Below are positions 1-64,000 of a DNA stretch of 64,000 nucleotides, one piece after another. Position 1 is the stretch's first letter, and each line of letters opens with the position of its first letter. The notes under the pieces were generated by a model. That model did no database searches. It was not told where the DNA came from and was given only the letters and a program-made list of their open reading frames with translations. The position numbers and the translations under genes are program-made. Location of the stretch: contig OX638348.1 in assembly GCA_951813085.1 (NCBI GenBank), positions 248,001-312,000 on the forward strand. Direction: 5' to 3'. This DNA is from an uncultured Opitutaceae bacterium (GTDB lineage: Bacteria; Verrucomicrobiota; Verrucomicrobiia; Opitutales; Opitutaceae).

Positions 1-1846
1 CTACATTACTGGTTAGCATATAAAACCTTGCGGGCCTTAAGTTCACATCCTTCTTTTTTTGATTTGGGAGGTGATTAAACCAGTTTTTTACTTGCCTGAA
101 AAATGAATGGCTATGTGTCAGAATAAAAAGCTGCCCTGAATCTTTTGTCCTTTCCTTCATGAATCCAAAGGCGTGGAAGAGTGCGTTGCTATCCAAACTT
201 GAGACCGGGTCATCGATGACGACGATACCATCCTCCAAGGAAAAGGACTTATCGCTGAGCGATTTCAGAAAGTATAAGAAAGTTATCGCCGTCCTCTCTC
301 CTTCGCTCAGATTTTTAGCTGGAGTTCCATTGCGGCTGATCTGGTAGCCATTGTCTTGAATTTCGAAGGTAAGCTCATTTCTGCCAAGGTAGGAACGGAT
401 ATCAGCATTCAGTTCATCAGCAGGTCTGAGGTGTTCTTCGATAGACTTTTCAATCTCGTGAATTTCAGTTTCTAATGCGGCAGCTTTATTTAAAGCCTCC
501 TTACGAGCGGTAGAGGCCAGATCAACTTTATTCCTTATCTGCTCATACTCCGCCAGACTTTGTGCAACCAGGGATTCTTCGATTGTTTTCCTCGCACCCT
601 TGATTACTGTTTCAAAATTGTCTGTCTCTTGGTTGTGTTTGCTTATCACCGCGTTTAAATCAGAAATCACTTTTATGTTGCCGACGACGACATCGAAACT
701 CCGCTCAATTGACTGGAATGGTGTTTGCGCCTTTTCTTTAAGGGCAGCAAGAAGGCTTTCCAGATATTCCTTGAGTCTGCCTATTTCGTCAGAAAAGTCT
801 CGGTGTTTAGTGTCGAACTCACTTTTGAAATGATTATACAGACCCAGTCGGTTTGGTGTGGCACATGATTTTAAAGATTCAATCGCTAGCTTCACGACCT
901 CAGACTCACTTTCGATCTCGCGAATTAATGCGTTGTATTTGTCGTTGAAGTGAGCTTCCAACTCCTGAATACGGCCATCAGGCAGAGGTTGGCCACAAAA
1001 GAGGCAATCATTGGAATTATCATTTTTATGCTTTGCCAGACCAGTTTTCACCCAGCCAGAAAGCTCTTGGTCGTTTTTGAGAGCTTCTATGACTGAAGAA
1101 ACTACTGTTTTCTTGAGCAAAGTAACGACTTGATCGGTCAATTGTTGGGTATCAGGGTAGCTAAAATTCAGAATTTGTAATTTATCGAGTCGGACCGACT
1201 CTTTCTTCTTTTTCTGCGCGTCGAGGTCAGATTCGTCCAGGATCCTTATTTTTTGCTTAGTATCAGGAAGCTCAAGCAGCTCATCACATTTCAACTGGTA
1301 AGTGCCCTTGTCATAATTGTTGTAAGGATTATTTCCACCTGATGATCTCAGTAATTCTTTGATGGATTTAGCCCGCTCCTTTTTTAAATCATCGAGAGCC
1401 TTTTCTGATTGGTGTTTCTCAGCCTCTTTTTTGCTACCTTCCTTCTCGACCTGGGCGCGATCCTTCTTGAGCTTTTCAACTTCTTTTTGCTTCTTGATAT
1501 TTTCTTCACCCAGGAAGAAGATGGGGGCTACCAAGCCATGACTGGTGAATACGTTATCGGCAATAAAGTCTTTATTGAAGACGCGGGCTTGAGGAAGCCC
1601 TTGAGCCGTTGAGAGAGCCGCCCCATCCACCTTACTTCCGGATATGACGAATTCGACCTCACCTTCTGTAACGCTCTCTCTCTTTTCGATTAACCGGAAT
1701 AAATTAGAAAGTGTCGATTTGCCGGAGCCATTCCAGCCATAGAACAAGTTCTTATCCTTAAAATCGCACAGCTCATCAGGCCAGTCGAATTCACGGAAGA
1801 TCCTGTAGTTTTTAATTTTACTTATTCGCTCAGTCGCCATTTTCAT
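1..1846 (-). CDS. AAA_13 family ATPase, RloC/PrrC-like (partial, runs off left edge)
   Basis: The minus-strand frame is open from an ATG at 1846 (a second in-frame ATG at 1840) to the left edge, so the C-terminus is missing. Visible parts: a Walker A motif GWNGSGKST at residues 37-45, a long charged coiled-coil middle, a zinc-hook-like CLFCGQ (Cys281 and Cys284), an ABC-type signature LSEGERTAITFLY near residue 510, a Walker B VVIDDPVSSLDS near 545, and an H-loop THSH. This layout fits the AAA_13 family, which includes the anticodon nucleases PrrC and RloC. In those proteins the nuclease residues lie C-terminal to the ATPase, beyond this window, so nuclease activity cannot be judged. It is the last visible gene of the defence operon, 59 bases after the helicase. 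A role as a suicide effector backing up the methylase system is inferred from the PrrC precedent. Confidence 0.85.
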   Translation of the reverse strand, partial: MKMATERISKIKNYRIFREFDWPDELCDFKDKNLFYGWNGSGKSTLSNLFRLIEKRESVTEGEVEFVISGSKVDGAALSTAQGLPQARVFNKDFIADNVFTSHGLVAPIFFLGEENIKKQKEVEKLKKDRAQVEKEGSKKEAEKHQSEKALDDLKKERAKSIKELLRSSGGNNPYNNYDKGTYQLKCDELLELPDTKQKIRILDESDLDAQKKKKESVRLDKLQILNFSYPDTQQLTDQVVTLLKKTVVSSVIEALKNDQELSGWVKTGLAKHKNDNSNDCLFCGQPLPDGRIQELEAHFNDKYNALIREIESESEVVKLAIESLKSCATPNRLGLYNHFKSEFDTKHRDFSDEIGRLKEYLESLLAALKEKAQTPFQSIERSFDVVVGNIKVISDLNAVISKHNQETDNFETVIKGARKTIEESLVAQSLAEYEQIRNKVDLASTARKEALNKAAALETEIHEIEKSIEEHLRPADELNADIRSYLGRNELTFEIQDNGYQISRNGTPAKNLSEGERTAITFLYFLKSLSDKSFSLEDGIVVIDDPVSSLDSNALFHAFGFMKERTKDSGQLFILTHSHSFFRQVKNWFNHLPNQKKKDVNLRPARFYMLTSNV

Positions 1847-1905
1847 ACCCTGTAGTTTTAAAGAGCGAAACCATGCTTGTCTGATTTAGAACCCTTGATA
1901 TTCCG

Positions 1906-4656
1906 CTACTTTACTTCACTCCACCCAGACATCATCAATTCAGTAAAATCACGGCGTGAAAGTACGTTTGAGCAGTCACGCCAATCGTTCTCCGATGGAG
2001 ACATGCTTTCGGTATAACGAAGATCGAAGCCATTAGCCTGTTTCTGGGCGTAAATATATTCATCCATTTTTTCGCCCATGGTTTCAATGTCCTCAATCCA
2101 CTCATCTCGAATGGTATCGGGTAAGGAGCCAAATAAGTTGTAACGGTCCTGCATTCGCTCGGACAGTTTTTCATAAACCTTCTCATCGACGGTTTGTTCG
2201 TTGACGAGATTGAGCATGCCGACTTTTTCTCGCACCTGCCCAAAACGCTTAATTCGGCCAATGCGCTGCTCCAGTTTGGTCGGATTCCATGGCAAATCAA
2301 CATTGATAAGCGCACCCAGAGTCTGTAGATTTAAACCCTCACAGGCAGCATCAGTGGCAACCATGATTTCAAGTTGATGCTCTGCGACCATGCGTTTAAG
2401 CGTTTCCCTTTCAATATTGACGCTATCACCTTTCTGATAAAGTCGGCTTCTGCCTGCACCTGCGTATAAACCTACAGGCTGATCTAAGTATCGAACGGCT
2501 AACGAATCGGCGACCCATTTCGCGGTGTCGTAATACTGACTGAAAATAATTACACCAAACTTCAGCCATTTTTCCTTCTCAAGATAATGAATGACGGCGT
2601 TGAGTTTGGGATCTTCTTCGATGCGCTCAAGTCTGGCTATCATGCGTTCCAGAACGGCGACTTCATCCGGGCTTTCGGCCTTGACTTCTATTAGCTGTTC
2701 GTCACTTTCTTCCCGCACTGTACGTCCTTCCAGTAGCATGCGGGCCGTATTCAATCCGGCAACAATACTCGAGCAAATGCGTTGCTCCATCAGGTTTTTC
2801 ATGAAACCGCTGCCTTTTCCACTTTGAGCAAGGGCTTTGCCAAAGTGCCGCGCTTCAGCATATGCCTGCCGGAAGTCCTCGCTTGTTCTCAGTGCTTTAC
2901 CCTCGAATAAGCTGTTAAATTGGTGAACTTCCTTCGCCAACTCTCGGTCAGGGTGAACATCCACGCCGATGCGAGGTAGCAGCCCGGCATCTTCAAGAGT
3001 TACCCGTTTGCGCAAAACGATGTGACGGATAAAAGGGTTTTCCCGTTGAAAAAAGCTGGCGCCTGCAATATCTCTGTCCAATTCATCTTCAAGGTATTCC
3101 AAGGAGTCATCAGACAGATCGGATAACGTGCTTTTTATATCCCACTTGTCATTCTGATTAATTAATCCAATATCCTGACGAAGAGAGCTGAATAGACGAC
3201 GTGCATATTGTTCGTTGGTCGAATCAACAACGGGCAAAGGTGAGCGAAGCAGCTCCCAGGCAAAACTGGGTTCAATGACTCGTTGCTCACCGGCCAATAT
3301 TGGCAGCACCTCCGGTGGGCGATGCCATTTGGCAAAATCATTACCAAGGACGAAATTGCCGCCTCCCTGATGCAGGATGCCAATCAAGTCCCACAAGTCA
3401 TCAGGGCGGGTTTGAATGGGCGTTGCTGTTCCCAAAATGACATGGTCAGATCGCGCGGCGATTTCACGCATAAAGGCGAGCAATTCGTTGTGAGAGCCTG
3501 CATCTTTACCGAAGCCCTGCCTGCTTCGTGCCTTATGCGCCTCATCTAAAATGGCCACGCCAAAGCGTAATCCAAGGAGGTGCTGTTTTTCAAGAGAATC
3601 GCTCATCATCAAGCCTGTTGATACGATCCCCACACGAAGTGGGCACTTTGCAATATGCTCCTGTCCAGCAGGTGAGATGATCCGTCCTTCAGGGTCCAGC
3701 CAGGCTTTCTTTTGGGTTTGCCACCTGGCACAAGGGATGCCTAGCTTGTCGATCATTTCAACTTGCCACTGCTCACAGAGAGTGGCTGGGGCAAAAATAA
3801 TAACTGGCTTACGCTTTTTGTTCTCTCTATCACTGAGCAAACACAGGGAAAGCGCTGCAGTGGCCATCGACAGGGTTTTGCCAAGCCCGACTTCATCCGC
3901 AATCAGTAAGCGTACAATGCCGTGGTTGTGGTAATGGCGGACGCACTCGCTGACAAACCCTTGTTGCCAGGGCTGCAAAGAAAAGCCTTGGCGATAAAGC
4001 GGCGACTCAATCAGCGCCGCAGGTGCAATATCATCGTCTTCGACAATATCTTCAAACAGCACCTCTCTACGAGAGCCACGGCGTTTAACTTCACGGATAA
4101 CCGCTTCAGGCAGTGGGCGGGCAGCGTTCCATAAATACTCGAACTCCTGCTCAATCCATTGCACGCCTTCTGGCGATTCGTCTTCCCACAGGATTTCATA
4201 ATGACGCTGCCAGCCACTGCTGGTTTCGTTCATGGAGCCAATGAAGCCAATTTTTCTTCCATCGGCTAATTCAATAACGCCGGCTTTGCCATGCAAAAAG
4301 CTGCAAATACTATCTGGAGCTACTCTAATTACCTGACCGTGTTTGGCGAGAAAGCTGTCGAGGCGACGATAGCGATCACGGTTCAGCAGGCTTTCGGTTT
4401 CTATATCCTGCTCATTCCATCGGCCAATCATCTTGGACTCGCGTAGTTGAGCCACTTTCAGGTCGTCAGGATGGATATCAACATTACAGACGATTTTTAC
4501 ATCCGGAATAGACTCAATCAGCTCATTGGCCACCTCAAACAGCGAGCTCGTAAAATAACCTGCAATGCGCTTATAACTGCGAGCACCTTTGAGATGCTCC
4601 AGCAGGAAGCTACGGTCGAGCCTATGGGTGCGCGAGGAAAATCGACGAATGCTCAT
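1906..4656 (-). CDS. PLD-domain SNF2-like helicase of a DUF499/DUF1156 defence system
   Basis: The protein has 916 residues. An N-terminal phospholipase D-like domain carries HGK at 122-124 and GSMN at 140-143, the HxK and GSxN elements of one PLD half-site. A superfamily 2 helicase core follows: Walker A in DEVGLGKT at 254-261, DEAH at 371-374, and a C-terminal helicase half ending in a QRIGRIKRFGQ motif VI near residue 785. The family is known as the phospholipase D-like anti-phage protein found with DUF1156 methylases (name recalled, not searched). It probably translocates on and perhaps cleaves foreign DNA, which is inference. It sits between the methylase (60-base gap) and the AAA_13 gene, all on one strand. 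It also resembles DISARM DrmD in general layout, but drmA and drmB are not present in the window. Confidence 0.88.
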   Translation of the reverse strand: MSIRRFSSRTHRLDRSFLLEHLKGARSYKRIAGYFTSSLFEVANELIESIPDVKIVCNVDIHPDDLKVAQLRESKMIGRWNEQDIETESLLNRDRYRRLDSFLAKHGQVIRVAPDSICSFLHGKAGVIELADGRKIGFIGSMNETSSGWQRHYEILWEDESPEGVQWIEQEFEYLWNAARPLPEAVIREVKRRGSRREVLFEDIVEDDDIAPAALIESPLYRQGFSLQPWQQGFVSECVRHYHNHGIVRLLIADEVGLGKTLSMATAALSLCLLSDRENKKRKPVIIFAPATLCEQWQVEMIDKLGIPCARWQTQKKAWLDPEGRIISPAGQEHIAKCPLRVGIVSTGLMMSDSLEKQHLLGLRFGVAILDEAHKARSRQGFGKDAGSHNELLAFMREIAARSDHVILGTATPIQTRPDDLWDLIGILHQGGGNFVLGNDFAKWHRPPEVLPILAGEQRVIEPSFAWELLRSPLPVVDSTNEQYARRLFSSLRQDIGLINQNDKWDIKSTLSDLSDDSLEYLEDELDRDIAGASFFQRENPFIRHIVLRKRVTLEDAGLLPRIGVDVHPDRELAKEVHQFNSLFEGKALRTSEDFRQAYAEARHFGKALAQSGKGSGFMKNLMEQRICSSIVAGLNTARMLLEGRTVREESDEQLIEVKAESPDEVAVLERMIARLERIEEDPKLNAVIHYLEKEKWLKFGVIIFSQYYDTAKWVADSLAVRYLDQPVGLYAGAGRSRLYQKGDSVNIERETLKRMVAEHQLEIMVATDAACEGLNLQTLGALINVDLPWNPTKLEQRIGRIKRFGQVREKVGMLNLVNEQTVDEKVYEKLSERMQDRYNLFGSLPDTIRDEWIEDIETMGEKMDEYIYAQKQANGFDLRYTESMSPSENDWRDCSNVLSRRDFTELMMSGWSEVK

Positions 4657-4716
4657 TTATGATGAATCTCCATCCGTGGTCGCTATTGAGTGATTAAATT
4701 CATTGGCGCTCTCGCT

Positions 4717-7700
4717 TCATTGACCTAGCGCTCGCATATTCTCAAGGCGTGCACCCAATACTTCAGCCACATCGCGGGTAGCTTTCTCCGACGCTTTCTT
4801 TTCGATGAAGGTCAACATATCGATCAATATCGGCCTCACCTCCATGAAGTCTGGTAGTTCCGCCTGCAACTGACTGATCACGGTTTGAGGCTCTTTTTCA
4901 CTGAGTATCTGCTGCAAGCCAATGACCAAGTGCCCAAGCCAGGTTGCCCCGATCTCGGTGCTGTCCGTCAGGTCGCGTGAGGCAAACTCGGGTATCCGCT
5001 TCAGCTGCGCCTTGTTGGCGGTCATGTTGCCCATCACCCGGCCGTAGTCTTCTACCCTGAATGCCTTGGCAAAGTTCTGGTAGTTGTCGAGCTTCGAGGC
5101 ACCGGTGGTTTCAATATCCATCATGCGCAAATAGAAGCGTTGAATGCCGTTAATTTTTTGCCAGGTGTCGGCTGACAAGCCTTCAGGTACTAGCAAGCTA
5201 TTAGCGGCTTCGGCAGCTTGTTGCACGATTTCATCAACAACGGTCACTTCACCCTTGGTCCGCGGCCGTAGGGCAAAGCTGGTTACATCCTCGCCGCCAA
5301 TATGGGTATAAGACGTCAGCACCTTCAGTGCTGCTGCGTAACCGGCCATTTGCAGGTCTGAATCGTTAAAGACGGGCTCACCCAACTTATCTTTAACCTC
5401 ATCGTTAAGGTGCATCATGGTTTCGATCTGGCGCTTTACTTCGGCGCGAACAGCAGGTAGCAGTCGCTGCTTAAAGCCCGCGTTTTCACCGGCAGGCCGC
5501 TTGCGTAGCATCAAAATGACGGTGCCTTGCACGTAACCGCCTTTTTTAAGCTCTGAGGTTGTTTCCGTGGCTATGTACCAGGCACCGACAACCTGAAGGC
5601 CTGCCGCCCAGAATATGCCAATCATGTCTGACCAAACGCCGGTATCCTGGTGGGTAAACATCACGCACTGCATGCCGTTATCGGGCATATGGTCTGCCAT
5701 GGCCTTATAGGCGCTAACCATGCCTTTGCGGAAATCATCCCCCGAGCCCTTGATGGCTAAGGCGCGACGGGAATCCCAGGTCCATTCATCGAATGGCTTG
5801 GGTGGGTTACTGCGTAGCCAGGCAATAAAAAATTCGGTGATCTCATGGTAATGAACCGCATCAGCATATGGTGGATCAGTAACATAGATATCACTAACCG
5901 TATCAATATTCCTTGCATCAATGTTTTTAACGCCACGATATGAGCTAATAGATTCAAATCGTGGGGCGCTAATTTTCCACGGTGTTGCACTAAAGGACCT
6001 GTTTGCCCAGTTAAAAATAGTTTTCAATGCTTGGTTGTCAAAAGTCGATTTCGCTCCGCCATCTCCTCCTGATTGCGAAGTTGCCCACCTACAAGACTTT
6101 GAATTGTTGTCTACGAACTTACTTACAATTAACGGATGTAATTGGGGGAATTCTGGAGTTGGATTCTTCAGAATAATGGTGAGATACAAAAGAACTCTTG
6201 GGGTAAACATGTGATGCCAATATGTCCAACCATTGGTACGTATTGGCCCTTCATTTTCTTTCCCTGTTTCTATGTGCATATCCGAAATAAGGCCAGCATT
6301 CTGCATGCCTTTAAAATTTAACCTCACTAGCTCAGTAATTCTTTCTTCTCGATCCAAGTCGGCCTTGGTGACAGATGAGAAGAAAGTATCCGGTCTGCTT
6401 GAGTTCAGGGTTCTCTTTTCATACCATTGGATTGCATATAGGCGCTCTTGAAGTATATCCTCTTCTGAAGGCATGAAATCATCTGCATTCCATAATCTAA
6501 GGCTGTTCTGAGTTACGCCATTTTCGTCCCTATATTCCCCTCGGATTGTTTTGATAGGTGTTCGATACTTTTTTCCATCTAGTTCATAAACTAGATCACC
6601 GCCTTGTATCGTACCTTCTGCCGCTTCGTTGAGTTCTGAATGGGAGACACCTGTTTTAACCTCAATATCAAAGCGCCTGTTTGTGTGGTCTGGAATGAGT
6701 TGGGCTACTACATTTCGTTTGGTTGAGATTACCCAGCTAGGACAAATCGGAACCATCCAGCCAGTTTCTGGACATCTTGTCTCTAGGCAATATAGAAATG
6801 CTTTCGCTCTGTTTCCTTTGTCATCTTCATCAATCTTTAAGGCCAGAATTTCGTCTTCAACTTTCTTGGCCCACTCATTTAATAGCTGGTTAATAGTGTC
6901 GGCATTATTTTGATTCGACCCAACAACATTCAAGGCTCCCCAAGTAAGCATACATGCAACCGGATTTAGGTCCGAGGCATATGCATCACATCCCATTCTC
7001 GCAGCTTCAAATGGAATTGATCCGCCTCCGCTGAAAGTATCGCTAACTATTGGGCGATGGCCATAGCGAAGCACACCCAGCTGCTCAACAAATTCTTGGG
7101 TTGACGATGTGTTGACACCATAGCTTTTTAAGTGGGTATTGACCCTTGACCAAATGTGTTCGTAGAGCCAATCCTGATCCACTTCCTCCGGCCTTTTGCA
7201 GAGACTGGCCTTTGCCTCATAGCCATCAATGGTTTCCAGATATTCGCGATAAATTGCCAGCTTTTCAGTTTCCTCAATATCGCGACGCCAACGCAGCTTT
7301 AAACCGAGAGCGTCGCTATTGATTGGAAACTGCAGGGTGTCGACATCATTGAATTTATCGTCGGTGACTTTGACATTGTGACTAAGATAATCCCAGGGAT
7401 TATGGAGCTGAATGCGCGCAGCGATTTCTGCGGGCTTAATGTTATTTTGAATGAGGGCGCGTTTGGCGAGGCTTTCGATATCAAAGCCCATCAGCATTTC
7501 GAATATTTCTAAATCTTTTTCGGTGTCTTCGGTTTGAGGTAAAAGACAGCCTAGTATTACAGACCTCACCAAAATTAATGGCTTTCGCCCCTTCCAATAA
7601 GAGCCCAAACCAGTCAATGTCTGAGCCGCGACCGCTTTACGTTCAGCCTGAGCCTCGTATGATATTTTTTGCGCGGGGTATGCGGCTTCAATGAGAGCGG

Positions 7701-7737
7701 GTGCATCCTTCAGCGCGAATGGAGTTAACTCTGCCAT
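4717..7737 (-). CDS. DUF1156 domain DNA adenine-type methyltransferase
   Basis: The protein has 1006 residues and is the modification component of the defence operon. An N-terminal DUF1156 region leads into an S-adenosylmethionine motif DTFSGGGSIPFEAARMG starting at residue 233. The catalytic DPPY of amino-methyltransferases is at 621-624 in TDPPYADAVHYHE. The order (SAM motif before DPPY) and the size match COG1743 adenine-specific methylases. The start abuts the DUF3780 stop codon with no gap, so the two are probably translationally coupled. By analogy with restriction-modification, it likely marks self DNA so that the helicase and ATPases act on unmarked phage DNA. Target sequence and base cannot be read from the protein. 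Confidence 0.9.
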   Translation of the reverse strand: MAELTPFALKDAPALIEAAYPAQKISYEAQAERKAVAAQTLTGLGSYWKGRKPLILVRSVILGCLLPQTEDTEKDLEIFEMLMGFDIESLAKRALIQNNIKPAEIAARIQLHNPWDYLSHNVKVTDDKFNDVDTLQFPINSDALGLKLRWRRDIEETEKLAIYREYLETIDGYEAKASLCKRPEEVDQDWLYEHIWSRVNTHLKSYGVNTSSTQEFVEQLGVLRYGHRPIVSDTFSGGGSIPFEAARMGCDAYASDLNPVACMLTWGALNVVGSNQNNADTINQLLNEWAKKVEDEILALKIDEDDKGNRAKAFLYCLETRCPETGWMVPICPSWVISTKRNVVAQLIPDHTNRRFDIEVKTGVSHSELNEAAEGTIQGGDLVYELDGKKYRTPIKTIRGEYRDENGVTQNSLRLWNADDFMPSEEDILQERLYAIQWYEKRTLNSSRPDTFFSSVTKADLDREERITELVRLNFKGMQNAGLISDMHIETGKENEGPIRTNGWTYWHHMFTPRVLLYLTIILKNPTPEFPQLHPLIVSKFVDNNSKSCRWATSQSGGDGGAKSTFDNQALKTIFNWANRSFSATPWKISAPRFESISSYRGVKNIDARNIDTVSDIYVTDPPYADAVHYHEITEFFIAWLRSNPPKPFDEWTWDSRRALAIKGSGDDFRKGMVSAYKAMADHMPDNGMQCVMFTHQDTGVWSDMIGIFWAAGLQVVGAWYIATETTSELKKGGYVQGTVILMLRKRPAGENAGFKQRLLPAVRAEVKRQIETMMHLNDEVKDKLGEPVFNDSDLQMAGYAAALKVLTSYTHIGGEDVTSFALRPRTKGEVTVVDEIVQQAAEAANSLLVPEGLSADTWQKINGIQRFYLRMMDIETTGASKLDNYQNFAKAFRVEDYGRVMGNMTANKAQLKRIPEFASRDLTDSTEIGATWLGHLVIGLQQILSEKEPQTVISQLQAELPDFMEVRPILIDMLTFIEKKASEKATRDVAEVLGARLENMRALGQ

Positions 7738-8364
7738 TTAATATTCGTCTCCAAACAGGTCCAGATAAGGCACACCTGACTCCTGTATTTGATTGCGTAC
7801 AATCTTGCGTTCGCGTGGTTTTAACTGCTCGCTTTGTGCGACGTCGCCCAGCGCATGACGCAATGCCATGCGCCAGCCTTTCTCACCATCATTAATGCCG
7901 CCGGTGCTCATGGCGGTCATGCCAAACAACCACCATCGTTCTTCTGGCCTCAGTGCCAGCCAGTTGCGCACGGCCACCGATATTTTTTCCATTTCCCTGC
8001 CTTCTACAGCCCAGGCCAACACACATAGCTCTTTGCCCAGCAAACGATCCACAACGTTTTCGCCTACTTTCCAGGAGGCGGTTTTGACATCGTGGTTCTT
8101 CAGTCTGGCATTGAAGGTGCGTTGTACCTCAGCGCGAATGGCTGTCCATCGAGGGCGGTCTAATAACACGCGATCAATGACGGCAAACTCATCGCTTTGC
8201 GCCTGCAAGCCAAGGTACTCACTGATTTGCACCTTGCCAGTGTTTGCCTTCGGAATAATCACTTTAAAGTGGTGAGGGTCGCTGGTGGCAGGCACACCAA
8301 AGCCAAGCGTTGCATGTTTCACCGCCGTCTTGGTTGTCCTTGATGTTGCCTTTGCCATATTCAT
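7738..8364 (-). CDS. DUF3780 domain protein
   Basis: A 208-residue protein between the DUF499 ATPase (17-base gap) and the DUF1156 methylase (stop and start adjacent). The composition is soluble, with no signal peptide or membrane segment. Conserved-looking aromatic stretches include a WALRPEERWW-like region around residue 130. I assign DUF3780 from overall sequence and its fixed position in DUF499-DUF3780-DUF1156 operons. No catalytic motif is evident, and its biochemical role is unknown to me. It may be a specificity or bridging subunit, which is inference from context only. Confidence 0.8.
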   Translation of the reverse strand: MNMAKATSRTTKTAVKHATLGFGVPATSDPHHFKVIIPKANTGKVQISEYLGLQAQSDEFAVIDRVLLDRPRWTAIRAEVQRTFNARLKNHDVKTASWKVGENVVDRLLGKELCVLAWAVEGREMEKISVAVRNWLALRPEERWWLFGMTAMSTGGINDGEKGWRMALRHALGDVAQSEQLKPRERKIVRNQIQESGVPYLDLFGDEY

Positions 8365-8381
8365 AACCCCTGTTTTGGCGA

Positions 8382-11300
8382 TTACTCGTCTTGAGCAATG
8401 TCGCCAGGTTTCAACTCAATGCCAACTAACCTGGCGAACTCTTTGGCTTCAAAGCCATTTTCAAAGTCGATACCGTCTCTAACCGCAATCGAGACATTGG
8501 CATCCGCTTCGTTCAATACGTCCCGCAGACTATTCACCGTTTCCTCAATCATCGTGGCGGTGATATGTCGCTCGCCAAAGCGAATGCCAACCGTATTTTC
8601 ACCTTCACCAATTTCAATACGCACACCTTTAAAGCGCGTGTTCGCCTGGTCTTTGAAGCGGTTGATAACCGTGAATACTTTTTCTGTGGTATCGAGCGGA
8701 ACACGCTTGCCACTGTTCAAACGCGCGGGCTTGGTGTCATCAATTTGCACCGTTTTGTCACCGCTATGCGGAATCTGGAAGTCGGCCGTTTTGGTTGCTT
8801 CACCCGATTTTGCATAAACCAGCAAGCGGGCAGCTTCCGAGCCCACCTCAAACGAATCGCTGTAGGGATTTCCGTCTTTCGGATTCGAGCCGTCCAACGT
8901 GTAGTACATGTCGGCTTTCGGCGTACACTGCAAGGTAACCTTGCGCTTGTCTGCGGATGGGTCGATTTGATGCCTGATTTTCAGATCAGCCAGCCATCGA
9001 GTGGCAGAGCCGCTCTCATACTTTCCGGTCGGGTCGGCGACTTTGAAGTAGAGAGTGCCTTCTGTCGTACTGAAGTTCTCCGGATCATCAATTTTTGGAT
9101 CTGTCTCCAGTACTTCTGGTTTGGTTGAGTAATAAATAATCGGGCTTTCGCCTGCGTTTCTCGGTGTCAGACTAATCAAGGTTTCGCCAGTCTCCGGGCT
9201 GGTCCCTACCAGCGAAACGTTGACGCTGGTTTTTTCTTTAGGGAAGGGGCCTTTTTCAATGTAGCCGTCTTCCCCTAAACGCCAGCGCCCCTGCTTGAGG
9301 GCTTCGGTTTTCAGTGTGTCCATACCGCCGCTGCCGGGCATCCAAGGCCAGCCTGGATTGCACTTGGCTCGGTTGACCACGTCTTTCCACGGCGTACGAC
9401 GGTTACTTGCGCCGGAAGGCCATAGTTCAGATTCGGCCATAGCAAAATACTGGCCGAAGTCATCTTTCAGATCTGCGGCCATCTTATAGTTGGCTCGGGG
9501 ATCTGCCATCAGACCTTCAATTTGAGCCTCGGCAGATTGGTCGCCTTCGCCGACTTTCAAACCATTGTCGATGGTGACTTTGAGCAGCCGCTCTGAACTA
9601 TCGAGCTCATCAATACCTGGGAAGAGTATGGTGTTGTATGCCGCTGACAAGGCTTTGGTAAAGCGGCCCTCAGCCTCTTCCAGCCTGTCGCGGGCTTCTT
9701 CATGCAAGGTGTCACCGGCCTTTAGGCGCTTTTCTATTTGTTCGATGGCATACAACTCACGTAGGCGATCTTCGACTGCATCCGCCATGAGACTGTCCTG
9801 TCCAGTGAGTACCAGCAGGTTGTTCTTTTCTTGCTGAAACTCAAAGAAATTGGTGAGTTCGCGGGGCGGTACCTTGCCATCAGGCTTGATCACGATCAGG
9901 ACGCGAGGACCACTCAATTTAAGCTCGTCCATGCGCGGTAGAATCTGTACTTCCTGGTAGGCATTGCGGCGATTGGGTTGCAGGATTCCATTGAGCCGAT
10001 TGATTAAGGCCTGATCAATTTTAGGCTGCGGTATTTCTTTCGCGTTACGCTCAATCTGCCGCGATAGGTTTTCAGTTTCTTTGATGAAGAAGCGCTGGTC
10101 TTCGCGGTGTAAATACCAGGCTTGCTCACGTAGTTTCTGGAGCGCATCAAGGAACTCATCCGCTTTACGATTGGGTGCTGCAAGGAACTCAATGACTTCA
10201 CTTTCCGACAGGCCAATGCGCCCACCCACTGCACGTGACAATGAAGAGGCAAGCAGTAGAGTCATTAATTGGCTGGCTGCATCGTTACTGAGCTCGCTAC
10301 CGATGTTTTCGGCAATGGCGTCACCTTTGTCTGCAATGTCTCGGGTGACCGCTGGAATCAGTTTGGGCGAGATTCGTTCTATCTCATCCTTAACTTGCTC
10401 GTCATTGAGGTCCAGGTGCTGCGTGCCGACAAGGAATACATCGTCTGTCTGGCGTTGCTTCACGCTTTTGAGCAAACGAGCGGTAAACTGCATTAGGCCA
10501 CGCGTTTGTCTGAAACCTTCGTTCTCTTTAAACAGGGCTACCAGATGCTTGAATGATGGATGGAATGGATAGGTCTCTCTTACCTGCTCAGCAATTTGCT
10601 CGATACTTGAAGCAATGATGTATCCGCCATCTTCGGCCTTTTTGACTTGTTGTGCGTACTCCTCAGCGACATCGCTGATTGTTTGTTCATCTGGCAACTC
10701 ATCAATCAGTCGCTTTTTTAGGATTTCATAGATTTCATTACCCGATAGCTGCACCGGCGTAATGGTCATCGACTGTCGGCGGGTTTCTTGCTGCAGGTTC
10801 GAAATGGCTTCTTTTAGCGCCTTGGTTTGGGCGCCATAACTGCTTGTCAAGTTGGCAATGACGATACAGCAGTTCGGAAGTTCCAGCGCTGCACTCATCA
10901 AGGTGCTCAGGCTGTACACCACCATGTTGGCGAGCGTGCCGGAGCCGTAGACCTGAGTGCTTGCGTTATCCAGGTAAGGTGGAAGCTCGTCGATCATAAT
11001 CAGCGTGGGGGTGTCACCGATGATCTCTTTCCACTTTTGCTGGTCAACAGACTTTGGGCCATTTACCCAGTGTTCTTTGATTTTTTCGGACTCACCCAGC
11101 TGAGTGGCAATTTCACCCCAGATATAGTTGTCAGGATTATTGCGGCCGTTAAACGCTGCGATTCGTGCATTGCCGAAGTCCAGGCGTTCATTTAAGTCGG
11201 CAGGCAGAACTTCGGGACGTAGATACGCTTGTTTCGCCAGCAGTCCCAGTGCAATCATCATATGGGTTTTACCACCACCCATGGCTTGGGTAAGTTCGAA

Positions 11301-11507
11301 AACAGCTTGATCAGACTTGCCTGAAAGGCGAAGCATGCCTTCGCGAAGGAGCTGCTCCATGCCGTGGGTGACGTAGTTTCGTGAGAAGAACTCTTTACCG
11401 TCGCCCGCGTCGTTAATGAGATCAGCCAGATTCTCAATTCCCTGGCTCATTCTGTAATCCTGAATGACAGGATTAAAGCGACACGCCTGTTTAACTGTCT
11501 TGATCAT
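8382..11507 (-). CDS. DUF499 P-loop ATPase of a defence system
   Basis: The protein has 1041 residues. A Walker A-like MGGGKTHM lies at residues 76-83 and a Walker B LIMIDELPPYLD around 169-180, so it is a P-loop ATPase of the COG1483/DUF499 type. A C-terminal part from about residue 750 is beta-rich and may contain a chitobiase-like or Ig-like fold, with text such as YYTLDGSNPKDGNPYSD. It is the first gene of the operon. An AGGA ribosome-binding site lies 9 bases before the ATG. Only 16 bases separate the start codon from the terminal repeat of the IS element upstream, so the native promoter appears lost. The family is regularly annotated as anti-phage associated, but its mechanism is not established to my knowledge. 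Confidence 0.88.
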   Translation of the reverse strand: MIKTVKQACRFNPVIQDYRMSQGIENLADLINDAGDGKEFFSRNYVTHGMEQLLREGMLRLSGKSDQAVFELTQAMGGGKTHMMIALGLLAKQAYLRPEVLPADLNERLDFGNARIAAFNGRNNPDNYIWGEIATQLGESEKIKEHWVNGPKSVDQQKWKEIIGDTPTLIMIDELPPYLDNASTQVYGSGTLANMVVYSLSTLMSAALELPNCCIVIANLTSSYGAQTKALKEAISNLQQETRRQSMTITPVQLSGNEIYEILKKRLIDELPDEQTISDVAEEYAQQVKKAEDGGYIIASSIEQIAEQVRETYPFHPSFKHLVALFKENEGFRQTRGLMQFTARLLKSVKQRQTDDVFLVGTQHLDLNDEQVKDEIERISPKLIPAVTRDIADKGDAIAENIGSELSNDAASQLMTLLLASSLSRAVGGRIGLSESEVIEFLAAPNRKADEFLDALQKLREQAWYLHREDQRFFIKETENLSRQIERNAKEIPQPKIDQALINRLNGILQPNRRNAYQEVQILPRMDELKLSGPRVLIVIKPDGKVPPRELTNFFEFQQEKNNLLVLTGQDSLMADAVEDRLRELYAIEQIEKRLKAGDTLHEEARDRLEEAEGRFTKALSAAYNTILFPGIDELDSSERLLKVTIDNGLKVGEGDQSAEAQIEGLMADPRANYKMAADLKDDFGQYFAMAESELWPSGASNRRTPWKDVVNRAKCNPGWPWMPGSGGMDTLKTEALKQGRWRLGEDGYIEKGPFPKEKTSVNVSLVGTSPETGETLISLTPRNAGESPIIYYSTKPEVLETDPKIDDPENFSTTEGTLYFKVADPTGKYESGSATRWLADLKIRHQIDPSADKRKVTLQCTPKADMYYTLDGSNPKDGNPYSDSFEVGSEAARLLVYAKSGEATKTADFQIPHSGDKTVQIDDTKPARLNSGKRVPLDTTEKVFTVINRFKDQANTRFKGVRIEIGEGENTVGIRFGERHITATMIEETVNSLRDVLNEADANVSIAVRDGIDFENGFEAKEFARLVGIELKPGDIAQDE

Positions 11508-11591
11508 GCTTAACGTTCCTAGTTGGACCCCGCAGTTTAGCCCGGTTTGAATGAGAGATTCTCGACGGGTTTCTTGTTGTTGGGCTTGGGT

Positions 11592-12488
11592 TTAAGCTGC
11601 CTGGGACGGAGATCGCCCGAAGGGCGGTCGGAGCCGCAGGCAGGCTGGATTTGCCTTGTGGCAAACTCGCTGGGCGTTAGCAAGCCTCGATCCATGGGGC
11701 CTATGATTGCTGCAGCAGTCCTTCCAGTCCGCGAAGATCACGCGCGATTCGCTGAGCGTGCGGATCAGCTCGCGGTCGAGGCGTTCCTCGCGGAAGCGGC
11801 TGCTGAAGCTTTCGGCGTATCCGTTCCGCCAGGGGCGGCCCGGATCGATGCATAGAGCCTCGATCCCGTTCTCGGCAAGCCAGCCCTGGATGGCCTTGGC
11901 GATGAGCTCGGGCCCGTTGCCCGAGCGGATGCATTCGGGAGCCCCATGCTCGCGGATGGCCTCCTGCAGCAGGGCCAGCGCGTCGGAGGCCTTGATCGCC
12001 CGGTCGGCATGGATGCAATGGCGCTGGCGAGCGCATTCGCCTATCAGGTCGAAGGCCCGCAGCCTGCCTCCCCGCTGGGCGTAGTCCGAGACGAGGCCCC
12101 AGGCCCGGACGCGGTTGCGGCGAAGCGCCTTCCGCGGAAGCCCCGCGCAGAGCCCCTGCCGCCGCCTGCGAGGGCGGCGAGGCGGAACCTGCAGCCCCTC
12201 CTCCCTGCGGACGCGCTGGACCAGCTTCTTGTTCGCGCGGTAGCCAAGCGTCGGATGCTCCCCCGGAAGGCGGACGATCTCCGGCTCCAGCAAGCGCTTC
12301 CCCTCGGGCTTGGGCTTCGGAAGGTAGCGGAGCGTCGAGCGGCTGATCCCCAGCCATCGGCAAACGGCTCTCCCGGAACGCGACAGCGCGGACTGGACCT
12401 TCGCCGCAATCCCGCGCCGGCGCTCCGGGCTCAGAGGTTTTCCCCAGCGCGATCTCCAGGGCCTTGGTCTTGAGCAGCTGGTCGGCAA
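11592..12488 (-). pseudogene. IS3-family transposase OrfB (integrase domain), catalytically degraded
   Basis: Homology to the DDE transposase runs from KPLSPERRR near 12440 to the end. The nominal TTG at 12488 only marks where the frame opens. Family members have WSMDFVSD and IRSDNGPEF for the two catalytic aspartates. Here the matching text reads WGLVSD, two residues short with the Asp absent, and IRSGNGPEL, where Asp has become Gly. The third catalytic residue, Glu in NGYAESFSSR, is kept. With two of three catalytic acids missing and an OrfA-OrfB frameshift, this copy should not transpose by itself. It could still be moved in trans if its ends remain functional. Confidence 0.75.
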
Positions 12489-12696
12489 GCAGCTTCTTGA
12501 GCTCGGTGTTCTCCTTCTCCAGGTCGCGGAGGCGCTGAGCCTCCTTAAGATCCATGCCTCCGTACTTGCTCTTCCAGCGGTAGAAGCTCTGCGAGCTGAT
12601 GCTGCGCCTGCGGCAGATCCCCTCGGTCCGAAGCCCCGTGTCGGCCTCCCTCAGTATGCGGATTATCTGCTCGGTCGCGCGTCTTGTCTTTTTCAT
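12439..12696 (-). CDS. IS3-family transposase OrfA (helix-turn-helix part)
   Basis: The first 86 or so residues from the ATG at 12696 match OrfA of IS3 elements of the IS407 type: an HTH region with RRRSISSQSFYRWKSKYGG followed by a leucine-zipper-like KENTELKKLLADQLL. The frame carries on without a stop to 11701 because the DNA is GC-rich, but the protein stops resembling OrfA after ALGK (about 12439). OrfB similarity resumes in the frame that skips one base at GGGGAAAACC. That is a +1 relation, not the -1 slippage used by intact IS3 elements, so a one-base insertion is the simplest explanation. Confidence 0.75.
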
Positions 12697-12763
12697 CGAT
12701 GATGTCCTTTCGTTGATCGACGAAAATCACCTCATCAAAAGTGGGCTAGTTCGCGGGGTCCCA

Positions 12764-13196
12764 ACCAGATATACCTCAGGATGTAAGAGATTTAAGAAAA
12801 AGAACCTGAAAAGCAGAACAAGAAGCTGCACTCGACGCGGACAAGCCGCTCGTCTGAGCTCGATGTTGTCGTGCTCGCTTCGCACCGTCCGAAGAGAGAG
12901 CCCATTAAGGACAGTTTTCGAGATCGGTCTCTCCATTGTAGGGTAAAATATAGGGTCGGCACCTGTTAATTCCAGAACGTGGCCTTTAGACCCCTTTTTC
13001 TTACCTCAGACATGATTCTGGAGGGGGGTAGGCTACCTCCATTGGAAGGCGATTCATGCAGTACACACCCCGAGAAAAATGTGAGCCATTTTTTTAAGCT
13101 CAGATGTGGAATCCGGACCGGCCTTACTCCTTGAAAACCGAACTTTGTTGACCAATGCGGGCAGCCGACTTTGACTAATCAAAGTCACCTACGATT
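12764..13196. other. Gap between IS element and phage remnant
   Basis: About 430 bases with no credible gene. A 69-codon minus-strand reading frame at 12727-12936 overlaps the IS end and has a low-complexity Leu/Phe-rich stretch, so I do not call it a gene. I see no tRNA, clear terminator or direct repeat. A G-run (GGAGGGGGG) near 13020 and an AT-rich patch near 13090 are the only standout compositions. Confidence 0.5.
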
Positions 13197-13699
13197 ATGC
13201 CAGCCCCGAAAGGAAACCAGTTCTGGAAGCTCAGACACGGCCGCAAGCCGAAGCTTGCGAGTCCCGACGCGCTATGGGAAGCCTGCTGCGATTATTTCGA
13301 GTGGGCGGAGTCAAATCCGCTCAAGGAGCAAAAGGTGTTCGTGAGCAATGGCGAGACCGTTGTAGCGAACCTTGAAAAGGCTAGGGCTATGACGCTCCAG
13401 GGGCTTTGCGTCTGATAAGTCGACTTTGGCGCGAGTGGAGCAAGTCAGAAGGCTTATCCTATGTCTGCGGGAGGGTTCAGGACAGGATGTACGCCCAAAA
13501 GTTCGAGGGGGCCGCCGCTGGAATATTTAGCCCGAGCATTATCGCAAGGGAGCTTGGACTGGCCGACAGCCAGCGACTAGAGCACGAGGTCAAAGGGAAC
13601 ACTTTGCTAGCGGCAATCGAAAAGGCGAATAAGAGGGTAGCTGAAGCGGGATACAATGCTCCAAGCTCTGTCGGACCCTCCGCGTCGGGCAGATGCTGA
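13197..13699 (+). pseudogene. Phage terminase small subunit (P22 gp3-like DNA-packaging protein), frameshifted
   Basis: Two overlapping frames make one protein. Frame 1 (13197-13415) reads [19 protein letters not shown] through [19 protein letters not shown] to MTLQGLC. Frame 2 (13406-13699) continues with WREWSKSEGLSYVCGRV, KFEGAAAGIFSPSIIARELG and ends in GRC. Together they match the P22 gp3 / Terminase_3Gp family over its length; that protein recognises the phage packaging site. The break is near 13411, where GTC is followed by TGATAA instead of the expected codons, consistent with a small deletion. No large terminase, portal or other structural gene follows, so this is an isolated prophage remnant between the IS and the tRNA gene. 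Confidence 0.75.
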
Positions 13700-13789
13700 G
13701 GAATTGAAAACGGCGTCTGATGGCCGGTTTTCGAGAATCTCACTCAATAATTCCAGGGTGGAGTGAGAAAATAACAACGACTGAGTCAC

Positions 13790-14668
13790 CTAATTTTCTT
13801 CCTCTGGTGAACGCGCATGAAACTCGAGCAACTGGTAAGCCAGTTTAGGGAACATAGCGCCCAATTTCCTTGGGGATTCCAGAGCTTCCAGAGTAATTCT
13901 CGGGGTTGCGAAGGATGAATCGCAAAACTGATACGCAATCACCATTCGAGCCCATAGATACCGCTCATGATGACTTTTACTTTCCTTCTTCTTAATGCAT
14001 AGAACAGTCACGAGTGCCGTTAAGGCAATCGCGAGAGCCAAAAATAACTCCTTACTAAGGAGGTAGGCTCCAAATAAGATGCCTCCAGCAAATGCCCATT
14101 TCATAGATTCTAATGTGTATCCGAATAATGTAATCCAGTGATCCGTTGAAAGTCGCTCTATACGCTTTTCACTTAGGAGACGCATACTGTAGGCATCAAT
14201 CTCAGATAGCACCAACGCATCAACGATTAAACAACTAAGTCTCTCCGTCCACATGTAGGGTCTGCTATAATATTCCCATGCAGCATCTTCCAACATCGAG
14301 CTATTAATGTCCTTGATGGCCTCATAGGACAGGGACCGGTAAGATCTAAGTCCGGTACATTCTTGGAATCTATTCCGCCAAAAGATTTTCGGCGCTCCCT
14401 CCTCTTTATCAACATACTCCGTTGATTCCGACCAATAACAAAGATCGTTTATTACACCGCGAGCTTCCGCCAAACGTTCGGAGTAAACTTCATCGTCAAC
14501 ACCTTTATCGATCGCATCCCGTCTAATTCTTTCCACTACACCTTTCGCCAACCGAATCATTTGATTTGGCAGTTCCGATTCATCCGGCCATTTGCCGAGT
14601 TCATTAATGGTAAGCTGATCGTATACAGATTCGGCCTTGTTTATATCTAGCTGTCCTTTATTTTTCAT
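13790..14668 (-). CDS. Unrecognised protein with a hydrophobic hairpin
   Basis: A 292-residue protein I do not recognise. The N-terminal 190 residues are charged and mostly helical in look, with many Glu, Arg and Tyr. Around residues 190-226 there are two adjacent hydrophobic stretches, starting WAFAGGILFGAYLL and ending LVTVLC, followed by the positively charged KKKESK. A hairpin membrane anchor with both long ends in the cytoplasm is likely. A soluble C-terminal tail follows. The gene lies in the island near the tRNA and is co-oriented with the 14814-15386 gene. A defence or mobile-element accessory role is possible but rests on position only. Confidence 0.55.
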   Translation of the reverse strand: MKNKGQLDINKAESVYDQLTINELGKWPDESELPNQMIRLAKGVVERIRRDAIDKGVDDEVYSERLAEARGVINDLCYWSESTEYVDKEEGAPKIFWRNRFQECTGLRSYRSLSYEAIKDINSSMLEDAAWEYYSRPYMWTERLSCLIVDALVLSEIDAYSMRLLSEKRIERLSTDHWITLFGYTLESMKWAFAGGILFGAYLLSKELFLALAIALTALVTVLCIKKKESKSHHERYLWARMVIAYQFCDSSFATPRITLEALESPRKLGAMFPKLAYQLLEFHARSPEEEN

Positions 14669-14813
14669 TACTTGTGGCTGGACCTGTACTGGGTGCCCGG
14701 CGTGTATTCTTGATCAAATGCGAGTGTCGAAGATTTTCAATGATCAACGTGCTACGAGATTAGCTTGTTTGCTTTAAGTGACAGAGGTTAGGAGGGTTGG
14801 TTAACCAATGCTT

Positions 14814-15386
14814 TCATGAACATAGTGCTTTCAGGGTCGATTGATCCATGCAAGGATTGGATGAATGCCCAAAGTTAACGTTCGCGATAGGGGACAATAC
14901 GAGAAGGAGGTTAACCCTGCATTCATTTCCCAACCCGAGTGTTGTCGCAAGTCCTGCGATCTCTCTCACTTTCCTGCGCTTGAATAGACGTTCGATCATT
15001 CGACGAATACCCCTCTTATTCATAGCTTCGTCAATCCCAAACTTTAAATGATCGAGCATCACTTCCACTAAAATCTCGAACTCGTCAATTTGCTTTTCAT
15101 CACGAAGCCGGCGGATCGACTCGATCAATTCGGGACCACCTTCTATGAAGGTCAAATCACGCGATGACTTTTTCAAATACGAAGTCATGTCTTTGAAGAG
15201 ATCGCTCCCTTCGCGAATCGACTGCGGTAGAGCGTTGGGCTTCTCATTGGATGACATGTATTCCAAGTAGAAACGATAGTAAATATTAGCTATGGTATCT
15301 GCGAATTCTTCGGGAAGATCAGCGAGAGAGCCGTAGTCGCGCTGGATATGCTGCCTCGCTAGGTCGGCTGCTTCAGTGTCCAGCAT
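14814..15386 (-). CDS. Unrecognised soluble protein
   Basis: A 190-residue protein with no recognised domain. It is rich in charged residues, with a basic stretch RRMIERLFKRRKVREIAGL around residues 127-145, and no signal peptide or membrane segment. It could be a DNA-associated or toxin-antitoxin-like protein, but nothing in the sequence proves that. It lies upstream of the membrane-hairpin gene on the same strand with a 145-base gap and may be co-transcribed with it. It is the gene nearest to the tRNA-Ser on the island side. Confidence 0.5.
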   Translation of the reverse strand: MLDTEAADLARQHIQRDYGSLADLPEEFADTIANIYYRFYLEYMSSNEKPNALPQSIREGSDLFKDMTSYLKKSSRDLTFIEGGPELIESIRRLRDEKQIDEFEILVEVMLDHLKFGIDEAMNKRGIRRMIERLFKRRKVREIAGLATTLGLGNECRVNLLLVLSPIANVNFGHSSNPCMDQSTLKALCS

Positions 15387-15540
15387 TGCGATGATCCATT
15401 GGTTGACAGTGTTAGTATGTGATGATTTTGAACGCTTATCGTAGGGAAATTGGGGAATGTCCTCTGCTTAGCACTGAGAACTGCGAATCTCGGTGAACTT
15501 CGACGTAAGGTGCATTGCTTTTCATTCGAAGATGTTCATT

Positions 15541-15556
15541 AATAACATAAGTTATT
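15541..15556. repeat. AT-rich inverted repeat downstream of tRNA-Ser
   Basis: AATAAC, four bases, then GTTATT forms a perfect six-base inverted repeat 21 bases beyond the tRNA 3' end. It could be a weak terminator for the tRNA or part of a recombination site. It is short and AT-rich, so chance is a real alternative. Confidence 0.3.
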
Positions 15557-15577
15557 TAGTATAAGTTACTTAACCTA

Positions 15578-15667
15578 TGGCGGAGAGAGCGGGATTCGAA
15601 CCCGCGGTACAGTTTCCTGCACACACGCTTTCCAAGCGTGCTCTTTAAACCACTCAGACATCTCTCC
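15578..15667 (-). tRNA. tRNA-Ser (anticodon GGA), CCA encoded
   Basis: On the minus strand the gene starts GGAGAGATGTCTGAGTGG and ends CTCTCCGCCA. The acceptor arms GGAGAGA and TCTCTCC pair fully. The anticodon stem CACGC/GCGTG closes a seven-base loop TTGGAAA with anticodon GGA, which reads UCC and UCU. A long variable arm and the TTC loop GTTCGAATC follow, as expected for a class II tRNA. The CCA tail is encoded at 15578-15580. The 3' end faces the island, the usual orientation for a tRNA used as an integration site. Confidence 0.97.
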
Positions 15668-15755
15668 GTGGTCAAAAATCGAAGGGTGAGACGAATGGGG
15701 AAAAATCCGAGCTCGCGCAACTGAAATCTCAAATTTTTCCTACGAGCATCATACA

Positions 15756-15796
15756 TTTTTCACAAGGTCGGATTCGACTCGCGATTTGTGTAAAAA
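15756..15796. promoter_or_regulatory. Nested inverted repeat upstream of nuoB
   Basis: Outer arms TTTTTCACAA (15756-15765) and TTGTGTAAAAA (15786-15796) are complementary apart from one extra T. Between them lies a second small dyad, GTCG-GATT-CGAC (15767-15778). The structure sits 56 bases before the likely nuoB start in the only upstream space the complex I operon has. It could be an operator for a dimeric regulator or a leader hairpin. No matching -35/-10 pair is convincing. Confidence 0.4.
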
Positions 15797-15852
15797 CCCG
15801 CTTGCATGTTGTTTCGCCCGGCTTACGTTCCTCGTTCGTAGCGTTCCCGCAA

Positions 15853-16362
15853 ATGGTCTCTTCAAATCAGGATATTGGGTATAACAGCAAAGTCGAAGGA
15901 GGCGTAATCGTTTCCAAGGCGGACGCTGTTATCAATTGGATTCGCACGCACTCGCTTTGGCCGATGCCCATGGGGCTCGCCTGTTGCGCGATTGAGCTGA
16001 TGGCCTCTGGGGCTTCACGGTTCGACATATCGCGATTCGGCGCGGAAGTCATGCGATTTTCGCCACGGCAATCCGATGTGATGATCGTCGCCGGAACCGT
16101 TACCTACAAGATGGCTCCGGCCTTGCGTCGCATTTACGACCAAATGGCCGATCCAAAATGGGTAATCGCGATGGGCGCATGCGCCTCTACCGGTGGCATG
16201 TACCGGTCCTACGCGACCTTGCAGGGAGTCGACCGAATCGTGCCAGTCGATGTTTATGTAAGTGGTTGCCCGCCGCGCCCAGAAGCGTTGCTCGATGCGC
16301 TCATCAAGCTCCAAGACAAGGTAAGCACAGAAAACTCCGCTAAAAACCTGCTCAAAGGCTGA
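15853..16362 (+). CDS. nuoB: NADH-quinone oxidoreductase subunit B
   Basis: NuoB holds the terminal N2 [4Fe-4S] cluster that passes electrons to quinone in complex I. With the ATG at 15853 the protein is 169 residues. The cluster ligands are visible: adjacent Cys44-Cys45 in [10 protein letters not shown], Cys110 in [10 protein letters not shown] and Cys139 in [11 protein letters not shown]. The frame opens earlier at a TTG (15802), but the extra 17 residues lack family likeness. It is the first gene of the operon here. nuoA, which normally precedes it, is not present in the 185 bases between it and the tRNA. Confidence 0.95.
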
Positions 16363-16373
16363 CTCTCTCGTCG

Positions 16374-16994
16374 ATGATAGCTCAAGATCTTAAAGCCGCC
16401 CTCCAGGAATCGTGTCCGGACTTGGAAGACAGAGACTCCTTGGATTGGCCCGCCTTCAATTGCCCGATCAGCGCCCTCGTCGACGTTGTTCGCGTCCTAA
16501 AAGAGGATCATGGGTACGACGTGTTGACGGATGCGACTGCCATCGACAACGGTGTCGCTGCCTCGCCGCGCTTCACGGTAGTTTACCACCTATTCTCGTC
16601 ACAGAGCCACACCTACACGCGCATTGCTGCGAACTGCGACGATGATTCCGAGCCGACCGCCCCCACGCTGACCGACTTATTTAAAGGAGCGAACTGGATG
16701 GAGCGTGAAACGTTCGACCTGTTTGGCATTCGCTACGAGGGCCATCCGGACCTGCGCCGCATCCTGATGTGGGACGACTATCCGCATCATCCTTTGCGCA
16801 AGGACTTTCCTTTGGCGGGTTTCGAGAATGAGATTTCTGATCCGGAGATCGCTGCGAACACCGGGGTCAAAGTAAAGCCAGCTCCGATGGCGGGCGGACC
16901 GTTTGTGGCCCAGCAGTCTTGTTTCGAAAGCAAGCGGGAACCGGTTGCGAAAGATGAAAGCTGGAACGAGCAGAACGAGAAGCCAGATAGTTAG
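16374..16994 (+). CDS. nuoC: NADH-quinone oxidoreductase subunit C
   Basis: This is the 30-kDa-type peripheral-arm subunit of complex I, 206 residues. The hallmark ERETFDLFGIRYEGHPDLRR and the following DDYPHHPLRKDFP are present around residues 105-140. The C-terminal tail after about residue 150 is longer and more polar than in compact homologues. It starts 12 bases after nuoB and has no metal site. It forms part of the connecting module with NuoB and NuoD on the cytoplasmic side of the membrane. Confidence 0.95.
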   Translation: MIAQDLKAALQESCPDLEDRDSLDWPAFNCPISALVDVVRVLKEDHGYDVLTDATAIDNGVAASPRFTVVYHLFSSQSHTYTRIAANCDDDSEPTAPTLTDLFKGANWMERETFDLFGIRYEGHPDLRRILMWDDYPHHPLRKDFPLAGFENEISDPEIAANTGVKVKPAPMAGGPFVAQQSCFESKREPVAKDESWNEQNEKPDS

Positions 16995-17024
16995 CGTTCC
17001 TGAAAATATCCCTCCTTACCCTCC

Positions 17025-18266
17025 ATGCCTACTGAAACAACTGAATACAATGCTCCTGACTCCGGGGGCAAAGCGGCGGCTGCAGCTCAGGAATTCGAGA
17101 CTGAGCATCTTGAAGTCAGTATGGGGCCATCGCATCCCTCTACGCACGGAGTGCTTCGATTAAACCTCGAGCTGGATGGAGAGGTAGTTCAGAAGTGCGA
17201 TCCAGTTCTTGGATACCTTCATAGAGGTGACGAGAAGATCGCCGAGAATATGACTTACAACCAGTTCGTTCCCTATACGGACCGTCTGGATTACTTGGCC
17301 CCATTAGCGAACAATGCCGCTTACGCCATGGCGGTAGAGAAGCTGGCCAATCTCGAAGTACCCGAGCGTTGCCAAGCGATTCGAGTGGTCACCAGCGAAT
17401 TGGCCCGAATTTCAGCTCACCTGCTGGGCCTCGGGGCCTATACGATGGATGTGGGAGCATTGACCGTTTTCATGATCACGTTCACGGAGCGAGAAAAGCT
17501 GTACACGCTTTTCGAGGAGCTCACGGGCGCTCGATTCACCACGAGCTACTCTCGCATCGGGGGAGTTACTCGAGACATGCCCGATGGTTGGACGGATCGC
17601 GTAATGGTTTTTTGCGAAGAGTTTCTGCCTCTACTCGACGACGTGGAGGCATTGCTCACGCGCAATCGCATCTGGTTTGATCGTACTGCAGACATTGGAA
17701 TCATTTCAAAGGAGGATGCGATCTCGTACGGATTGACTGGACCGAATCTAAGAGGATCGGGAGTCGATCTAGACCTGCGTCGCGATGCTCCATATAGTGG
17801 ATACGAGCAATACGATTTCGAAGTGCCGCTTGGCGAAAATGGCGATTGCTACGACCGCTATGCCGTTCGGATGGAGGAGATGCGGCAAAGCGTCCGCATT
17901 GTCCGGCAGGCAATCGCTAAAATGCCCGGAGGACCTTTCTATGCTGAAGAAGCGAAGAAGATATACGCTCCTCGCAAAGACAAGATTCTTACCTCCATGG
18001 AGGAGTTGATCCAGAATTTCATGATTACTACAGAAGGGCCTGACATGCCGGCGGGCGAGGTCTATTTCGAAGCAGAAAACCCCAAAGGCGCGCTAGGATT
18101 TTATATTGTTTCAAAGGGTGGGGGCGTGCCTTATCGGATGAAGATACGAGGGCCATCCTTCAATAACCTGTCCGTTTTGGAGAAAGTATGCTTGGGAGGA
18201 ATGATTTCCGATATATCCGCTATTCTCGGTAGCTTAGATTTCGTAATGGGAGAGTGCGATCGGTAA
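17025..18266 (+). CDS. nuoD: NADH-quinone oxidoreductase subunit D
   Basis: The 49-kDa-type subunit, 413 residues, forms the quinone-binding cavity with NuoB. Family features include MGPSHPSTHGVLR near residue 31, GYLHRGDEKIAEN near 64, and the C-terminal SLDFVMGECDR. About 25 polar residues precede the conserved start. Separate nuoC and nuoD genes are used rather than the nuoCD fusion of enterobacteria. It is 30 bases downstream of nuoC and 76 bases before nuoE. Confidence 0.96.
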   Translation: MPTETTEYNAPDSGGKAAAAAQEFETEHLEVSMGPSHPSTHGVLRLNLELDGEVVQKCDPVLGYLHRGDEKIAENMTYNQFVPYTDRLDYLAPLANNAAYAMAVEKLANLEVPERCQAIRVVTSELARISAHLLGLGAYTMDVGALTVFMITFTEREKLYTLFEELTGARFTTSYSRIGGVTRDMPDGWTDRVMVFCEEFLPLLDDVEALLTRNRIWFDRTADIGIISKEDAISYGLTGPNLRGSGVDLDLRRDAPYSGYEQYDFEVPLGENGDCYDRYAVRMEEMRQSVRIVRQAIAKMPGGPFYAEEAKKIYAPRKDKILTSMEELIQNFMITTEGPDMPAGEVYFEAENPKGALGFYIVSKGGGVPYRMKIRGPSFNNLSVLEKVCLGGMISDISAILGSLDFVMGECDR

Positions 18267-18342
18267 TCGAAGAATGCAGAATGAAGAATTTTTTGGATAC
18301 GGACTTTGCGATAGGGGTTGCTTCACTTCTTACTTTATTTAG

Positions 18343-18828
18343 ATGAATCTTAAGCCAGAAACGCTAGCTGAAATTGAAGAGGCAATTCCGAAGTATCCGG
18401 AAAAGCGGAGCGCTGTAATGCCCCTGCTGCACGCTATCCAGAAAGACCAGGGCTTGCTTTCGAACGAGGCTGCGGAATGGGTGGCGGAGAAGCTGGAAAT
18501 CGAGCCGATACATGTGCTTTCCGTTATCACGTTCTACCCATTTTTCCGTCAGCATAAGATCGGTAAGCGGCATATTCGCGTGTGCCGGACTTTGTCCTGC
18601 GCGATGGCCGATGGATCGAAAGTGTGCGACAAGATGCTTACAGAATTCGACACGAAACTCAATGAAGTCTCTCCTGATGGAGCGGTCACGGTTGAGTTCG
18701 CAGAATGTCTAGCGAGTTGCGGTACGGCTCCCGTAATGCTTGTCGATGACGAGCTTTATGAAAACTTGGACGAGTCCAAGGCCGAGGAAATTTGCCAACG
18801 GATAAAGACGGAGGCGATTCAGGCGTAG
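18343..18828 (+). CDS. nuoE: NADH-quinone oxidoreductase subunit E
   Basis: A thioredoxin-like [2Fe-2S] subunit of 161 residues in the NADH dehydrogenase module. The four cluster cysteines appear as CRTLSC (around residues 82-87) and CLASC (around 123-127). Its end is separated from the likely nuoF start by only five bases, so translation is probably coupled. Confidence 0.95.
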   Translation: MNLKPETLAEIEEAIPKYPEKRSAVMPLLHAIQKDQGLLSNEAAEWVAEKLEIEPIHVLSVITFYPFFRQHKIGKRHIRVCRTLSCAMADGSKVCDKMLTEFDTKLNEVSPDGAVTVEFAECLASCGTAPVMLVDDELYENLDESKAEEICQRIKTEAIQA

Positions 18829-18833
18829 TTGTT

Positions 18834-20198
18834 ATGGTAGTACACCCAAAGGAACAGCGAATCATTCTCAAGCACGCGGACGAGCCTGGCTATACGACTG
18901 ACATCGACTGCTATATGAAGCATGGCGGCTACGAAATGCTCAAGAAAGCCGTGGGAATGGATAAGCAGGCGATTTGCGATGAGGTAAAGAATTCACAGTT
19001 ACGCGGACGAGGGGGAGCTGGATTCCCTGCAGGCGTCAAGTGGAGCTTCGTGGATCGAAAGTCGGGCAAACCAGTATACATGGTTTGCAATTGCGACGAG
19101 TCGGAGCCTGGGACCTTCAAGGATCGCCAAATCGTGCACAAGGATCCGCACCAACTGATTGAAGGTATCATGATATCCTGCTTTGCGACGGATTGCGCCA
19201 AGGCGTTTATCTACATTCGCGAAGAAATGCCGAAAGGGGCGGAAATTCTCAATCAGGCGATTAACGAGGCCAAAGAGAAGAACTTTGTTGGAGACGATAT
19301 ACTGGGATCTGGATACAGCTGCGATATCGTTGTCCACCGTGGCGCGGCGGCATATATTTGCGGTGAGGAGACGGGATTGATCGAATCGCTTGAAGGAAAG
19401 CGGGCGAACCCGCGCATCAAGCCTCCCTACTTCCCGGCCGCCTTGGGGCTCTACATGTGCCCTACGATTGTCAACAACGTAGAAACGCTCTGCAATGTGA
19501 AGCACATCCTGGAGATGGGAGCGGATGCATTCGCTAAAATCGGTCGTCCTAATAATACAGGTACTCGTATCTGGTGCGTCTCTGGCGGCGTTAAGCGTCC
19601 TGGCTACTACGAAGTCGCAGGAATCACTGTTGGGGAATTGATTTACGATATCTGCGGGGGACCCAAGGACGGACGCTCTATCAAGGCCATTATTCCTGGA
19701 GGCTCTTCGATGAAGATTCTTAAGAATGGCGAACGCTATACGGGGAAGGACCGAGACGGGAACGAGTACGATTGGGGTATCGAAGATATTCCTTTGGACT
19801 ACGATGGAATTGCCGCTGCAGGGTCCATGTCGGGTTCAGGCGGGATGATGGTGCTGGATGATTCGGTTGAAATTCCAGTCGCGCTCGCGAATTTGATGGC
19901 GTTCTACTCTCACGAAAGCTGCGGCCAGTGCACCCCATGCCGCGAAGGGTCGCTGTGGCTGAAGAAAATTACGACCCGGATGGTGCACGGCGAAGCCCGT
20001 CCCGAGGATGTCGACCTTATGAAATCGGTGGCGGATCAGATTGAAGGCAGGACGATCTGCGCGTTCGGATTTGCGGTCGCGTGGCCGGTGCAAAGCTATT
20101 TGGAGAAGTTTGAAGACGAGTTCAGGGAATTCGCTCAGCGCCATAGCCGGACGGGAGGGGACCGGACCGCAGCGAAAGAATTGGCATGCAACCACTAG
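18834..20198 (+). CDS. nuoF: NADH-quinone oxidoreductase subunit F
   Basis: This subunit binds NADH and FMN and carries a [4Fe-4S] cluster; it is the electron entry point of complex I. I choose the ATG at 18834 (MVVHPKEQR, 454 residues). The open frame reaches a TTG at 18792, inside nuoE, but those residues do not look like NuoF. The glycine-rich nucleotide site GRGGAGFPAGVKWSF is near residue 60. The cluster motif ESCGQCTPCREG is near 362, with the fourth ligand in GRTICAFG near 405. Confidence 0.94.
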   Translation: MVVHPKEQRIILKHADEPGYTTDIDCYMKHGGYEMLKKAVGMDKQAICDEVKNSQLRGRGGAGFPAGVKWSFVDRKSGKPVYMVCNCDESEPGTFKDRQIVHKDPHQLIEGIMISCFATDCAKAFIYIREEMPKGAEILNQAINEAKEKNFVGDDILGSGYSCDIVVHRGAAAYICGEETGLIESLEGKRANPRIKPPYFPAALGLYMCPTIVNNVETLCNVKHILEMGADAFAKIGRPNNTGTRIWCVSGGVKRPGYYEVAGITVGELIYDICGGPKDGRSIKAIIPGGSSMKILKNGERYTGKDRDGNEYDWGIEDIPLDYDGIAAAGSMSGSGGMMVLDDSVEIPVALANLMAFYSHESCGQCTPCREGSLWLKKITTRMVHGEARPEDVDLMKSVADQIEGRTICAFGFAVAWPVQSYLEKFEDEFREFAQRHSRTGGDRTAAKELACNH

Positions 20199-20238
20199 TC
20201 CAGAAAACGATTTCCCAGCAACGAAACAGGTGCCTTTA

Positions 20239-21933
20239 ATGGAAGAGAAAGACAATTTGATAACCGTTAACATCGACGGGCAAGATCTGCAGGTGCCGCC
20301 GGGCACGAATATGGTCGAGGCGGCGGCGATGCTAGGGAAAGAGATTCCGCACTACTGCTACCACCCAAAGCTTTCGATTGCGGGGAATTGCCGCATGTGT
20401 CTGGTGGAACTGGGTATGCCTGGGCGTGATCGAGCGACTGGCGAACCAATGCTCAATGAGGATGGCTCTCCGAAGATAATGTGGATGCCTGGTCCGGCAA
20501 TTGGATGCGGTACGAAAGCCGCTCCGGGAATGCACATCAAGACAGACTCCCCCAAAGCGTTGGAATCACGCGAAGCGGTGACGGAGTTCCTTTTAGTCAA
20601 TCATCCACTGGACTGCCCGATTTGCGATCAAGCAGGCGAGTGCACCTTGCAAGAATTTTCATCGTCGCACGGGCGTGGATACAGCCGTTTTATCGAAGAG
20701 AAGAATGTTAAGCCAAAGCGAACTCGATTAGGGCCGCGGGTGACTCTCGATGATGAGCGGTGCGTGCTATGCTCTAGATGCGTCCGATTCTGCGATGAAG
20801 TCGCGGGCGATAGCGTATTGGGATTTACGGATCGCGGCAGCTATTCAACTTTGACTTGTTTTCCAGGCAAGGAACTAGCGAATAATTATTCCTTGAATAC
20901 CGTCGATATCTGTCCTGTGGGCGCTCTGACAAGTACGGATTTCAGGTTCAAGATGAGGGTTTGGTTTCTGAAGGAAACCAATAGCATCGATTTTGAAACC
21001 AGCGTTGGGGCCAATACCGTGGTTTCCGCTCGCGAAGGAAAAGTGTATCGCATCAAGCCGCGTCGCAACGACGAGGTGAATGATACATGGATGCCGGATC
21101 CGGGCCGCGAGCTGTACAAGCTTATCGAATCCGAGGATCGCCTGACTCAATGCTCGATTGGCGGGGCTGCAGCCGCTGCGACGGATGCGATCGCTAAAGC
21201 GAGCGAATGCTTGCGAGGCGAAGGAATCGCAATCGTTGGATCCGGATTGAATAGCGTTGAGGAGCAGTTCGCTCTCAACGCGATCGCGAAAACAGTCCAA
21301 GCGAAAGGGGTTTACTTGGTGGCGCGGTACGGAGAGGACGATGGGATTCTCATGTCCGTGGATCGAAATCCAAACGTTCGCGGCGCCTTGATGACCGGAT
21401 TGATTGATTCCTTGCCGGAAGAGCGCCTCGACGATCTAGGCGCTAAGATCGATAGCGGCGAAGTGACGACCGTCTTAGCGGTTAAGGAGGACTTGCTCGC
21501 TGCGGGATTGACGGAAGCGCAACTCGATAAGGTATCGATCGTGTATCTCGGCGCCCACGAGAACGGAACCTCTAAGCGCGCTGAGGTCGCGCTTGCGGGA
21601 CTCACTCAATTCGAGAAGTCGGGAACTGTGATCAATCAGCAGTTCCGTATCCAGAAGTTCAGCCGGGCTATTCCCGGACCTGGTGGAGCGATTGAAGATC
21701 TCTATGCTTTGGCGACGATCCAAGCGAATCTATCTGGCGAGTCCTTTCCATCCACGGTTGGCTCGATCTGGAAGGAGATCGGTTCTGAAGGAACGCCGTT
21801 TGCGGGGTTGAGCTTCCAGAACCTGTCGGACCAAGGCCAGCTTCTTGATGGGAGCGCGTTTGATGCCTTGCCATTCAAGGAAGGCAAGAGCCTGCACTTT
21901 GAACCAAAGCAGGAGGCCGTTGTCGCGGAATAG
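20239..21933 (+). CDS. nuoG: NADH-quinone oxidoreductase subunit G
   Basis: This iron-sulfur subunit carries electrons through the peripheral arm. The ATG at 20239 gives 564 residues, short compared with the roughly 900 of E. coli NuoG, so the C-terminal molybdopterin-like region is reduced. Visible in order: a [2Fe-2S] motif in CYHPKLSIAGNCRMC, a His-ligated region HPLDCPICDQAGECTLQ, and a [4Fe-4S] set CVLCSRCVRFC with VDICPVGAL. The frame is open upstream to 20041 inside nuoF, but residues there are unrelated. It lies 40 bases after nuoF. Confidence 0.93.
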   Translation: MEEKDNLITVNIDGQDLQVPPGTNMVEAAAMLGKEIPHYCYHPKLSIAGNCRMCLVELGMPGRDRATGEPMLNEDGSPKIMWMPGPAIGCGTKAAPGMHIKTDSPKALESREAVTEFLLVNHPLDCPICDQAGECTLQEFSSSHGRGYSRFIEEKNVKPKRTRLGPRVTLDDERCVLCSRCVRFCDEVAGDSVLGFTDRGSYSTLTCFPGKELANNYSLNTVDICPVGALTSTDFRFKMRVWFLKETNSIDFETSVGANTVVSAREGKVYRIKPRRNDEVNDTWMPDPGRELYKLIESEDRLTQCSIGGAAAAATDAIAKASECLRGEGIAIVGSGLNSVEEQFALNAIAKTVQAKGVYLVARYGEDDGILMSVDRNPNVRGALMTGLIDSLPEERLDDLGAKIDSGEVTTVLAVKEDLLAAGLTEAQLDKVSIVYLGAHENGTSKRAEVALAGLTQFEKSGTVINQQFRIQKFSRAIPGPGGAIEDLYALATIQANLSGESFPSTVGSIWKEIGSEGTPFAGLSFQNLSDQGQLLDGSAFDALPFKEGKSLHFEPKQEAVVAE

Positions 21934-21941
21934 ACTGAGCC

Positions 21942-23048
21942 ATGGAAGTAAATCCAATCATTCTCAAGTTCGTCTACGCGGCCATTGTTGTAAGCGTAAT
22001 CATGGGGCTGTGCTCCTACGCAGTACTGGCTGAACGCAAGATTTCCAGCTGGATCCAAGGGCGGGTTGGCCCAAATCGCACGTCGCTTCCGCTTGTGGGC
22101 GGAATTCCTGTGATCGGTCCTTTCCTGACGCGACTTGGAATATTCCAGCCGATCCCCGATGGCCTGAAATTCCTCTTTAAGGAGGATGTGCTGCCGGGGC
22201 ATGTAAACAAATTCTATTTCATGATGGCGCCCGTAATTTCGCTCGTGCCGGCGCTCACTACCGTGGTGGTGGTGCCTTTCGGGCGATTCGTGAATGAAGC
22301 TGGCGAGGTGATGCCTCTCGTTCTAGCTAACGTCAATGTGGGGCTGCTTTTTCTTTTCGCGATCTCCTCGCTAGGAGTTTATGGCGTGGTGCTCGCGGGT
22401 TGGTCATCGAACTCTAAATATCCTTTCCTCGGAGGGATACGAGCGTCTGCCCAAATGATATCCTACGAATTGGCCATGGGCGTATCAGTCCTTCCGATAC
22501 TTATGTGGGTAAATGCGCCAGGGAAGGAAGGTACGCTGAATCTTTTCGATATCGCGCTAGCGCAGAACGGTTTCTGGTTTGCGATGTGGATGCCCTTGTC
22601 GGCGATCATCTTCCTAGTCTGCTTATTCGCTGAGACCAATCGACTCCCCTTTGACATGGCGGAGTCCGAGACGGAATTGGTCAGTGGATTCCATACTGAA
22701 TATAGCTCGTTTAAGTTCGGCCTCTTTTTCGTGGGCGAATACGCCCACATGGTCATCGGATCCTGCGTGTTTGCCCTCCTGTTTCTGGGAGGATGGAATC
22801 CAATGCCATTCGTCACCTTGGAGGCGCTCGGCATGGGGCAAGGTATACCGGGCGCGGTTCTTTCCGTCGGGATTTTCCTCGGGAAGATGTGCGCGATGAT
22901 GTTCTTCTTTATGTGGATCCGTTGGACTCTTCCGCGATTCCGCTATGACCAAGTTATGAAATTGGGATGGACCGTTCTGCTGCCCCTCTCGATTGCCAAT
23001 CTCATTTTATACACGTTTATTATCTACTACTTGGATACGAGCCTCTAG
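21942..23048 (+). CDS. nuoH: NADH-quinone oxidoreductase subunit H
   Basis: A membrane subunit of 368 residues joining the peripheral and membrane arms and lining the quinone tunnel. About eight hydrophobic segments are visible. Family motifs include ERKISSWIQGRVGPNR (near residue 31) and the acidic loop ETNRLPFDMAESETELVSGF near 232. It starts eight bases after nuoG. Confidence 0.96.
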   Translation: MEVNPIILKFVYAAIVVSVIMGLCSYAVLAERKISSWIQGRVGPNRTSLPLVGGIPVIGPFLTRLGIFQPIPDGLKFLFKEDVLPGHVNKFYFMMAPVISLVPALTTVVVVPFGRFVNEAGEVMPLVLANVNVGLLFLFAISSLGVYGVVLAGWSSNSKYPFLGGIRASAQMISYELAMGVSVLPILMWVNAPGKEGTLNLFDIALAQNGFWFAMWMPLSAIIFLVCLFAETNRLPFDMAESETELVSGFHTEYSSFKFGLFFVGEYAHMVIGSCVFALLFLGGWNPMPFVTLEALGMGQGIPGAVLSVGIFLGKMCAMMFFFMWIRWTLPRFRYDQVMKLGWTVLLPLSIANLILYTFIIYYLDTSL

Positions 23049-23091
23049 CGAAAGCGCGTACCATTTCTAAAAAATTCATCCCACTAACAAG

Positions 23092-23628
23092 ATGTCCATC
23101 GTACTAAAGAGAAAGCCACTCAATTTTCTGGAGAAACTTTATCTTCCAGAGATTGCCCGCGGGCTCTCGACGACATTCAAGAAGCTTTGGGAAAAGCCGG
23201 TGACGCTGGAGTATCCTGAGCAACGGCCGACGATCCCTGAGGGCTACAGAGGCGTACCGACATTGGTGAAGGATCCTGAAGGCCGGGAGAAGTGCGTTTC
23301 TTGTCAACTTTGCGAGTTCGTTTGCCCGCCGAAGGCGATTCGCATCACGCCTGGTGAAATCCCAGAGGACAGCGATTATGCCCATGTGGAAAAAGGCCCG
23401 CAGGAATTCGATATCGATATGCTTCGCTGCATCTATTGCGGAATGTGCCAGGAAGTATGCCCCGAAGAGGCGATCTGGCTGCAGAATCAGTTTTCACTTT
23501 CGGGCTACTCCAGAGAGGAGCTCGTCAACAACAAGGAGAAGCTTTACGAGCTCGGGGGAACGCTTCCGGACGAGCATTTCAAGTGGAAGAAGAAAAAAGA
23601 GGCAGCCGAGAGCGGCGGAGGCCATTAG
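23092..23628 (+). CDS. nuoI: NADH-quinone oxidoreductase subunit I
   Basis: A ferredoxin-like subunit of 178 residues with two [4Fe-4S] motifs: CVSCQLCEFVCPPKAI near residue 65 and CIYCGMCQEVCPEEAI near 110. It relays electrons toward NuoB. An amphipathic N-terminal stretch likely touches the membrane. A lysine-rich tail (KWKKKKEA) ends the protein. Confidence 0.96.
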   Translation: MSIVLKRKPLNFLEKLYLPEIARGLSTTFKKLWEKPVTLEYPEQRPTIPEGYRGVPTLVKDPEGREKCVSCQLCEFVCPPKAIRITPGEIPEDSDYAHVEKGPQEFDIDMLRCIYCGMCQEVCPEEAIWLQNQFSLSGYSREELVNNKEKLYELGGTLPDEHFKWKKKKEAAESGGGH

Positions 23629-23657
23629 CGAAGTTGTGATTCAGCGGCAGTTTTGAG

Positions 23658-24161
23658 ATGACGGATATTTTCTTCTACATATTTTCTATCGCAGCGTTGG
23701 CAGGAGCGTTCGGGGTCGTATTCAGTCGTAATACGGTCAACGGAGCTATGTTCCTGATCGGCACATTCCTGAGCATGGCGTCGCTGTTCGTGCTTTTGGA
23801 GGCCTATTTCCTAGCGGTGATCCAAGTGCTTGTGTACGCGGGCGCGGTTATGGTGCTTTTCCTCTTCATAATCATGCTCCTCGACGTTAAGGAATCGGCT
23901 GCACGGAAAACGAGCCTCTATACTTGGGCCGCTAGCGTGATTGGATTTGGGATACTGATAGTTGGGGTGGTCGCGATCAATTCAGCGGACTCTATTAGGG
24001 AGAAAGCCGCCTCGCTGCCCGAGGCCACAGGGGTAAGCTTGAAGTCGTTCGGCTACGAGCTTTTCACGACGTACTTGTTACCAATGCAGGTAACGGGATT
24101 TCTCCTCCTGATCGCGATGATCGGAGTGATCGCATTGAGCAAGAAAGCAAAAGCGGACTAG
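23658..24161 (+). CDS. nuoJ: NADH-quinone oxidoreductase subunit J
   Basis: A 167-residue hydrophobic subunit with about five membrane segments, including [17 protein letters not shown] typical of NuoJ near residues 67-83. It belongs to the proton-pumping membrane arm and is followed by nuoK after eight bases. Confidence 0.95.
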
Positions 24162-24169
24162 TAAAATCG

Positions 24170-24472
24170 ATGATTGGCTTAGAACATTACATAACGGTTA
24201 GCAGTCTCCTTTTCGCCATAGGATTCTTTGGCGTATTGCTGAGGAAGAATACGCTCGTCATCTATATGTGCCTCGAACTTATGCTTAATGCGGCGAACTT
24301 GGGGTTGATCGCATTTTCGCGCTACCACGGAGGCATGGGCGGGAACCTCTTTGTTTTCTTCATTATTACGGTGGCGGCAGCGGAAGTGGCTGTAGGGCTC
24401 GCAATCATTGTCGCCTTGTTTCGCAAGCGGCAAACCGTGGAGGTAGAAGAATTGAACGCCTTAAGGAACTAG
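24170..24472 (+). CDS. nuoK: NADH-quinone oxidoreductase subunit K
   Basis: A 100-residue protein with three membrane segments and the conserved intramembrane glutamates in [11 protein letters not shown] and [11 protein letters not shown], both needed for proton coupling in homologues. Size and motifs fit NuoK exactly. Confidence 0.96.
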
Positions 24473-24528
24473 TGAATCGCTTAAGGATGAATCGATACGG
24501 ACAACGCAATTTATAATAGAATACCTTA

Positions 24529-26403
24529 ATGGGCTCAGAACTATACGCATACGGCCTACTTGCCTTTCCCTTGCTCTCCGCGACGTTCATCGCGTTCTTT
24601 TTTCGGCGCAGCGGAGCGGTTGCGTCTGGAATTTCCGTGGGAGCAGCGGCTTTGATATTGGCGACTGCGCTTCACATAATTTTCAGGCTAGAAAATTTTG
24701 AATACAACGTAAGCTGGATCGAAATTGCGAATTTCAACGTAGAGTTTGGATTCCTGATTAATGACCTAACGAAGCTGATGCTTTTCGTAGTCGCTTTCGT
24801 AGGCTTCCTGGTTCACGTATTCAGTCTTGGGTACATGAAGGACGATCCGAACAAGGCACGGTTCTTTGGCGGTCTATCAATTTTCATGTTCTCTATGCTG
24901 GGGCTTGTACTGGCCAGCAGCCTAGTCACGCTTTTTATCTTTTGGGAACTAGTCGGATTCAGTTCCTATATGTTGATCGGGTATTACCTGGATAAGCCGA
25001 GCGCTGCTGCAGCCTCTAAAAAGGCGTTTATTGTAAACCGCGTTGGCGATTTCGGATTCCTCATTGGAATCGTCATGGTATTCTCGGCGTTTGGCACCTT
25101 AAACTTGTCCGAGCTTTCGCATAGCGAGGCGGCGACAACGACCTTGATTGGATTGCTTCTGTTTTGCGGAACGGTTGGCAAGTCTGGCCAGCTTCCGCTT
25201 CATGTATGGTTGCCCGACGCGATGGAAGGCCCCACTCCCGTATCTGCCCTTATCCACGCAGCCACTATGGTCGCCGCCGGCGTGTTCTTGCTGTGCCGCA
25301 CGGGATTCTTGATGACGGCGGATGCATTGAACGTAATATTGTGGGTGGGCGTGGCCACGGCGCTGGTTGCGGGATTCACCGCGATCGCGCAAAGGGACAT
25401 CAAGAAGATTCTCGCCTACTCGACTGTGTCGCAGCTCGGATACATGGTTGCGGCGTTTGGCTTAGGAAGCTTGGTAGCCCTAGGAAATGGAGACTCCCAT
25501 GGAGACGCTATCGTTACCGGCGGAGTGGCGGCGGCGATGTTCCATTTGACGACGCATGCTTTCTTCAAGGCATTGCTCTTCCTGGGGTCGGGATCTATTA
25601 TTCATGCCTGCCACCATGAGCAGGACATTTTCAGGATGGGTGGATTGGCAAAGAAAATGCCGATTACGTTTTGGACGTTTACGGCCGGGCTGCTCGCCTT
25701 GATCGGCACGCCGTTCATTACGGCTGGATTCCACTCGAAGGATGCCATACTAGCGCTGGCCTACGAGCAGAATACGCTCGCATTTTACTGCTTGGTCCTT
25801 GGGGCGATCCTGACCGCGTTCTATATGGTGCGGCTTTGGAAGATCGCCTTTCTTGGCAGCCCGAAATCGGAAAATGCGGAGCATGCTAGTGAAAACGGTC
25901 TCGTAATGACGGTACCGCTAATTTTGCTTGCGGTGGGATCAATCCTTGGAGGATTCGTGTGGTTCTACCCGGAAGCGTTGAGGCCAATAATCGCCTTGGG
26001 CGAGGAGCTCAATCATGGGGATAGCCACACGACGGTGATGATTTACAGCATCGTCGCGTGGGTGGTTGGCCTCGGAGCGGCATGGGTGTTCTATGGAGCG
26101 GGCGCCGCGGATGATAAGCTGGAAAGCGTGGCAAAGCCGCTGCACGCGGTTTTGGCCGAAAAATTTTATTTTGACCGGATATACGACTGGTACGTAGCCA
26201 AGGTCCAGCAGCGAGTCGCGGTGGCGATTCACTTCACCGAACAGATCGCGCTATCCGTACTTATCATACGGGGCATGGCAGGGTTCGCCGGGTTGATCGG
26301 GATCGGACTGCGATCGCTCCATGTGGGCAGTATTCACTCGTACGTTTACTGGTTCATTGGTGGACTGGCTTTATTTTGGGCGCTCGCGGTAGGGCTTTTT
26401 TAA
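24529..26403 (+). CDS. nuoL: NADH-quinone oxidoreductase subunit L
   Basis: An antiporter-like proton-pumping subunit of 624 residues at the distal end of the membrane arm. The conserved stretch FIFWELVGFSSYMLIGYY holds the key Glu. GKSGQLPLHVWLPDAMEGPT and SALIHAATMVAAGVFL carry the Lys/His path. The C-terminus has the lateral helix and a last membrane segment typical of NuoL. Confidence 0.96.
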   Translation: MGSELYAYGLLAFPLLSATFIAFFFRRSGAVASGISVGAAALILATALHIIFRLENFEYNVSWIEIANFNVEFGFLINDLTKLMLFVVAFVGFLVHVFSLGYMKDDPNKARFFGGLSIFMFSMLGLVLASSLVTLFIFWELVGFSSYMLIGYYLDKPSAAAASKKAFIVNRVGDFGFLIGIVMVFSAFGTLNLSELSHSEAATTTLIGLLLFCGTVGKSGQLPLHVWLPDAMEGPTPVSALIHAATMVAAGVFLLCRTGFLMTADALNVILWVGVATALVAGFTAIAQRDIKKILAYSTVSQLGYMVAAFGLGSLVALGNGDSHGDAIVTGGVAAAMFHLTTHAFFKALLFLGSGSIIHACHHEQDIFRMGGLAKKMPITFWTFTAGLLALIGTPFITAGFHSKDAILALAYEQNTLAFYCLVLGAILTAFYMVRLWKIAFLGSPKSENAEHASENGLVMTVPLILLAVGSILGGFVWFYPEALRPIIALGEELNHGDSHTTVMIYSIVAWVVGLGAAWVFYGAGAADDKLESVAKPLHAVLAEKFYFDRIYDWYVAKVQQRVAVAIHFTEQIALSVLIIRGMAGFAGLIGIGLRSLHVGSIHSYVYWFIGGLALFWALAVGLF

Positions 26404-26409
26404 GATAGT

Positions 26410-27930
26410 ATGAACGACTTTGCTTCTCTAGTTCAGTATTCGATAGCGGCTCCTTTGGTGATAGCCTTTCTAACCTTGTTCGTTCGGAATTGGGGACGCC
26501 CAGCGATTCAGATCGTAAGCGTAACAGGATTTGCGCTACCGCTAATTTTTGCCTTATTCCTTTGGGGGCTCTACGATCCTTCGACACCTGGCGGTTATGC
26601 ATTCGTCAGCAAGATGGATACAGGCCTGAGCATGATAGGGGTAAGCTTGCATCTGGGATTGAATGGAGTGAGCTTGCCATTGTTCGTCATGGCTTCCGTG
26701 GTGGGACTCGCAGCAGGTTTGTACGCAGCCCAATCGAAAGCAGAGAACGTTCACCGATACCTGTTCTGCCTGCTCGTCATGCAGTCGGGTCTGATGGGAG
26801 TGTTCGCCTCGATAGACATTTTCTTCTTCTATTTTTTCCATGAGCTAGCGTTGATCCCGACCTTTGTAATGGTCGGTGTTTGGGGAGGGCGCGATCGAAG
26901 CTATGCAGCGATGAAGATGACGATCTATCTCACGCTTGGAGCGATGCTCTCGTTGGTCGGCTTAATCTTGATATACGTGAAGAGCGGAGCGGAATCGTTC
27001 GACTTGATTGAGTTGAAAGCGCATTTAGCGGCTGCCCCGCTAGCCGATTCAATACAGAATTACGCCTTCGGCTTGCTGCTTTTTGGCTTCGGCATTTTGG
27101 TGTCTCTTTGGCCCCTCCACACCTGGGCTCCGCTTGGGTACGGAGCCGCCCCCAGCTCAGCAGCGATGCTTCATGCGGGTGTGCTGAAAAAGTTCGGGTT
27201 GTACGGATTGATTCAGGTCGCTATCCCGCTCCTTCCCGATGGGATTGGGCAGTGGGAGAATTGGATCGTTTGGCTCGCGCTTGGGAATGTGCTTGTCATC
27301 GGTTTCGTGGCGATGGCTCAGAGAGATTTGAAACAAATGATTGGATACAGCTCTGTGATGCACATGGGCTACGCCTTTCTCGGAATCGCTGCAATGAGCG
27401 TACTGGGAGTCGGAGGAGTGGTCATAATGATGGTCGCGCATGGCTTGACGGTAGCGCTCCTGTTCTTGCTTTCGACGATGATCCATCATCGCACGCAGAC
27501 GTTCGAAATGGATGAAATGGGAGGCCTGGCTAAAAAAGCCCCTGTGCTGTCCGCGTTTTTCGTTTGCGCAATGATGGCGAGTATTGGTCTGCCGGGACCT
27601 GGGTTGGCGAATTTCTGGGGCGAGCTTTCGATTTTTCTAGCGGTTTACGACTTCCGGAGCGGATTGATATATGCCATCGTACTGGGTATCGTTATTTCTG
27701 CGATCTATGGTCTCCGAGCGATCGCTAAGGTCTTCTTCGGGGAGGAAACGGACGAGTTCAAGGAATCTCAGAAAGAGGTTCCTGTTACCGACATGACTTG
27801 GGCCGAGCGTGTACCGGCTTTGATTTTGATAATCGCCCTTTTCTTTATCGGATTTTTCCCGAAGACCGTAACGAACTCCCTAAACGATTCACTCAATAGC
27901 GAGCCGGTTTACGCTCAAACGGAAAATTAA
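26410..27930 (+). CDS. nuoM: NADH-quinone oxidoreductase subunit M
   Basis: A second antiporter-like subunit of 506 residues. The catalytic Glu is in FHELALIPTFVMVGVWGG. WPLHTWAPLGYGAAPSSAAM and LHAGVLKKFGLYG match the conserved channel helices. It starts six bases after nuoL. Confidence 0.96.
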   Translation: MNDFASLVQYSIAAPLVIAFLTLFVRNWGRPAIQIVSVTGFALPLIFALFLWGLYDPSTPGGYAFVSKMDTGLSMIGVSLHLGLNGVSLPLFVMASVVGLAAGLYAAQSKAENVHRYLFCLLVMQSGLMGVFASIDIFFFYFFHELALIPTFVMVGVWGGRDRSYAAMKMTIYLTLGAMLSLVGLILIYVKSGAESFDLIELKAHLAAAPLADSIQNYAFGLLLFGFGILVSLWPLHTWAPLGYGAAPSSAAMLHAGVLKKFGLYGLIQVAIPLLPDGIGQWENWIVWLALGNVLVIGFVAMAQRDLKQMIGYSSVMHMGYAFLGIAAMSVLGVGGVVIMMVAHGLTVALLFLLSTMIHHRTQTFEMDEMGGLAKKAPVLSAFFVCAMMASIGLPGPGLANFWGELSIFLAVYDFRSGLIYAIVLGIVISAIYGLRAIAKVFFGEETDEFKESQKEVPVTDMTWAERVPALILIIALFFIGFFPKTVTNSLNDSLNSEPVYAQTEN

Positions 27931-27956
27931 TATTAGAAACTAATTTTTGGATACAT

Positions 27957-29480
27957 ATGTCCCCGGAATTCTATCAGAAAATAGCGGAAACCAACCAATG
28001 GGGAGCGATCGCTCCGGAACTTGCTCTTGGGATTCTTGCGCTGAGCCTGCTGCTTCTAGAAATCATTCTGCCGAAAGTTGCTCATGGCGCGATTCCGAGG
28101 ATCGCAATCCTGGGACAGTTGGCTATACTCGTTTACGCGATCGCTAATAGCTGCTCCGGCGCTTGCGTCACGGGCGAGGCGTTTGGGGGCATGCTTTTCT
28201 TCGATGCGACGGGGGAGCTGTTTCGAGTTTTCTTCTTAGGCTCTTCGGTATTTGTGAGCTATCTCGGCATGGTGAGCCTGGAGAAGAAGACGCTTCCGCA
28301 AGTTGAGTACTACCATATTCTGCTCGTTGTAACGGCAGCCTTGATGCTGCTAGCTCAGGCAAATCATTTTGTGATGCTATTCGTCGCGCTAGAAGCAGCG
28401 ACGGTGGGATTCTATATCCTCGTAAGCTATTTCCGCCACAGCGTCGTGTCGCTAGAAGCGGGTTTGAAATACCTTATCATGGGCGCTCTGAGCTCGGCTA
28501 TTCTTCTGTTCGGAATCGTGCTCCTTTATGGGGCGGGAAGCAATCCGGCCTTGGAGGCGAGCAGCCGGGATCCTTTGAATTTCGGAAACCTGGAGATCTT
28601 TCTCGCAGCTAACTCTGGTGATATGCTCGGCTTGTTGGGGATGTTGCTCGTTATTTCGGGCGTGGCATTCAAAGTCGGCGCGTTTCCCTTTCAGATTTGG
28701 ATTCCCGATGTATATCAAGGTGCTCCGATTCCAACTACGGCCCTGCTCGCAATCGCCTCAAAAGGAGCGGGATTCGCCATGCTTCTGAGCTTGGTCCAGG
28801 TCTTTTCTCCCTTGAGTGATTGGCTGGTTCCCTTGCTTTCCGCGCTTGCGGTACTAACGATTCTTTTCGGAAATTTCGCTGCATTGACTCAGCGGAATTT
28901 GAAGCGTGTGATTGGACTTTCAGGAGTCTCTCACGCCGGCTTCCTGTTGATCGGCGTTGTAGCTGCGACGAAGGTTGAATGGGCGACGACCGCAGTCATG
29001 TTCTATCTCTTCGCTTACTTGCTGGCTTCGATTGCCGTATTTGCAGTATTCGCGCACCTGGAGAAAGAGGACGACTCGGAAATATCCCTCGATGACTTGG
29101 GCGACTTGGCTAAGAAAAATGGATTCCTTGGTATGGCGCTGGCAATCGGGATCGGGTCGCTCGCGGGCATTCCTCCATTGGCGGGATTCATTGGGAAGAT
29201 GCTGATATTCGTGGCCGCGCTCGAAGCTGAGCTTTATGGGTTGATGGCGGTCGCGGTAGTAGGAGCTGTCGTTTCCATCTATTATTACTTTGGCATATTG
29301 AAGAGCGCATTCTTTGAAGTATGGCATTTCCAGGATGACGATGAGGATGCGCCAGAAGAAGCGGAGCCAGGAGCCTCCCTGCAGTTTTTCGGGAAAGTGG
29401 CTATCTTGGCCGCCGTCGCAGGAACCTTGATATTGGGTTTTTATCAAAGTCCATTAAGTTCCTGGTTGTCAGGTGGATAA
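27957..29480 (+). CDS. nuoN: NADH-quinone oxidoreductase subunit N
   Basis: A third antiporter-like subunit of 507 residues with about 14 hydrophobic segments. The motifs VALEAATVGFYILVSYF and KVGAFPFQIWIPDVYQGAP are those of NuoN. It closes the operon. A small acidic loop (DDDEDAPEEAEP, about residues 460-471) just before the last membrane segment is unusual. Confidence 0.95.
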   Translation: MSPEFYQKIAETNQWGAIAPELALGILALSLLLLEIILPKVAHGAIPRIAILGQLAILVYAIANSCSGACVTGEAFGGMLFFDATGELFRVFFLGSSVFVSYLGMVSLEKKTLPQVEYYHILLVVTAALMLLAQANHFVMLFVALEAATVGFYILVSYFRHSVVSLEAGLKYLIMGALSSAILLFGIVLLYGAGSNPALEASSRDPLNFGNLEIFLAANSGDMLGLLGMLLVISGVAFKVGAFPFQIWIPDVYQGAPIPTTALLAIASKGAGFAMLLSLVQVFSPLSDWLVPLLSALAVLTILFGNFAALTQRNLKRVIGLSGVSHAGFLLIGVVAATKVEWATTAVMFYLFAYLLASIAVFAVFAHLEKEDDSEISLDDLGDLAKKNGFLGMALAIGIGSLAGIPPLAGFIGKMLIFVAALEAELYGLMAVAVVGAVVSIYYYFGILKSAFFEVWHFQDDDEDAPEEAEPGASLQFFGKVAILAAVAGTLILGFYQSPLSSWLSGG

Positions 29481-29580
29481 AATAGGGTACGGAAACGCCT
29501 TTTTTCTGCAGAAAGGCCTATCGGACGGAATATCATTGAAGGATGGATGCCCCATAGGCAGTTTTCAAAGACCGATCCTT

Positions 29581-30093
29581 ATGAAGCTCATTGCGATAGT
29601 AGCGTCTGCTTTTCTCTTTTCCCTGGCTAGTTCCGGGGCGAATTTGAATGTGGATGCCACCAAGAAAAAGGAGGCTCGAATCATTCAGCCGTTCAAGCAG
29701 AAGGCGAAGATTGCTACCGGAATTCAAGGTAAGCGCTTCAAGACCGCGGCCTTGAAGACGAAAACGGCGCCTTTGGGCGACAAGCGCTACTCAACAGATG
29801 TAGAGGGGGCGGGAGAATCGATGAATCGGTACAATGACCAGTCTGCGACGCTAGTTAGCGAGCGATCGAAGCGAGCGATCGGAATTTTGGACAAGACTGT
29901 TACGGCGTCCCAGGAATTTGAAAAAGCCTATCGAGACGCATTGACGGTCGAGCTCTCGAAACGCGCGGCTGCTCAGGTCGAGATCAAGAAAAAGAAGAAG
30001 GTGAGCCAACGGGATATAAACAAGGACGCTAAGGTCCGCCGGAGCGATCGAGACGGATTTGAGGTGCAACAGGCGGGCTCCGAAGCCCACTAA
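29581..30093 (+). CDS. Exported basic protein of unknown function
   Basis: With the ATG at 29581 this is a 170-residue protein whose first 20 residues form a signal peptide (MKLIAIVASAFLFSLASSGA). The frame is open upstream to 29473, overlapping nuoN, but only this start gives an export signal. The mature part is rich in Lys, Arg and Ala and contains a KKKKK-like run near residue 140. No domain recognised. Its stop codon overlaps the stop of the opposing small gene within the bases CTAA. A 12-base palindrome TTTCTGCAGAAA lies in the leader near 29504. Confidence 0.6.
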   Translation: MKLIAIVASAFLFSLASSGANLNVDATKKKEARIIQPFKQKAKIATGIQGKRFKTAALKTKTAPLGDKRYSTDVEGAGESMNRYNDQSATLVSERSKRAIGILDKTVTASQEFEKAYRDALTVELSKRAAAQVEIKKKKKVSQRDINKDAKVRRSDRDGFEVQQAGSEAH

Positions 30094-30368
30094 CTGTTGC
30101 GGACTTTGTCTTTTTGATGTTCGCGCTCTTCTTCTAGGCGCGTTTTCTCACTAGAGATCTGCTTTCGAATTGCGTCTGCCTCTTGCATTTCGCCTTTGGA
30201 TAGCGCGTCTGACAGTTGTTGAGAAAGAAAGACTTCGCGCTCGGCGATCTTTGCCTTGAATTTCTCGTCGATCTCGGCGAGGCGCTGCTTCATCTCAGCT
30301 GTTAACGGCTTTGTATCAGGATGCTCCTGTTGGAGTCGCTCCATTGCCAGTTCATATGCAGATTTCAT
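30090..30368 (-). CDS. Small coiled-coil protein of unknown function
   Basis: A 92-residue, highly charged protein with no signal or membrane segment. Nearly the whole length looks helical, with heptad-like spacing around residues 25-85. An AAAAGAG sequence lies a few bases before the ATG. It is convergent with the upstream exported protein and downstream of the ComEC-like gene on the same strand. Function unknown. Confidence 0.6.
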   Translation of the reverse strand: MKSAYELAMERLQQEHPDTKPLTAEMKQRLAEIDEKFKAKIAEREVFLSQQLSDALSKGEMQEADAIRKQISSEKTRLEEEREHQKDKVRNS

Positions 30369-30419
30369 TATGCTCTTTTATGCCTCAGCCAGGGAGCAAT
30401 GCAATGAAACTTGTCCCGA

Positions 30420-32036
30420 CTATGCGAGAAGAGCGGTTGCTAAGCATATAGCGGTAAAGGCAACTGGAAGGAGGAAGAGCCGGGTATTTCCAATTTTCCA
30501 GCGCTTGTCGTAACCATAGAATAGCATTGCTAGAAAAAGGCTGAGTCCGAAGAGCAGCAGGTGAGCAGGAGGTTCACTCACGGTTGCGTGACCAGGGCCT
30601 AGCTTGCCTAGGAAAGCAAGAAATGCGTGCATTGAGCTGAGAACTAAATGGGCGGCGCTATTGAATAGGACGGATAGTGGGGCAATCCCCATGGCTCCGA
30701 CAATTAGCGTAATGAATCCGGAAATGATCGCGAGCGAAGCGAGTGGTATCAGAGCGATATTCGCTAGGACTCCAATGAATGAAATGGAGTTGAAATAAAT
30801 GATGCTCAAAGCCGAAGACGCAAGAAAGGCTGCGAGGCTGACTGCGAAACTTCCGAGGAGAAAACGAATAAGGGCGTTCCCGGTTCTTTGCGCGAGCGTC
30901 CATGCTTGATGTGGGATTTGCTTAAAGGGGCTCCATCTATCCTGAAGGTGCGTTGCTAGCGGAGCGCCGTATAATAGAATCGCGGCGACTGTGGCGTAGG
31001 ATAGCTGAAACCCTGCGAGGAAAAGCTGTCTAGGATCGATTAGAAGGCAGACGAGTGCGGAAAGTATTAAAGCGTTCAGCGGAGCGGCTTGCCGTCTGCT
31101 CGCGACGCAAAGATAGTAGCAAGCGATCATGAGTAACGCTCTCAAGGATGAAGGAGCGCCTCCTGTAGTAACTACGAAGAGCCCGATCAACGCCAAATTG
31201 GGAATCGGTATCCATTTCGTGGGTATTCTAAGTAGCTGAAAAAGCGAGTGACCGCATATCGCGATAACGCCAATATGTAGACCGCTTATAGCAAACAAAT
31301 GGAGCGCCCCGTTTTGGAGGAACAGCGCTTTTTGTTCAGTTTCGAGCTCGCTCTTCAACCCTAGCATCATCGCCTTGTAGGAATGGGTTTCGGGTTCGTC
31401 TATTGGAAGCCCTTGCTCGAGAGTGCGAACTGCGAATTGCTGCATTTCGCTGATAGAGCGGGCCCATAGCGAACCGGGCGATATCTCGTGTATGCTTCCG
31501 CGCTCGAATCGCGCTACGACGCCGGAGTTGCTGAGGTAGGCATCGAATCCTGCCGAGGAGTCCTTTGAATCAAGAGGAGATAGCAAGCCAGTAGAGTGAA
31601 TTCTCGCTCCTATTTGGAATGAATGCTCGATCGCATTCGCGTCGTCTGGCTTAAGTGAAAAATACACTCTTAAACCGACCAAGCCGGAAAGGTGCGCTTC
31701 GGTGGAACGAATCGTACCGAATCCGTTTAGTGTCGAATAGGAAGACTTGAATGCGCGTTCCAAATCGATTTCTAGGTAGGCTTCACGAATGGGGTACTCA
31801 GGTGGGACCCGTCCTTCACGATCTAAAGCTACCGTATAGGCATACCCTCCCAGGAATACGCTCAAGGCGATGAAGGAGGTACAATATCGGCGATCGAGAA
31901 AGAATGAGCAGACCGCTATCGCAACGCTCGATAGAGCGACTGCCAGAGGGAGTGGCGACGGAAAGACGCGACCGAAGACGAATCCTAGAACCAGGGGAAC
32001 TAGGATCCATAGAAGTGGTACTCGAGCGGGATTCAA
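30420..32036 (-). CDS. comEC: ComEC/Rec2-type membrane channel, no metallo-beta-lactamase domain
   Basis: ComEC moves single-stranded DNA across the inner membrane during natural transformation. The N-terminal part has two membrane segments and a soluble OB-like region. The ComEC core has the signature LFAISGLHIGVIAICG, followed by about eight membrane segments. The protein ends right after the membrane core, so the C-terminal metallo-beta-lactamase-like domain of longer homologues is absent. I choose the TTG at 32036, because the ATG at 32174 would overlap thiD by more than 120 bases and encode an unrelated basic stretch. The start is uncertain. Confidence 0.8.
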   Translation of the reverse strand: MNPARVPLLWILVPLVLGFVFGRVFPSPLPLAVALSSVAIAVCSFFLDRRYCTSFIALSVFLGGYAYTVALDREGRVPPEYPIREAYLEIDLERAFKSSYSTLNGFGTIRSTEAHLSGLVGLRVYFSLKPDDANAIEHSFQIGARIHSTGLLSPLDSKDSSAGFDAYLSNSGVVARFERGSIHEISPGSLWARSISEMQQFAVRTLEQGLPIDEPETHSYKAMMLGLKSELETEQKALFLQNGALHLFAISGLHIGVIAICGHSLFQLLRIPTKWIPIPNLALIGLFVVTTGGAPSSLRALLMIACYYLCVASRRQAAPLNALILSALVCLLIDPRQLFLAGFQLSYATVAAILLYGAPLATHLQDRWSPFKQIPHQAWTLAQRTGNALIRFLLGSFAVSLAAFLASSALSIIYFNSISFIGVLANIALIPLASLAIISGFITLIVGAMGIAPLSVLFNSAAHLVLSSMHAFLAFLGKLGPGHATVSEPPAHLLLFGLSLFLAMLFYGYDKRWKIGNTRLFLLPVAFTAICLATALLA

Positions 32037-32046
32037 AGGGTTGCGA

Positions 32047-32853
32047 TTACGGGAAGTGGTTGATGAAGAAATTGCCTTCGATTGAGATTGGCGATTCCAT
32101 CGCCGCCCGAAGATAGTCGAGCGCTTTCTTGACGGAAGATTCAATCGTGAATCCCTTCGCAAGCCAGGCTGCAATAGCGGCGCTTAGAGTGCATCCGCTT
32201 CCATGAGTATCTATGTTGCGGATACGAGTCTGCGTGTGTACAGCGATTTCCATATTGGGGAGGGCAAGCGTGTCTATGAGTTCGTCTGAGTCGAGATGCC
32301 CTCCTTTGATCAATATCGCAGCGTCGTACGCTTGCGCCATATCCTTGGCCAAGCATTCGATTTCACTACGGGTACGCGCTGCCCTTTGACCGAGCGTTTC
32401 CGCCTCGTCTAGATTGGGGGTGATTAGCGTGGCCAATGGGAGGAGCTGGGATTGAACTATCTCGAGAGCTTCGGGTTCAAGTAGAACGCTTCCGCTAGAG
32501 GCGATCATAACCGGGTCTACAACGATCGGCGGACGTGATTCCAGCTCATTAAGGCAATCGACTACAACTTTAGCTCGATCGCCATCAAAAAGCATTCCGG
32601 TCTTAATTGCGGACGGCCTGTAGGAGTCCAGTCCGATCTTTATCTGAGCTTTCAGAGACTCGGTGGATACACTGCGCGCGTCCGCAACGGTGCTGGGGGA
32701 TTGAGCGGTTAAGCATGTGAGGGCGGATATTCCGTGGACTTGATTTGCGGCGAACGTCTTCAGGTCTGCCTGAATGCCTGCCTGGCCGCCGGAATCCGAC
32801 CCTGCAATCGTCATGGCTACGGGGATTGACTGGGATGCGGCTTTGGATTCCAT
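32047..32853 (-). CDS. thiD: Hydroxymethylpyrimidine/phosphomethylpyrimidine kinase
   Basis: ThiD phosphorylates hydroxymethylpyrimidine twice for thiamine synthesis. The 268-residue protein has the N-terminal substrate motif TIAGSDSGGQAGIQADLKT, the central VVDPVMIASSG, and the C-terminal anion-hole and catalytic motif DTHGSGCTLSAAIA. It is divergent from rarA, and the comEC frame begins 10 bases after its stop. No other thiamine genes and no TPP riboswitch were seen nearby. Confidence 0.94.
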   Translation of the reverse strand: MESKAASQSIPVAMTIAGSDSGGQAGIQADLKTFAANQVHGISALTCLTAQSPSTVADARSVSTESLKAQIKIGLDSYRPSAIKTGMLFDGDRAKVVVDCLNELESRPPIVVDPVMIASSGSVLLEPEALEIVQSQLLPLATLITPNLDEAETLGQRAARTRSEIECLAKDMAQAYDAAILIKGGHLDSDELIDTLALPNMEIAVHTQTRIRNIDTHGSGCTLSAAIAAWLAKGFTIESSVKKALDYLRAAMESPISIEGNFFINHFP

Positions 32854-32914
32854 TTATTGCCTAGGTATAGCGATGCTTGCAGGGGATCAACGCTTCGTTT
32901 TAACTTTGGTGAAA

Positions 32915-34276
32915 ATGGTACCGCAAGATGAACTGTTTTCAGGCGAAGACGATCTAGAAATGATCGCTGCCCAGTCTGGGCTCAAGGACGCGTCGCATTC
33001 GAAGGTTCCTTTGGCGGCTCGAATGCGTCCGCAATCGCTTGGCGAAGTGATTGGACAGGACCACCTTTTAGGCGAGGGGATGCTGTTGCCCAAGCTGATT
33101 GAGTCCAATTCATTTGGGAGTCTGCTTTTCTATGGACCTCCCGGATGCGGTAAAACGAGCCTTGCCGAGGCGATCGCCTGCGAAACCGAAAGTCGATTTG
33201 TCCGCATAAATGCGGTCATGTCCAACGTTGCGGAACTGAGGCAAATTTTGAGCGCCGCAAGACGTACAGAAAAGAAGGATACGGTTCTCTTTATTGACGA
33301 GATCCACCGATTCAATAAGTCGCAGCAAGATCTGCTTCTTCCCGATGTTGAAGCGGGTAATATCCGATTGATTGGAGCCACTACGCACAATCCGGGATTT
33401 TACGTGAATGCGCCCTTGCTAAGCCGCAGCCATTTGTTCCGGCTGGAACCTCACACCGTTGAGAACACGGCCGCACTGCTGTCGCGCGCTTTGCGCGATG
33501 GGGAGCGAGGACTCGGAAGTAGAGGACAGCGGGCATCGGACGATACCTTGCAAGAACTGTCGAAACTCTGCGATGGAGATTTGCGCCGCGCATTGAATGC
33601 CCTAGAAGTGATTGCGCTGAGCCTTCCGGATGGGGCTGAGATAAATTCTGAATCGATTGCCGTATTTGCGAGTGAACGCCAGATAAGGTACGATTCCAAT
33701 GAGGACGAACACTACGATACCATTTCTGCGTTTATAAAGAGCATGCGGGGAGGGGATCCGGACGCGGCGCTTTACTGGCTGGCTAAAATGCTTGCGGGTG
33801 GAGAAGACCCTCGTTTCATCGGGAGACGGCTCATAATATTCGCTTCCGAAGACGTTGGATTGGCCGATCCGCATGCCTTGCCCTTGGCGACCGCTGCCCA
33901 GCAAGCGTGCGAATTTGTCGGTTTGCCCGAGTGCGAGATCACGTTGGCTCATTGCGTGACCTATATGGCGACTGCTCCTAAGAGCAATTCATCCTATCTG
34001 GCGCTTGGCAGAGCTAAGGAATCGATAGCGAAAGGTCCTGTGCAGGAGGTCCCTAAGTGGCTCAAGGATAGCGGAGGGGCCGCTTCAAAGCAGTTAGGAA
34101 ATTCCCAAGATTATGAATACAGTCACAGCTCGATGGAGAATATTACGGGTCAAGAGTATATGATTGATCCTGCTCAATTTTTCGTGCCTAAAAGAATAGG
34201 AGCAGAGGCCGAAATTCAAAGTCGAATAGAGCGATGGAAACAGCTCAAAGAATCGATTAAGGAAGAAAGCAAATAG
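32915..34276 (+). CDS. rarA: Replication-associated recombination protein A (AAA ATPase)
   Basis: RarA (MgsA) acts at stalled replication forks. The protein has Walker A FYGPPGCGKTSLAEAIA near residue 69, Walker B VLFIDEIHRFNKSQQD near 125, a sensor 1 region IGATTHNP, and the C-terminal MgsA oligomerisation domain with ASEDVGLADPHAL. I choose the ATG at 32915, giving a DELF motif near the N-terminus as in homologues. An in-frame ATG at 32873 is an alternative. It is divergent from thiD and seven bases from the next gene. Confidence 0.92.
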   Translation: MVPQDELFSGEDDLEMIAAQSGLKDASHSKVPLAARMRPQSLGEVIGQDHLLGEGMLLPKLIESNSFGSLLFYGPPGCGKTSLAEAIACETESRFVRINAVMSNVAELRQILSAARRTEKKDTVLFIDEIHRFNKSQQDLLLPDVEAGNIRLIGATTHNPGFYVNAPLLSRSHLFRLEPHTVENTAALLSRALRDGERGLGSRGQRASDDTLQELSKLCDGDLRRALNALEVIALSLPDGAEINSESIAVFASERQIRYDSNEDEHYDTISAFIKSMRGGDPDAALYWLAKMLAGGEDPRFIGRRLIIFASEDVGLADPHALPLATAAQQACEFVGLPECEITLAHCVTYMATAPKSNSSYLALGRAKESIAKGPVQEVPKWLKDSGGAASKQLGNSQDYEYSHSSMENITGQEYMIDPAQFFVPKRIGAEAEIQSRIERWKQLKESIKEESK

Positions 34277-34282
34277 TATAGT

Positions 34283-34762
34283 ATGATTGTAGATCAAATT
34301 GAGAATTGGGAAGCGTATCCGTTCGGATCTGCGTGGACCCAGGCATTCGCCTATTTAGCGGATTTGAATGCTGGGTCGGAAGAAGGGGAGTATCCTATCG
34401 ATGGAGACGCGGTATTCGCTCGCATCATGTCCTACGAAACGAAGCGAGAAACCGATGAGGACGCGATTCTCGAAGCCCATAGGAAATTCGTGGATATCCA
34501 GATGGCTTTGGTAGGTAGTGAGCGCATCGCGCGGTATCCTGCCAAGAGCCTTGAACCCAAAGGGGCGTATGACGACGAGCGGGATGTGCAGTTTTTCAAC
34601 TTTGAACATCCCGCAGATACTCAAGCCAGCGTATTTCCTGGGACGTTTGTATGCTTATTGCCGAATGACGCCCACATGCCGCAGTTGAAAACAGGCTCTG
34701 AGACCGAGCGCATTAAGAAAGTGGTGGTAAAGTTGGCGATTGAACGCCTGCGTCTCCCCTAG
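34283..34762 (+). CDS. YhcH/YjgK/YiaL family protein
   Basis: A 159-residue beta-barrel (DUF386) protein. Recognisable family text includes EAHRKFVDIQMALVGSERI and the metal-site region CLLPNDAHMPQL near the C-terminus. Homologues bind a metal and are implicated in sugar, often sialic acid, metabolism or biofilm control. It follows rarA by six bases, probably in one transcript. The stop overlaps the opposing methyltransferase stop by four bases. Confidence 0.85.
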   Translation: MIVDQIENWEAYPFGSAWTQAFAYLADLNAGSEEGEYPIDGDAVFARIMSYETKRETDEDAILEAHRKFVDIQMALVGSERIARYPAKSLEPKGAYDDERDVQFFNFEHPADTQASVFPGTFVCLLPNDAHMPQLKTGSETERIKKVVVKLAIERLRLP

Positions 34763-35478
34763 TTGTTTCCGGAGGTGTTGTGGCGGAACAGCCGCAACAT
34801 AGATCGCTCGTCGTGTTTAGAAGAGGCGATCAGTTCGTACTCTAGCGGCATGTTCGACAGCCTTCGCGTGTTGGTTCCTACTTTTGCTAGTATGAATAGG
34901 GGGCGGTGAACGTTGAAATCGAGACCCTCGAGAGCGTTGTTTTCGTAGCCTTGAAGATTCAGCACTAAGAGATCGAAATCGGGATCGAACTCAGCGCGTT
35001 TCAGAATATCGTGAGCCAAGTCGGTGGTGACGTATGAAACGCGTTCTTGCTTAGGTCTCTTGAAAGGCGCCTCGATGGGCTTTCCCGATAGGCGCTCGGA
35101 AGACTCTTTGCGGATCGTTTTCTTTATGGACGCCTTGGGAGGCGTGCCACGGACTTCAATAAAGGACTCCTTTAGCCAATGGTCGACGACGGCGACATTC
35201 AATACCTGGCTCCGCTTGCGAGACTTGCGGCACTTGTGAAAGAGGTGCGGCCAAGGCTCAATGAGTATTCCTTTCCAACCCAACGCCTTTTCGAGATAGA
35301 GCGTAAAGCTATCCCTGCCCCCATCTCTCGCCCCAATTTCCACGAACTTCCCATTTGGGCGGTCGAAAAAGGGCAGGATCTGAGCCTTGTGCGATGGCGT
35401 GCTGAGCGCTCCGAAGGAAAAGAGTTTTCGGATCCCTCCCCAGGAGGGCGATTTTGACTGGGCGATTTTCGTGTCCAC
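34759..35478 (-). CDS. FkbM-like methyltransferase
   Basis: A 239-residue protein with a SAM-binding start VEIGARDGGRDSFTLYLEK, then WKGILIEPWPHLF, and near residue 168 LLVLNLQGYENNALEGLDF. Typical FkbM members have DVEG at that last position and this one has NLQG, so an acidic residue is replaced. The protein may be divergent or have an altered active site. Usual targets are sugars or secondary metabolites. No sugar-transfer genes lie next to it. It is convergent with the YhcH-family gene. Confidence 0.65.
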   Translation of the reverse strand: MDTKIAQSKSPSWGGIRKLFSFGALSTPSHKAQILPFFDRPNGKFVEIGARDGGRDSFTLYLEKALGWKGILIEPWPHLFHKCRKSRKRSQVLNVAVVDHWLKESFIEVRGTPPKASIKKTIRKESSERLSGKPIEAPFKRPKQERVSYVTTDLAHDILKRAEFDPDFDLLVLNLQGYENNALEGLDFNVHRPLFILAKVGTNTRRLSNMPLEYELIASSKHDERSMLRLFRHNTSGNN

Positions 35479-35716
35479 GGGTGAAGTCGTTCCCTTGAAG
35501 AAACGGCGCTTGCCGAGGGCAGTTTAGGGAGGCGCCACCATTGGAGCTGATTATTAGAGATTGAAGAGGACTGCAGACACTGAGGGTGCCAATAACGTAA
35601 ATTAATTATGAACTGAATTGCCTAGTAGATACCATTATAGGCCGAACGTGTTGCGGCCTGATTTACGGCGGGCCTCGATTGCGTTATGATGTGCGGCGAA
35701 CCATCTACAAAGACTC

Positions 35717-36275
35717 ATGGAATATTCACTCCCAAAATCATTAACCGCTCTTTTCGCTGGCCTTGCCTTGTCAGCCTCTGCGTCTGGAACTCCTTTTATT
35801 GCGGGCGAGAATACGTTGGGCGGTCTTGAGTTTACCGTAGATTTCGGTTCCTTTAGTTATGTATCCGATTTGAGCCAAGGCGGCCTGCGTCGCACTGAGG
35901 CTACCCAAGGGTCCCAGATTAGTTTCGATCCCGTAGTCCCTGCTGAGGATACTAATCTATTCTTTGATTGGAGCGTGTTTGAAAATCCTGATTCTATCGA
36001 CCCGAACTACAGGTGGAGGCTCCCCGAGCAGCGGATCGGTTTCCCGCTTCATTCCTGGCGGACAGGAGTTTCAATTGATTGTGGGCGCAACGGTTCCCTC
36101 GAGCGATCCTGATGATTATGTGCTTACGCTGAGCCTGGATTCTATAGTTCCAGATCCACCCGTCCGGGATCCAGAGCCAGTACCCGATTCTTCGCTCGGA
36201 TTTTTGGGTATCGCTTCGATTTTCGGAGTGATCGGCGCGAGCCGTCGGTTTGGGCGAACCCGGTCGTCTAATTAA
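35717..36275 (+). pseudogene. Exported protein with VPDSG-CTERM-like sorting tail, frameshifted
   Basis: Frame 1 (from ATG 35717) gives a signal peptide with core LTALFAGLALSASASG and a mature part to about residue 95. Frame 2 (overlapping, to 36275) continues with SGSVSRFIPGGQEFQLIVGA and ends in PVPDSSLGFLGIASIFGVIG then ASRRFGR. That end has the motif, hydrophobic helix and Arg cluster of a PEP-CTERM-type tail, close to the VPDSG variant of Verrucomicrobia. The two halves are in different frames, and the switch lies between about 35960 and 36015. Such proteins are sorted by exosortase. No exosortase gene is seen here. Confidence 0.65.
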
Positions 36276-36320
36276 AATTTCATTATTAATCGCAGTTACA
36301 TTATTTTCCAAGCAACAGTG

Positions 36321-36350
36321 CGGCTCGTAGTCATTGGCTACGGGCCGTTT
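36321..36350 (+). terminator. Rho-independent terminator
   Basis: CGGCTCGTAGTC and GGCTACGGGCCG pair over 12 positions (two G-U pairs) across a three-base loop, then TTTGCGTTT follows. It lies 45 bases after the sorting-signal gene, in the right place to end that transcript. Confidence 0.7.
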
Positions 36351-36390
36351 GCGTTTGCATAGCTTCGTGGATTCGGCTGTCTATCTTGCG

Positions 36391-36915
36391 ATGAAAGTAC
36401 CATTTGTGATGACGGTAATTGGCCCGGACAGGCCGGGACTCGTGGATTCCGTTTCGACATTGATTGCTGAATATGGGGGAAACTGGCTGGAGAGCCGGAT
36501 GTGCCACCTCGGGGGTCAGTTCGCTGGATTGCTTCAAATCGAGATCGACGAGGAGTCAGCTGAATCCCTAAAAGCCGCCTTGCGGGAACTTGGGGGAGAT
36601 GACTTGGAAATCGTCGCGCAAAAGAGCGCTCTCGCCAGCGCTCCCGATTGCGTTGAAGTCGTGCAGGTCGAGATTGTCGGGCAAGATCGGCCTGGCATCG
36701 TCCGCAGTATCGCAAATGCGTTTTCGAATCGCGATGTCAATGTCGAGGAGTTGTCGACTCAATGCTTCAGCGCCCCGATGTCGGGCGAGCGCCTGTTCGA
36801 GGCCAAGGCGAAGGTCTGTATACCTGAATCGTGCGAGACGGATACGCTTCGGGAGGAATTGGAAGCAATCGCGACGGACTTGCAGGTCGATTTTTCTTTC
36901 GAATCCTTGAGCTAA
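36391..36915 (+). CDS. Two-ACT-domain regulatory protein, GcvR-like
   Basis: From the ATG at 36391 the protein is 174 residues with two ACT domains. The first begins VMTVIGPDRPGLVDSVSTLI and the second VEIVGQDRPGIVRSIANAF near residue 95; both carry the DRPG turn that binds small ligands such as amino acids. The arrangement is that of the glycine cleavage repressor family GcvR. The frame is open upstream to 36334, within the preceding terminator, so that start is unlikely. No glycine cleavage genes are nearby, so the target is unknown. Confidence 0.75.
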   Translation: MKVPFVMTVIGPDRPGLVDSVSTLIAEYGGNWLESRMCHLGGQFAGLLQIEIDEESAESLKAALRELGGDDLEIVAQKSALASAPDCVEVVQVEIVGQDRPGIVRSIANAFSNRDVNVEELSTQCFSAPMSGERLFEAKAKVCIPESCETDTLREELEAIATDLQVDFSFESLS

Positions 36916-37150
36916 TAAAGCTAGAAACCCGGGATGCCGATCCTTCGGAGCCAATTATGACACGGAATACGCTTTCCTTTGGCTAAGAATTTCGTACTTC
37001 TTTGAGCTACGTTCTTAAAAGCATCAGGAGTGGTCGCGGTAATCCGCAACCTGCCAACCGAGTTCTATAGGATCTACGGTGGATTCGACGCGACGCGTCG
37101 GATGGGCATCGATCAAGAGTTAAGCTCTTTGCGATGAAAAAACCTATTTG

Positions 37151-37453
37151 ATGAAAATCCCTGCAGTAGGGGTTTATCGAGGCGATTCCTGGCGCGTAGC
37201 GAAACCAATACAATACGTACCAATGAACAAGATATATGGCCTCCCGCTTCGGATTACCGAAGACAACCCAAACCACCATTTGTGGAACAACAATGGCATC
37301 TGGTGGCTGCACTATACGATTTATCCGACTGCCTATACATCAGAGAGGATTCGTCGGAGCTTGCGAACCCGTTCGCTCGATGTCGCTCGAGAGCGCCGGG
37401 ACCGCTTTTTCCACAATCTGAAGGCAATGGTCGAGGCGCGAGCCTGCGCGTGA
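37151..37453 (+). CDS. Orphan domain resembling the N-terminus of a tyrosine recombinase
   Basis: A 100-residue protein. Its C-terminal two thirds, NGIWWLHYTIYPTAYTSER then RIRRSLRTRSLDVARERRD, look like the arm-binding start of integrases: a short beta-sheet followed by an R-x-S-L-x-T-x-x-x-x-A-R-x-x-R helix. There is no catalytic domain and none in the next 600 bases. It could be an excisionase-like or regulatory DNA-binding protein, or the remnant of an integrase. Assignment by eye only. Confidence 0.45.
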   Translation: MKIPAVGVYRGDSWRVAKPIQYVPMNKIYGLPLRITEDNPNHHLWNNNGIWWLHYTIYPTAYTSERIRRSLRTRSLDVARERRDRFFHNLKAMVEARACA

Positions 37454-37554
37454 GGTAGGAGCGATTGGCGCTTAACGCTCCTTAGGTAATCTTTGTGCGT
37501 AATAAAAAGCGAAAATGCGTCGTATTATAGAATGGTCTGGACTAATGTATAGCC

Positions 37555-37968
37555 ATGAAACGCCTATTGCCTATACTCGCGCTCTTCATCTCTGCCCTGC
37601 TTCCCTATGCCGCTAGAGGAGAGGCTCCGTTCGATGTAGAATACGTCGATGCGAAAAACGTCTACATTAAGACGCCTAGGTGGCACGCGAAAGAGGATGG
37701 CAAGTGGTTGTTCACTTGCCGGGTCGAGGCGTCAGCGGAACGGCTTGCGAAGCCGGTCGCGCACCTTCACCTCTATCAGTCTAAGGAAAACGATGGAGCG
37801 CAGGAAATCGTCTGGGAGAAGAAGGCGATCGTGCGCCGGAATAAGTTCGATAAGAGCTATGGGAGCCGAAAGGCCAATTTCGTACGTGTTTTCGTCGATT
37901 CCTTGCCGGATGACGCGGACTTGATCACGGTAGAATTCAAGAACTCGCCCCCGAGCTCAGAGGAATAG
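37555..37968 (+). CDS. Exported protein of unknown function
   Basis: A 137-residue protein with a clear signal peptide (MKRLLPILALFISALLPYA, cut near ARGEA). The mature part looks like a beta-sandwich of about 110 residues with alternating hydrophobic residues and two Trp. No motif recognised. It stands alone between the orphan domain and the transhydrogenase genes. Confidence 0.6.
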   Translation: MKRLLPILALFISALLPYAARGEAPFDVEYVDAKNVYIKTPRWHAKEDGKWLFTCRVEASAERLAKPVAHLHLYQSKENDGAQEIVWEKKAIVRRNKFDKSYGSRKANFVRVFVDSLPDDADLITVEFKNSPPSSEE

Positions 37969-38102
37969 CCGCGTAACGTCGCGGCCTCCGATCTACGTAG
38001 TTTATCCTCGCTCTGGGGAATGCCGTATAGCCTTTGCGACAAAGCGCGTTAAGTCATTAATGTTTATTGATTTTGGTGGTCGGCGCATTACGGTACTGAC
38101 TT

Positions 38103-39227
38103 ATGCGCGTATTCATTCCTCGTGAATCGATATCCTCAGAAACCCGTGTCGCTCTTGTGCCAGAGTCAGTTCAGAAACTCTCGGCTCTCGGCATAGACAT
38201 CGCGGTAGAACGTGGTGTAGGTCTAGATAGCTACTATTTGGATACCGACTATGAAAAGGCGGGCGCTCAAATCGTCTCGGATCGCGCCACTGAGCTGGGG
38301 CAGGCGGATCTGGTCGCGCGTGTAAGAAAACCGCCAATGGAAGAAGTGGGTCGATTGAAATCCGGATCGATTCATATCAGCTTTTTAGACCCTTTCAATG
38401 AGAGCGAGCTGATCCAGGCGTTCAGCGCTGCGGGCGTTACCGCGATCAGCATGGAAATGATTCCGCGCACGACGCTTGCCCAGAAAATGGATGCGCTTAG
38501 CTCGCAGGCTAATCTGGCGGGTTATTTCGCAGTGTTGAAGGCGGCCGAACGTCTCAACCGAATTTTGCCGATGATGATGACGCCCGCGGGAACGATCGCG
38601 CCCTCGAGGGTTTTCGTAATCGGCGTTGGCGTGGCAGGACTGCAAGCCATAGCGACTGCGAAGCGGCTCGGAGCGCGGGTTGAGGCCTTCGATACCCGTC
38701 CGGTCGTAGAGGAGCAGGTGAGGTCGCTAGGAGCCAAGTTCGTCAAGATCGACCTCGGAGACACAGGGCAAACGGATCAAGGCTATGCTAAGGAACTGAC
38801 CCCGGAGCAGATCAAGATGCAGCAAGAGGGGATGGCGAAGATATGCGCCCAATCAGATATCGTTATCACGACAGCGAAGCTCTTTGGCCGACCCGCGCCG
38901 AAAATCGTTACCGAGGAAATGGTTGCCGGAATGAAGTTTGGTTCAGTCATCGTAGACCTAGCGGTGGAATCGGGCGGCAACGTCGTCGGTTCGAAGCTGG
39001 ACGAGGAAGTCCAGATAGAGGACGGGCCGCGAATTATCGGCATCGGCGCCTTGGAGGATCGAGTTGCGGTTCATTCCAGCCAAATGTTCTCGGCGAATGT
39101 TTATAATTTCATTGAGCATTTTTGGAACGAGGAATCCAAGGAGATCGCTCGCGACCTGAGCGACGAAATATTCGGCGGCTGCGCCATTACCGATGGAGGC
39201 GCCATCGTTCACGAGCGCTTCAAATGA
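38103..39227 (+). CDS. pntAA: NAD(P) transhydrogenase alpha subunit, part 1
   Basis: The NAD(H)-binding domain I of proton-translocating transhydrogenase, 374 residues. It begins with the alanine-dehydrogenase-like MRVFIPRES...ETRVALVPE, and has a Rossmann fingerprint VIGVGVAGLQAIATAKRLGA near 178 and the mobile-loop region near 230-250. In this split form the membrane part is encoded separately in the next gene. With PntAB and PntB it uses the proton gradient to reduce NADP+ with NADH. Confidence 0.94.
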   Translation: MRVFIPRESISSETRVALVPESVQKLSALGIDIAVERGVGLDSYYLDTDYEKAGAQIVSDRATELGQADLVARVRKPPMEEVGRLKSGSIHISFLDPFNESELIQAFSAAGVTAISMEMIPRTTLAQKMDALSSQANLAGYFAVLKAAERLNRILPMMMTPAGTIAPSRVFVIGVGVAGLQAIATAKRLGARVEAFDTRPVVEEQVRSLGAKFVKIDLGDTGQTDQGYAKELTPEQIKMQQEGMAKICAQSDIVITTAKLFGRPAPKIVTEEMVAGMKFGSVIVDLAVESGGNVVGSKLDEEVQIEDGPRIIGIGALEDRVAVHSSQMFSANVYNFIEHFWNEESKEIARDLSDEIFGGCAITDGGAIVHERFK

Positions 39228-39273
39228 ACCTGACCATGCGTTTTACCCAGTTTAGAATTTCTGCAAATTCCCT

Positions 39274-39558
39274 ATGGACCTAGTACTGCTTTTTTTCATT
39301 TTCGTGCTCGCCGCCTTTTTAGGTCTAGAGCTGATCTCAAAAGTGCCCTCCCAATTGCATACGCCGCTCATGTCGGGTTCCAATGCGATTTCGGGTATCA
39401 CGATCGTCGGCGCCTTAGTTGCGACCGGAGCCAACGAAACAGGCGCCATGGGCATGATATTGGGATTCCTCGCGTTGATGTTCGCGACAATCAACGTAGT
39501 AGGGGGCTATCTGGTAACGGACCGGATGCTGCAAATGTTCAAGAAAAAGGACAAATAG
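39274..39558 (+). CDS. pntAB: NAD(P) transhydrogenase alpha subunit, part 2
   Basis: A 94-residue membrane protein with three hydrophobic segments. The conserved KVPSQLHTPLMSGSNAISG stretch, which lines the proton channel, is near residues 24-42. It lies 46 bases after pntAA and just before pntB. Confidence 0.93.
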   Translation: MDLVLLFFIFVLAAFLGLELISKVPSQLHTPLMSGSNAISGITIVGALVATGANETGAMGMILGFLALMFATINVVGGYLVTDRMLQMFKKKDK

Positions 39559-39561
39559 GCC

Positions 39562-40977
39562 ATGGAATTTGAAAGCATAATCAACCTGGCTTACGTCATT
39601 GCGGCGACGCTTTTCGTTTTCGGCATTAAGATGCTGGGATCCGCCGAGACGGCGCGGCGTGGAAACCTGATTTCTGGCGTGGGGATGCTCATCGCCATCG
39701 TGGTGACGCTGCTCGACCGTGGAATATTGGATTACACTTGGATAGCGGTGGGACTAATCACGGGAGCCTTGATCGGTGGCGTAGCGGCGCGGATGGTCAA
39801 GATGACCTCGATGCCTGAGCTGGTGGCGCTTTTCAATGGTTTTGGAGGACTTGCGAGCCTGCTCGTAGCGTGGGCGGAGTTTGAAAAGATCAAATCTCAA
39901 GGGTGGCAACTTTACAGCCTCGAAATGGGCACCCCCTCTTACTTCAGTTCATTCGTTATATACATTGCAATGCTCATAGGCGGAATAACGTTTACGGGCA
40001 GTCTCTACGCTTACGGGAAGTTGTCGGGAAGAGTTTCGAGTCGAGCCCAGGTGTTTACCGGACAGAAAGGGATCAATGCCCTCATGCTTATCGCTATTTT
40101 GGCGCTAGGCGTTCTTTTCACATGGAGTGGAGATTTGGGTACTGCCGATAAGCTATTCATTGCGGGAATCACGCTAGCCTTGCTGTTCGGGGTGATGGGT
40201 GTGATGCCGATTGGCGGCGGCGATATGCCGGTCGTTATTTCGCTCCTGAACAGCTTTTCAGGCTTGGCTGCATCCGCTGCAGGATTCGTCATTGGCAATA
40301 ATGTCCTCATTGTCGCGGGTTGCCTTGTTGGGGCGAGCGGACTCATACTGACAGCAATTATGTGCAAGGCCATGAACCGTACGCTTGGCAATGTGCTATT
40401 CAGTGGCTTTGGCGCCACGAGCCAATCTGGAGGCGACGACGATGATAGGGAGCCTAAGGCAATTTCGGTTCAAGATGCCTACTATGTTTTAGAAGCCGCT
40501 AGTTCAGTTGTATTTATACCTGGATACGGTATGGCGGTCGCCCAAGCGCAGCATGTAGTTAAGGAATTGGGAGAGCTTTTAGAAGAAAACGGGGCAGAAG
40601 TGAACTTCGCGATACACCCAGTAGCGGGGCGCATGCCTGGCCACATGAACGTTTTGCTCGCCGAAGCAGATGTATCCTACGACCAACTGGTTGAAATGGA
40701 TAGCATCAACCCGATCATGCCCACCGTCGATGTGGCTGTCGTCATCGGCGCGAACGATGTCGTTAACCCCGCAGCGGCTCAGGATGAGAGCAGCCCAATC
40801 TATGGTATGCCCATTATCGAAGCCCATATGGCTAAGACGGTGTTCATTCTCAAGCGTGGGCAGGGCAAGGGATTCTCGGGGCTCGTGAACAAATTGTTCG
40901 TCATGGACAATTCACGCATGATCTACGGCGACGCGAAAGCGACTATCTCAGAAATGGTCAATGAGTTGAAAGGCTAG
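39562..40977 (+). CDS. pntB: NAD(P) transhydrogenase beta subunit
   Basis: A 471-residue protein: about nine membrane segments (domain II) then the NADP(H)-binding domain III from about residue 300, with VFIPGYGMAVAQAQH and HPVAGRMPGHMNVLLAEADV. It completes the split three-gene transhydrogenase. It starts three bases after pntAB stops. Confidence 0.95.
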   Translation: MEFESIINLAYVIAATLFVFGIKMLGSAETARRGNLISGVGMLIAIVVTLLDRGILDYTWIAVGLITGALIGGVAARMVKMTSMPELVALFNGFGGLASLLVAWAEFEKIKSQGWQLYSLEMGTPSYFSSFVIYIAMLIGGITFTGSLYAYGKLSGRVSSRAQVFTGQKGINALMLIAILALGVLFTWSGDLGTADKLFIAGITLALLFGVMGVMPIGGGDMPVVISLLNSFSGLAASAAGFVIGNNVLIVAGCLVGASGLILTAIMCKAMNRTLGNVLFSGFGATSQSGGDDDDREPKAISVQDAYYVLEAASSVVFIPGYGMAVAQAQHVVKELGELLEENGAEVNFAIHPVAGRMPGHMNVLLAEADVSYDQLVEMDSINPIMPTVDVAVVIGANDVVNPAAAQDESSPIYGMPIIEAHMAKTVFILKRGQGKGFSGLVNKLFVMDNSRMIYGDAKATISEMVNELKG

Positions 40978-41033
40978 CCCTCTAAGGTTCGAAGGGTCTA
41001 GACGCTTGTCCTACGGTTTCTGTGCCTGAGGGC

Positions 41034-41065
41034 TTGACATGAGATTACAATCGTAGTCTTATAAT
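41034..41065 (+). promoter_or_regulatory. Promoter and BlaI-type operator for blaI/M56 pair
   Basis: A TTGACA (41034-41039) and a TATAAT (41060-41065) frame a 16-base dyad GATTACAATCGTAGTC at 41043-41058. Its halves GATTACAA and GACTACGA (read inward) agree at six of eight positions and resemble the TACA/TGTA core of BlaI/MecI operators. The spacing between the hexamers is 20, longer than ideal. TCTTAT at 41057 would give 17. A repressor bound here would block the promoter, so the BlaI-like gene at 41082 probably represses itself. Confidence 0.6.
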
Positions 41066-41081
41066 CCTGCCTTTGTAGGAT

Positions 41082-41462
41082 ATGTCGAAAGCCCCTAGAA
41101 TATCGGACTCTGAATGGGAGGTAATGAAGGCCTTGTGGGATCATGAGCCTATGACCGCCGTTGAGGTTCTCGAGCGATTGCCCCACGACCAGTGGAAGCA
41201 GAAGACGGTGAATACCTTCCTCGTGCGCCTGGAAGCGAAAGGCGTGATTGCGTCAAAAAGGGTAGGCCGGGCCAATGTCTATAGCTCTCTATTGAGCGAG
41301 AGCGAGTGCCGCCGTTTTGAAGGCAGCCAGTTCCTTTCCAAAGTCTTTCGGGGAGAAGTGGCTCCGATGATGCTTCATTTCATTGAGAATGAAGAATTGT
41401 CGGGAGAGGAAATAGACGAGCTCAAGCGCTTGCTTGACGATCGGGGCAAGAAGAATGGCTGA
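41082..41462 (+). CDS. blaI: BlaI/MecI/CopY family transcriptional repressor
   Basis: A 126-residue winged-helix repressor with ISDSEWEVMKALWDHEPMT and a recognition region KTVNTFLVRLEAKGVI, as in BlaI and MecI. Its gene overlaps the following M56 gene by eight bases. In known pairs the M56 receptor triggers cleavage of the repressor. No beta-lactamase or mecA-like gene follows, so the regulated function here is unknown. The operator-like dyad just upstream supports self-regulation. Confidence 0.9.
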   Translation: MSKAPRISDSEWEVMKALWDHEPMTAVEVLERLPHDQWKQKTVNTFLVRLEAKGVIASKRVGRANVYSSLLSESECRRFEGSQFLSKVFRGEVAPMMLHFIENEELSGEEIDELKRLLDDRGKKNG

Positions 41463-42915
41463 TCTGTTCTGGGCATACTGGGACGCGACGATTCGATTCG
41501 CTTTGCTGGCAACCTTGTTGTTGGCAGCGACACCCTTGCTAAAGCGGATGATCTCGCCGCGATTGCTCTGTTGGGCATGGGCGCTTTTGATTTTTCGGTT
41601 GGCATTACCCTTCTCGCTCCCCTTTAGCGGGAGCATATTTAACGCCCACGAGAATCTTCAGCCTTCAACTTGGACGGAAGCTATTCGGCGAGGCGTGGTC
41701 AATGCAGGATTGGGAGAGACGATTATTCCCGTACTTCGAGATGAAGATTACAAAGTAATTGCAATGCGAATACCGGTCTCGTGGGAAACAGCGCTGATGG
41801 CATTTTGGATGCTTGGAGTGCTGGTCATGGCAGGCAGGCTCTTGAAGAACATTCTACAGCTTAGCCGTTTTTTCGCAAAATCCGAGCGTTGCGACGAAGG
41901 ACCCTTGTTTGAGTTATTTAAAGATACGAAATACTGGATAGGGATCTATGCTAATGTTCCGTTGATGATATCTGACCAGGTGAAAACGCCTGGGATCGCA
42001 GGCGTATTCAATCCACGGATCATTGTACCGCGAACTTGTTCAGAAAAGCTCACGGAAAAGGAGATGAGATGCGTATTCATGCACGAATTGACGCATTACC
42101 GAAGAGGAGATCTTTTTCTTCATCACGCCTTGCTTCTCCTCTGCTATATACACTGGTACAATCCGCTCGTTTGGCTCGCCCTCAAGCAATTCAAGGATGA
42201 GATGGAAAAAGCCTGCGATTTGGAGGTTGTGGACAGCTTCTGTTCGGGGTCAGCCCAAGAATATGGATACACTTTACTTCAGGTAATCCAGTTTTCCAAA
42301 GGGGAGCAGTTTTCTCCAGGTGGAGCGCTTTCATTGCTGGGAAACCGAAACTCGGGTACGTTAAAGGAACGGATCACTTTGATCGCGAAGCGTCGGCAGC
42401 CAAGGCCTGTGATTACGGGGATTGGGCTGTTGTTTTTCGGTTCTTCTTTCTTGTTCGCCATGACTGGGGAGATGGATCCTCAGGACGAGTCTGAACGCCT
42501 AGTTCGGCTCACGCGCTTAGCAGGTCCCTTCGTTGAAGAGGAAATGGGGCCCATCAGCCAGGCCGGGGTCGCTTCCGAGAGTAGTGGGAATGTATCGATT
42601 TCCGAAGACAGTCGCGAGTGGGTCCAGATAGTGGAAGCGTCCAAGTATTCTGGGGAGACCATTAGAATCTCAACGAGCGTGCAATTTGGTTCGGAGGACT
42701 CGACTATCGACCTATGGGTAAGCCTCGACGATATCGACGAACGCTCGGTAAAGTTCGAAAAAATTCGCATGGAGAGTATTGGGGCTGGAGAGTCGAGCAT
42801 AACCATACGCGTGCCAGAGGGAGCGGCTAAGCTGAAGTATGGCTTAACCTACCGCGGAACAGGGTATGGATGGGTCGACACCCTAAGCATAGAACGCCTG
42901 AACCTGGATTCGTAG
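41455..42915 (+). CDS. M56 family (BlaR1-like) membrane metallopeptidase
   Basis: A 486-residue protein from the ATG at 41455. Several N-terminal membrane segments surround a zinc protease motif HELTHYRRGD at residues 210-219, and a further Glu in EMEKACDLEVVD lies about 40 residues on, as in BlaR1/MecR1. A last membrane segment is near residue 325. The C-terminal 150 residues are extracytoplasmic and beta-rich, and do not look like a penicillin-binding sensor, so the signal sensed is probably not a beta-lactam. Confidence 0.88.
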   Translation: MADLFWAYWDATIRFALLATLLLAATPLLKRMISPRLLCWAWALLIFRLALPFSLPFSGSIFNAHENLQPSTWTEAIRRGVVNAGLGETIIPVLRDEDYKVIAMRIPVSWETALMAFWMLGVLVMAGRLLKNILQLSRFFAKSERCDEGPLFELFKDTKYWIGIYANVPLMISDQVKTPGIAGVFNPRIIVPRTCSEKLTEKEMRCVFMHELTHYRRGDLFLHHALLLLCYIHWYNPLVWLALKQFKDEMEKACDLEVVDSFCSGSAQEYGYTLLQVIQFSKGEQFSPGGALSLLGNRNSGTLKERITLIAKRRQPRPVITGIGLLFFGSSFLFAMTGEMDPQDESERLVRLTRLAGPFVEEEMGPISQAGVASESSGNVSISEDSREWVQIVEASKYSGETIRISTSVQFGSEDSTIDLWVSLDDIDERSVKFEKIRMESIGAGESSITIRVPEGAAKLKYGLTYRGTGYGWVDTLSIERLNLDS

Positions 42916-42956
42916 GCACCCTCATTGGGTTCAAGCGGTCTCGATATCGGAAGAGA

Positions 42957-44318
42957 TCAGAGGTTTTGAATGAATTCGATTAAGGAATCTCGCTTGGCCT
43001 TCGCTAAATTCATAAATGCCTGCCTGCTAGATTCGGCCTCGCCGGAGTGCCACAATATCGCTTCTTCGATCGATCGGGCTCGTCCGTCATGAAGCAGTCG
43101 ACTGTGACCGTTTACCTTTGGAATCAATCCGAGCCCCCAGAGGGGAGGCGTCCGCCATTCATTCCCAGTTGCATCGAAATCAGCGCGATCGCCCCCGAGC
43201 CCCTCTCCCATGTCGTGTAGCAGCAAGTCAGTAAACGGGTATATGGTCTGATGCGAGAGAGCCCGTATATCGCTGACATCGCCTGTTCGGTGCTCCGGTG
43301 TGTGGCATTGAGCGCACCCTATCATCGAGAATGTTTCGAGGCCGTTACGGAAGGAATTTTCATCTTCGAAACGACTCGCAGGTGGAGCTAGCGTTCTAAG
43401 GTAAAAGACGACGTCGTCTAGGTCATCCGGATTTAGTTCCGGTTCGCCCCCGCTAGGAAGCGAGTCGAGATTGGGTTGGGCATCCGTGTGGTTCTCGCTA
43501 GGGAAAAGATGCGAAGTGATTCCGATATCGCCCTGGAAAGCCGCTGCGGATTGATCCCGTAGACTTGACTTGTTGGCCTTCCAGCCGAAACGTCCAAGCG
43601 CTTTCGATTGGGAGGACGCGCTCCAAACCCAATTGGGTCGACCTGATATTCCATCGCTATCTCGATCGGATTCATCTACGCGTGCGAGCAATGAATCTTC
43701 AGGGATACTCTCGAGTAGTCCGAGCCCGAATACACCTGGAGCGGCACGTGGAGAGAATTGAAATTCGCTAGGGTCTCCATAGTTCCAATCGGAAAATCGA
43801 TATATCGGTTTCTGAATACGGTATATAGACCCGTCAGGGTAGGTACCTTCAATCTCTTGATAAGACACGGTGAATGCTGCTTCAGACCTCGCTTCTTGGA
43901 CGGCGTATGGACTGAGCTGCCCCCCGTAGATCGGGTGGGGAGTCGGTCTCTGATTCTTCTCGCCTAGAGGTATGCTTAGACGAAAAACGAAACCGAGAGA
44001 GTCCTTGTTGGATGTGGGTGGGGCTCCCCGCCCATCCTTGAAATGGCAGGCAGAGCAAGATCGCGCGTTGAATAGGGGACCCAGACCGTCTCGTCCTTGA
44101 ACCGTCGAGGATGCGTTTACCCAGTTGGCATTGAATACGGTGTCGCCTGAAAAGAACCTTCCAAGCGAGCGGGGATCTAGGTTGTCGAGAGGCTGGGTGA
44201 AGGCTTCTCGCGACGCGTCGAAGATGGTGGTATCTCCTCCTGTCAGCCGAAAATCGGCCTGCGCGAATGCGCTGTCGAGCGAGGCGATCGCTAGTACGAA
44301 AACCCCGATTCTTCTCAT
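42957..44318 (-). CDS. Di-heme oxidoreductase family protein (DUF1111)
   Basis: An exported c-type cytochrome of 453 residues. The signal peptide ends near SAFAQA. Two heme motifs are visible: CSACHFKDGRG near residue 93 and CAQCH near 335. Family members are periplasmic thiol-oxidoreductase-like proteins often encoded beside imelysins. The gene start overlaps the imelysin stop in an ATGA, so the two are co-translated. Confidence 0.87.
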   Translation of the reverse strand: MRRIGVFVLAIASLDSAFAQADFRLTGGDTTIFDASREAFTQPLDNLDPRSLGRFFSGDTVFNANWVNASSTVQGRDGLGPLFNARSCSACHFKDGRGAPPTSNKDSLGFVFRLSIPLGEKNQRPTPHPIYGGQLSPYAVQEARSEAAFTVSYQEIEGTYPDGSIYRIQKPIYRFSDWNYGDPSEFQFSPRAAPGVFGLGLLESIPEDSLLARVDESDRDSDGISGRPNWVWSASSQSKALGRFGWKANKSSLRDQSAAAFQGDIGITSHLFPSENHTDAQPNLDSLPSGGEPELNPDDLDDVVFYLRTLAPPASRFEDENSFRNGLETFSMIGCAQCHTPEHRTGDVSDIRALSHQTIYPFTDLLLHDMGEGLGGDRADFDATGNEWRTPPLWGLGLIPKVNGHSRLLHDGRARSIEEAILWHSGEAESSRQAFMNLAKAKRDSLIEFIQNL

Positions 44319-45511
44319 CTAGGACGCGTGTCCAATTCCATCACTTCTTCGGCGTCTGATAGGGAGTATACAAATTCCCAAAGCGAAGCGATGGCGCTTT
44401 TGATAGCTTCATTTTCAGGGGAGCCCTCGTTGGCCACGATCGCTTGGTCGAAGGGCGCGGGAATTGCCTCCACTTGGGCTTTGGCGGAATAGAACTGAGC
44501 CCTCAATCGCTCGGCTAGCTCGGGATCAGCGGATTCGATGATATGATAGATCCCTTTTTCATTTATCGAGACCTTGCCATTTAGGCTGGTGAAGGCTCCG
44601 AACATAACGGATTCCAATCCCTCCATATTGACGACGAGATCGTTGTGCGTGGTGTCGCTGAAACATGAATGCTCGTCTTCCTGCGAACGGCTACGCAATG
44701 CGGCGGCTAGGCGCTCGCTGGCAATTTCACGCCCAGCCATTGACGCCACTCCTCGCATAACCGTTCTAATGATGCGTGATGGGCGGCGAAGGAAGAATTC
44801 TCCTGGATGCCCATCGTAGTTAAATGGGCTCCACTCGTCGGAGATCATAACGAGGTGGCTTCTAAGAATTTCTGTAGATGTCACCAAATATGTCATACGT
44901 CGATCTGCGTTTGGAGCTGTCGTAAAATCGGTCCAAGGACGCTCTCCGGGTCCGTCCGGATTGAAATCCTGCCCCCAGAGCAAGAACTCGATCACGTGCC
45001 ACCCCGTTGAAACATTGGCTTCGCCTTCTAGTTCATTTAGCTTGGGAAGGACGACGCTGTTGATCTTCGGAAATTTTTCGGGCTGATTTATTATTCCGGA
45101 ATTCGGATTGTCCCGCGTGTAGTCGATATAGCCTTCGTCAAGTGGCCAGGCATTGATCAGTATTTCAAGCTCGAGCTCGTCCACGGGCGTGTCCGAGAAA
45201 CGGAACGCTTCGGTCTTGCCGTACACTTTTCGGGCCCGAATCCAGAGACGTTTCGCTTCCTCGAAGGTTGCGGCGCTGGGATCTTTGCGAAAAGCGTATA
45301 CCGCCATATTGAGCCGAATCGTCTCCCGGACGGCGTCCGAGTACATTTCGAAAGCAAGATCGGCATAATTGGAGAGCGCTTGGAAAGCGATTTCGTTAGA
45401 GTAGGGCTGCCCTTCGGGAGTTGGTGGGAAGGGCTCGAAGTCCGCGAAGCTGCTCGTCACGAGCGTGAGCGCAACAAGGGCGAGACATTTTTTTGGCGAT
45501 CTGGACTGCAT
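44315..45511 (-). CDS. Imelysin family protein
   Basis: An exported, helical protein of 398 residues from the ATG at 45511; the frame opens at 45544, but only this start gives a signal peptide (KKCLALVALTLVTSSFAD). The imelysin GxHxxE motif is visible as GWHVIEFLLWGQDF near residue 172. Imelysins are iron-regulated periplasmic proteins thought to take part in iron uptake. It is paired with the di-heme oxidoreductase, which is a common arrangement. Confidence 0.88.
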   Translation of the reverse strand: MQSRSPKKCLALVALTLVTSSFADFEPFPPTPEGQPYSNEIAFQALSNYADLAFEMYSDAVRETIRLNMAVYAFRKDPSAATFEEAKRLWIRARKVYGKTEAFRFSDTPVDELELEILINAWPLDEGYIDYTRDNPNSGIINQPEKFPKINSVVLPKLNELEGEANVSTGWHVIEFLLWGQDFNPDGPGERPWTDFTTAPNADRRMTYLVTSTEILRSHLVMISDEWSPFNYDGHPGEFFLRRPSRIIRTVMRGVASMAGREIASERLAAALRSRSQEDEHSCFSDTTHNDLVVNMEGLESVMFGAFTSLNGKVSINEKGIYHIIESADPELAERLRAQFYSAKAQVEAIPAPFDQAIVANEGSPENEAIKSAIASLWEFVYSLSDAEEVMELDTRPR

Positions 45512-45605
45512 TTTAACTCTCTCGGCGTATCGATAAATTACCATGCAAGCATCGCAGATTGGAAAAGTCGATCTTTCGGAACGCTTCGCAGAGAAAGGAA
45601 CGTGC

Positions 45606-45941
45606 TCAAAGAGCGGCTAGGAAAGCGTCTGGCGAAAAGGTGGTGGGCAGGTTCTTGAGCTTCTTTCCATCCCCATCGATCAAAAGCAGGTTAGGGAAGC
45701 CGCGTACATTGTAGGTTTCCATGAATGCGGCGCCTTCCTCGGACTCGTACTCGATCCGGGCGAAGATATAGTCTTTTTCAATTTTTGCTCTCACCGATTC
45801 ATTCGCGAGGACTTCGCTGTCGAGACGACGGCACGAAGGGCACCAAATCGCTGACAGATCGGCGAGCACGGGCTTGCCCGTCTCTTTTGATTTCGTGAGC
45901 GCGTCGGTAAACGCCAAAACCTCCAAACCGGTGGAGTCCAA
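45606..45941 (-). CDS. Thioredoxin-like protein, start codon uncertain
   Basis: A thioredoxin fold with active site IWCPSC (WCxxC) followed by RRLDSEV and a cis-Pro loop GFPNLLLIDGDG. The TTG at 45941 gives only the 111-residue fold. The same frame is open back to 46085, and the added residues look real: a hydrophobic anchor with PYAAVSIVAYFANVQYQTHL. That stretch contains no ATG, GTG or TTG, and the preceding codon is the TAG of the zinc-ribbon gene. A lost start, an indel or an unusual start such as ATA at 46082 are the options. It is likely a membrane-anchored thiol-disulfide protein. Confidence 0.7.
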   Translation of the reverse strand: MDSTGLEVLAFTDALTKSKETGKPVLADLSAIWCPSCRRLDSEVLANESVRAKIEKDYIFARIEYESEEGAAFMETYNVRGFPNLLLIDGDGKKLKNLPTTFSPDAFLAAL

Positions 45942-46085
45942 GGCCTTTTGGCCGAGATGAGTCTGGTACTGAACGTTGGCGAAGTAAGCGACGATCGAAA
46001 CGGCGGCGTACGGAGCATAGATTTCGTTTTTTGATTCATAGGGGGAGGTATTTGGTTTAACGGTCCAGCGAAATGCCTGTATGCG

Positions 46086-46286
46086 CTATTCATCCGAGTC
46101 GACAGGGGGTTCCCATTCGTTGCAGCAGGACCCGTAGATTGTATAGCATTCATCGCAGATTGCAGGGAATTCTGGCTTTGCTTCTATGGGCGTTCCGCAA
46201 CGCTCGCAAATGTCGTTCGTTTCAGCCTTATTTTCCTGGATCCTGTTCACGCGAATGGAATCTATACCTGTTGCGCGGGCTGGCAA
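46086..46286 (-). CDS. Small zinc-ribbon protein
   Basis: A 66-residue protein (or shorter, from an internal start) with CERCGTPIEAKPEFPAIC then DECYTIYGSCCNEWE. Five cysteines are arranged as C-x2-C and C-x2-C-x6-CC, which suggests a zinc ribbon. It precedes the thioredoxin-like gene on the same strand and is divergent from the ABC transporter. Function unknown. Confidence 0.55.
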   Translation of the reverse strand: MPARATGIDSIRVNRIQENKAETNDICERCGTPIEAKPEFPAICDECYTIYGSCCNEWEPPVDSDE

Positions 46287-46345
46287 GTTTCTACAGACTT
46301 GAAAGAGAAGCGGAATCGGTCAGCGTAAACACCTGTCTCTCCGAT

Positions 46346-47029
46346 ATGTCATTGTTAGCTATCGCCAATCTCGTTAAAGGTTATGCCTCGGAAGGGGGCG
46401 AGCGCGTGGACGTTGTCCGCATCGCTTCCTTCTCCCTGGATGCGGGGGAGCAGATGCTGCTTCAAGGAGAGAGCGGCTCTGGGAAGTCGACCTTGCTTAA
46501 TTTAATCGCGGGTATCGTCGTAGCGGATTCCGGAGAAATTCGATTGGGGGGCGAGAATATGACCGCCTTGTCGGAATCGGCACGCGATGCGCACCGGGCC
46601 CAGTCGCTCGGGTACGTCTTTCAGAATTTCAATCTGCTAGACGGCTACTCCTGTCTCGAGAACGTTGAGCTAGGGATGAGTTTCGGCGCTGGAGTGGACC
46701 GCGCCTTCGCCCAATCGCTGCTGGAGCGCGTGGGCTTGAAGGATCGTGAGAATTACCGTCCGGACCAGCTCTCCCAAGGGCAGCGGCAGCGCGTCGCGGT
46801 GGCCAGGGCTCTAGCGAATCGGCCCAAGCTTGTGCTCGCGGATGAGCCGACCGGGAATTTGGATCCGAAGAATGCAGCGCTCTCAATGGAGTTGATCCAG
46901 TCGCTTTGCCGCGAGAATGATGCGGCGCTTTTGCTGGTAAGCCATGATCCACAGATTGAGTCCCAGTTCGACCGTGTCCTTGGGTTGTCGGAGCTCAACC
47001 AAGCGAATGGAATGGAGGCGTCTACATGA
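46346..47029 (+). CDS. ABC transporter ATP-binding protein, LolD/MacB type
   Basis: A 227-residue ATPase from the ATG at 46346. The frame reaches back to 46073, but upstream codons overlap the divergent zinc-ribbon gene. Motifs: Walker A GESGSGKST, Q-loop VFQNFNLLDGY, signature LSQGQRQRVAVARAL, Walker B LVLADEPTGNLD and a switch His in LVSHD. It belongs to the LolD/MacB branch, which works with FtsX-type permeases on periplasmic substrates rather than importing across the membrane. It overlaps the permease start by ATGA. Confidence 0.92.
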   Translation: MSLLAIANLVKGYASEGGERVDVVRIASFSLDAGEQMLLQGESGSGKSTLLNLIAGIVVADSGEIRLGGENMTALSESARDAHRAQSLGYVFQNFNLLDGYSCLENVELGMSFGAGVDRAFAQSLLERVGLKDRENYRPDQLSQGQRQRVAVARALANRPKLVLADEPTGNLDPKNAALSMELIQSLCRENDAALLLVSHDPQIESQFDRVLGLSELNQANGMEAST

Positions 47030-48228
47030 AGTCGGCGTCGATTGCCTATCGAGGGATTCGGGAACGATCCGTTTCGAGCATCATCACCATTGGAGCCGTC
47101 GCCTTGGCCTGCAGTTTGCTCATGCTTGTCTGGGCCTTCAAGAAAGAGGCAGAGCAGTCCTTTGCGGGAGCCAATGGAGGCTTTGATGGCGTACTGGGGC
47201 CGCGGGGATCCAAGCTGCAGATCGTGCTGAACGCCCTGTATCACTTGGATGAATCTCCGGGACTAATGCGTTGGTCGGACTACGAGCAAGCGGCCAAATT
47301 TCCCGCCATCGAGGCAGCCTACCCGATTGCGGTTGGCGATAATTACCGAGGCTATCGGCTTGTTGGAACTACGCCGGACTACCTTTTGAATCATGAATAT
47401 CGCGAGGGGAAGGGATTCGAGCTAGAGCCCGGAGGCGTCCTCTTCGAGGAAAAGTCGATGACCGCGGTCATTGGGAGTTTCGCGGCGAAACGCCTGGGTA
47501 TCGGGAAAGGGGATACATTCCATCCATACCATGGCCTAATATACAATCAAAATGCGAAGCACGAGGAAATCTATACGATATCGGGCGTGTTGAAACCGAC
47601 AGGTACGCCAGCGGATAAAGTGATATGGATACCCATTCATGGAATCCAAACTATGAGCGGCCACAACCCGAATGCGGCAACGGACGTAAGCGCGGTTCTG
47701 TTGAAATTCAAGAAGGGAGCCAACATGGCGGGCTTTCAGCTCGACATGCTCTACAACAAGCAAGGTAACCGGCTAACGTTGGCTTGGCCTGCCAATCGCA
47801 CGATTGTCCAGTTTTTCGACAAGATCAGCTGGTTCGATAAGATTCTGCAAGCGGTCGCTGCCTTGGTCGCGATCATCGCAGGAGGATCGATAATGGCGAT
47901 TCTTTATAACGCGATGAACGAGCGAAAGCGGGATATCGCCGTGCTTCGCGCATTGGGTGCGCGACGCTCGACTGTATTCACTATTTCATTGCTTGAAGCT
48001 TTAGGGATGACTTTTACGGGGGTGATCGGAGGGTTCATCCTTTATCTTGCTCTTGGCTATGGAATAGGAGAAGTTGTTAAGAACGAAACGGGAGTGGTCC
48101 TGAATCCACTTACCGAGAACAAGGCAATGATCTGGGCGCCAGTAGGGATGCTAGCGATCGGATTTGTCTCGGGCGTCTTGCCCGCGATCAAGGCGTATAG
48201 AACTGAAGTAGCGAGGAATTTATCATGA
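47026..48228 (+). CDS. FtsX-type ABC transporter permease
   Basis: A 400-residue permease with one N-terminal membrane segment (near 22-42), a large periplasmic domain, and three C-terminal segments beginning near 280. The motif NERKRDIAVLRALGARRSTV marks the MacB/FtsX family. It overlaps both its neighbours by four bases (ATGA), so it is translated together with the ATPase and the His-rich lipoprotein. Confidence 0.9.
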   Translation: MKSASIAYRGIRERSVSSIITIGAVALACSLLMLVWAFKKEAEQSFAGANGGFDGVLGPRGSKLQIVLNALYHLDESPGLMRWSDYEQAAKFPAIEAAYPIAVGDNYRGYRLVGTTPDYLLNHEYREGKGFELEPGGVLFEEKSMTAVIGSFAAKRLGIGKGDTFHPYHGLIYNQNAKHEEIYTISGVLKPTGTPADKVIWIPIHGIQTMSGHNPNAATDVSAVLLKFKKGANMAGFQLDMLYNKQGNRLTLAWPANRTIVQFFDKISWFDKILQAVAALVAIIAGGSIMAILYNAMNERKRDIAVLRALGARRSTVFTISLLEALGMTFTGVIGGFILYLALGYGIGEVVKNETGVVLNPLTENKAMIWAPVGMLAIGFVSGVLPAIKAYRTEVARNLS

Positions 48229-48701
48229 GACAACAAACGCATTCTATTAAGGCAATAGCGGCTGCGGTCGCCTTTGGATTGATTTTTTTTGGGCTCGGCT
48301 GCTCGAACGGGGGGGATCCAGGAAGCGATTCCGGTCACGGACACTTCCATGAGGCGCCCCATGGAGGCAGTCTCGTAATGCTGGGCAATCATGCCGCGCA
48401 GCTCGAGCTTGTGCCGGGCGGCGATGACGATTGGATTCTCTATGTACTGGACGGGGGAGCGGAGCGATTTATGCGAATCGAGCAGGAATCGATTCGACTG
48501 ACCCTGGACGGGAAAGAGGCTAGTTTCCAGGCGGTGGCCAATGAGGCGACCGGCGAATCGGTGGGGGATACGGCCCAATTCGCGGTGAAAATAGCCGGAT
48601 TAGACCCTGAGGGGACATTTTCCGTCCAAATCGATGAAATCGAGGTCCATGGACAGACGTTTTCCGGAATAGTATTTGAGTACCCTGAAGGGAGACATTG
48701 A
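48225..48701 (+). CDS. Histidine-rich lipoprotein, probable metal binder
   Basis: A 158-residue lipoprotein with signal peptide and lipobox FFGLGC. Right after the lipidated Cys comes GHGHFHEAPHGG, a His-rich tether, then a beta-rich domain (QLELVPGG...). Similar HEAPHGG proteins in related phyla go with metal efflux or uptake genes, which I recall but did not check. It is the likely substrate receptor or partner of the adjacent ABC transporter. Confidence 0.7.
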   Translation: MRQQTHSIKAIAAAVAFGLIFFGLGCSNGGDPGSDSGHGHFHEAPHGGSLVMLGNHAAQLELVPGGDDDWILYVLDGGAERFMRIEQESIRLTLDGKEASFQAVANEATGESVGDTAQFAVKIAGLDPEGTFSVQIDEIEVHGQTFSGIVFEYPEGRH

Positions 48702-48751
48702 GATTGCCGGAAACTTCCCCCATGCTCAAAGGTCGATCAGAGAGGATTGTT

Positions 48752-49240
48752 ATGAAATCACTTATTAAGCTCCTTGCCCTTGCCGCGACGGTCGTTTCGG
48801 CCCCATTCGCGATAGCCGAGGAAATGACCATCAATCTCAGCGATTTGAGCGCATTCGAGTACCAGCCTGAGGTACCGGAGTCGGAAGATAGGGTAGTTCG
48901 TTCGGACAAGGACTACTTGCTCAGTTTTCTGCCTGAGGAGATATTGAAACTAGACAAGAAGAGCATCTCCATCACGGGCTATATGATGCCGATCAAGTCG
49001 GATGGCCAGGTAGTGCAGGAGTTTCTGCTCGTTCCCAACACGATGGCGTGCTGCTACGGGGTGATGCCGTCCTACAACGAGTTCATTTACGTCAAAATGT
49101 CGGGCGCCGGCGCCTTGGCGATCGATAACGTACCCATTACCCTCTACGGGAAGCTTTCCATCGAAGAAACCTGGGAGAACGGCTTTTTTAGCCATTTGTA
49201 CGAGATTCGCGGCCAGAAAGTCGAAATCGGCAAATTCTAA
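48752..49240 (+). CDS. DUF3299 exported protein
   Basis: A 162-residue protein from the ATG at 48752, preceded by AGAGAGGA. The signal peptide is cut near AIAEE. DUF3299 features: SITGYMMPIKSDGQVVQEF and NTMACCYGVMPSYNEFIYV with a Cys pair. These proteins frequently sit beside LolD/MacB-like transporters in Verrucomicrobia and Planctomycetes. Role unknown. Confidence 0.82.
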   Translation: MKSLIKLLALAATVVSAPFAIAEEMTINLSDLSAFEYQPEVPESEDRVVRSDKDYLLSFLPEEILKLDKKSISITGYMMPIKSDGQVVQEFLLVPNTMACCYGVMPSYNEFIYVKMSGAGALAIDNVPITLYGKLSIEETWENGFFSHLYEIRGQKVEIGKF

Positions 49241-49306
49241 AGGGGAGTAGGCTGGACGCTCGCGTCCAAGAGGCTATGTTCTCCGGTAATAACGGATACC
49301 ACCGCC

Positions 49307-50578
49307 ATGACTGCCCCTCTCAATCGCCGCCATTTTTTGCGAGCTGTCGGAATGACGCTCGCGCTGCCCGTTTTGGAATCCATTCCGCTGGCTGCGGCGA
49401 CGGAGTCCGCTCTCAAAGCGTCAGGGAAGGCAAAGCGCCTGGTATGCATCGGCGCGAACCTAGGGCTCCATGCGCCCTCGTTTTACCCGAAGGAAACGGG
49501 CTCTGAATTCGAGGCGACTCCTCTGCTAAAACCGCTGATGCGGCATAAGGAGCGCTTCACCCTGATTTCGGGCCTCGATCACCGCGCCGCCAACGGCCAT
49601 AAGAATTGGGACAACTTTCTTTGCGGTAAAACCGTTGGGGACGTTTCTCTCGATCAAGTGGCCGCCGCGGAAATCGGCAAGGACACGCGAATTGGCTCTC
49701 TGCAATTGAGCGCCGGGCGCAATAGTTTTCGCCAAAAAATGGTCTACAATCGGCAGGGCGTTCCCTTGCCAATGATGGAGCGTCCCAGCGTCGTATACCA
49801 AACGCTCTTTGGGTTGCCGGACGATGTGGATCGCACGGAGTACCTGATAAAAAGCGGCAGGAGCTCGCTGGATAAGGTCACGAGCGAAGCAAGGCATCTT
49901 CAGCGTACCGTCAGCCTGACGGATCGCGCAAAGCTAGACGAGTACTTCGAATCGGTGCGCGATCTTGAAGGGCGCATGGAGCGCCAATTGAAGGGACTGC
50001 ATGAGCCGCGTCCGAAGGTTGATTACCAGCTTCCTGAATTCGATCCCATTGCGCCAACCCTCATGCTGGAAAACCAGGCGCTCATGTACGATCTCATGGC
50101 CCTGGCGCTCGAAACAGACTCTACGCGTGTCATTACCCTGTTTCTTCCGGGACTGGGAGAGGTATTCACGATCAATGGAAAAATCCTTTCGGCTGGGTAC
50201 CACGCTTTGTCCCACCATGGGAATAATGCGGGTATGATTGCGGACCTGATTAAGGTCGAGAGCGAGCACATGCGCTTGCTGTCTGGCTTCCTCGATCAGC
50301 TTACGCAGAAGACGGATACCGAGGGTAAACCGCTGCTTGACTCCACCTTAGTGCTTTGGGGAGCAGGAATGGGCGATGCGAGTCGCCATTCCAACACCAA
50401 TTTGCCGGTCTTTCTCGCTGGCGGCGGCCTGAAGCATGGCTCGAATATAGCGATTGATCGGAATCGACTGGATGCCCCTCTGCTGGGAGATCTTTATGTT
50501 ACGATGCTTCAGCAGATGGGAATCGAACAGGATCGATTTTCGAATGCGAATCGCAATATGAACCAGTATTTGGTTTAA
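49307..50578 (+). CDS. DUF1552 exported protein
   Basis: A 423-residue protein with a twin-arginine-type start RRHFLRAVGMTLALPVLESI, so it is probably exported folded. The alkaline-phosphatase-like fold of DUF1552 is suggested by LVLWGAGMGDASRHSNTNLP and the region around HHGNNAGM. The gene is always found beside DUF1592-type proteins in Verrucomicrobia and Planctomycetes, as here (22 bases upstream of the DUF1592 gene). Function not established. Confidence 0.9.
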   Translation: MTAPLNRRHFLRAVGMTLALPVLESIPLAAATESALKASGKAKRLVCIGANLGLHAPSFYPKETGSEFEATPLLKPLMRHKERFTLISGLDHRAANGHKNWDNFLCGKTVGDVSLDQVAAAEIGKDTRIGSLQLSAGRNSFRQKMVYNRQGVPLPMMERPSVVYQTLFGLPDDVDRTEYLIKSGRSSLDKVTSEARHLQRTVSLTDRAKLDEYFESVRDLEGRMERQLKGLHEPRPKVDYQLPEFDPIAPTLMLENQALMYDLMALALETDSTRVITLFLPGLGEVFTINGKILSAGYHALSHHGNNAGMIADLIKVESEHMRLLSGFLDQLTQKTDTEGKPLLDSTLVLWGAGMGDASRHSNTNLPVFLAGGGLKHGSNIAIDRNRLDAPLLGDLYVTMLQQMGIEQDRFSNANRNMNQYLV

Positions 50579-50599
50579 GCGATTGTTCGCTCCAGCGAA

Positions 50600-53233
50600 A
50601 TGAAGGTTCTCGAGCAATCTAGAGGAATCGTTCGCTCTTTGGCGAGTGGATGCTTAGGGTCGATTTTTTGTATCTCTTTGTTGACTACGAATCCTGATTT
50701 GAATGCGAAGATCGAGGCGTTGCCTGCGGAACAATACGCGTTTCTTGAGACGTATTGCTTGGATTGCCACGACGATTTCGAAAGGAAAGGGGACATTAGT
50801 TTCGAGTCGACCGAGATTGATTGGAGCGAATCTGAATCATTGGTTCTATGGGAACGGGCAATCGAAGCGTTGCGAAAGGGTGAAATGCCGCCTGAAAAGA
50901 AACGGCAGCCTTCGAGCGCCGAACGAGCGCAAATGATCGATTGGTTAGATGGGATATTGATCGAGAAATCGCCAATAGGCGGGACCGTTCTGCGCCGGCT
51001 AAATCAGCGTGAATACGTGAATAGCCTTAACGAGTTGTTGGATATTGAATACACATTGCCGAATGGGTTCCCTGTAGACAACCAAGCGCATGGATTCGAT
51101 AATCAAGGGGACGCTCTCACGCTATCCGGTCCTCTCATGCATGCCTATTCGAACGTAGCAGCTGATCTTGCGGAAAAGCTATTTCCTCCAGCGCGAAAAC
51201 CGGTTGACCCTGAACGCTCCGTTTTGCTCGGCTCCGAATTCACCTATTCCTATTCATCGGGATTGCAGGTTGGCGACGTGATGCGTGTCGTTGCGAGCAC
51301 CGATGCCCTTGCGCATAGCGCGACCTGGCCTAGCCGATTCGAGGCCGCAGCGACTGGGCTGTACGAAGTCAATCTTCAGCTGGCAGCATTCAATCCGCGA
51401 CCAAGCGAGTCGATCATAGCGAGCGTACATGCGGTCAATGCCGTGGAAGCTCCCGGCGAGAGAACCACGACGACTCGTCTCTTGAAGGAAATCGAGATCG
51501 ATGAGCGGTCCCCGCAGTCGCGCGCGTTCGAGGCGCTGCTTGAAAAGGGCGAGACCTTGGCGATTCATTATAGCAATGCGACAATCTCCGAAGATCGCGC
51601 AAAGCTGCGAGCCCATGTAAAAGATCTTTTCATTAGAGAACCGGTGCTGGCGTCCGCTTATATGCAGGCCGACGCAGTGGTAGAGCGTGGTCGAATCGGT
51701 TGGGAACGACTTAAGCGGTTGATGAAGTCGGAACTTTTGCCGGAACCCCCAATAGACGACGCGCTCGACGCGCTGGTGGATCGCGTGGTCAAGAATCCTC
51801 GCCTCACCACCGAGGTGCTTCACTACAAGCATTTCGAGGAAGGTCCGGCGCTGGAGGTCCATGGTGCGTCCGTCTTTGGTCCGGTGCAGCTGTTGGATGG
51901 GGAAGAGGAACGTTATTGGAATGGGCGCGTTTCGCGTTTGCTCGGCGATCGAGCGGGGCGGTCTGATAGGGAAGTAGGAGCCGAATTTTTAGAGAAATTC
52001 CTGCCGTTGGCGTTTCGGCGGCCCGTCCCGGACGATATTGTCGAAGAGTATATCGATATGTTCGAGGATGCGCTTGAATCTTCTGGAAGGCTGGAAGAAG
52101 GGCTGCACTTGGCTTTTAGAACCGCGCTGACATCGCCTTATTTTCTGTATCGAGGTTTTGAATTCGGAACCATGGATGCTTATGATTTGGCGTCCCGATT
52201 GTCCTTTTTCTTAACCGCTCTTCCTCCTGATGAAAAGTTGTATCAATCAGCCCATGACGGTTCTTTGCTGGATTCGGTCGTATTGCGAAAGCAGGCGGAA
52301 CGATTGCTTGAATCGAAACGTTCCAGCGCATTCGTAGGTAGCTTCTTGGATCAGTGGCTCGACTTAGCTGCCCTTGAAGATCTCACACCCGACAAGACGC
52401 TTTTTCCACGGCCGAGGGAATTTAAATATGGAGATGCGGAAAAGCAGTCGATTATAGCGGAACCCAATCTCTTCTTCGCTGAAATGTTGGAAGCCAACCG
52501 TCCCATAGTGGACTTTATCGATCCCGGATTCACCTATACGAATTATTCGATTGGAACCCATGTATATGAGTTGCCCCTTCCGAAGAAAGGCGGCGGAAAC
52601 GTAGAGCGCGTAGAGTTTGAGAAAGGGGGACGTTTCGGCGGGATAATGAGTATGGCAGGGGTGATGATGGCTACAGCGAATGGCGTAGATACGCAACCGG
52701 TTGTCCGCGGTGTCTGGATGCTCGAGAATATTTTGGGAAACCCGCCCCCGGAACCTCCGGACTCGGTACCGGCGCTGACGCCCGATACCAGCAAGGCAGA
52801 GTCCCCGCGCGAGATGCTCGCAGCCCATGTGTCCGAAGAGTCCTGCGCTGCTTGTCATAAGCGAATTGATCCCATTGGATTTGTTTTCGAGTCCTTCGAT
52901 CCGATCGGGCGTTGGCGTACGCACTACCCAGATCTATCGGGAAGCGCCAAGGACCGAACCAAGAACGGGCTCGTGGTGGAGTCGGGCGGCGTACTTCCGG
53001 ATGGAACCGTGCTCAATGATGTGCGCGACTTGAAAGCGTATCTCCTTGAGGACATATCCCCGTTCGCTGAGTGCCTTTCGGAAAAGCTGCTCACCTACGC
53101 TACGGGTCGATCTATGAACTACAGCGATCGAACGTTGATAGCGGAATTGGTCGCTGAGAATATCGAAAGTGGAGAGGGCTTTAGGGATCTGCTTTTGGAC
53201 TTGGTCGATTCGGAAAGCTTTCGGACGAAATGA
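50600..53233 (+). CDS. DUF1587/DUF1592/DUF1588/DUF1585 multiheme-type exported protein
   Basis: An 877-residue exported protein. An N-terminal cytochrome-like motif CLDCHDDFERKGDISF sits near residue 50. The middle holds the DUF1587 and DUF1592 regions (LRRLNQREYVNSLNELL near 133; FLPLAFRRPVPDDIVEEYI near 475). The end holds DUF1588/DUF1585, with a second heme motif CAACHKRIDPIGFVFESFD near 755. Two CxxCH sites imply two covalent hemes. Paired with DUF1552, it probably works in periplasmic polymer oxidation or degradation, by inference. Confidence 0.9.
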   Translation: MKVLEQSRGIVRSLASGCLGSIFCISLLTTNPDLNAKIEALPAEQYAFLETYCLDCHDDFERKGDISFESTEIDWSESESLVLWERAIEALRKGEMPPEKKRQPSSAERAQMIDWLDGILIEKSPIGGTVLRRLNQREYVNSLNELLDIEYTLPNGFPVDNQAHGFDNQGDALTLSGPLMHAYSNVAADLAEKLFPPARKPVDPERSVLLGSEFTYSYSSGLQVGDVMRVVASTDALAHSATWPSRFEAAATGLYEVNLQLAAFNPRPSESIIASVHAVNAVEAPGERTTTTRLLKEIEIDERSPQSRAFEALLEKGETLAIHYSNATISEDRAKLRAHVKDLFIREPVLASAYMQADAVVERGRIGWERLKRLMKSELLPEPPIDDALDALVDRVVKNPRLTTEVLHYKHFEEGPALEVHGASVFGPVQLLDGEEERYWNGRVSRLLGDRAGRSDREVGAEFLEKFLPLAFRRPVPDDIVEEYIDMFEDALESSGRLEEGLHLAFRTALTSPYFLYRGFEFGTMDAYDLASRLSFFLTALPPDEKLYQSAHDGSLLDSVVLRKQAERLLESKRSSAFVGSFLDQWLDLAALEDLTPDKTLFPRPREFKYGDAEKQSIIAEPNLFFAEMLEANRPIVDFIDPGFTYTNYSIGTHVYELPLPKKGGGNVERVEFEKGGRFGGIMSMAGVMMATANGVDTQPVVRGVWMLENILGNPPPEPPDSVPALTPDTSKAESPREMLAAHVSEESCAACHKRIDPIGFVFESFDPIGRWRTHYPDLSGSAKDRTKNGLVVESGGVLPDGTVLNDVRDLKAYLLEDISPFAECLSEKLLTYATGRSMNYSDRTLIAELVAENIESGEGFRDLLLDLVDSESFRTK

Positions 53234-53315
53234 ACGACATCGCGTGAATCTTCCAAATATCAATTAGAAAGGTCGGCTTTCGACCATTGCTGCTGCGATC
53301 GCTCTAGCGCACTCG

Positions 53316-53879
53316 ATGGGGGCCTATGCGGCGCCCATCAATTTGTCTCTTTCTACCACAGAGGGCGAAATTCGTTTCGAGCTCTATCCGGACAAGGCTC
53401 CAATAACCGTTGCGAATTTCTTGAAGTACGTTGACGCGGGCCATTTTGAAAAAGGCAGCTTCTACCGAGTCGTTCGCCTCGACAATCAAGTTCAGAACTC
53501 CGTAAAGATCGAAGTGATACAAGGAGGGCTTGCGAATGTGACGGATGCGGAAACACTTGATCCCGTCCCTCTGGAACGGACAAGCGAGACGGGGATAGTA
53601 CATCAACATGGGACGATTTCCATGGCACGCAGCGCTCCGGATTCAGGGACTTCGGAATTCTTTATCTGCATCAACGACCAGCCTAGCCTCGATTTTGGCG
53701 GAAAGCGTAATCCTGATAGCCAAGGATTTGCGGCGTTTGGTCGCGTTGTTGAGGGAATGGATGTCGTTATACGTATCCAAAAGGGAGAGACTGATAAACC
53801 TGAAGCAGAGAATTTGGAGTGCACGAGCGGTCAAATGCTGCTAGAGCCAGTCACATTTCTATCCTTCGTTCGTGAATAG
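53316..53879 (+). CDS. Cyclophilin-type peptidyl-prolyl isomerase, N-terminus disrupted
   Basis: A 187-residue product from ATG 53316. Cyclophilin motifs: TTEGEIRFELYPDKAPITVA, HGTISMARSAPDSGTSEFFI and FAAFGRVVEGMDVV. It catalyses proline isomerisation in secreted proteins. The ATG start leaves only GAYAAP of a signal peptide. Upstream in the same frame, RLSTIAAAIALAHS completes a good signal peptide, but the frame is closed by TAG at 53265, with a possible GTG start at 53244 before it. A point mutation in the signal peptide or a lost start is likely. Confidence 0.8.
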   Translation: MGAYAAPINLSLSTTEGEIRFELYPDKAPITVANFLKYVDAGHFEKGSFYRVVRLDNQVQNSVKIEVIQGGLANVTDAETLDPVPLERTSETGIVHQHGTISMARSAPDSGTSEFFICINDQPSLDFGGKRNPDSQGFAAFGRVVEGMDVVIRIQKGETDKPEAENLECTSGQMLLEPVTFLSFVRE

Positions 53880-53916
53880 AGCACACTAGGAAATAGTGGA
53901 TTTCTGAACCATCACT

Positions 53917-55380
53917 TTGTATAAAAATTCCCCAAAGCCAAACGTGATTCTCATCTTAGCCGACGATATGGGCTACGGTGACTTTGGAGCTTTCAATCCA
54001 GCCGTCCAGACGCCTAATCTGGATTCTTTGATGAATGAGGGCACGTGTTTCCGTCAGCACTATTCAGCGTCACCCATTTGCTCTCCGGCTCGGGCTGCGC
54101 TGATGACCGGTCGAGTCCCTCATCGTACGGGAGCGATTGCTCAACATGAACTGCATGGTTTGGATAGAATCGGTCTACGAGAGATTACGATGGCTGACAT
54201 GTTCCAACATTCCGGATACGCGACTGGATTGGTTGGAAAGTGGCACAACGGCGCTCTCGACAATCGGTTTGAGCCAAACGCCCGTGGTTTTCGGGAATTC
54301 GTTGGTTTTTGCGGGGGTTGGTCCGACTACTACGACTACACGCTGCGAATTAACGAAGGCTACCGCCAGTCTGATGGGCGGTACCTAACCGACGTTCTCT
54401 CTGAGGAAGGGCTCTCGTTTATTGAGAGACACAGGGATTCCCCATTTTTTCTCCAGATTGCTTACTCCGCACCGCATTCGCCTTTTCAAGCGCCTGAGGA
54501 GACCGTTGAGAAATACCGTTCATTGGGACTCAATAGAGTGACCGCAACTACTTATGCGATGATTGAGATCATGGACCGAGGAATTGGACGCATTCTCCAA
54601 TCTCTCGAAGACAAGCGCCTGGCGGAAAATACTATCGTGCTCTTTACCAGCGACAATGGACCTGCGTTTTTCAATCCACCCTATATGTTGGAACCTGGGG
54701 AGGACACTTTCAACGAACGTTTTAATTGCGGGATGCGAGGCAGCAAAGGTTGGATCTATGAGGGCGGTATCCGTGTTCCCATGATCGTTCGCTTCCCTGG
54801 AAGGATCGCGGCAGGGGTGGTGAATGATGATCTGACTCACTTCACCGACTGGCTCCCGACGCTCATCTCGTTGACAGGAATTAGTCGGATCGATGGACCC
54901 GCATTCGATGGTCACGATCTTTCGCCAAAGCTGTTGGGAGGGGAGGTCAATGTTGAGCCCCGACGATTTTGGCAATGGAATTTCTACGAGCCGAACATTG
55001 GTACGAATGCTGCGATGCGTGATGGAAACTGGAAACTCGTCCGTCCTATGATTGCGGGTACGCGATTCTTTAGCAAAGAGCTTTATGTGAGCGAGGAGGA
55101 TGAACACAGAACACAGGCCTTTATTGAGGCTGATCAGCGGCACAAGAAAGACCCGCTTTCAGTTTCGGAACTGCTTCCGGTTCCAAGAGTCAACCTTCCT
55201 CCTCCCGAAACCCCTGAACTATACGATTTGTCAATCGATCCAGGAGAAGAGAATGACTTAGCCGCAGAGTTTCCAGATCGAGTAATCAATATGCTAGGGC
55301 AACTTGAGACTTGGTTTGAGGAAGTAGAAGCAGAACGCATGACGATTTCGGACACGATCCAAGAAAATTTGGCTGAGTAG
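53917..55380 (+). CDS. Sulfatase without signal peptide
   Basis: A 487-residue arylsulfatase-type enzyme. The start is a TTG at 53917, as an in-frame TGA lies just upstream. No signal peptide is present, so a cytoplasmic enzyme or an alternative start must be considered. The metal site VILILADDMGYGDFG opens the protein. The formylglycine motif is SPICSPARA with the modified Cys at 55. It is divergent in organisation from the minus-strand sulfatase array that follows and convergent with the tandem sulfatase. Confidence 0.87.
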   Translation: MYKNSPKPNVILILADDMGYGDFGAFNPAVQTPNLDSLMNEGTCFRQHYSASPICSPARAALMTGRVPHRTGAIAQHELHGLDRIGLREITMADMFQHSGYATGLVGKWHNGALDNRFEPNARGFREFVGFCGGWSDYYDYTLRINEGYRQSDGRYLTDVLSEEGLSFIERHRDSPFFLQIAYSAPHSPFQAPEETVEKYRSLGLNRVTATTYAMIEIMDRGIGRILQSLEDKRLAENTIVLFTSDNGPAFFNPPYMLEPGEDTFNERFNCGMRGSKGWIYEGGIRVPMIVRFPGRIAAGVVNDDLTHFTDWLPTLISLTGISRIDGPAFDGHDLSPKLLGGEVNVEPRRFWQWNFYEPNIGTNAAMRDGNWKLVRPMIAGTRFFSKELYVSEEDEHRTQAFIEADQRHKKDPLSVSELLPVPRVNLPPPETPELYDLSIDPGEENDLAAEFPDRVINMLGQLETWFEEVEAERMTISDTIQENLAE

Positions 55381-55488
55381 CCAAAAGGCTAACGCTTAGG
55401 CTCACTCCCAGCAAAAATTTGAGGTATGATGACATTTCTCATTTGCTCTCTCGTCTAGCTGGTTTGCGTATTGGGTTGGCATAGGTCC

Positions 55489-58251
55489 TCATCTGGCGAT
55501 ATCCGGTCGTTTAGGTTCGTCATCGAAGAATCGGGCGTTGGCTCCGATCCGATCGATATCACCAATGTCATCGCGGGCCCGTTCTGCTAGATGTAAGAGC
55601 CTATCAACTACATCTGGATATTGAGAGGCTACGTCGGCGCTTTCGGCGATGTCTGTTTCCAGATTGAAAAGTAGAGGGCTCGTGATATCGAAGACGTCTT
55701 TGGGCTTACTGTACCGCTCCCAAAAGGTATCCTTTGCTCTTGGGACATGGAGTTTCCAGGGTCCGGACCGGACGGCCTGAAGTTGAGTGCGTTGGTAGTA
55801 GTAATAGGCATCCGTAGGACTTTTTGCCCCTTCTACGCCATGAATAAGGTCGCGGATATCATGCCCGTCGATGACTCGATCAGTGGGAACGTCGCCGCCC
55901 GCTAGTTTCGCGATCGTAGGGAGCATATCCATAGTCGAGGCTACTTCCGAACAAACGGTACCTGCAGGAATTTTGCCGGGTGCCCACATGAGGCAAGGTA
56001 CGCGTAAACCGCCTTCCCATGTGGAGGTTTTGGCGCCTCTCAAGGGGAGGGCAGAACCGCCATGGGCTTCGGCATCCGGACCAATCCGTCTAATATGACC
56101 TTCGCTATGACCGAGATACCAAGGACCATTGTCGCTCATATAGAAAATGTAGGTGGATTCATCCAATTCCTCGTTTTTCAGCGTTTCAAAAATACGTCCA
56201 ACATTCCAATCGATCTCTTCAATTACATCCCCATAGATTCCTCCTTTGGATTTGCCCTCGAATGGCTTTGATCTTTCCAAGCGAATGTGCGGCATCGTAT
56301 GCGGCATGTAGATAAAGAAGGGGGTGTCCTTGCTTCGTTTAATAAATTCGATAGCTTCATCGGTATAGCGGCGAGTGAGCTGACTCATGTCAGTCTCCAT
56401 CTCGATGATGGTTTCGTTGCGAACTAGATGAGCGCGCGAATCATTGCTGCTGGGTGTGCCGAAGAAGTAGTCAAATCCCTGGTGTGTGGGCATTAGTTCG
56501 GGGGAATAGCGTTTGGGGTCCTGGGAATGTCCCGCGAGGTCCCATTTCCCGAATGCGGCCGTGGCGTAGCCCAAAGGTTTCAGCACCTCGGCAATGGTAA
56601 CTTCTTTCGAATGGAGGTAGGGATGAACATCGACCCGATTTCCCTTTGTGGCTACGCGAAGCGGATAGCTCCCGGTCATCAGGGCGGCGCGGGAAGGACC
56701 GCAGACCGTTTGGGCATAGTAATGTGTGAAACGCATGCCTTCATGGGCCATGCGATCGAGGTTTGGAGTATTTATATTGGGAGAACCGAATACACCGATG
56801 TCTTGATAGCCTTGGTCGTCTGCTAAGATAAGAATGAAGTTAGGAGGGGATGTGGATGCGCGGGATTCCGGGGCTAACGTTCTCGAGTCTCCAATCTCGC
56901 GTTGATCGACGCCGCGGGAATGGGCGCTTCCTAGCGACTGGCGTGTCTCTACAGCTTCCTGTAACAGCGTGGCAACTACTGCCGGGTTGGCATCGGCAGT
57001 GTTTTGTTTTTCCCCGACATCGGTAGTGAGATTCACAAGGAAGGGCTCATCCAATTCCAAAAAGGTTTCTCGGCCAGCCTTTTGCCACCAGGGAATCTCC
57101 TCAGCCGGTCTAGGTAGATGAAGCTTCCACTGGTCCTTGCGTATAGCTTGGAGATTGTTGTCGTTGTAGAAATACTCGAATTCTCGTGGTGGCGTCTGCG
57201 AACGCCCTTGCAGGATAGACCAGATATCTCGGCCGTCGAGGTCACGGTTTTCTGGGAGTCGCGATCCGGTGATCGCCGCGAGCGTGGGAAAGATGTCCAT
57301 GGAGCTGATGGGGGTTTCGCAGACATTTCCTGCAGGTAGATTCTTGGGCCAGTAGAAGAGGGCAGGGACTCGATGACCCCCTTCGAACGTATTGTATTTA
57401 CTTCCGTGCAGTGGGCCAGAGGACTGGTACTCAGTGGCGTATCTTGGGAGTGGCCCGTTGTCGCTCGTAAAGATAACCAGCGTGTTCTCCTCGATTTCTA
57501 ATCGATTGAGCGTATCCAAAATCGTACCTACACTAGAGTCGAGCTCAACGATGATGTCTCCGTAGTCGCCCGCTCGAGAAGAACCGGCGAAGGAGGGATT
57601 GGGCTTTAGGGGAACGTGCGGGTAGTTGTGGGCGAGATAGAGGAAAAACGGCCGATGGTGATTATTCGATATGAATGTGACGGCGCTTTTCGTGTAGTCC
57701 GCTGTCAGTTGCGACAAGTCCGTGACTTCTTCGGTTACGCTGCGTCCTTCGAATGAACGCTTGTCATGGTTGAAGTTCGAGGGCATCCCGGAGTAGCTGT
57801 CGAATCCTTGGTTCAACGGATGGAATACGTCGTCGAATCCCAGATGCCATTTGCCGATCATCCCTGTCGCGTACCCTTGCTGCTTCAGCATCTCGGCGAT
57901 CGTAACTTCGCTGGGGTGCAAGCCTAGGTGGCGATGTTCGGGGCGCTTGGGACTGATGCCATTCGGAATGCCCGCTCGTTGCGGGTATGATCCCGTTAGT
58001 AGAGCCGCTCGCGAAGGGGTGCAGATATTTGCTGCGGTTCTGTATTCGGTCGCTCGGACTCCTTGCGCTGCCATTTGATCGATGCGCGGGGTATCGATGA
58101 ACTTGGATCCATAGCAACTGAGATCTCCGTAGCCGAGATCGTCGGTGAGGATGAGAATTATATTGGGTTGCGCGGCCCACGCAGCCAGATTCATCAAGAA
58201 ACTGACGAACAATCCCGTGAAGATTCGACCGATCCAAAGGGCAGCTCTCAT
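55489..58251 (-). CDS. Tandem two-domain sulfatase fusion
   Basis: A 920-residue exported protein with two complete sulfatase domains. The signal peptide ends near AAWAAQ. Domain 1 (about 28-440) has the metal site NIILILTDDLGYGDLS and Cys77 in CTPSRAALLTG. A linker (440-470) follows. Domain 2 (about 470-910) has NFILILADDQGYQDIG and Cys517 in CGPSRAALMTG. Both carry SDNG and GKWH-type motifs. Each Cys should be converted to formylglycine. It starts four bases inside the end of the upstream sulfatase gene. Two activities on one sulfated polysaccharide is a reasonable inference. Confidence 0.88.
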   Translation of the reverse strand: MRAALWIGRIFTGLFVSFLMNLAAWAAQPNIILILTDDLGYGDLSCYGSKFIDTPRIDQMAAQGVRATEYRTAANICTPSRAALLTGSYPQRAGIPNGISPKRPEHRHLGLHPSEVTIAEMLKQQGYATGMIGKWHLGFDDVFHPLNQGFDSYSGMPSNFNHDKRSFEGRSVTEEVTDLSQLTADYTKSAVTFISNNHHRPFFLYLAHNYPHVPLKPNPSFAGSSRAGDYGDIIVELDSSVGTILDTLNRLEIEENTLVIFTSDNGPLPRYATEYQSSGPLHGSKYNTFEGGHRVPALFYWPKNLPAGNVCETPISSMDIFPTLAAITGSRLPENRDLDGRDIWSILQGRSQTPPREFEYFYNDNNLQAIRKDQWKLHLPRPAEEIPWWQKAGRETFLELDEPFLVNLTTDVGEKQNTADANPAVVATLLQEAVETRQSLGSAHSRGVDQREIGDSRTLAPESRASTSPPNFILILADDQGYQDIGVFGSPNINTPNLDRMAHEGMRFTHYYAQTVCGPSRAALMTGSYPLRVATKGNRVDVHPYLHSKEVTIAEVLKPLGYATAAFGKWDLAGHSQDPKRYSPELMPTHQGFDYFFGTPSSNDSRAHLVRNETIIEMETDMSQLTRRYTDEAIEFIKRSKDTPFFIYMPHTMPHIRLERSKPFEGKSKGGIYGDVIEEIDWNVGRIFETLKNEELDESTYIFYMSDNGPWYLGHSEGHIRRIGPDAEAHGGSALPLRGAKTSTWEGGLRVPCLMWAPGKIPAGTVCSEVASTMDMLPTIAKLAGGDVPTDRVIDGHDIRDLIHGVEGAKSPTDAYYYYQRTQLQAVRSGPWKLHVPRAKDTFWERYSKPKDVFDITSPLLFNLETDIAESADVASQYPDVVDRLLHLAERARDDIGDIDRIGANARFFDDEPKRPDIAR

Positions 58252-59780
58252 GGTCGGGTTCCTTTCGATGATACAATCTTCGAGAGACGTTCGCTCATCG
58301 CTAGGGCGATTTCGGGGTTTTCTTGAATGACGTTTTTCGTCTGATGCAGATCTTCCCTTAGATTGTAGAGCTGCGCTTTGGGGGCATCCGGCTTGATTTT
58401 GCCATTTTCCATATCGCTATTGACTTGCCCGGCGAAATGAAGGGCCGGGTATCCGCCGAATGGATGCGTACCCACGTTGGGATTGCTAAATCCCCCTCCT
58501 CCTTGTGCGGGGATGTACATCCAGTCGCCTTCGCGGAGGGAAAGATGCGTCCTGCGCTGGGCGGCGAAAGCGAGGTGATCTCGTATCGGTTTTTCGGGAT
58601 CGCCTGTGAGGGCGGGGAGGATGTTGAAACTGTCGGACCCTTCCTCTTCTTGCAGGTCTTGTTCGGTTAGAGCGGCCAGCGTAGCGATCAAGTCTACATT
58701 GGAAATTAGCTGATCAGATACGGTTCCGGCGGGGATTTTACCAGGCCAACGAGCGATGAACGGGACTCGGTGCCCACCTTCCCAGGCATCGAACTTGAAC
58801 CCGAGCAACTCTCCATTTTGCTTATGCCCCAGCCTCCAAGCGTCTTGACCGCCGAGGTTGATCATGCCGCCATTGTCGCTGGTGAATAGAATAAGCGTAT
58901 TGTCGGCGATACCCTCTTCGTCGAGCGTTCGGGTGACTTCGCCTACGATCCAGTCGAGCTCATGAATGAAGTCGCCGTAACGTCCGGCTTCGCTGGTCCC
59001 TTGGAATCGAGGATGGGGCGTGAATGGGTGGTGAATATTGGTAGTGGCGAAATAGAGAAATAACGGATCATTCTTGTTCTCCTTTATCCAGGTAACGGCC
59101 TTGTTCGCAAGAGTGGTGCCGACATAGGTGTCGTCATAAAGCGCGTGGGCTGCTTTGGCGCCGCCAATTTGATCGATTCCCATCTTTTCCTCGTGTATTG
59201 GAGTTTCTGCTACCGTATCGTATGCAAAGGGATCGTTGGGGTCGAGACCCACCACTCGGTGATTCTCCACGTAGACAAATGGAGGATGGCTGTTCACGAC
59301 GGGCATTCCGAAGTAGTAGTCAAAGCCAAGTTCAAGGGGTCCAGGCTTCAGCTCACCGTTCCAATCAGGAGCACCCGAGCCAAATCCCAAGTGCCATTTT
59401 CCAATGCATGCAGTCGCATAGCCGGAGCGTTTCATGACGTCGGCGACGGTTGTCTGTTGCGGGTCCACAATCAAACCGACCTTTAGGAAGACAGGAGACC
59501 AGTGATCTCCGCGAAAGGCGTACTCTCCGGTTAGCAAGCAATACCGGGAAGGCGTGCAAACGGCTGAGGCGGTATGGGCGTCGGTGAAGCGCCGTCCTTC
59601 GCGGGCGAGCTGGTCGATGTGTGGCGTGCGGACCTTGGTGGCGCCATAACAGCTCGTGTCTCCATATCCTAGATCATCCGCGAAGATGACGATGACGTTT
59701 GGCTGCGCGCTGAAAGCACTGGGAGACAGTATGAAAAGCAGGATTGCCCATAGTTGGAAAGCGCGAATGGACGATTTCAT
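58248..59780 (-). CDS. Exported sulfatase
   Basis: A 510-residue sulfatase. The signal peptide is cut near SAFSAQ. The metal site is NVIVIFADDLGYGDTSC and the formylglycine motif is CTPSRYCLLTGEYAFRG with Cys75. It shares long stretches (NSHPPFVYVENHRVVGL, HELDWIVGEV) with the sulfatases at 61264 and 62914, so the three are recent paralogues. It overlaps the tandem sulfatase by four bases. Confidence 0.9.
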   Translation of the reverse strand: MKSSIRAFQLWAILLFILSPSAFSAQPNVIVIFADDLGYGDTSCYGATKVRTPHIDQLAREGRRFTDAHTASAVCTPSRYCLLTGEYAFRGDHWSPVFLKVGLIVDPQQTTVADVMKRSGYATACIGKWHLGFGSGAPDWNGELKPGPLELGFDYYFGMPVVNSHPPFVYVENHRVVGLDPNDPFAYDTVAETPIHEEKMGIDQIGGAKAAHALYDDTYVGTTLANKAVTWIKENKNDPLFLYFATTNIHHPFTPHPRFQGTSEAGRYGDFIHELDWIVGEVTRTLDEEGIADNTLILFTSDNGGMINLGGQDAWRLGHKQNGELLGFKFDAWEGGHRVPFIARWPGKIPAGTVSDQLISNVDLIATLAALTEQDLQEEEGSDSFNILPALTGDPEKPIRDHLAFAAQRRTHLSLREGDWMYIPAQGGGGFSNPNVGTHPFGGYPALHFAGQVNSDMENGKIKPDAPKAQLYNLREDLHQTKNVIQENPEIALAMSERLSKIVSSKGTRP

Positions 59781-59834
59781 AGGCTTGTGCAGTTTGGGAA
59801 TGGAACAGGATTAGTATTGAAAAAGTAGATACGG

Positions 59835-61250
59835 CTAGCGACCACCGAGCGGACGGACGTTCGTTCCGGGCGTATTGGGGCCATCGCCCAACTCTTCTCG
59901 GGCTTGATCGGCGAGTCGCTCAAGGCGGCGGACCACATCGGGATGTTGTTCGACTACGTTGGTGGTTTCGCCAACGTCGGAATCCAAGTCAAATAGGCTG
60001 AGCGGTATCTTCCGATTCTCGCTGCCGTGGCCGGGTTGGCCTCCGCTCCCTTGGTTCCAGACCCGATAGTTTCCTGGGAACACAAGTTTCCATTTTCTTT
60101 GTCGAATGGCGCTCAATCGTTGCCCAGAAAAGTGGAGGAAGACGCGTTCGCCTTCTTCTCTCGAAGTCCCGTCAAAGAGGAATTGGATGTCTTCGCCATC
60201 TACGGGGCGGCCCTCGGGCAGCGCGGCGCCGACCAGGCGAGCGAATGTCGGGAGCAAATCGATGGTAGATGCGAAGTGGTCGTTTACTGTGCCGTTCGTG
60301 ATGGTACCTGGCCAGGTCATTATGCCGGGTACGCGGTACCCGCCCTCGAAGGAGGTACCTTTTCCTTCGCGCAGTGGGCCGACGCTCCCGGCGTGGTCGC
60401 CGTAGCGGAGCCAAGGTCCGTTGTCCGAGGTAAATACGACCAATGTGTTGTCCCGAATGCCGATTTCATCCAGGGCGTCCAGAATCTCGCCCACGCTCCA
60501 GTCGATTTCGGCAACAACGTCGCCATATTCCCCGCGATCTGTCACGCCTGTGAAGGGCTCCGATGTATATAGCGGCACATGCGGCATTGGGTGGGGAAGG
60601 TATATAAAAAAGGGATTGCCGCTATTTTCCTTGATGAACTGTACAGTGCGGTGCGTAAGCTTCTGCGTATGCAGTTTCTGGTCGTCTGGAGTGAGCTGCT
60701 TCTTTGTGACAGTCGTTCCTTCATAGAGCGGTAGGATCGGAAAGTTGTAGCGCGTACCGTTTTCAGGATGCAGTTCCCACATGTCGTGGGAGTAGGGAAC
60801 ACCGTAGAACTCGTCGAATCCCTGATTCGTCGGAAGGAACTCCGGCAGATGCCCGAGGTGCCATTTGCCGAAGCAGGCCGTTGCGTAGCCTGCTTGCTTG
60901 AGGACATCGGCGATCGTCCATTCGTCAGGATGGAGCCCGGTTTCCGAAGTGGGGCCAAAGTTTCCGTTTACGCTGATTCGCTTCGGATAGCAGCCAGTCA
61001 AGAGGGCGGCGCGGGACGGGCTGCAGACGGCGTATCGCGCATGGAAGTCGGTGAAGACCATGCCCTCGCGAGTCATCCGATCCAGATTAGGGGTTTGATA
61101 CCCCTCGGCTCCGAATGGACCAATATCGGCGTAACCCATATCGTCGCAGAAAATGACGATGAAGTTTGGCTTCGAATGGGATGTGGCGCTAAGCGTCGCG
61201 AAGCATAGAGCGAACGCCGCGACCAAAGCGAGTACAGGGCTTGTCTTCAT
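59835..61250 (-). CDS. Exported sulfatase, distinct subfamily
   Basis: A 471-residue sulfatase with a signal peptide (LALVAAFALCFATLSATS). Metal site NFIVIFCDDMGYADIG; formylglycine motif CSPSRAALLTGCYPKR with Cys76. It is more like domain 1 and 2 of the tandem enzyme than like its two immediate flanking paralogues, so it belongs to another subfamily inserted between them. GKWHLGHLPEFLPTNQGFD is the usual lysine-histidine region. Confidence 0.9.
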   Translation of the reverse strand: MKTSPVLALVAAFALCFATLSATSHSKPNFIVIFCDDMGYADIGPFGAEGYQTPNLDRMTREGMVFTDFHARYAVCSPSRAALLTGCYPKRISVNGNFGPTSETGLHPDEWTIADVLKQAGYATACFGKWHLGHLPEFLPTNQGFDEFYGVPYSHDMWELHPENGTRYNFPILPLYEGTTVTKKQLTPDDQKLHTQKLTHRTVQFIKENSGNPFFIYLPHPMPHVPLYTSEPFTGVTDRGEYGDVVAEIDWSVGEILDALDEIGIRDNTLVVFTSDNGPWLRYGDHAGSVGPLREGKGTSFEGGYRVPGIMTWPGTITNGTVNDHFASTIDLLPTFARLVGAALPEGRPVDGEDIQFLFDGTSREEGERVFLHFSGQRLSAIRQRKWKLVFPGNYRVWNQGSGGQPGHGSENRKIPLSLFDLDSDVGETTNVVEQHPDVVRRLERLADQAREELGDGPNTPGTNVRPLGGR

Positions 61251-61263
61251 GGGATGACGTGGG

Positions 61264-62823
61264 CTAGTTGCGAGGCGGGGCTGACCGACGAGCCGCGATC
61301 TTCTGGTCGAGGAGCGCTTTCATTTCGGCTACGATTTCAGGATGGGCGTTGTAGAGATTGCGGGTCTGGGAGAGGTCTGCGTGTAGGTCGTAGAGCTGGG
61401 CAGGCGGAGCGTTGGGTTTCAGCCGTCCGTTCTCGATGTCGCTGTTGACATGTTTTGTAAGCAAAAGGGCGCCGGGACCGCCGCGTTCGAAATCGGTCTC
61501 GAGGCGGCCGCGAAAGCCTCCGCTTCCTTGGCCATCGATGTAGACCCAGTTGTCCTTGCGCAGGGTCATGTTCTGCTTTCTTAGCGGGCTGAGCACGAGA
61601 TGGTCGCGGATCTGAGTCTCTGGAGATCCGGTAAGGGCGGGAAGGACATTGAAGCTGTCCGGCCCTTCGGAATCTTTCAGCGGCCGATCGACCAGCGCGG
61701 CCATGGTAGCGAGGAAGTCTACATTGCTGACCAGTTGATCAGAAAGCGTTCCGGCAGGAATCTTGCCGGGCCAGCGGGCGATCAGCGGCACTCGGTGACC
61801 GCCTTCCCAGGCCCCGAATTTGAAGCCGAGCAAATCATGGTTCAAGCGGTGGCCCGCTTTCCAGGCATCTTGCCCGCCTACGTTGAACATACCGCCATTG
61901 TCGCTGGTGAATAGGACGAGAGTATCATCCGCTAAGCCCTCGTTTTCCAACGTATCTAAAATTTCACCTACCATCCAATCAAGCTCATGAATATAGTCGC
62001 CATAGCGTCCACTTTCGCTGGTACCTACGAAACGTTGAGCTGGGGTGAAGGGATGGTGAATATTGGTGGTGGCGAGGTAGAGGAAGAAAGGATTTTCCTT
62101 GTTGTCTTGTATCCATTTTATGGACTTCTCTGTCAGAATGGTTCCGACCTCGCGATCCCGATAGAGCGCGTGGGCCGCCTCAGCGCCTCCGATATCGTGC
62201 AATTTCCGCTTTTCAGGAAACACCTGGGTATTGGCTTGCTTCCCGTAGACGAACGGATCTTCGGGGACGAGGCCGACCACACGGTGATTTTCCACATAGA
62301 CGAAGGGTGGGTGGCTGTTAACGACCGACACACCGAAGTAGTAGTCGAATCCGAGCTCGAGGGGACCGGGTTTTAGGTCCCCATTCCAATCCGGGGTCTC
62401 TTCGCCGAATCCCAAGTGCCATTTTCCGATGCATGCGGTGGCGTAGCTAGAATCCTTAAACACGTCCGCGATGGTTGTCTGCTCAGGGTTGATGATCAGG
62501 CCCACTTTTAGGAACACCGGCGACCAATGGTCGCCGCGGAACGCGTACTCGCCGGTTATCAGGCAATAGCGAGAGGGCGTGCAGACGGCCGATGCGGAAT
62601 GGGCATCGGTAAAGCGGCGGCCTTCAGCGGCGAGCTGATCGATGCGAGGCGTCTGGACTTTGGTAGCTCCATAGCAGCCCACGTCGCCATAGCCGAGATC
62701 GTCCGCATTGATGATAATTACGTTGGGAGAGGCGTTTAGCCAATTTGTAGTTATTATTAAAATACATAAAATGGCGAAATAGTCTCGTAAAAGAAAACGG
62801 GCTCTTGATTGGGGCAGGTTCAT
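61264..62823 (-). CDS. Exported sulfatase
   Basis: A 519-residue sulfatase from the ATG at 62823. The frame starts at 62910, but the extra 29 residues are not a signal and precede a good one (YFAILCILIITTNWLNA). Metal site NVIIINADDLGYGDVGC; Cys81 in CTPSRYCLITGEYAFRG. It is a close paralogue of the 58248 and 62914 genes. The gene order is sulfatase A, unrelated B, A-like, A-like. Confidence 0.9.
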   Translation of the reverse strand: MNLPQSRARFLLRDYFAILCILIITTNWLNASPNVIIINADDLGYGDVGCYGATKVQTPRIDQLAAEGRRFTDAHSASAVCTPSRYCLITGEYAFRGDHWSPVFLKVGLIINPEQTTIADVFKDSSYATACIGKWHLGFGEETPDWNGDLKPGPLELGFDYYFGVSVVNSHPPFVYVENHRVVGLVPEDPFVYGKQANTQVFPEKRKLHDIGGAEAAHALYRDREVGTILTEKSIKWIQDNKENPFFLYLATTNIHHPFTPAQRFVGTSESGRYGDYIHELDWMVGEILDTLENEGLADDTLVLFTSDNGGMFNVGGQDAWKAGHRLNHDLLGFKFGAWEGGHRVPLIARWPGKIPAGTLSDQLVSNVDFLATMAALVDRPLKDSEGPDSFNVLPALTGSPETQIRDHLVLSPLRKQNMTLRKDNWVYIDGQGSGGFRGRLETDFERGGPGALLLTKHVNSDIENGRLKPNAPPAQLYDLHADLSQTRNLYNAHPEIVAEMKALLDQKIAARRSAPPRN

Positions 62824-62913
62824 TTGGAATAGAGGATTGAGTCTACGACCGAAAGGGCTAAACGAAAACTTAGGGAAAGTTAACCACCCACTTCTCAGTA
62901 TGCAATTCAATAC

Positions 62914-64000
62914 CTATTGCCTAAGATTGATCCATCCGATCCGACTTGATTCTGGGATTTTCGCTCGATAGCTATCCAGAGTCGTTTCCAAGCGCTCTAC
63001 GACTTCCGGATAATGCTTGTAGATGTTGTTGGTTTGGAAGGGATCCGCGCTTAGGTTGTAGAGTTGAGCAGGTGGGGCGTCGGGACGAATCGAACCATTT
63101 ACGAAGTCGCTGTGAGCTCTGCCTACGATATGCAATGCCGCTTCCCCCGCCAGCAGGTGGTCGCCGGACTTTTTCCCTTGGAACCCACCGGAATCCTGCT
63201 TGGGGATATAGACCCAGTCCCCCTGCCGTATCGAAAGATGCATAGGACTATTGGGCGTGATGACCAAGGTGTCGCGCAATGGGTGTTCTGGGCGCCCAAC
63301 GAGCGTTTCGAGCTGGTTGATGCTATCGATTTCGCTGCCTTCCTCGATAGGGCGCCTGACGATCGCTGCGAAGGTAGCGAGCAGATCGATTTGGCTGAGG
63401 AGCTGATCCGAAACCGAGTTAGCAGGAATCTTCCCGGGCCACCGAGCGATAAAGGGAACGCGGTGTCCGCCTTCCCAAGCGCCAAACTTAAAACCGAGCA
63501 AAGGTCCGTTGAGTCGGTGTCCCATTTCCCATGCTTTCTGACCGGTGACGTGGAGCATGCCGCCGTTGTCGCTGGTGAAAATCACGAGGGTGTTGTCGGC
63601 GACGCCGATATCGTCCAAGGCAGCGATCACTTCTCCTACCATCCAATCGAGCTCGTGAATGAAATCTCCGTAGAGCCCGCATTCGCTTGTGCCGACGAAT
63701 TGTGGGGCGGGCGTGAAAGGATGGTGGATATTCGTGGTCGCCATATACAGGAAGAAGGGACGATTTGCGTCCTGCTCGCCAATCCACTCAACTGCCTTGC
63801 TAGCGAACGTTGTCCCAATTTGCGCGTCATCGTAAAGCCTGTGGGCGGCTTCCGCGCCTCCGATGGACGTGTACCCTCCTTTTTCAGGATGTTTCTGGGT
63901 GACGGATTCAACTCGGTACTCGAACGGGTCTTTCGTGTCGAGACCGATGACCTGGTGGTTTTCGACGTAAACGAACGGTGGACCGCTATTCACGGTCGGG
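62914..64000 (-). CDS. Sulfatase, partial (N-terminal part beyond right edge)
   Basis: The frame runs from the right edge into the window and ends at 62914; about 362 codons are seen. The GTG at 63993 is internal, in the PPFVYVENHQV region. The active-site Cys part is outside the window. Visible motifs include HPFTPAPQFVGTSECGLYGD, FTSDNGGML and GHRVPFIARWPGKIP. It is a paralogue of the 58248 and 61264 sulfatases. Confidence 0.88.
   Translation of the reverse strand, partial: PTVNSGPPFVYVENHQVIGLDTKDPFEYRVESVTQKHPEKGGYTSIGGAEAAHRLYDDAQIGTTFASKAVEWIGEQDANRPFFLYMATTNIHHPFTPAPQFVGTSECGLYGDFIHELDWMVGEVIAALDDIGVADNTLVIFTSDNGGMLHVTGQKAWEMGHRLNGPLLGFKFGAWEGGHRVPFIARWPGKIPANSVSDQLLSQIDLLATFAAIVRRPIEEGSEIDSINQLETLVGRPEHPLRDTLVITPNSPMHLSIRQGDWVYIPKQDSGGFQGKKSGDHLLAGEAALHIVGRAHSDFVNGSIRPDAPPAQLYNLSADPFQTNNIYKHYPEVVERLETTLDSYRAKIPESSRIGWINLRQ

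Follow-up and report, generated by a model that had tools for sequence, protein, structure and literature searches.

The stretch of DNA analyzed here, referred to as the window, comprises 64,000 nucleotides from an uncultured Opitutaceae bacterium. Its first part contains five genes with intact frames, all on the minus strand and separated by gaps of 17, 0, 60 and 59 bases; the earlier note had described five co-oriented, tightly packed genes, and this was confirmed. Read on that strand, they encode a DUF499 AAA+ ATPase of 1041 aa (8382..11507), a DUF3780 protein of 208 aa (7738..8364), a DUF1156 adenine methylase of 1006 aa (4717..7737), an HKD (PLD)-Snf2 helicase of 916 aa that is the predicted primary nuclease (1906..4656), and a RloC-type Rad50-like ATPase of 758 aa (1..1846, continuing to genome base 247570). 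The names given to them previously (DUF499, DUF3780, DUF1156, PLD-helicase and AAA_13) were returned by family searches as well. Behind the RloC gene a sixth gene follows, truncated and SbcD-like (L003 2945-3505). Upstream of the DUF499 start, 14 native bases (11508..11521, minus strand) are followed by an IS3-like element of 1246 bp, copy B (11522..12767, minus strand; family name assigned by eye). The six genes stand between this copy and a second one, copy A.

The four core genes all exceed the cut-offs of the NCBIfam "anti-phage" equivalog models. NF042962 scores the DUF499 protein at 1532 bits (cut-off 1200) and covers residues 3-1039 of 1041, NF042961 scores the DUF3780 protein at 284 bits (cut-off 200), NF042963 the methylase at 1324 bits (cut-off 1000) and NF042964 the helicase at 1200 bits (cut-off 1100). 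The DUF499 protein is also matched by the PADLOC DUF499 model (1576 bits) and by Pfam DUF499 (2e-22), and a family search places an Fn3_assoc/CHB_HEX_C_1 stretch at its residues 854-897; the DUF3780 protein matches PF12635 at 1.2e-76. The helicase carries PLDc_2 at its N-terminus (residues 19-176), and the TUDOR family is not listed in the family search of this protein. For alignment, 52 operons with four full-length frames were reduced by three identical duplicates to 49, and H122, K124 and the GSMNET motif at 140-145 are identical in all 49 helicases. The variability profile of the methylase shows a variable insert at approximately residues 250-620, between DTFSGGG (233) and DPPY (621).

On the basis of the four core families together with the HKD-helicase and DUF3780, genes 1 to 4 are assigned by sequence to the Type-2 BREX-related (BR) system described in January 2026 by Rakesh and Krishnan (PMC12839542), in which the HKD-helicase and the additional DUF3780 gene are the distinguishing marks. 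The published system has the same DUF499, DUF3780, DUF1156 N6-methylase with an internal recognition insert, HKD-Snf2 helicase and Fn3-like stretch, and FnIII-like domains before the DUF499 C-terminus are reported there for 53% of Type-2 BR members. The view that the genes form a known defence set of poorly understood mechanism stands, and this set is no longer unclassified. The window differs from the published description in having RloC as a 3' accessory and in the loss of a small RHH-like gene. The words RloC, PrrC and anticodon have no occurrence in the main text of PMC12839542, although the "HEPN" class of its supplements may include such genes.

Related systems can be separated from this one. 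Type-1 BR / Hma has a homologous ATPase, methylase and helicase, but the PADLOC models HmaA, HmaB and HmaC reach only 112, 77 and 165 bits here, against 1494, 1455 and 1576 for the models of the window's own set, and the span of NF042962 leaves the DUF499 protein no room for an N-terminal HEPN domain. The absence of DISARM and BREX genes, claimed before, holds for the six genes that the IS copies enclose: drmA and drmB are missing from them, the helicase matches DrmD at no more than 178 bits (NCBIfam cut-offs 610 and 950), and Pfam, NCBIfam and PADLOC detect no PglZ or BrxA/BrxB of canonical BREX.

The DUF499, DUF3780 and helicase proteins are 92-96% identical to those in records of Methylophaga, Moraxellaceae, Halopseudomonas, Haliea and Halomonas, except for the C-terminal DUF499 piece of L022 (84%), whereas the methylase is only 63-77% identical to those of the same five bacteria. 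The core is near-invariant across these bacteria as judged from the alignments, with the recognition domain of the methylase exchanged. A near-invariant machine with an exchanged recognition domain suggests that the target specificity of BR is probably encoded in this domain of the methylase; PMC12839542 ascribes it partly to DUF499. Recent transfer from Gammaproteobacteria was considered and rejected, since the three conserved core genes, compared with four relatives (L023-L026), show dN of 0.024-0.044 and dS of 0.66-1.61, which indicates old divergence under strong constraint. In searches of viral_contigs, P0001 as a lone query found no relative and alignment A3 found at least nine. A phmmer search against PDB returned nothing at 0.001; at E 1 the best match was AriA (0.0023).

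The fifth gene extends 431 bases past base 1 of the window. A look beyond this edge for nuclease residues had been proposed in the earlier note, and the complete frame of 758 aa (L003 3570-5846) contains R668, E672 and H713. The protein matches AAA_13 at 1.5e-160 and PADLOC PDC-S06 at 877 bits. Among 41 aligned RloC-like proteins, the window's included, both cysteines of the CxxC zinc hook (C281/C284) are present in all, R668 in 40, E672 in 39 and H713 in 39. The spacing of the triad, Arg-x3-Glu-x40-His with S712 before H713, fits the published RloC signature of Arg-X3-Glu-X36-52-His, in which a Ser often precedes the His (PMC2610378). An AlphaFold2 model built from 10 sequences has a mean pLDDT of 75.4 (only 39.3 without an alignment). 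Its closest fold in PDB is Rad50 of the Mre11-Rad50-Nbs1 complex (E 4.1e-8, whole-length TM-score 0.23), and no HEPN structure appears among the 50 listed matches; the C-terminus is helical, with pLDDT below 50 at 713-718.

These features agree with RloC as described (Davidov and Kaufmann 2008, PMC2610378; Klaiman 2013, PMC3874168): 658-897 aa, a CX2C zinc hook in a coiled-coil insert, a Rad50-like ATPase and the same Arg-x3-Glu-x40-Ser-His arrangement. The difference is that gene 5, known here by sequence, lies behind a BR core and not in a type I or III R-M locus. It would be expected to cut the tRNAs of its own cell. The earlier proposal of a PrrC-like guard of the methylase system is not supported; gene 5 fits the description of RloC and not that of PrrC. 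PrrC of EcoprrI has the same anticodon-nuclease triad and also lies beside a methylase-based defence system, but it is half the size (341-416 aa against 758 aa), carries no zinc-hook insert and is found in linkage with type Ic R-M (PMC2610378, PMC3874168); the cluster's six genes include no hsd gene. The size, hook and sequence of gene 5 thus fit the self-contained, DNA-end-sensing RloC type. A guard in the manner of PrrC, in which the BR complex would keep RloC silent until phage inhibition of the BR system sets it free, has its precedent in EcoprrI-PrrC (PMC2610378, PMC3710099). For RloC, published work reports activation by DNA ends that does not depend on the accompanying R-M genes: R-M mutants of Acinetobacter baylyi behaved as the wild type in RloC activation, although a role of R-M proteins during phage infection was left possible by the authors (PMC3874168). 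With this report, the match to RloC and the lack of a recurring linkage to the core, such a guard is very unlikely.

A survey of that linkage had been proposed in the earlier note, which suggested that the set may be a new variant with a tRNA-cutting backup tied to the methylase system. RloC was found near a Type-2 BR core in 3 of 120 loci, the window included, and directly 3' of the helicase on the same strand in the window only. In L011 the RloC gene follows the helicase at a distance of 216 bp but on the other strand, and in L057 it is upstream of the core and divergent. Conversely, the flanks fetched for 76 RloC loci obtained by other routes contained no Type-2 BR core. The set of 120 loci is weighted towards close relatives, since only the best 80 of 551 relatives from the genome_contigs scan entered it; the plasmid records opened were 4 (H1-H4) of 20 with DUF3780 and 2 (H21, H22) of 159 with a RloC relative, and L195 comes from another contig of a genome chosen for its BR core (G389). 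These counts do not support a stable partnership of RloC and core, and RloC is apparently a one-off plug-in on a BR operon and not part of a fixed new system.

The position behind the helicase is, as compared across relatives, a variable accessory slot, occupied there by Mrr, GmrSD, DpnII-type, GIY-YIG or UvrD proteins. The slot count covers 71 loci with three duplicate pairs kept (L027/L102, L077/L078, L049/L106); its next-gene calls are mechanical frames, several short ones of which are probably no genes, and the ten slot proteins examined were hand-picked from 37. The GC content of RloC (0.43, against 0.47-0.52 for the core genes) fits a separate arrival. It is possible, if clearly less probable than a working second layer, that RloC is merely a passenger of the same defence island, with no functional tie beyond perhaps a shared transcript; its unlike GC, its other placements in L011 and L057 and the empty count among the 76 RloC loci all favor this. 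Against it, gene and core share a strand and a gap of only 59 bp, and RloC recurs inside other R-M-like operons, for example L149, L153-L155 and L161 (by eye). The 2013 HEPN paper (PMC3710099) likewise reports RloC in a Pgl operon and RloC-family genes in R-M operons; the Pgl case is an earlier example of RloC placed, as here, with a defence operon that is based on a methylase and belongs to the BREX family in the wide sense, but its core is Pgl and not DUF499/DUF3780. Adjacency to unrelated genes in relatives had been named beforehand as evidence against a joint system: relatives of gene 5 do adjoin other genes, but the co-oriented 59-bp gap keeps operon membership plausible here. On the coding strand of this gap no promoter-like or terminator-like site is listed, in a scan that overall finds no more sites than in shuffled sequence.

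At the other end of the operon, a small RHH-like gene lies 5' of DUF499 in 58 of 94 loci. It is missing from the window, where IS copy B occupies its place, and the upstream sequence common to relatives is gone; similarity to L022-L026 stops at 11518-11519, within the 14 native bases. With both lost, the operon may be mis-regulated or silent. Copy A, of the same IS type, truncates the SbcD/Mre11-like gene 3' of RloC, and the cluster lies between these two IS3-like copies, which are inverted relative to each other. In this genome the IS has 67 matching pieces, of which nine, counting copy B, are full-length; 40 out of 55 candidates from a first look were scored. The locus might accordingly be read as a decaying island, a relic that IS insertions have silenced or mis-regulated. 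This is unlikely, since all five frames are intact, a possible ribosome-binding stretch (AGGAA, by eye) still precedes DUF499, and the dN and dS values give no sign of long relaxed selection on the core. A composite transposon is not claimed, given the many copies; inspection by eye of copies A and B and of five other printed copies showed no target-site duplication. The island is flanked by recR and nuoB. An ancestral empty site was not recovered, as of the three same-genus genomes compared, one (G223) has these genes widely separated and the other two (G289, G310) have them on different contigs.

The truncated SbcD-like gene has counterparts elsewhere. L161 contains a type III-like R-M system, RloC, a phosphoesterase and a Rad50-like ATPase, and L163 an RloC 82% identical over residues 82-758 together with an SbcD-like gene. 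RloC and an Mre11/SbcD-like nuclease, at times with a Rad50-like ATPase, could conceivably form a mobile cassette behind restriction cores, in which the nuclease would process DNA ends and RloC would read them and respond by tRNA cutting. The window, L161 and L163 would then be three separate assemblies; this reading is unlikely.

The reading preferred here, at a probability of roughly 0.6, is that the locus combines a Type-2 BR R-M-like system with an RloC anticodon nuclease in the 3' accessory slot as a separate second layer. The DUF1156 enzyme would methylate adenine within a motif that its recognition insert determines, as expected for its family. DUF499 and DUF3780 may help to recognize unmodified incoming DNA, as proposed in PMC12839542, and the HKD-helicase would cut it. 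RloC would act as a second, self-inhibited layer: linear DNA ends, arising from the restriction step or when phages attack the chromosome, would be sensed by its zinc hook and Rad50-like head, after which the C-terminal domain would cleave tRNA anticodon loops and stop translation. DNA-end sensing and tRNA cleavage have been shown in print for other RloCs; here, RloC would be carried by the operon and would not need contact with BR proteins. In view of the RloC description and PMC3874168, a nuclease kept silent by the methylase system in the manner of PrrC is the less likely alternative.

The locus may thus represent an intact example of a BR-class defence that acts on DNA through methylation and is followed by a self-destruct enzyme acting on RNA, which senses DNA ends on its own. 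Co-operation of two such layers without protein contact would become testable with two genes. Moreover, the exchange of the methylase domain indicates where the target specificity of BR systems, left partly to DUF499 in PMC12839542, is probably encoded.

The five-gene cluster described in the earlier note as co-oriented and packed is real, intact and tight. All five genes lie on the minus strand of the window (G000:C1:248001-312000 in a single-contig genome of 4.85 Mb): DUF499 at 8382-11507, DUF3780 at 7738-8364, the DUF1156 methylase at 4717-7737, the PLD-helicase at 1906-4656, and the AAA_13 gene, which starts at 1846 (genome 247570-249846) and is complete, at 758 aa, in L003, the locus extended past base 1 (L003 coordinate = window + 4000). 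The four core proteins all exceeded the NCBIfam cut-offs of models named 'anti-phage' and matched the PADLOC models DUF499, DUF3780, DUF1156_MTase and PLD_Helicase at 360-1576 bits. The set had been called known but poorly understood; known it is, and it has now been published as Type-2 BR, defined by Rakesh and Krishnan (Nucleic Acids Res 2026; PMC12839542). These authors count 1120 taxa with the set, DUF3780 being present in 98% and the HKD-helicase in 83%, and propose accessory nucleases as back-ups, HEPN, OLD-ABC/TOPRIM, Schlafen and PIN proteins among them.

The fifth gene is an RloC. Pfam AAA_13 spans residues 14-738 (1.5e-160), and the PADLOC label is PDC-S06, a table entry in PMC11514479. 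When 41 RloC-like proteins of 640 aa or more, the window's among them, were aligned, the zinc-hook residues C281 and C284 were kept in all 41, R668 in 40, E672 and H713 in 39 each, and S712 in 37. The protein shares with RloC the published Arg-x3-Glu-x40-His signature with Ser ahead of His (R668, E672, S712, H713); in Geobacillus RloC, alanine in place of the Arg, the Glu or the His abolished activity (PMC2610378). The nuclease residues that were to be sought left of base 1 (R668, E672, H713) are thus present in the complete protein. Of the proposed RloC/PrrC-like identity, RloC is upheld by hook and signature, and the PrrC match is weak (37 bits, residues 466-742). The RloC nuclease domain has been placed in the HEPN superfamily (PMC3710099). 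An AlphaFold2 model built from 10 sequences (mean pLDDT 75.4, pTM 0.47) matched Rad50 best (E 4.1e-8, though with a TM-score of only 0.23), followed by SMC heads, Lamassu LmuACB complex chains, AriA complexes and retron complexes. No HEPN structure was among the 50 matches listed, and the fold predicted for the nuclease domain is therefore based on its sequence.

Recurrence of the pairing was surveyed in 120 loci bearing DUF3780 (2.07 Mb, a few duplicates included): the window, 4 plasmids, 5 loci from the host's phylum, 80 from GTDB genomes (the best 80 of 551 relatives) and 30 from IMG/VR. The RloC profile found RloC in three, the window, L011 and L057; a 17-bit match in L104 was left out of the count. 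In L011, a Pseudomonas plasmid, RloC (25% identity) follows the helicase after 216 bp, on the other strand, and in the Achromobacter locus L057 (26% identity) it is upstream of the core and divergent. The converse set comprised 79 loci (1.35 Mb) from RloC searches of the host's phylum, the phyla of the Methylophaga, Spirochaetaceae, Anaerolinea and Nitrospira records, viral contigs and two plasmids; one locus, L195, came from a genome picked for having the BR core. An RloC frame was detected by profile in 76 (all except L156, L162 and L191), and DUF499, DUF3780 or the methylase accompanied none of these 76. Neither survey bears out the idea that AAA_13 genes recur beside this core. In the Methylophaga phylum 25 of 398 genomes carry an RloC (1e-30; 27 places), from which about 0.04 chance neighbours would be expected in 2 Mb, a rough estimate for genomes of some 4 Mb. 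The two additional cases exceed this, an excess that probably reflects the common tendency of defence genes to cluster. RloC frames within type I- or type III-like operons were seen by eye in five loci of the host's phylum (L149, L153, L154, L155 and L161).

Directly behind the helicase comes a slot with variable content. In L022-L026, five records whose DUF499, DUF3780 and helicase closely resemble the window's, the match to the window's DNA breaks off no more than about 15 bp from the stop codon of the helicase. The slot could be read in 71 loci, those in which the helicase end is complete and 700 bp or more follow it; 37 of these carry a co-oriented frame no more than 300 bp behind the helicase, and only the window has a co-oriented RloC there. 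A Pfam scan of ten slot proteins, hand-picked from these 37, gave Mrr (two), a UvrD helicase, GIY-YIG with DUF4357, a DpnII-MboI-type nuclease, GmrSD, one weak zinc-finger match and three without a family. Extra stretches of about 1.8 kb between DUF3780 and the methylase (L041, L044, L046, L049) and of about 3.1 kb separating the methylase from the helicase (L061, L066, L071) are further accessory places inside the operon. The stretch 1602-10001 of L052 (Achromobacter pulmonis) has a row of several partial DUF499 matches ahead of a BR operon.

Five operons were compared, those of the window and L023-L026 (Moraxellaceae, Halopseudomonas, Haliea, Halomonas). Mean pairwise identity was 93.9% for DUF499, 94.0% for DUF3780 and 96.3% for the helicase, against 73.8% for the methylase. 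In 50-residue bins, methylase identity was 32-65% over residues 251-650 and 88-100% beyond; the insert (265-610) was 42-52% identical, and DUF499 residues 801-1041 were 83-94% identical. Between the window and L023-L026, DUF499, DUF3780 and the helicase gave dN of 0.024-0.044 and dS of 0.66-1.61 (dN/dS about 0.02-0.05). Among 1176 pairs from 49 operons, 78 had methylase C-flanks (640-960) at least 90% identical, with a median insert identity of 51% (53 of the 78 below 55%). Two pairs, L030-L012 and L030-L089, show the reverse (insert 83%, flank 76%), as domain exchange would give. The methylase recognition insert is exchanged between systems whose other three proteins stay near-constant. We infer that target specificity resides in the methylase and that DUF499, DUF3780 and the helicase form a constant machine. 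The Type-1 section of PMC12839542 assigns the DUF499 C-terminus a partial sensor role; as the main sequence-specific sensor it would be hard to square with the constant core.

The DUF499 start, with 400 bp or more ahead of it, was available in 94 loci. In 58 of them (for example L072 and L029) a small conserved gene, some 65 aa long, terminates at this start or slightly ahead of it, and may overlap it. By eye it looks like a ribbon-helix-helix regulator; some Pseudomonas loci have a different small frame in its place. The main text of PMC12839542 contains no occurrence of RHH, ribbon-helix-helix or CopG. In the window this gene is lost, its place being taken by IS copy B (11522-12767), which leaves 14 bp between its end and the start codon of DUF499. 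This IS3-like element (ends TGGTTGG...CCAAC) has 67 matching pieces in the genome including copy B, nine full-length and many partial; no target duplication was seen by eye.

RloC is followed, after about 64-65 bp, by a co-oriented SbcD/Mre11-like frame of 186 aa (L003 2945-3505; genome 246945-247505). The SbcD/Mre11 models are longer, at 252-438 positions, and the frame ends inside copy A of the IS3-like element (L003 1856-2973). It matches Metallophos over the cut-off (1.3e-9) and TIGR00619 SbcD under it (8.8e-12; 45 bits, cut-off 78). A self-made phosphoesterase pattern, applied to all 79 loci in which an RloC frame was detected (the 76 plus the window, L011 and L057), found such frames in three, the window, L161 and L163, all from the host's phylum; over the 120 BR loci it found the window frame and unrelated-looking ones in L063 and L082. 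In L161 and L163 the frame is likewise co-oriented directly behind RloC (28 and -3 bp), with 25% and 29% identity to the window's over about 95 residues. L161 (about 3761-10140) carries a type III-like Mod/Res pair, RloC, the phosphoesterase and then a Rad50-like frame of 907 aa. L163 (1-2657), whose contig starts inside the gene, encodes an RloC 82% identical to the window's over residues 82-758; its genome, G359, is absent from the six genomes found with DUF3780. The 2008 RloC paper names Mre11/SbcD as an analogy and sets it aside (PMC2610378). The linkage is a lead, not a result.

The earlier note likened the gene to PrrC guarding a restriction-modification system. In such a guard model the BR complex would hold RloC silent. 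This is less favoured, since RloC activation in Acinetobacter baylyi R-M mutants was as in wild type, although the authors allow for a part played by R-M proteins during phage infection (PMC3874168). RloC requires linear DNA and ATP hydrolysis and is activated by inducers of DNA breaks (PMC3874168), and triggering by DNA ends is preferred. The BR core would methylate self-DNA and cut unmodified DNA; ends from this cutting, or from a chromosome-destroying phage, would switch RloC on, and the activated enzyme would cut tRNA and halt the infection. Contact between BR proteins and RloC would be unnecessary.

As early as 2013, RloC-family genes were reported inside R-M neighbourhoods, and a few were found within a Pgl operon, an older precedent for pairing RloC with the BREX family; HEPN fused to DUF499 was reported there too (PMC3710099). 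A text search of the main text of PMC12839542 gave no occurrence of RloC, PrrC or anticodon, the papers retrieved for BREX with RloC name neither in a title or abstract, and the literature searched, which covers few subscription journals, gave no report of RloC adjoining the DUF499/DUF3780 core; on these grounds the combination appears unpublished. It is rare, joining a known core to a known family, and the pairing fits the published theme of back-up effectors.
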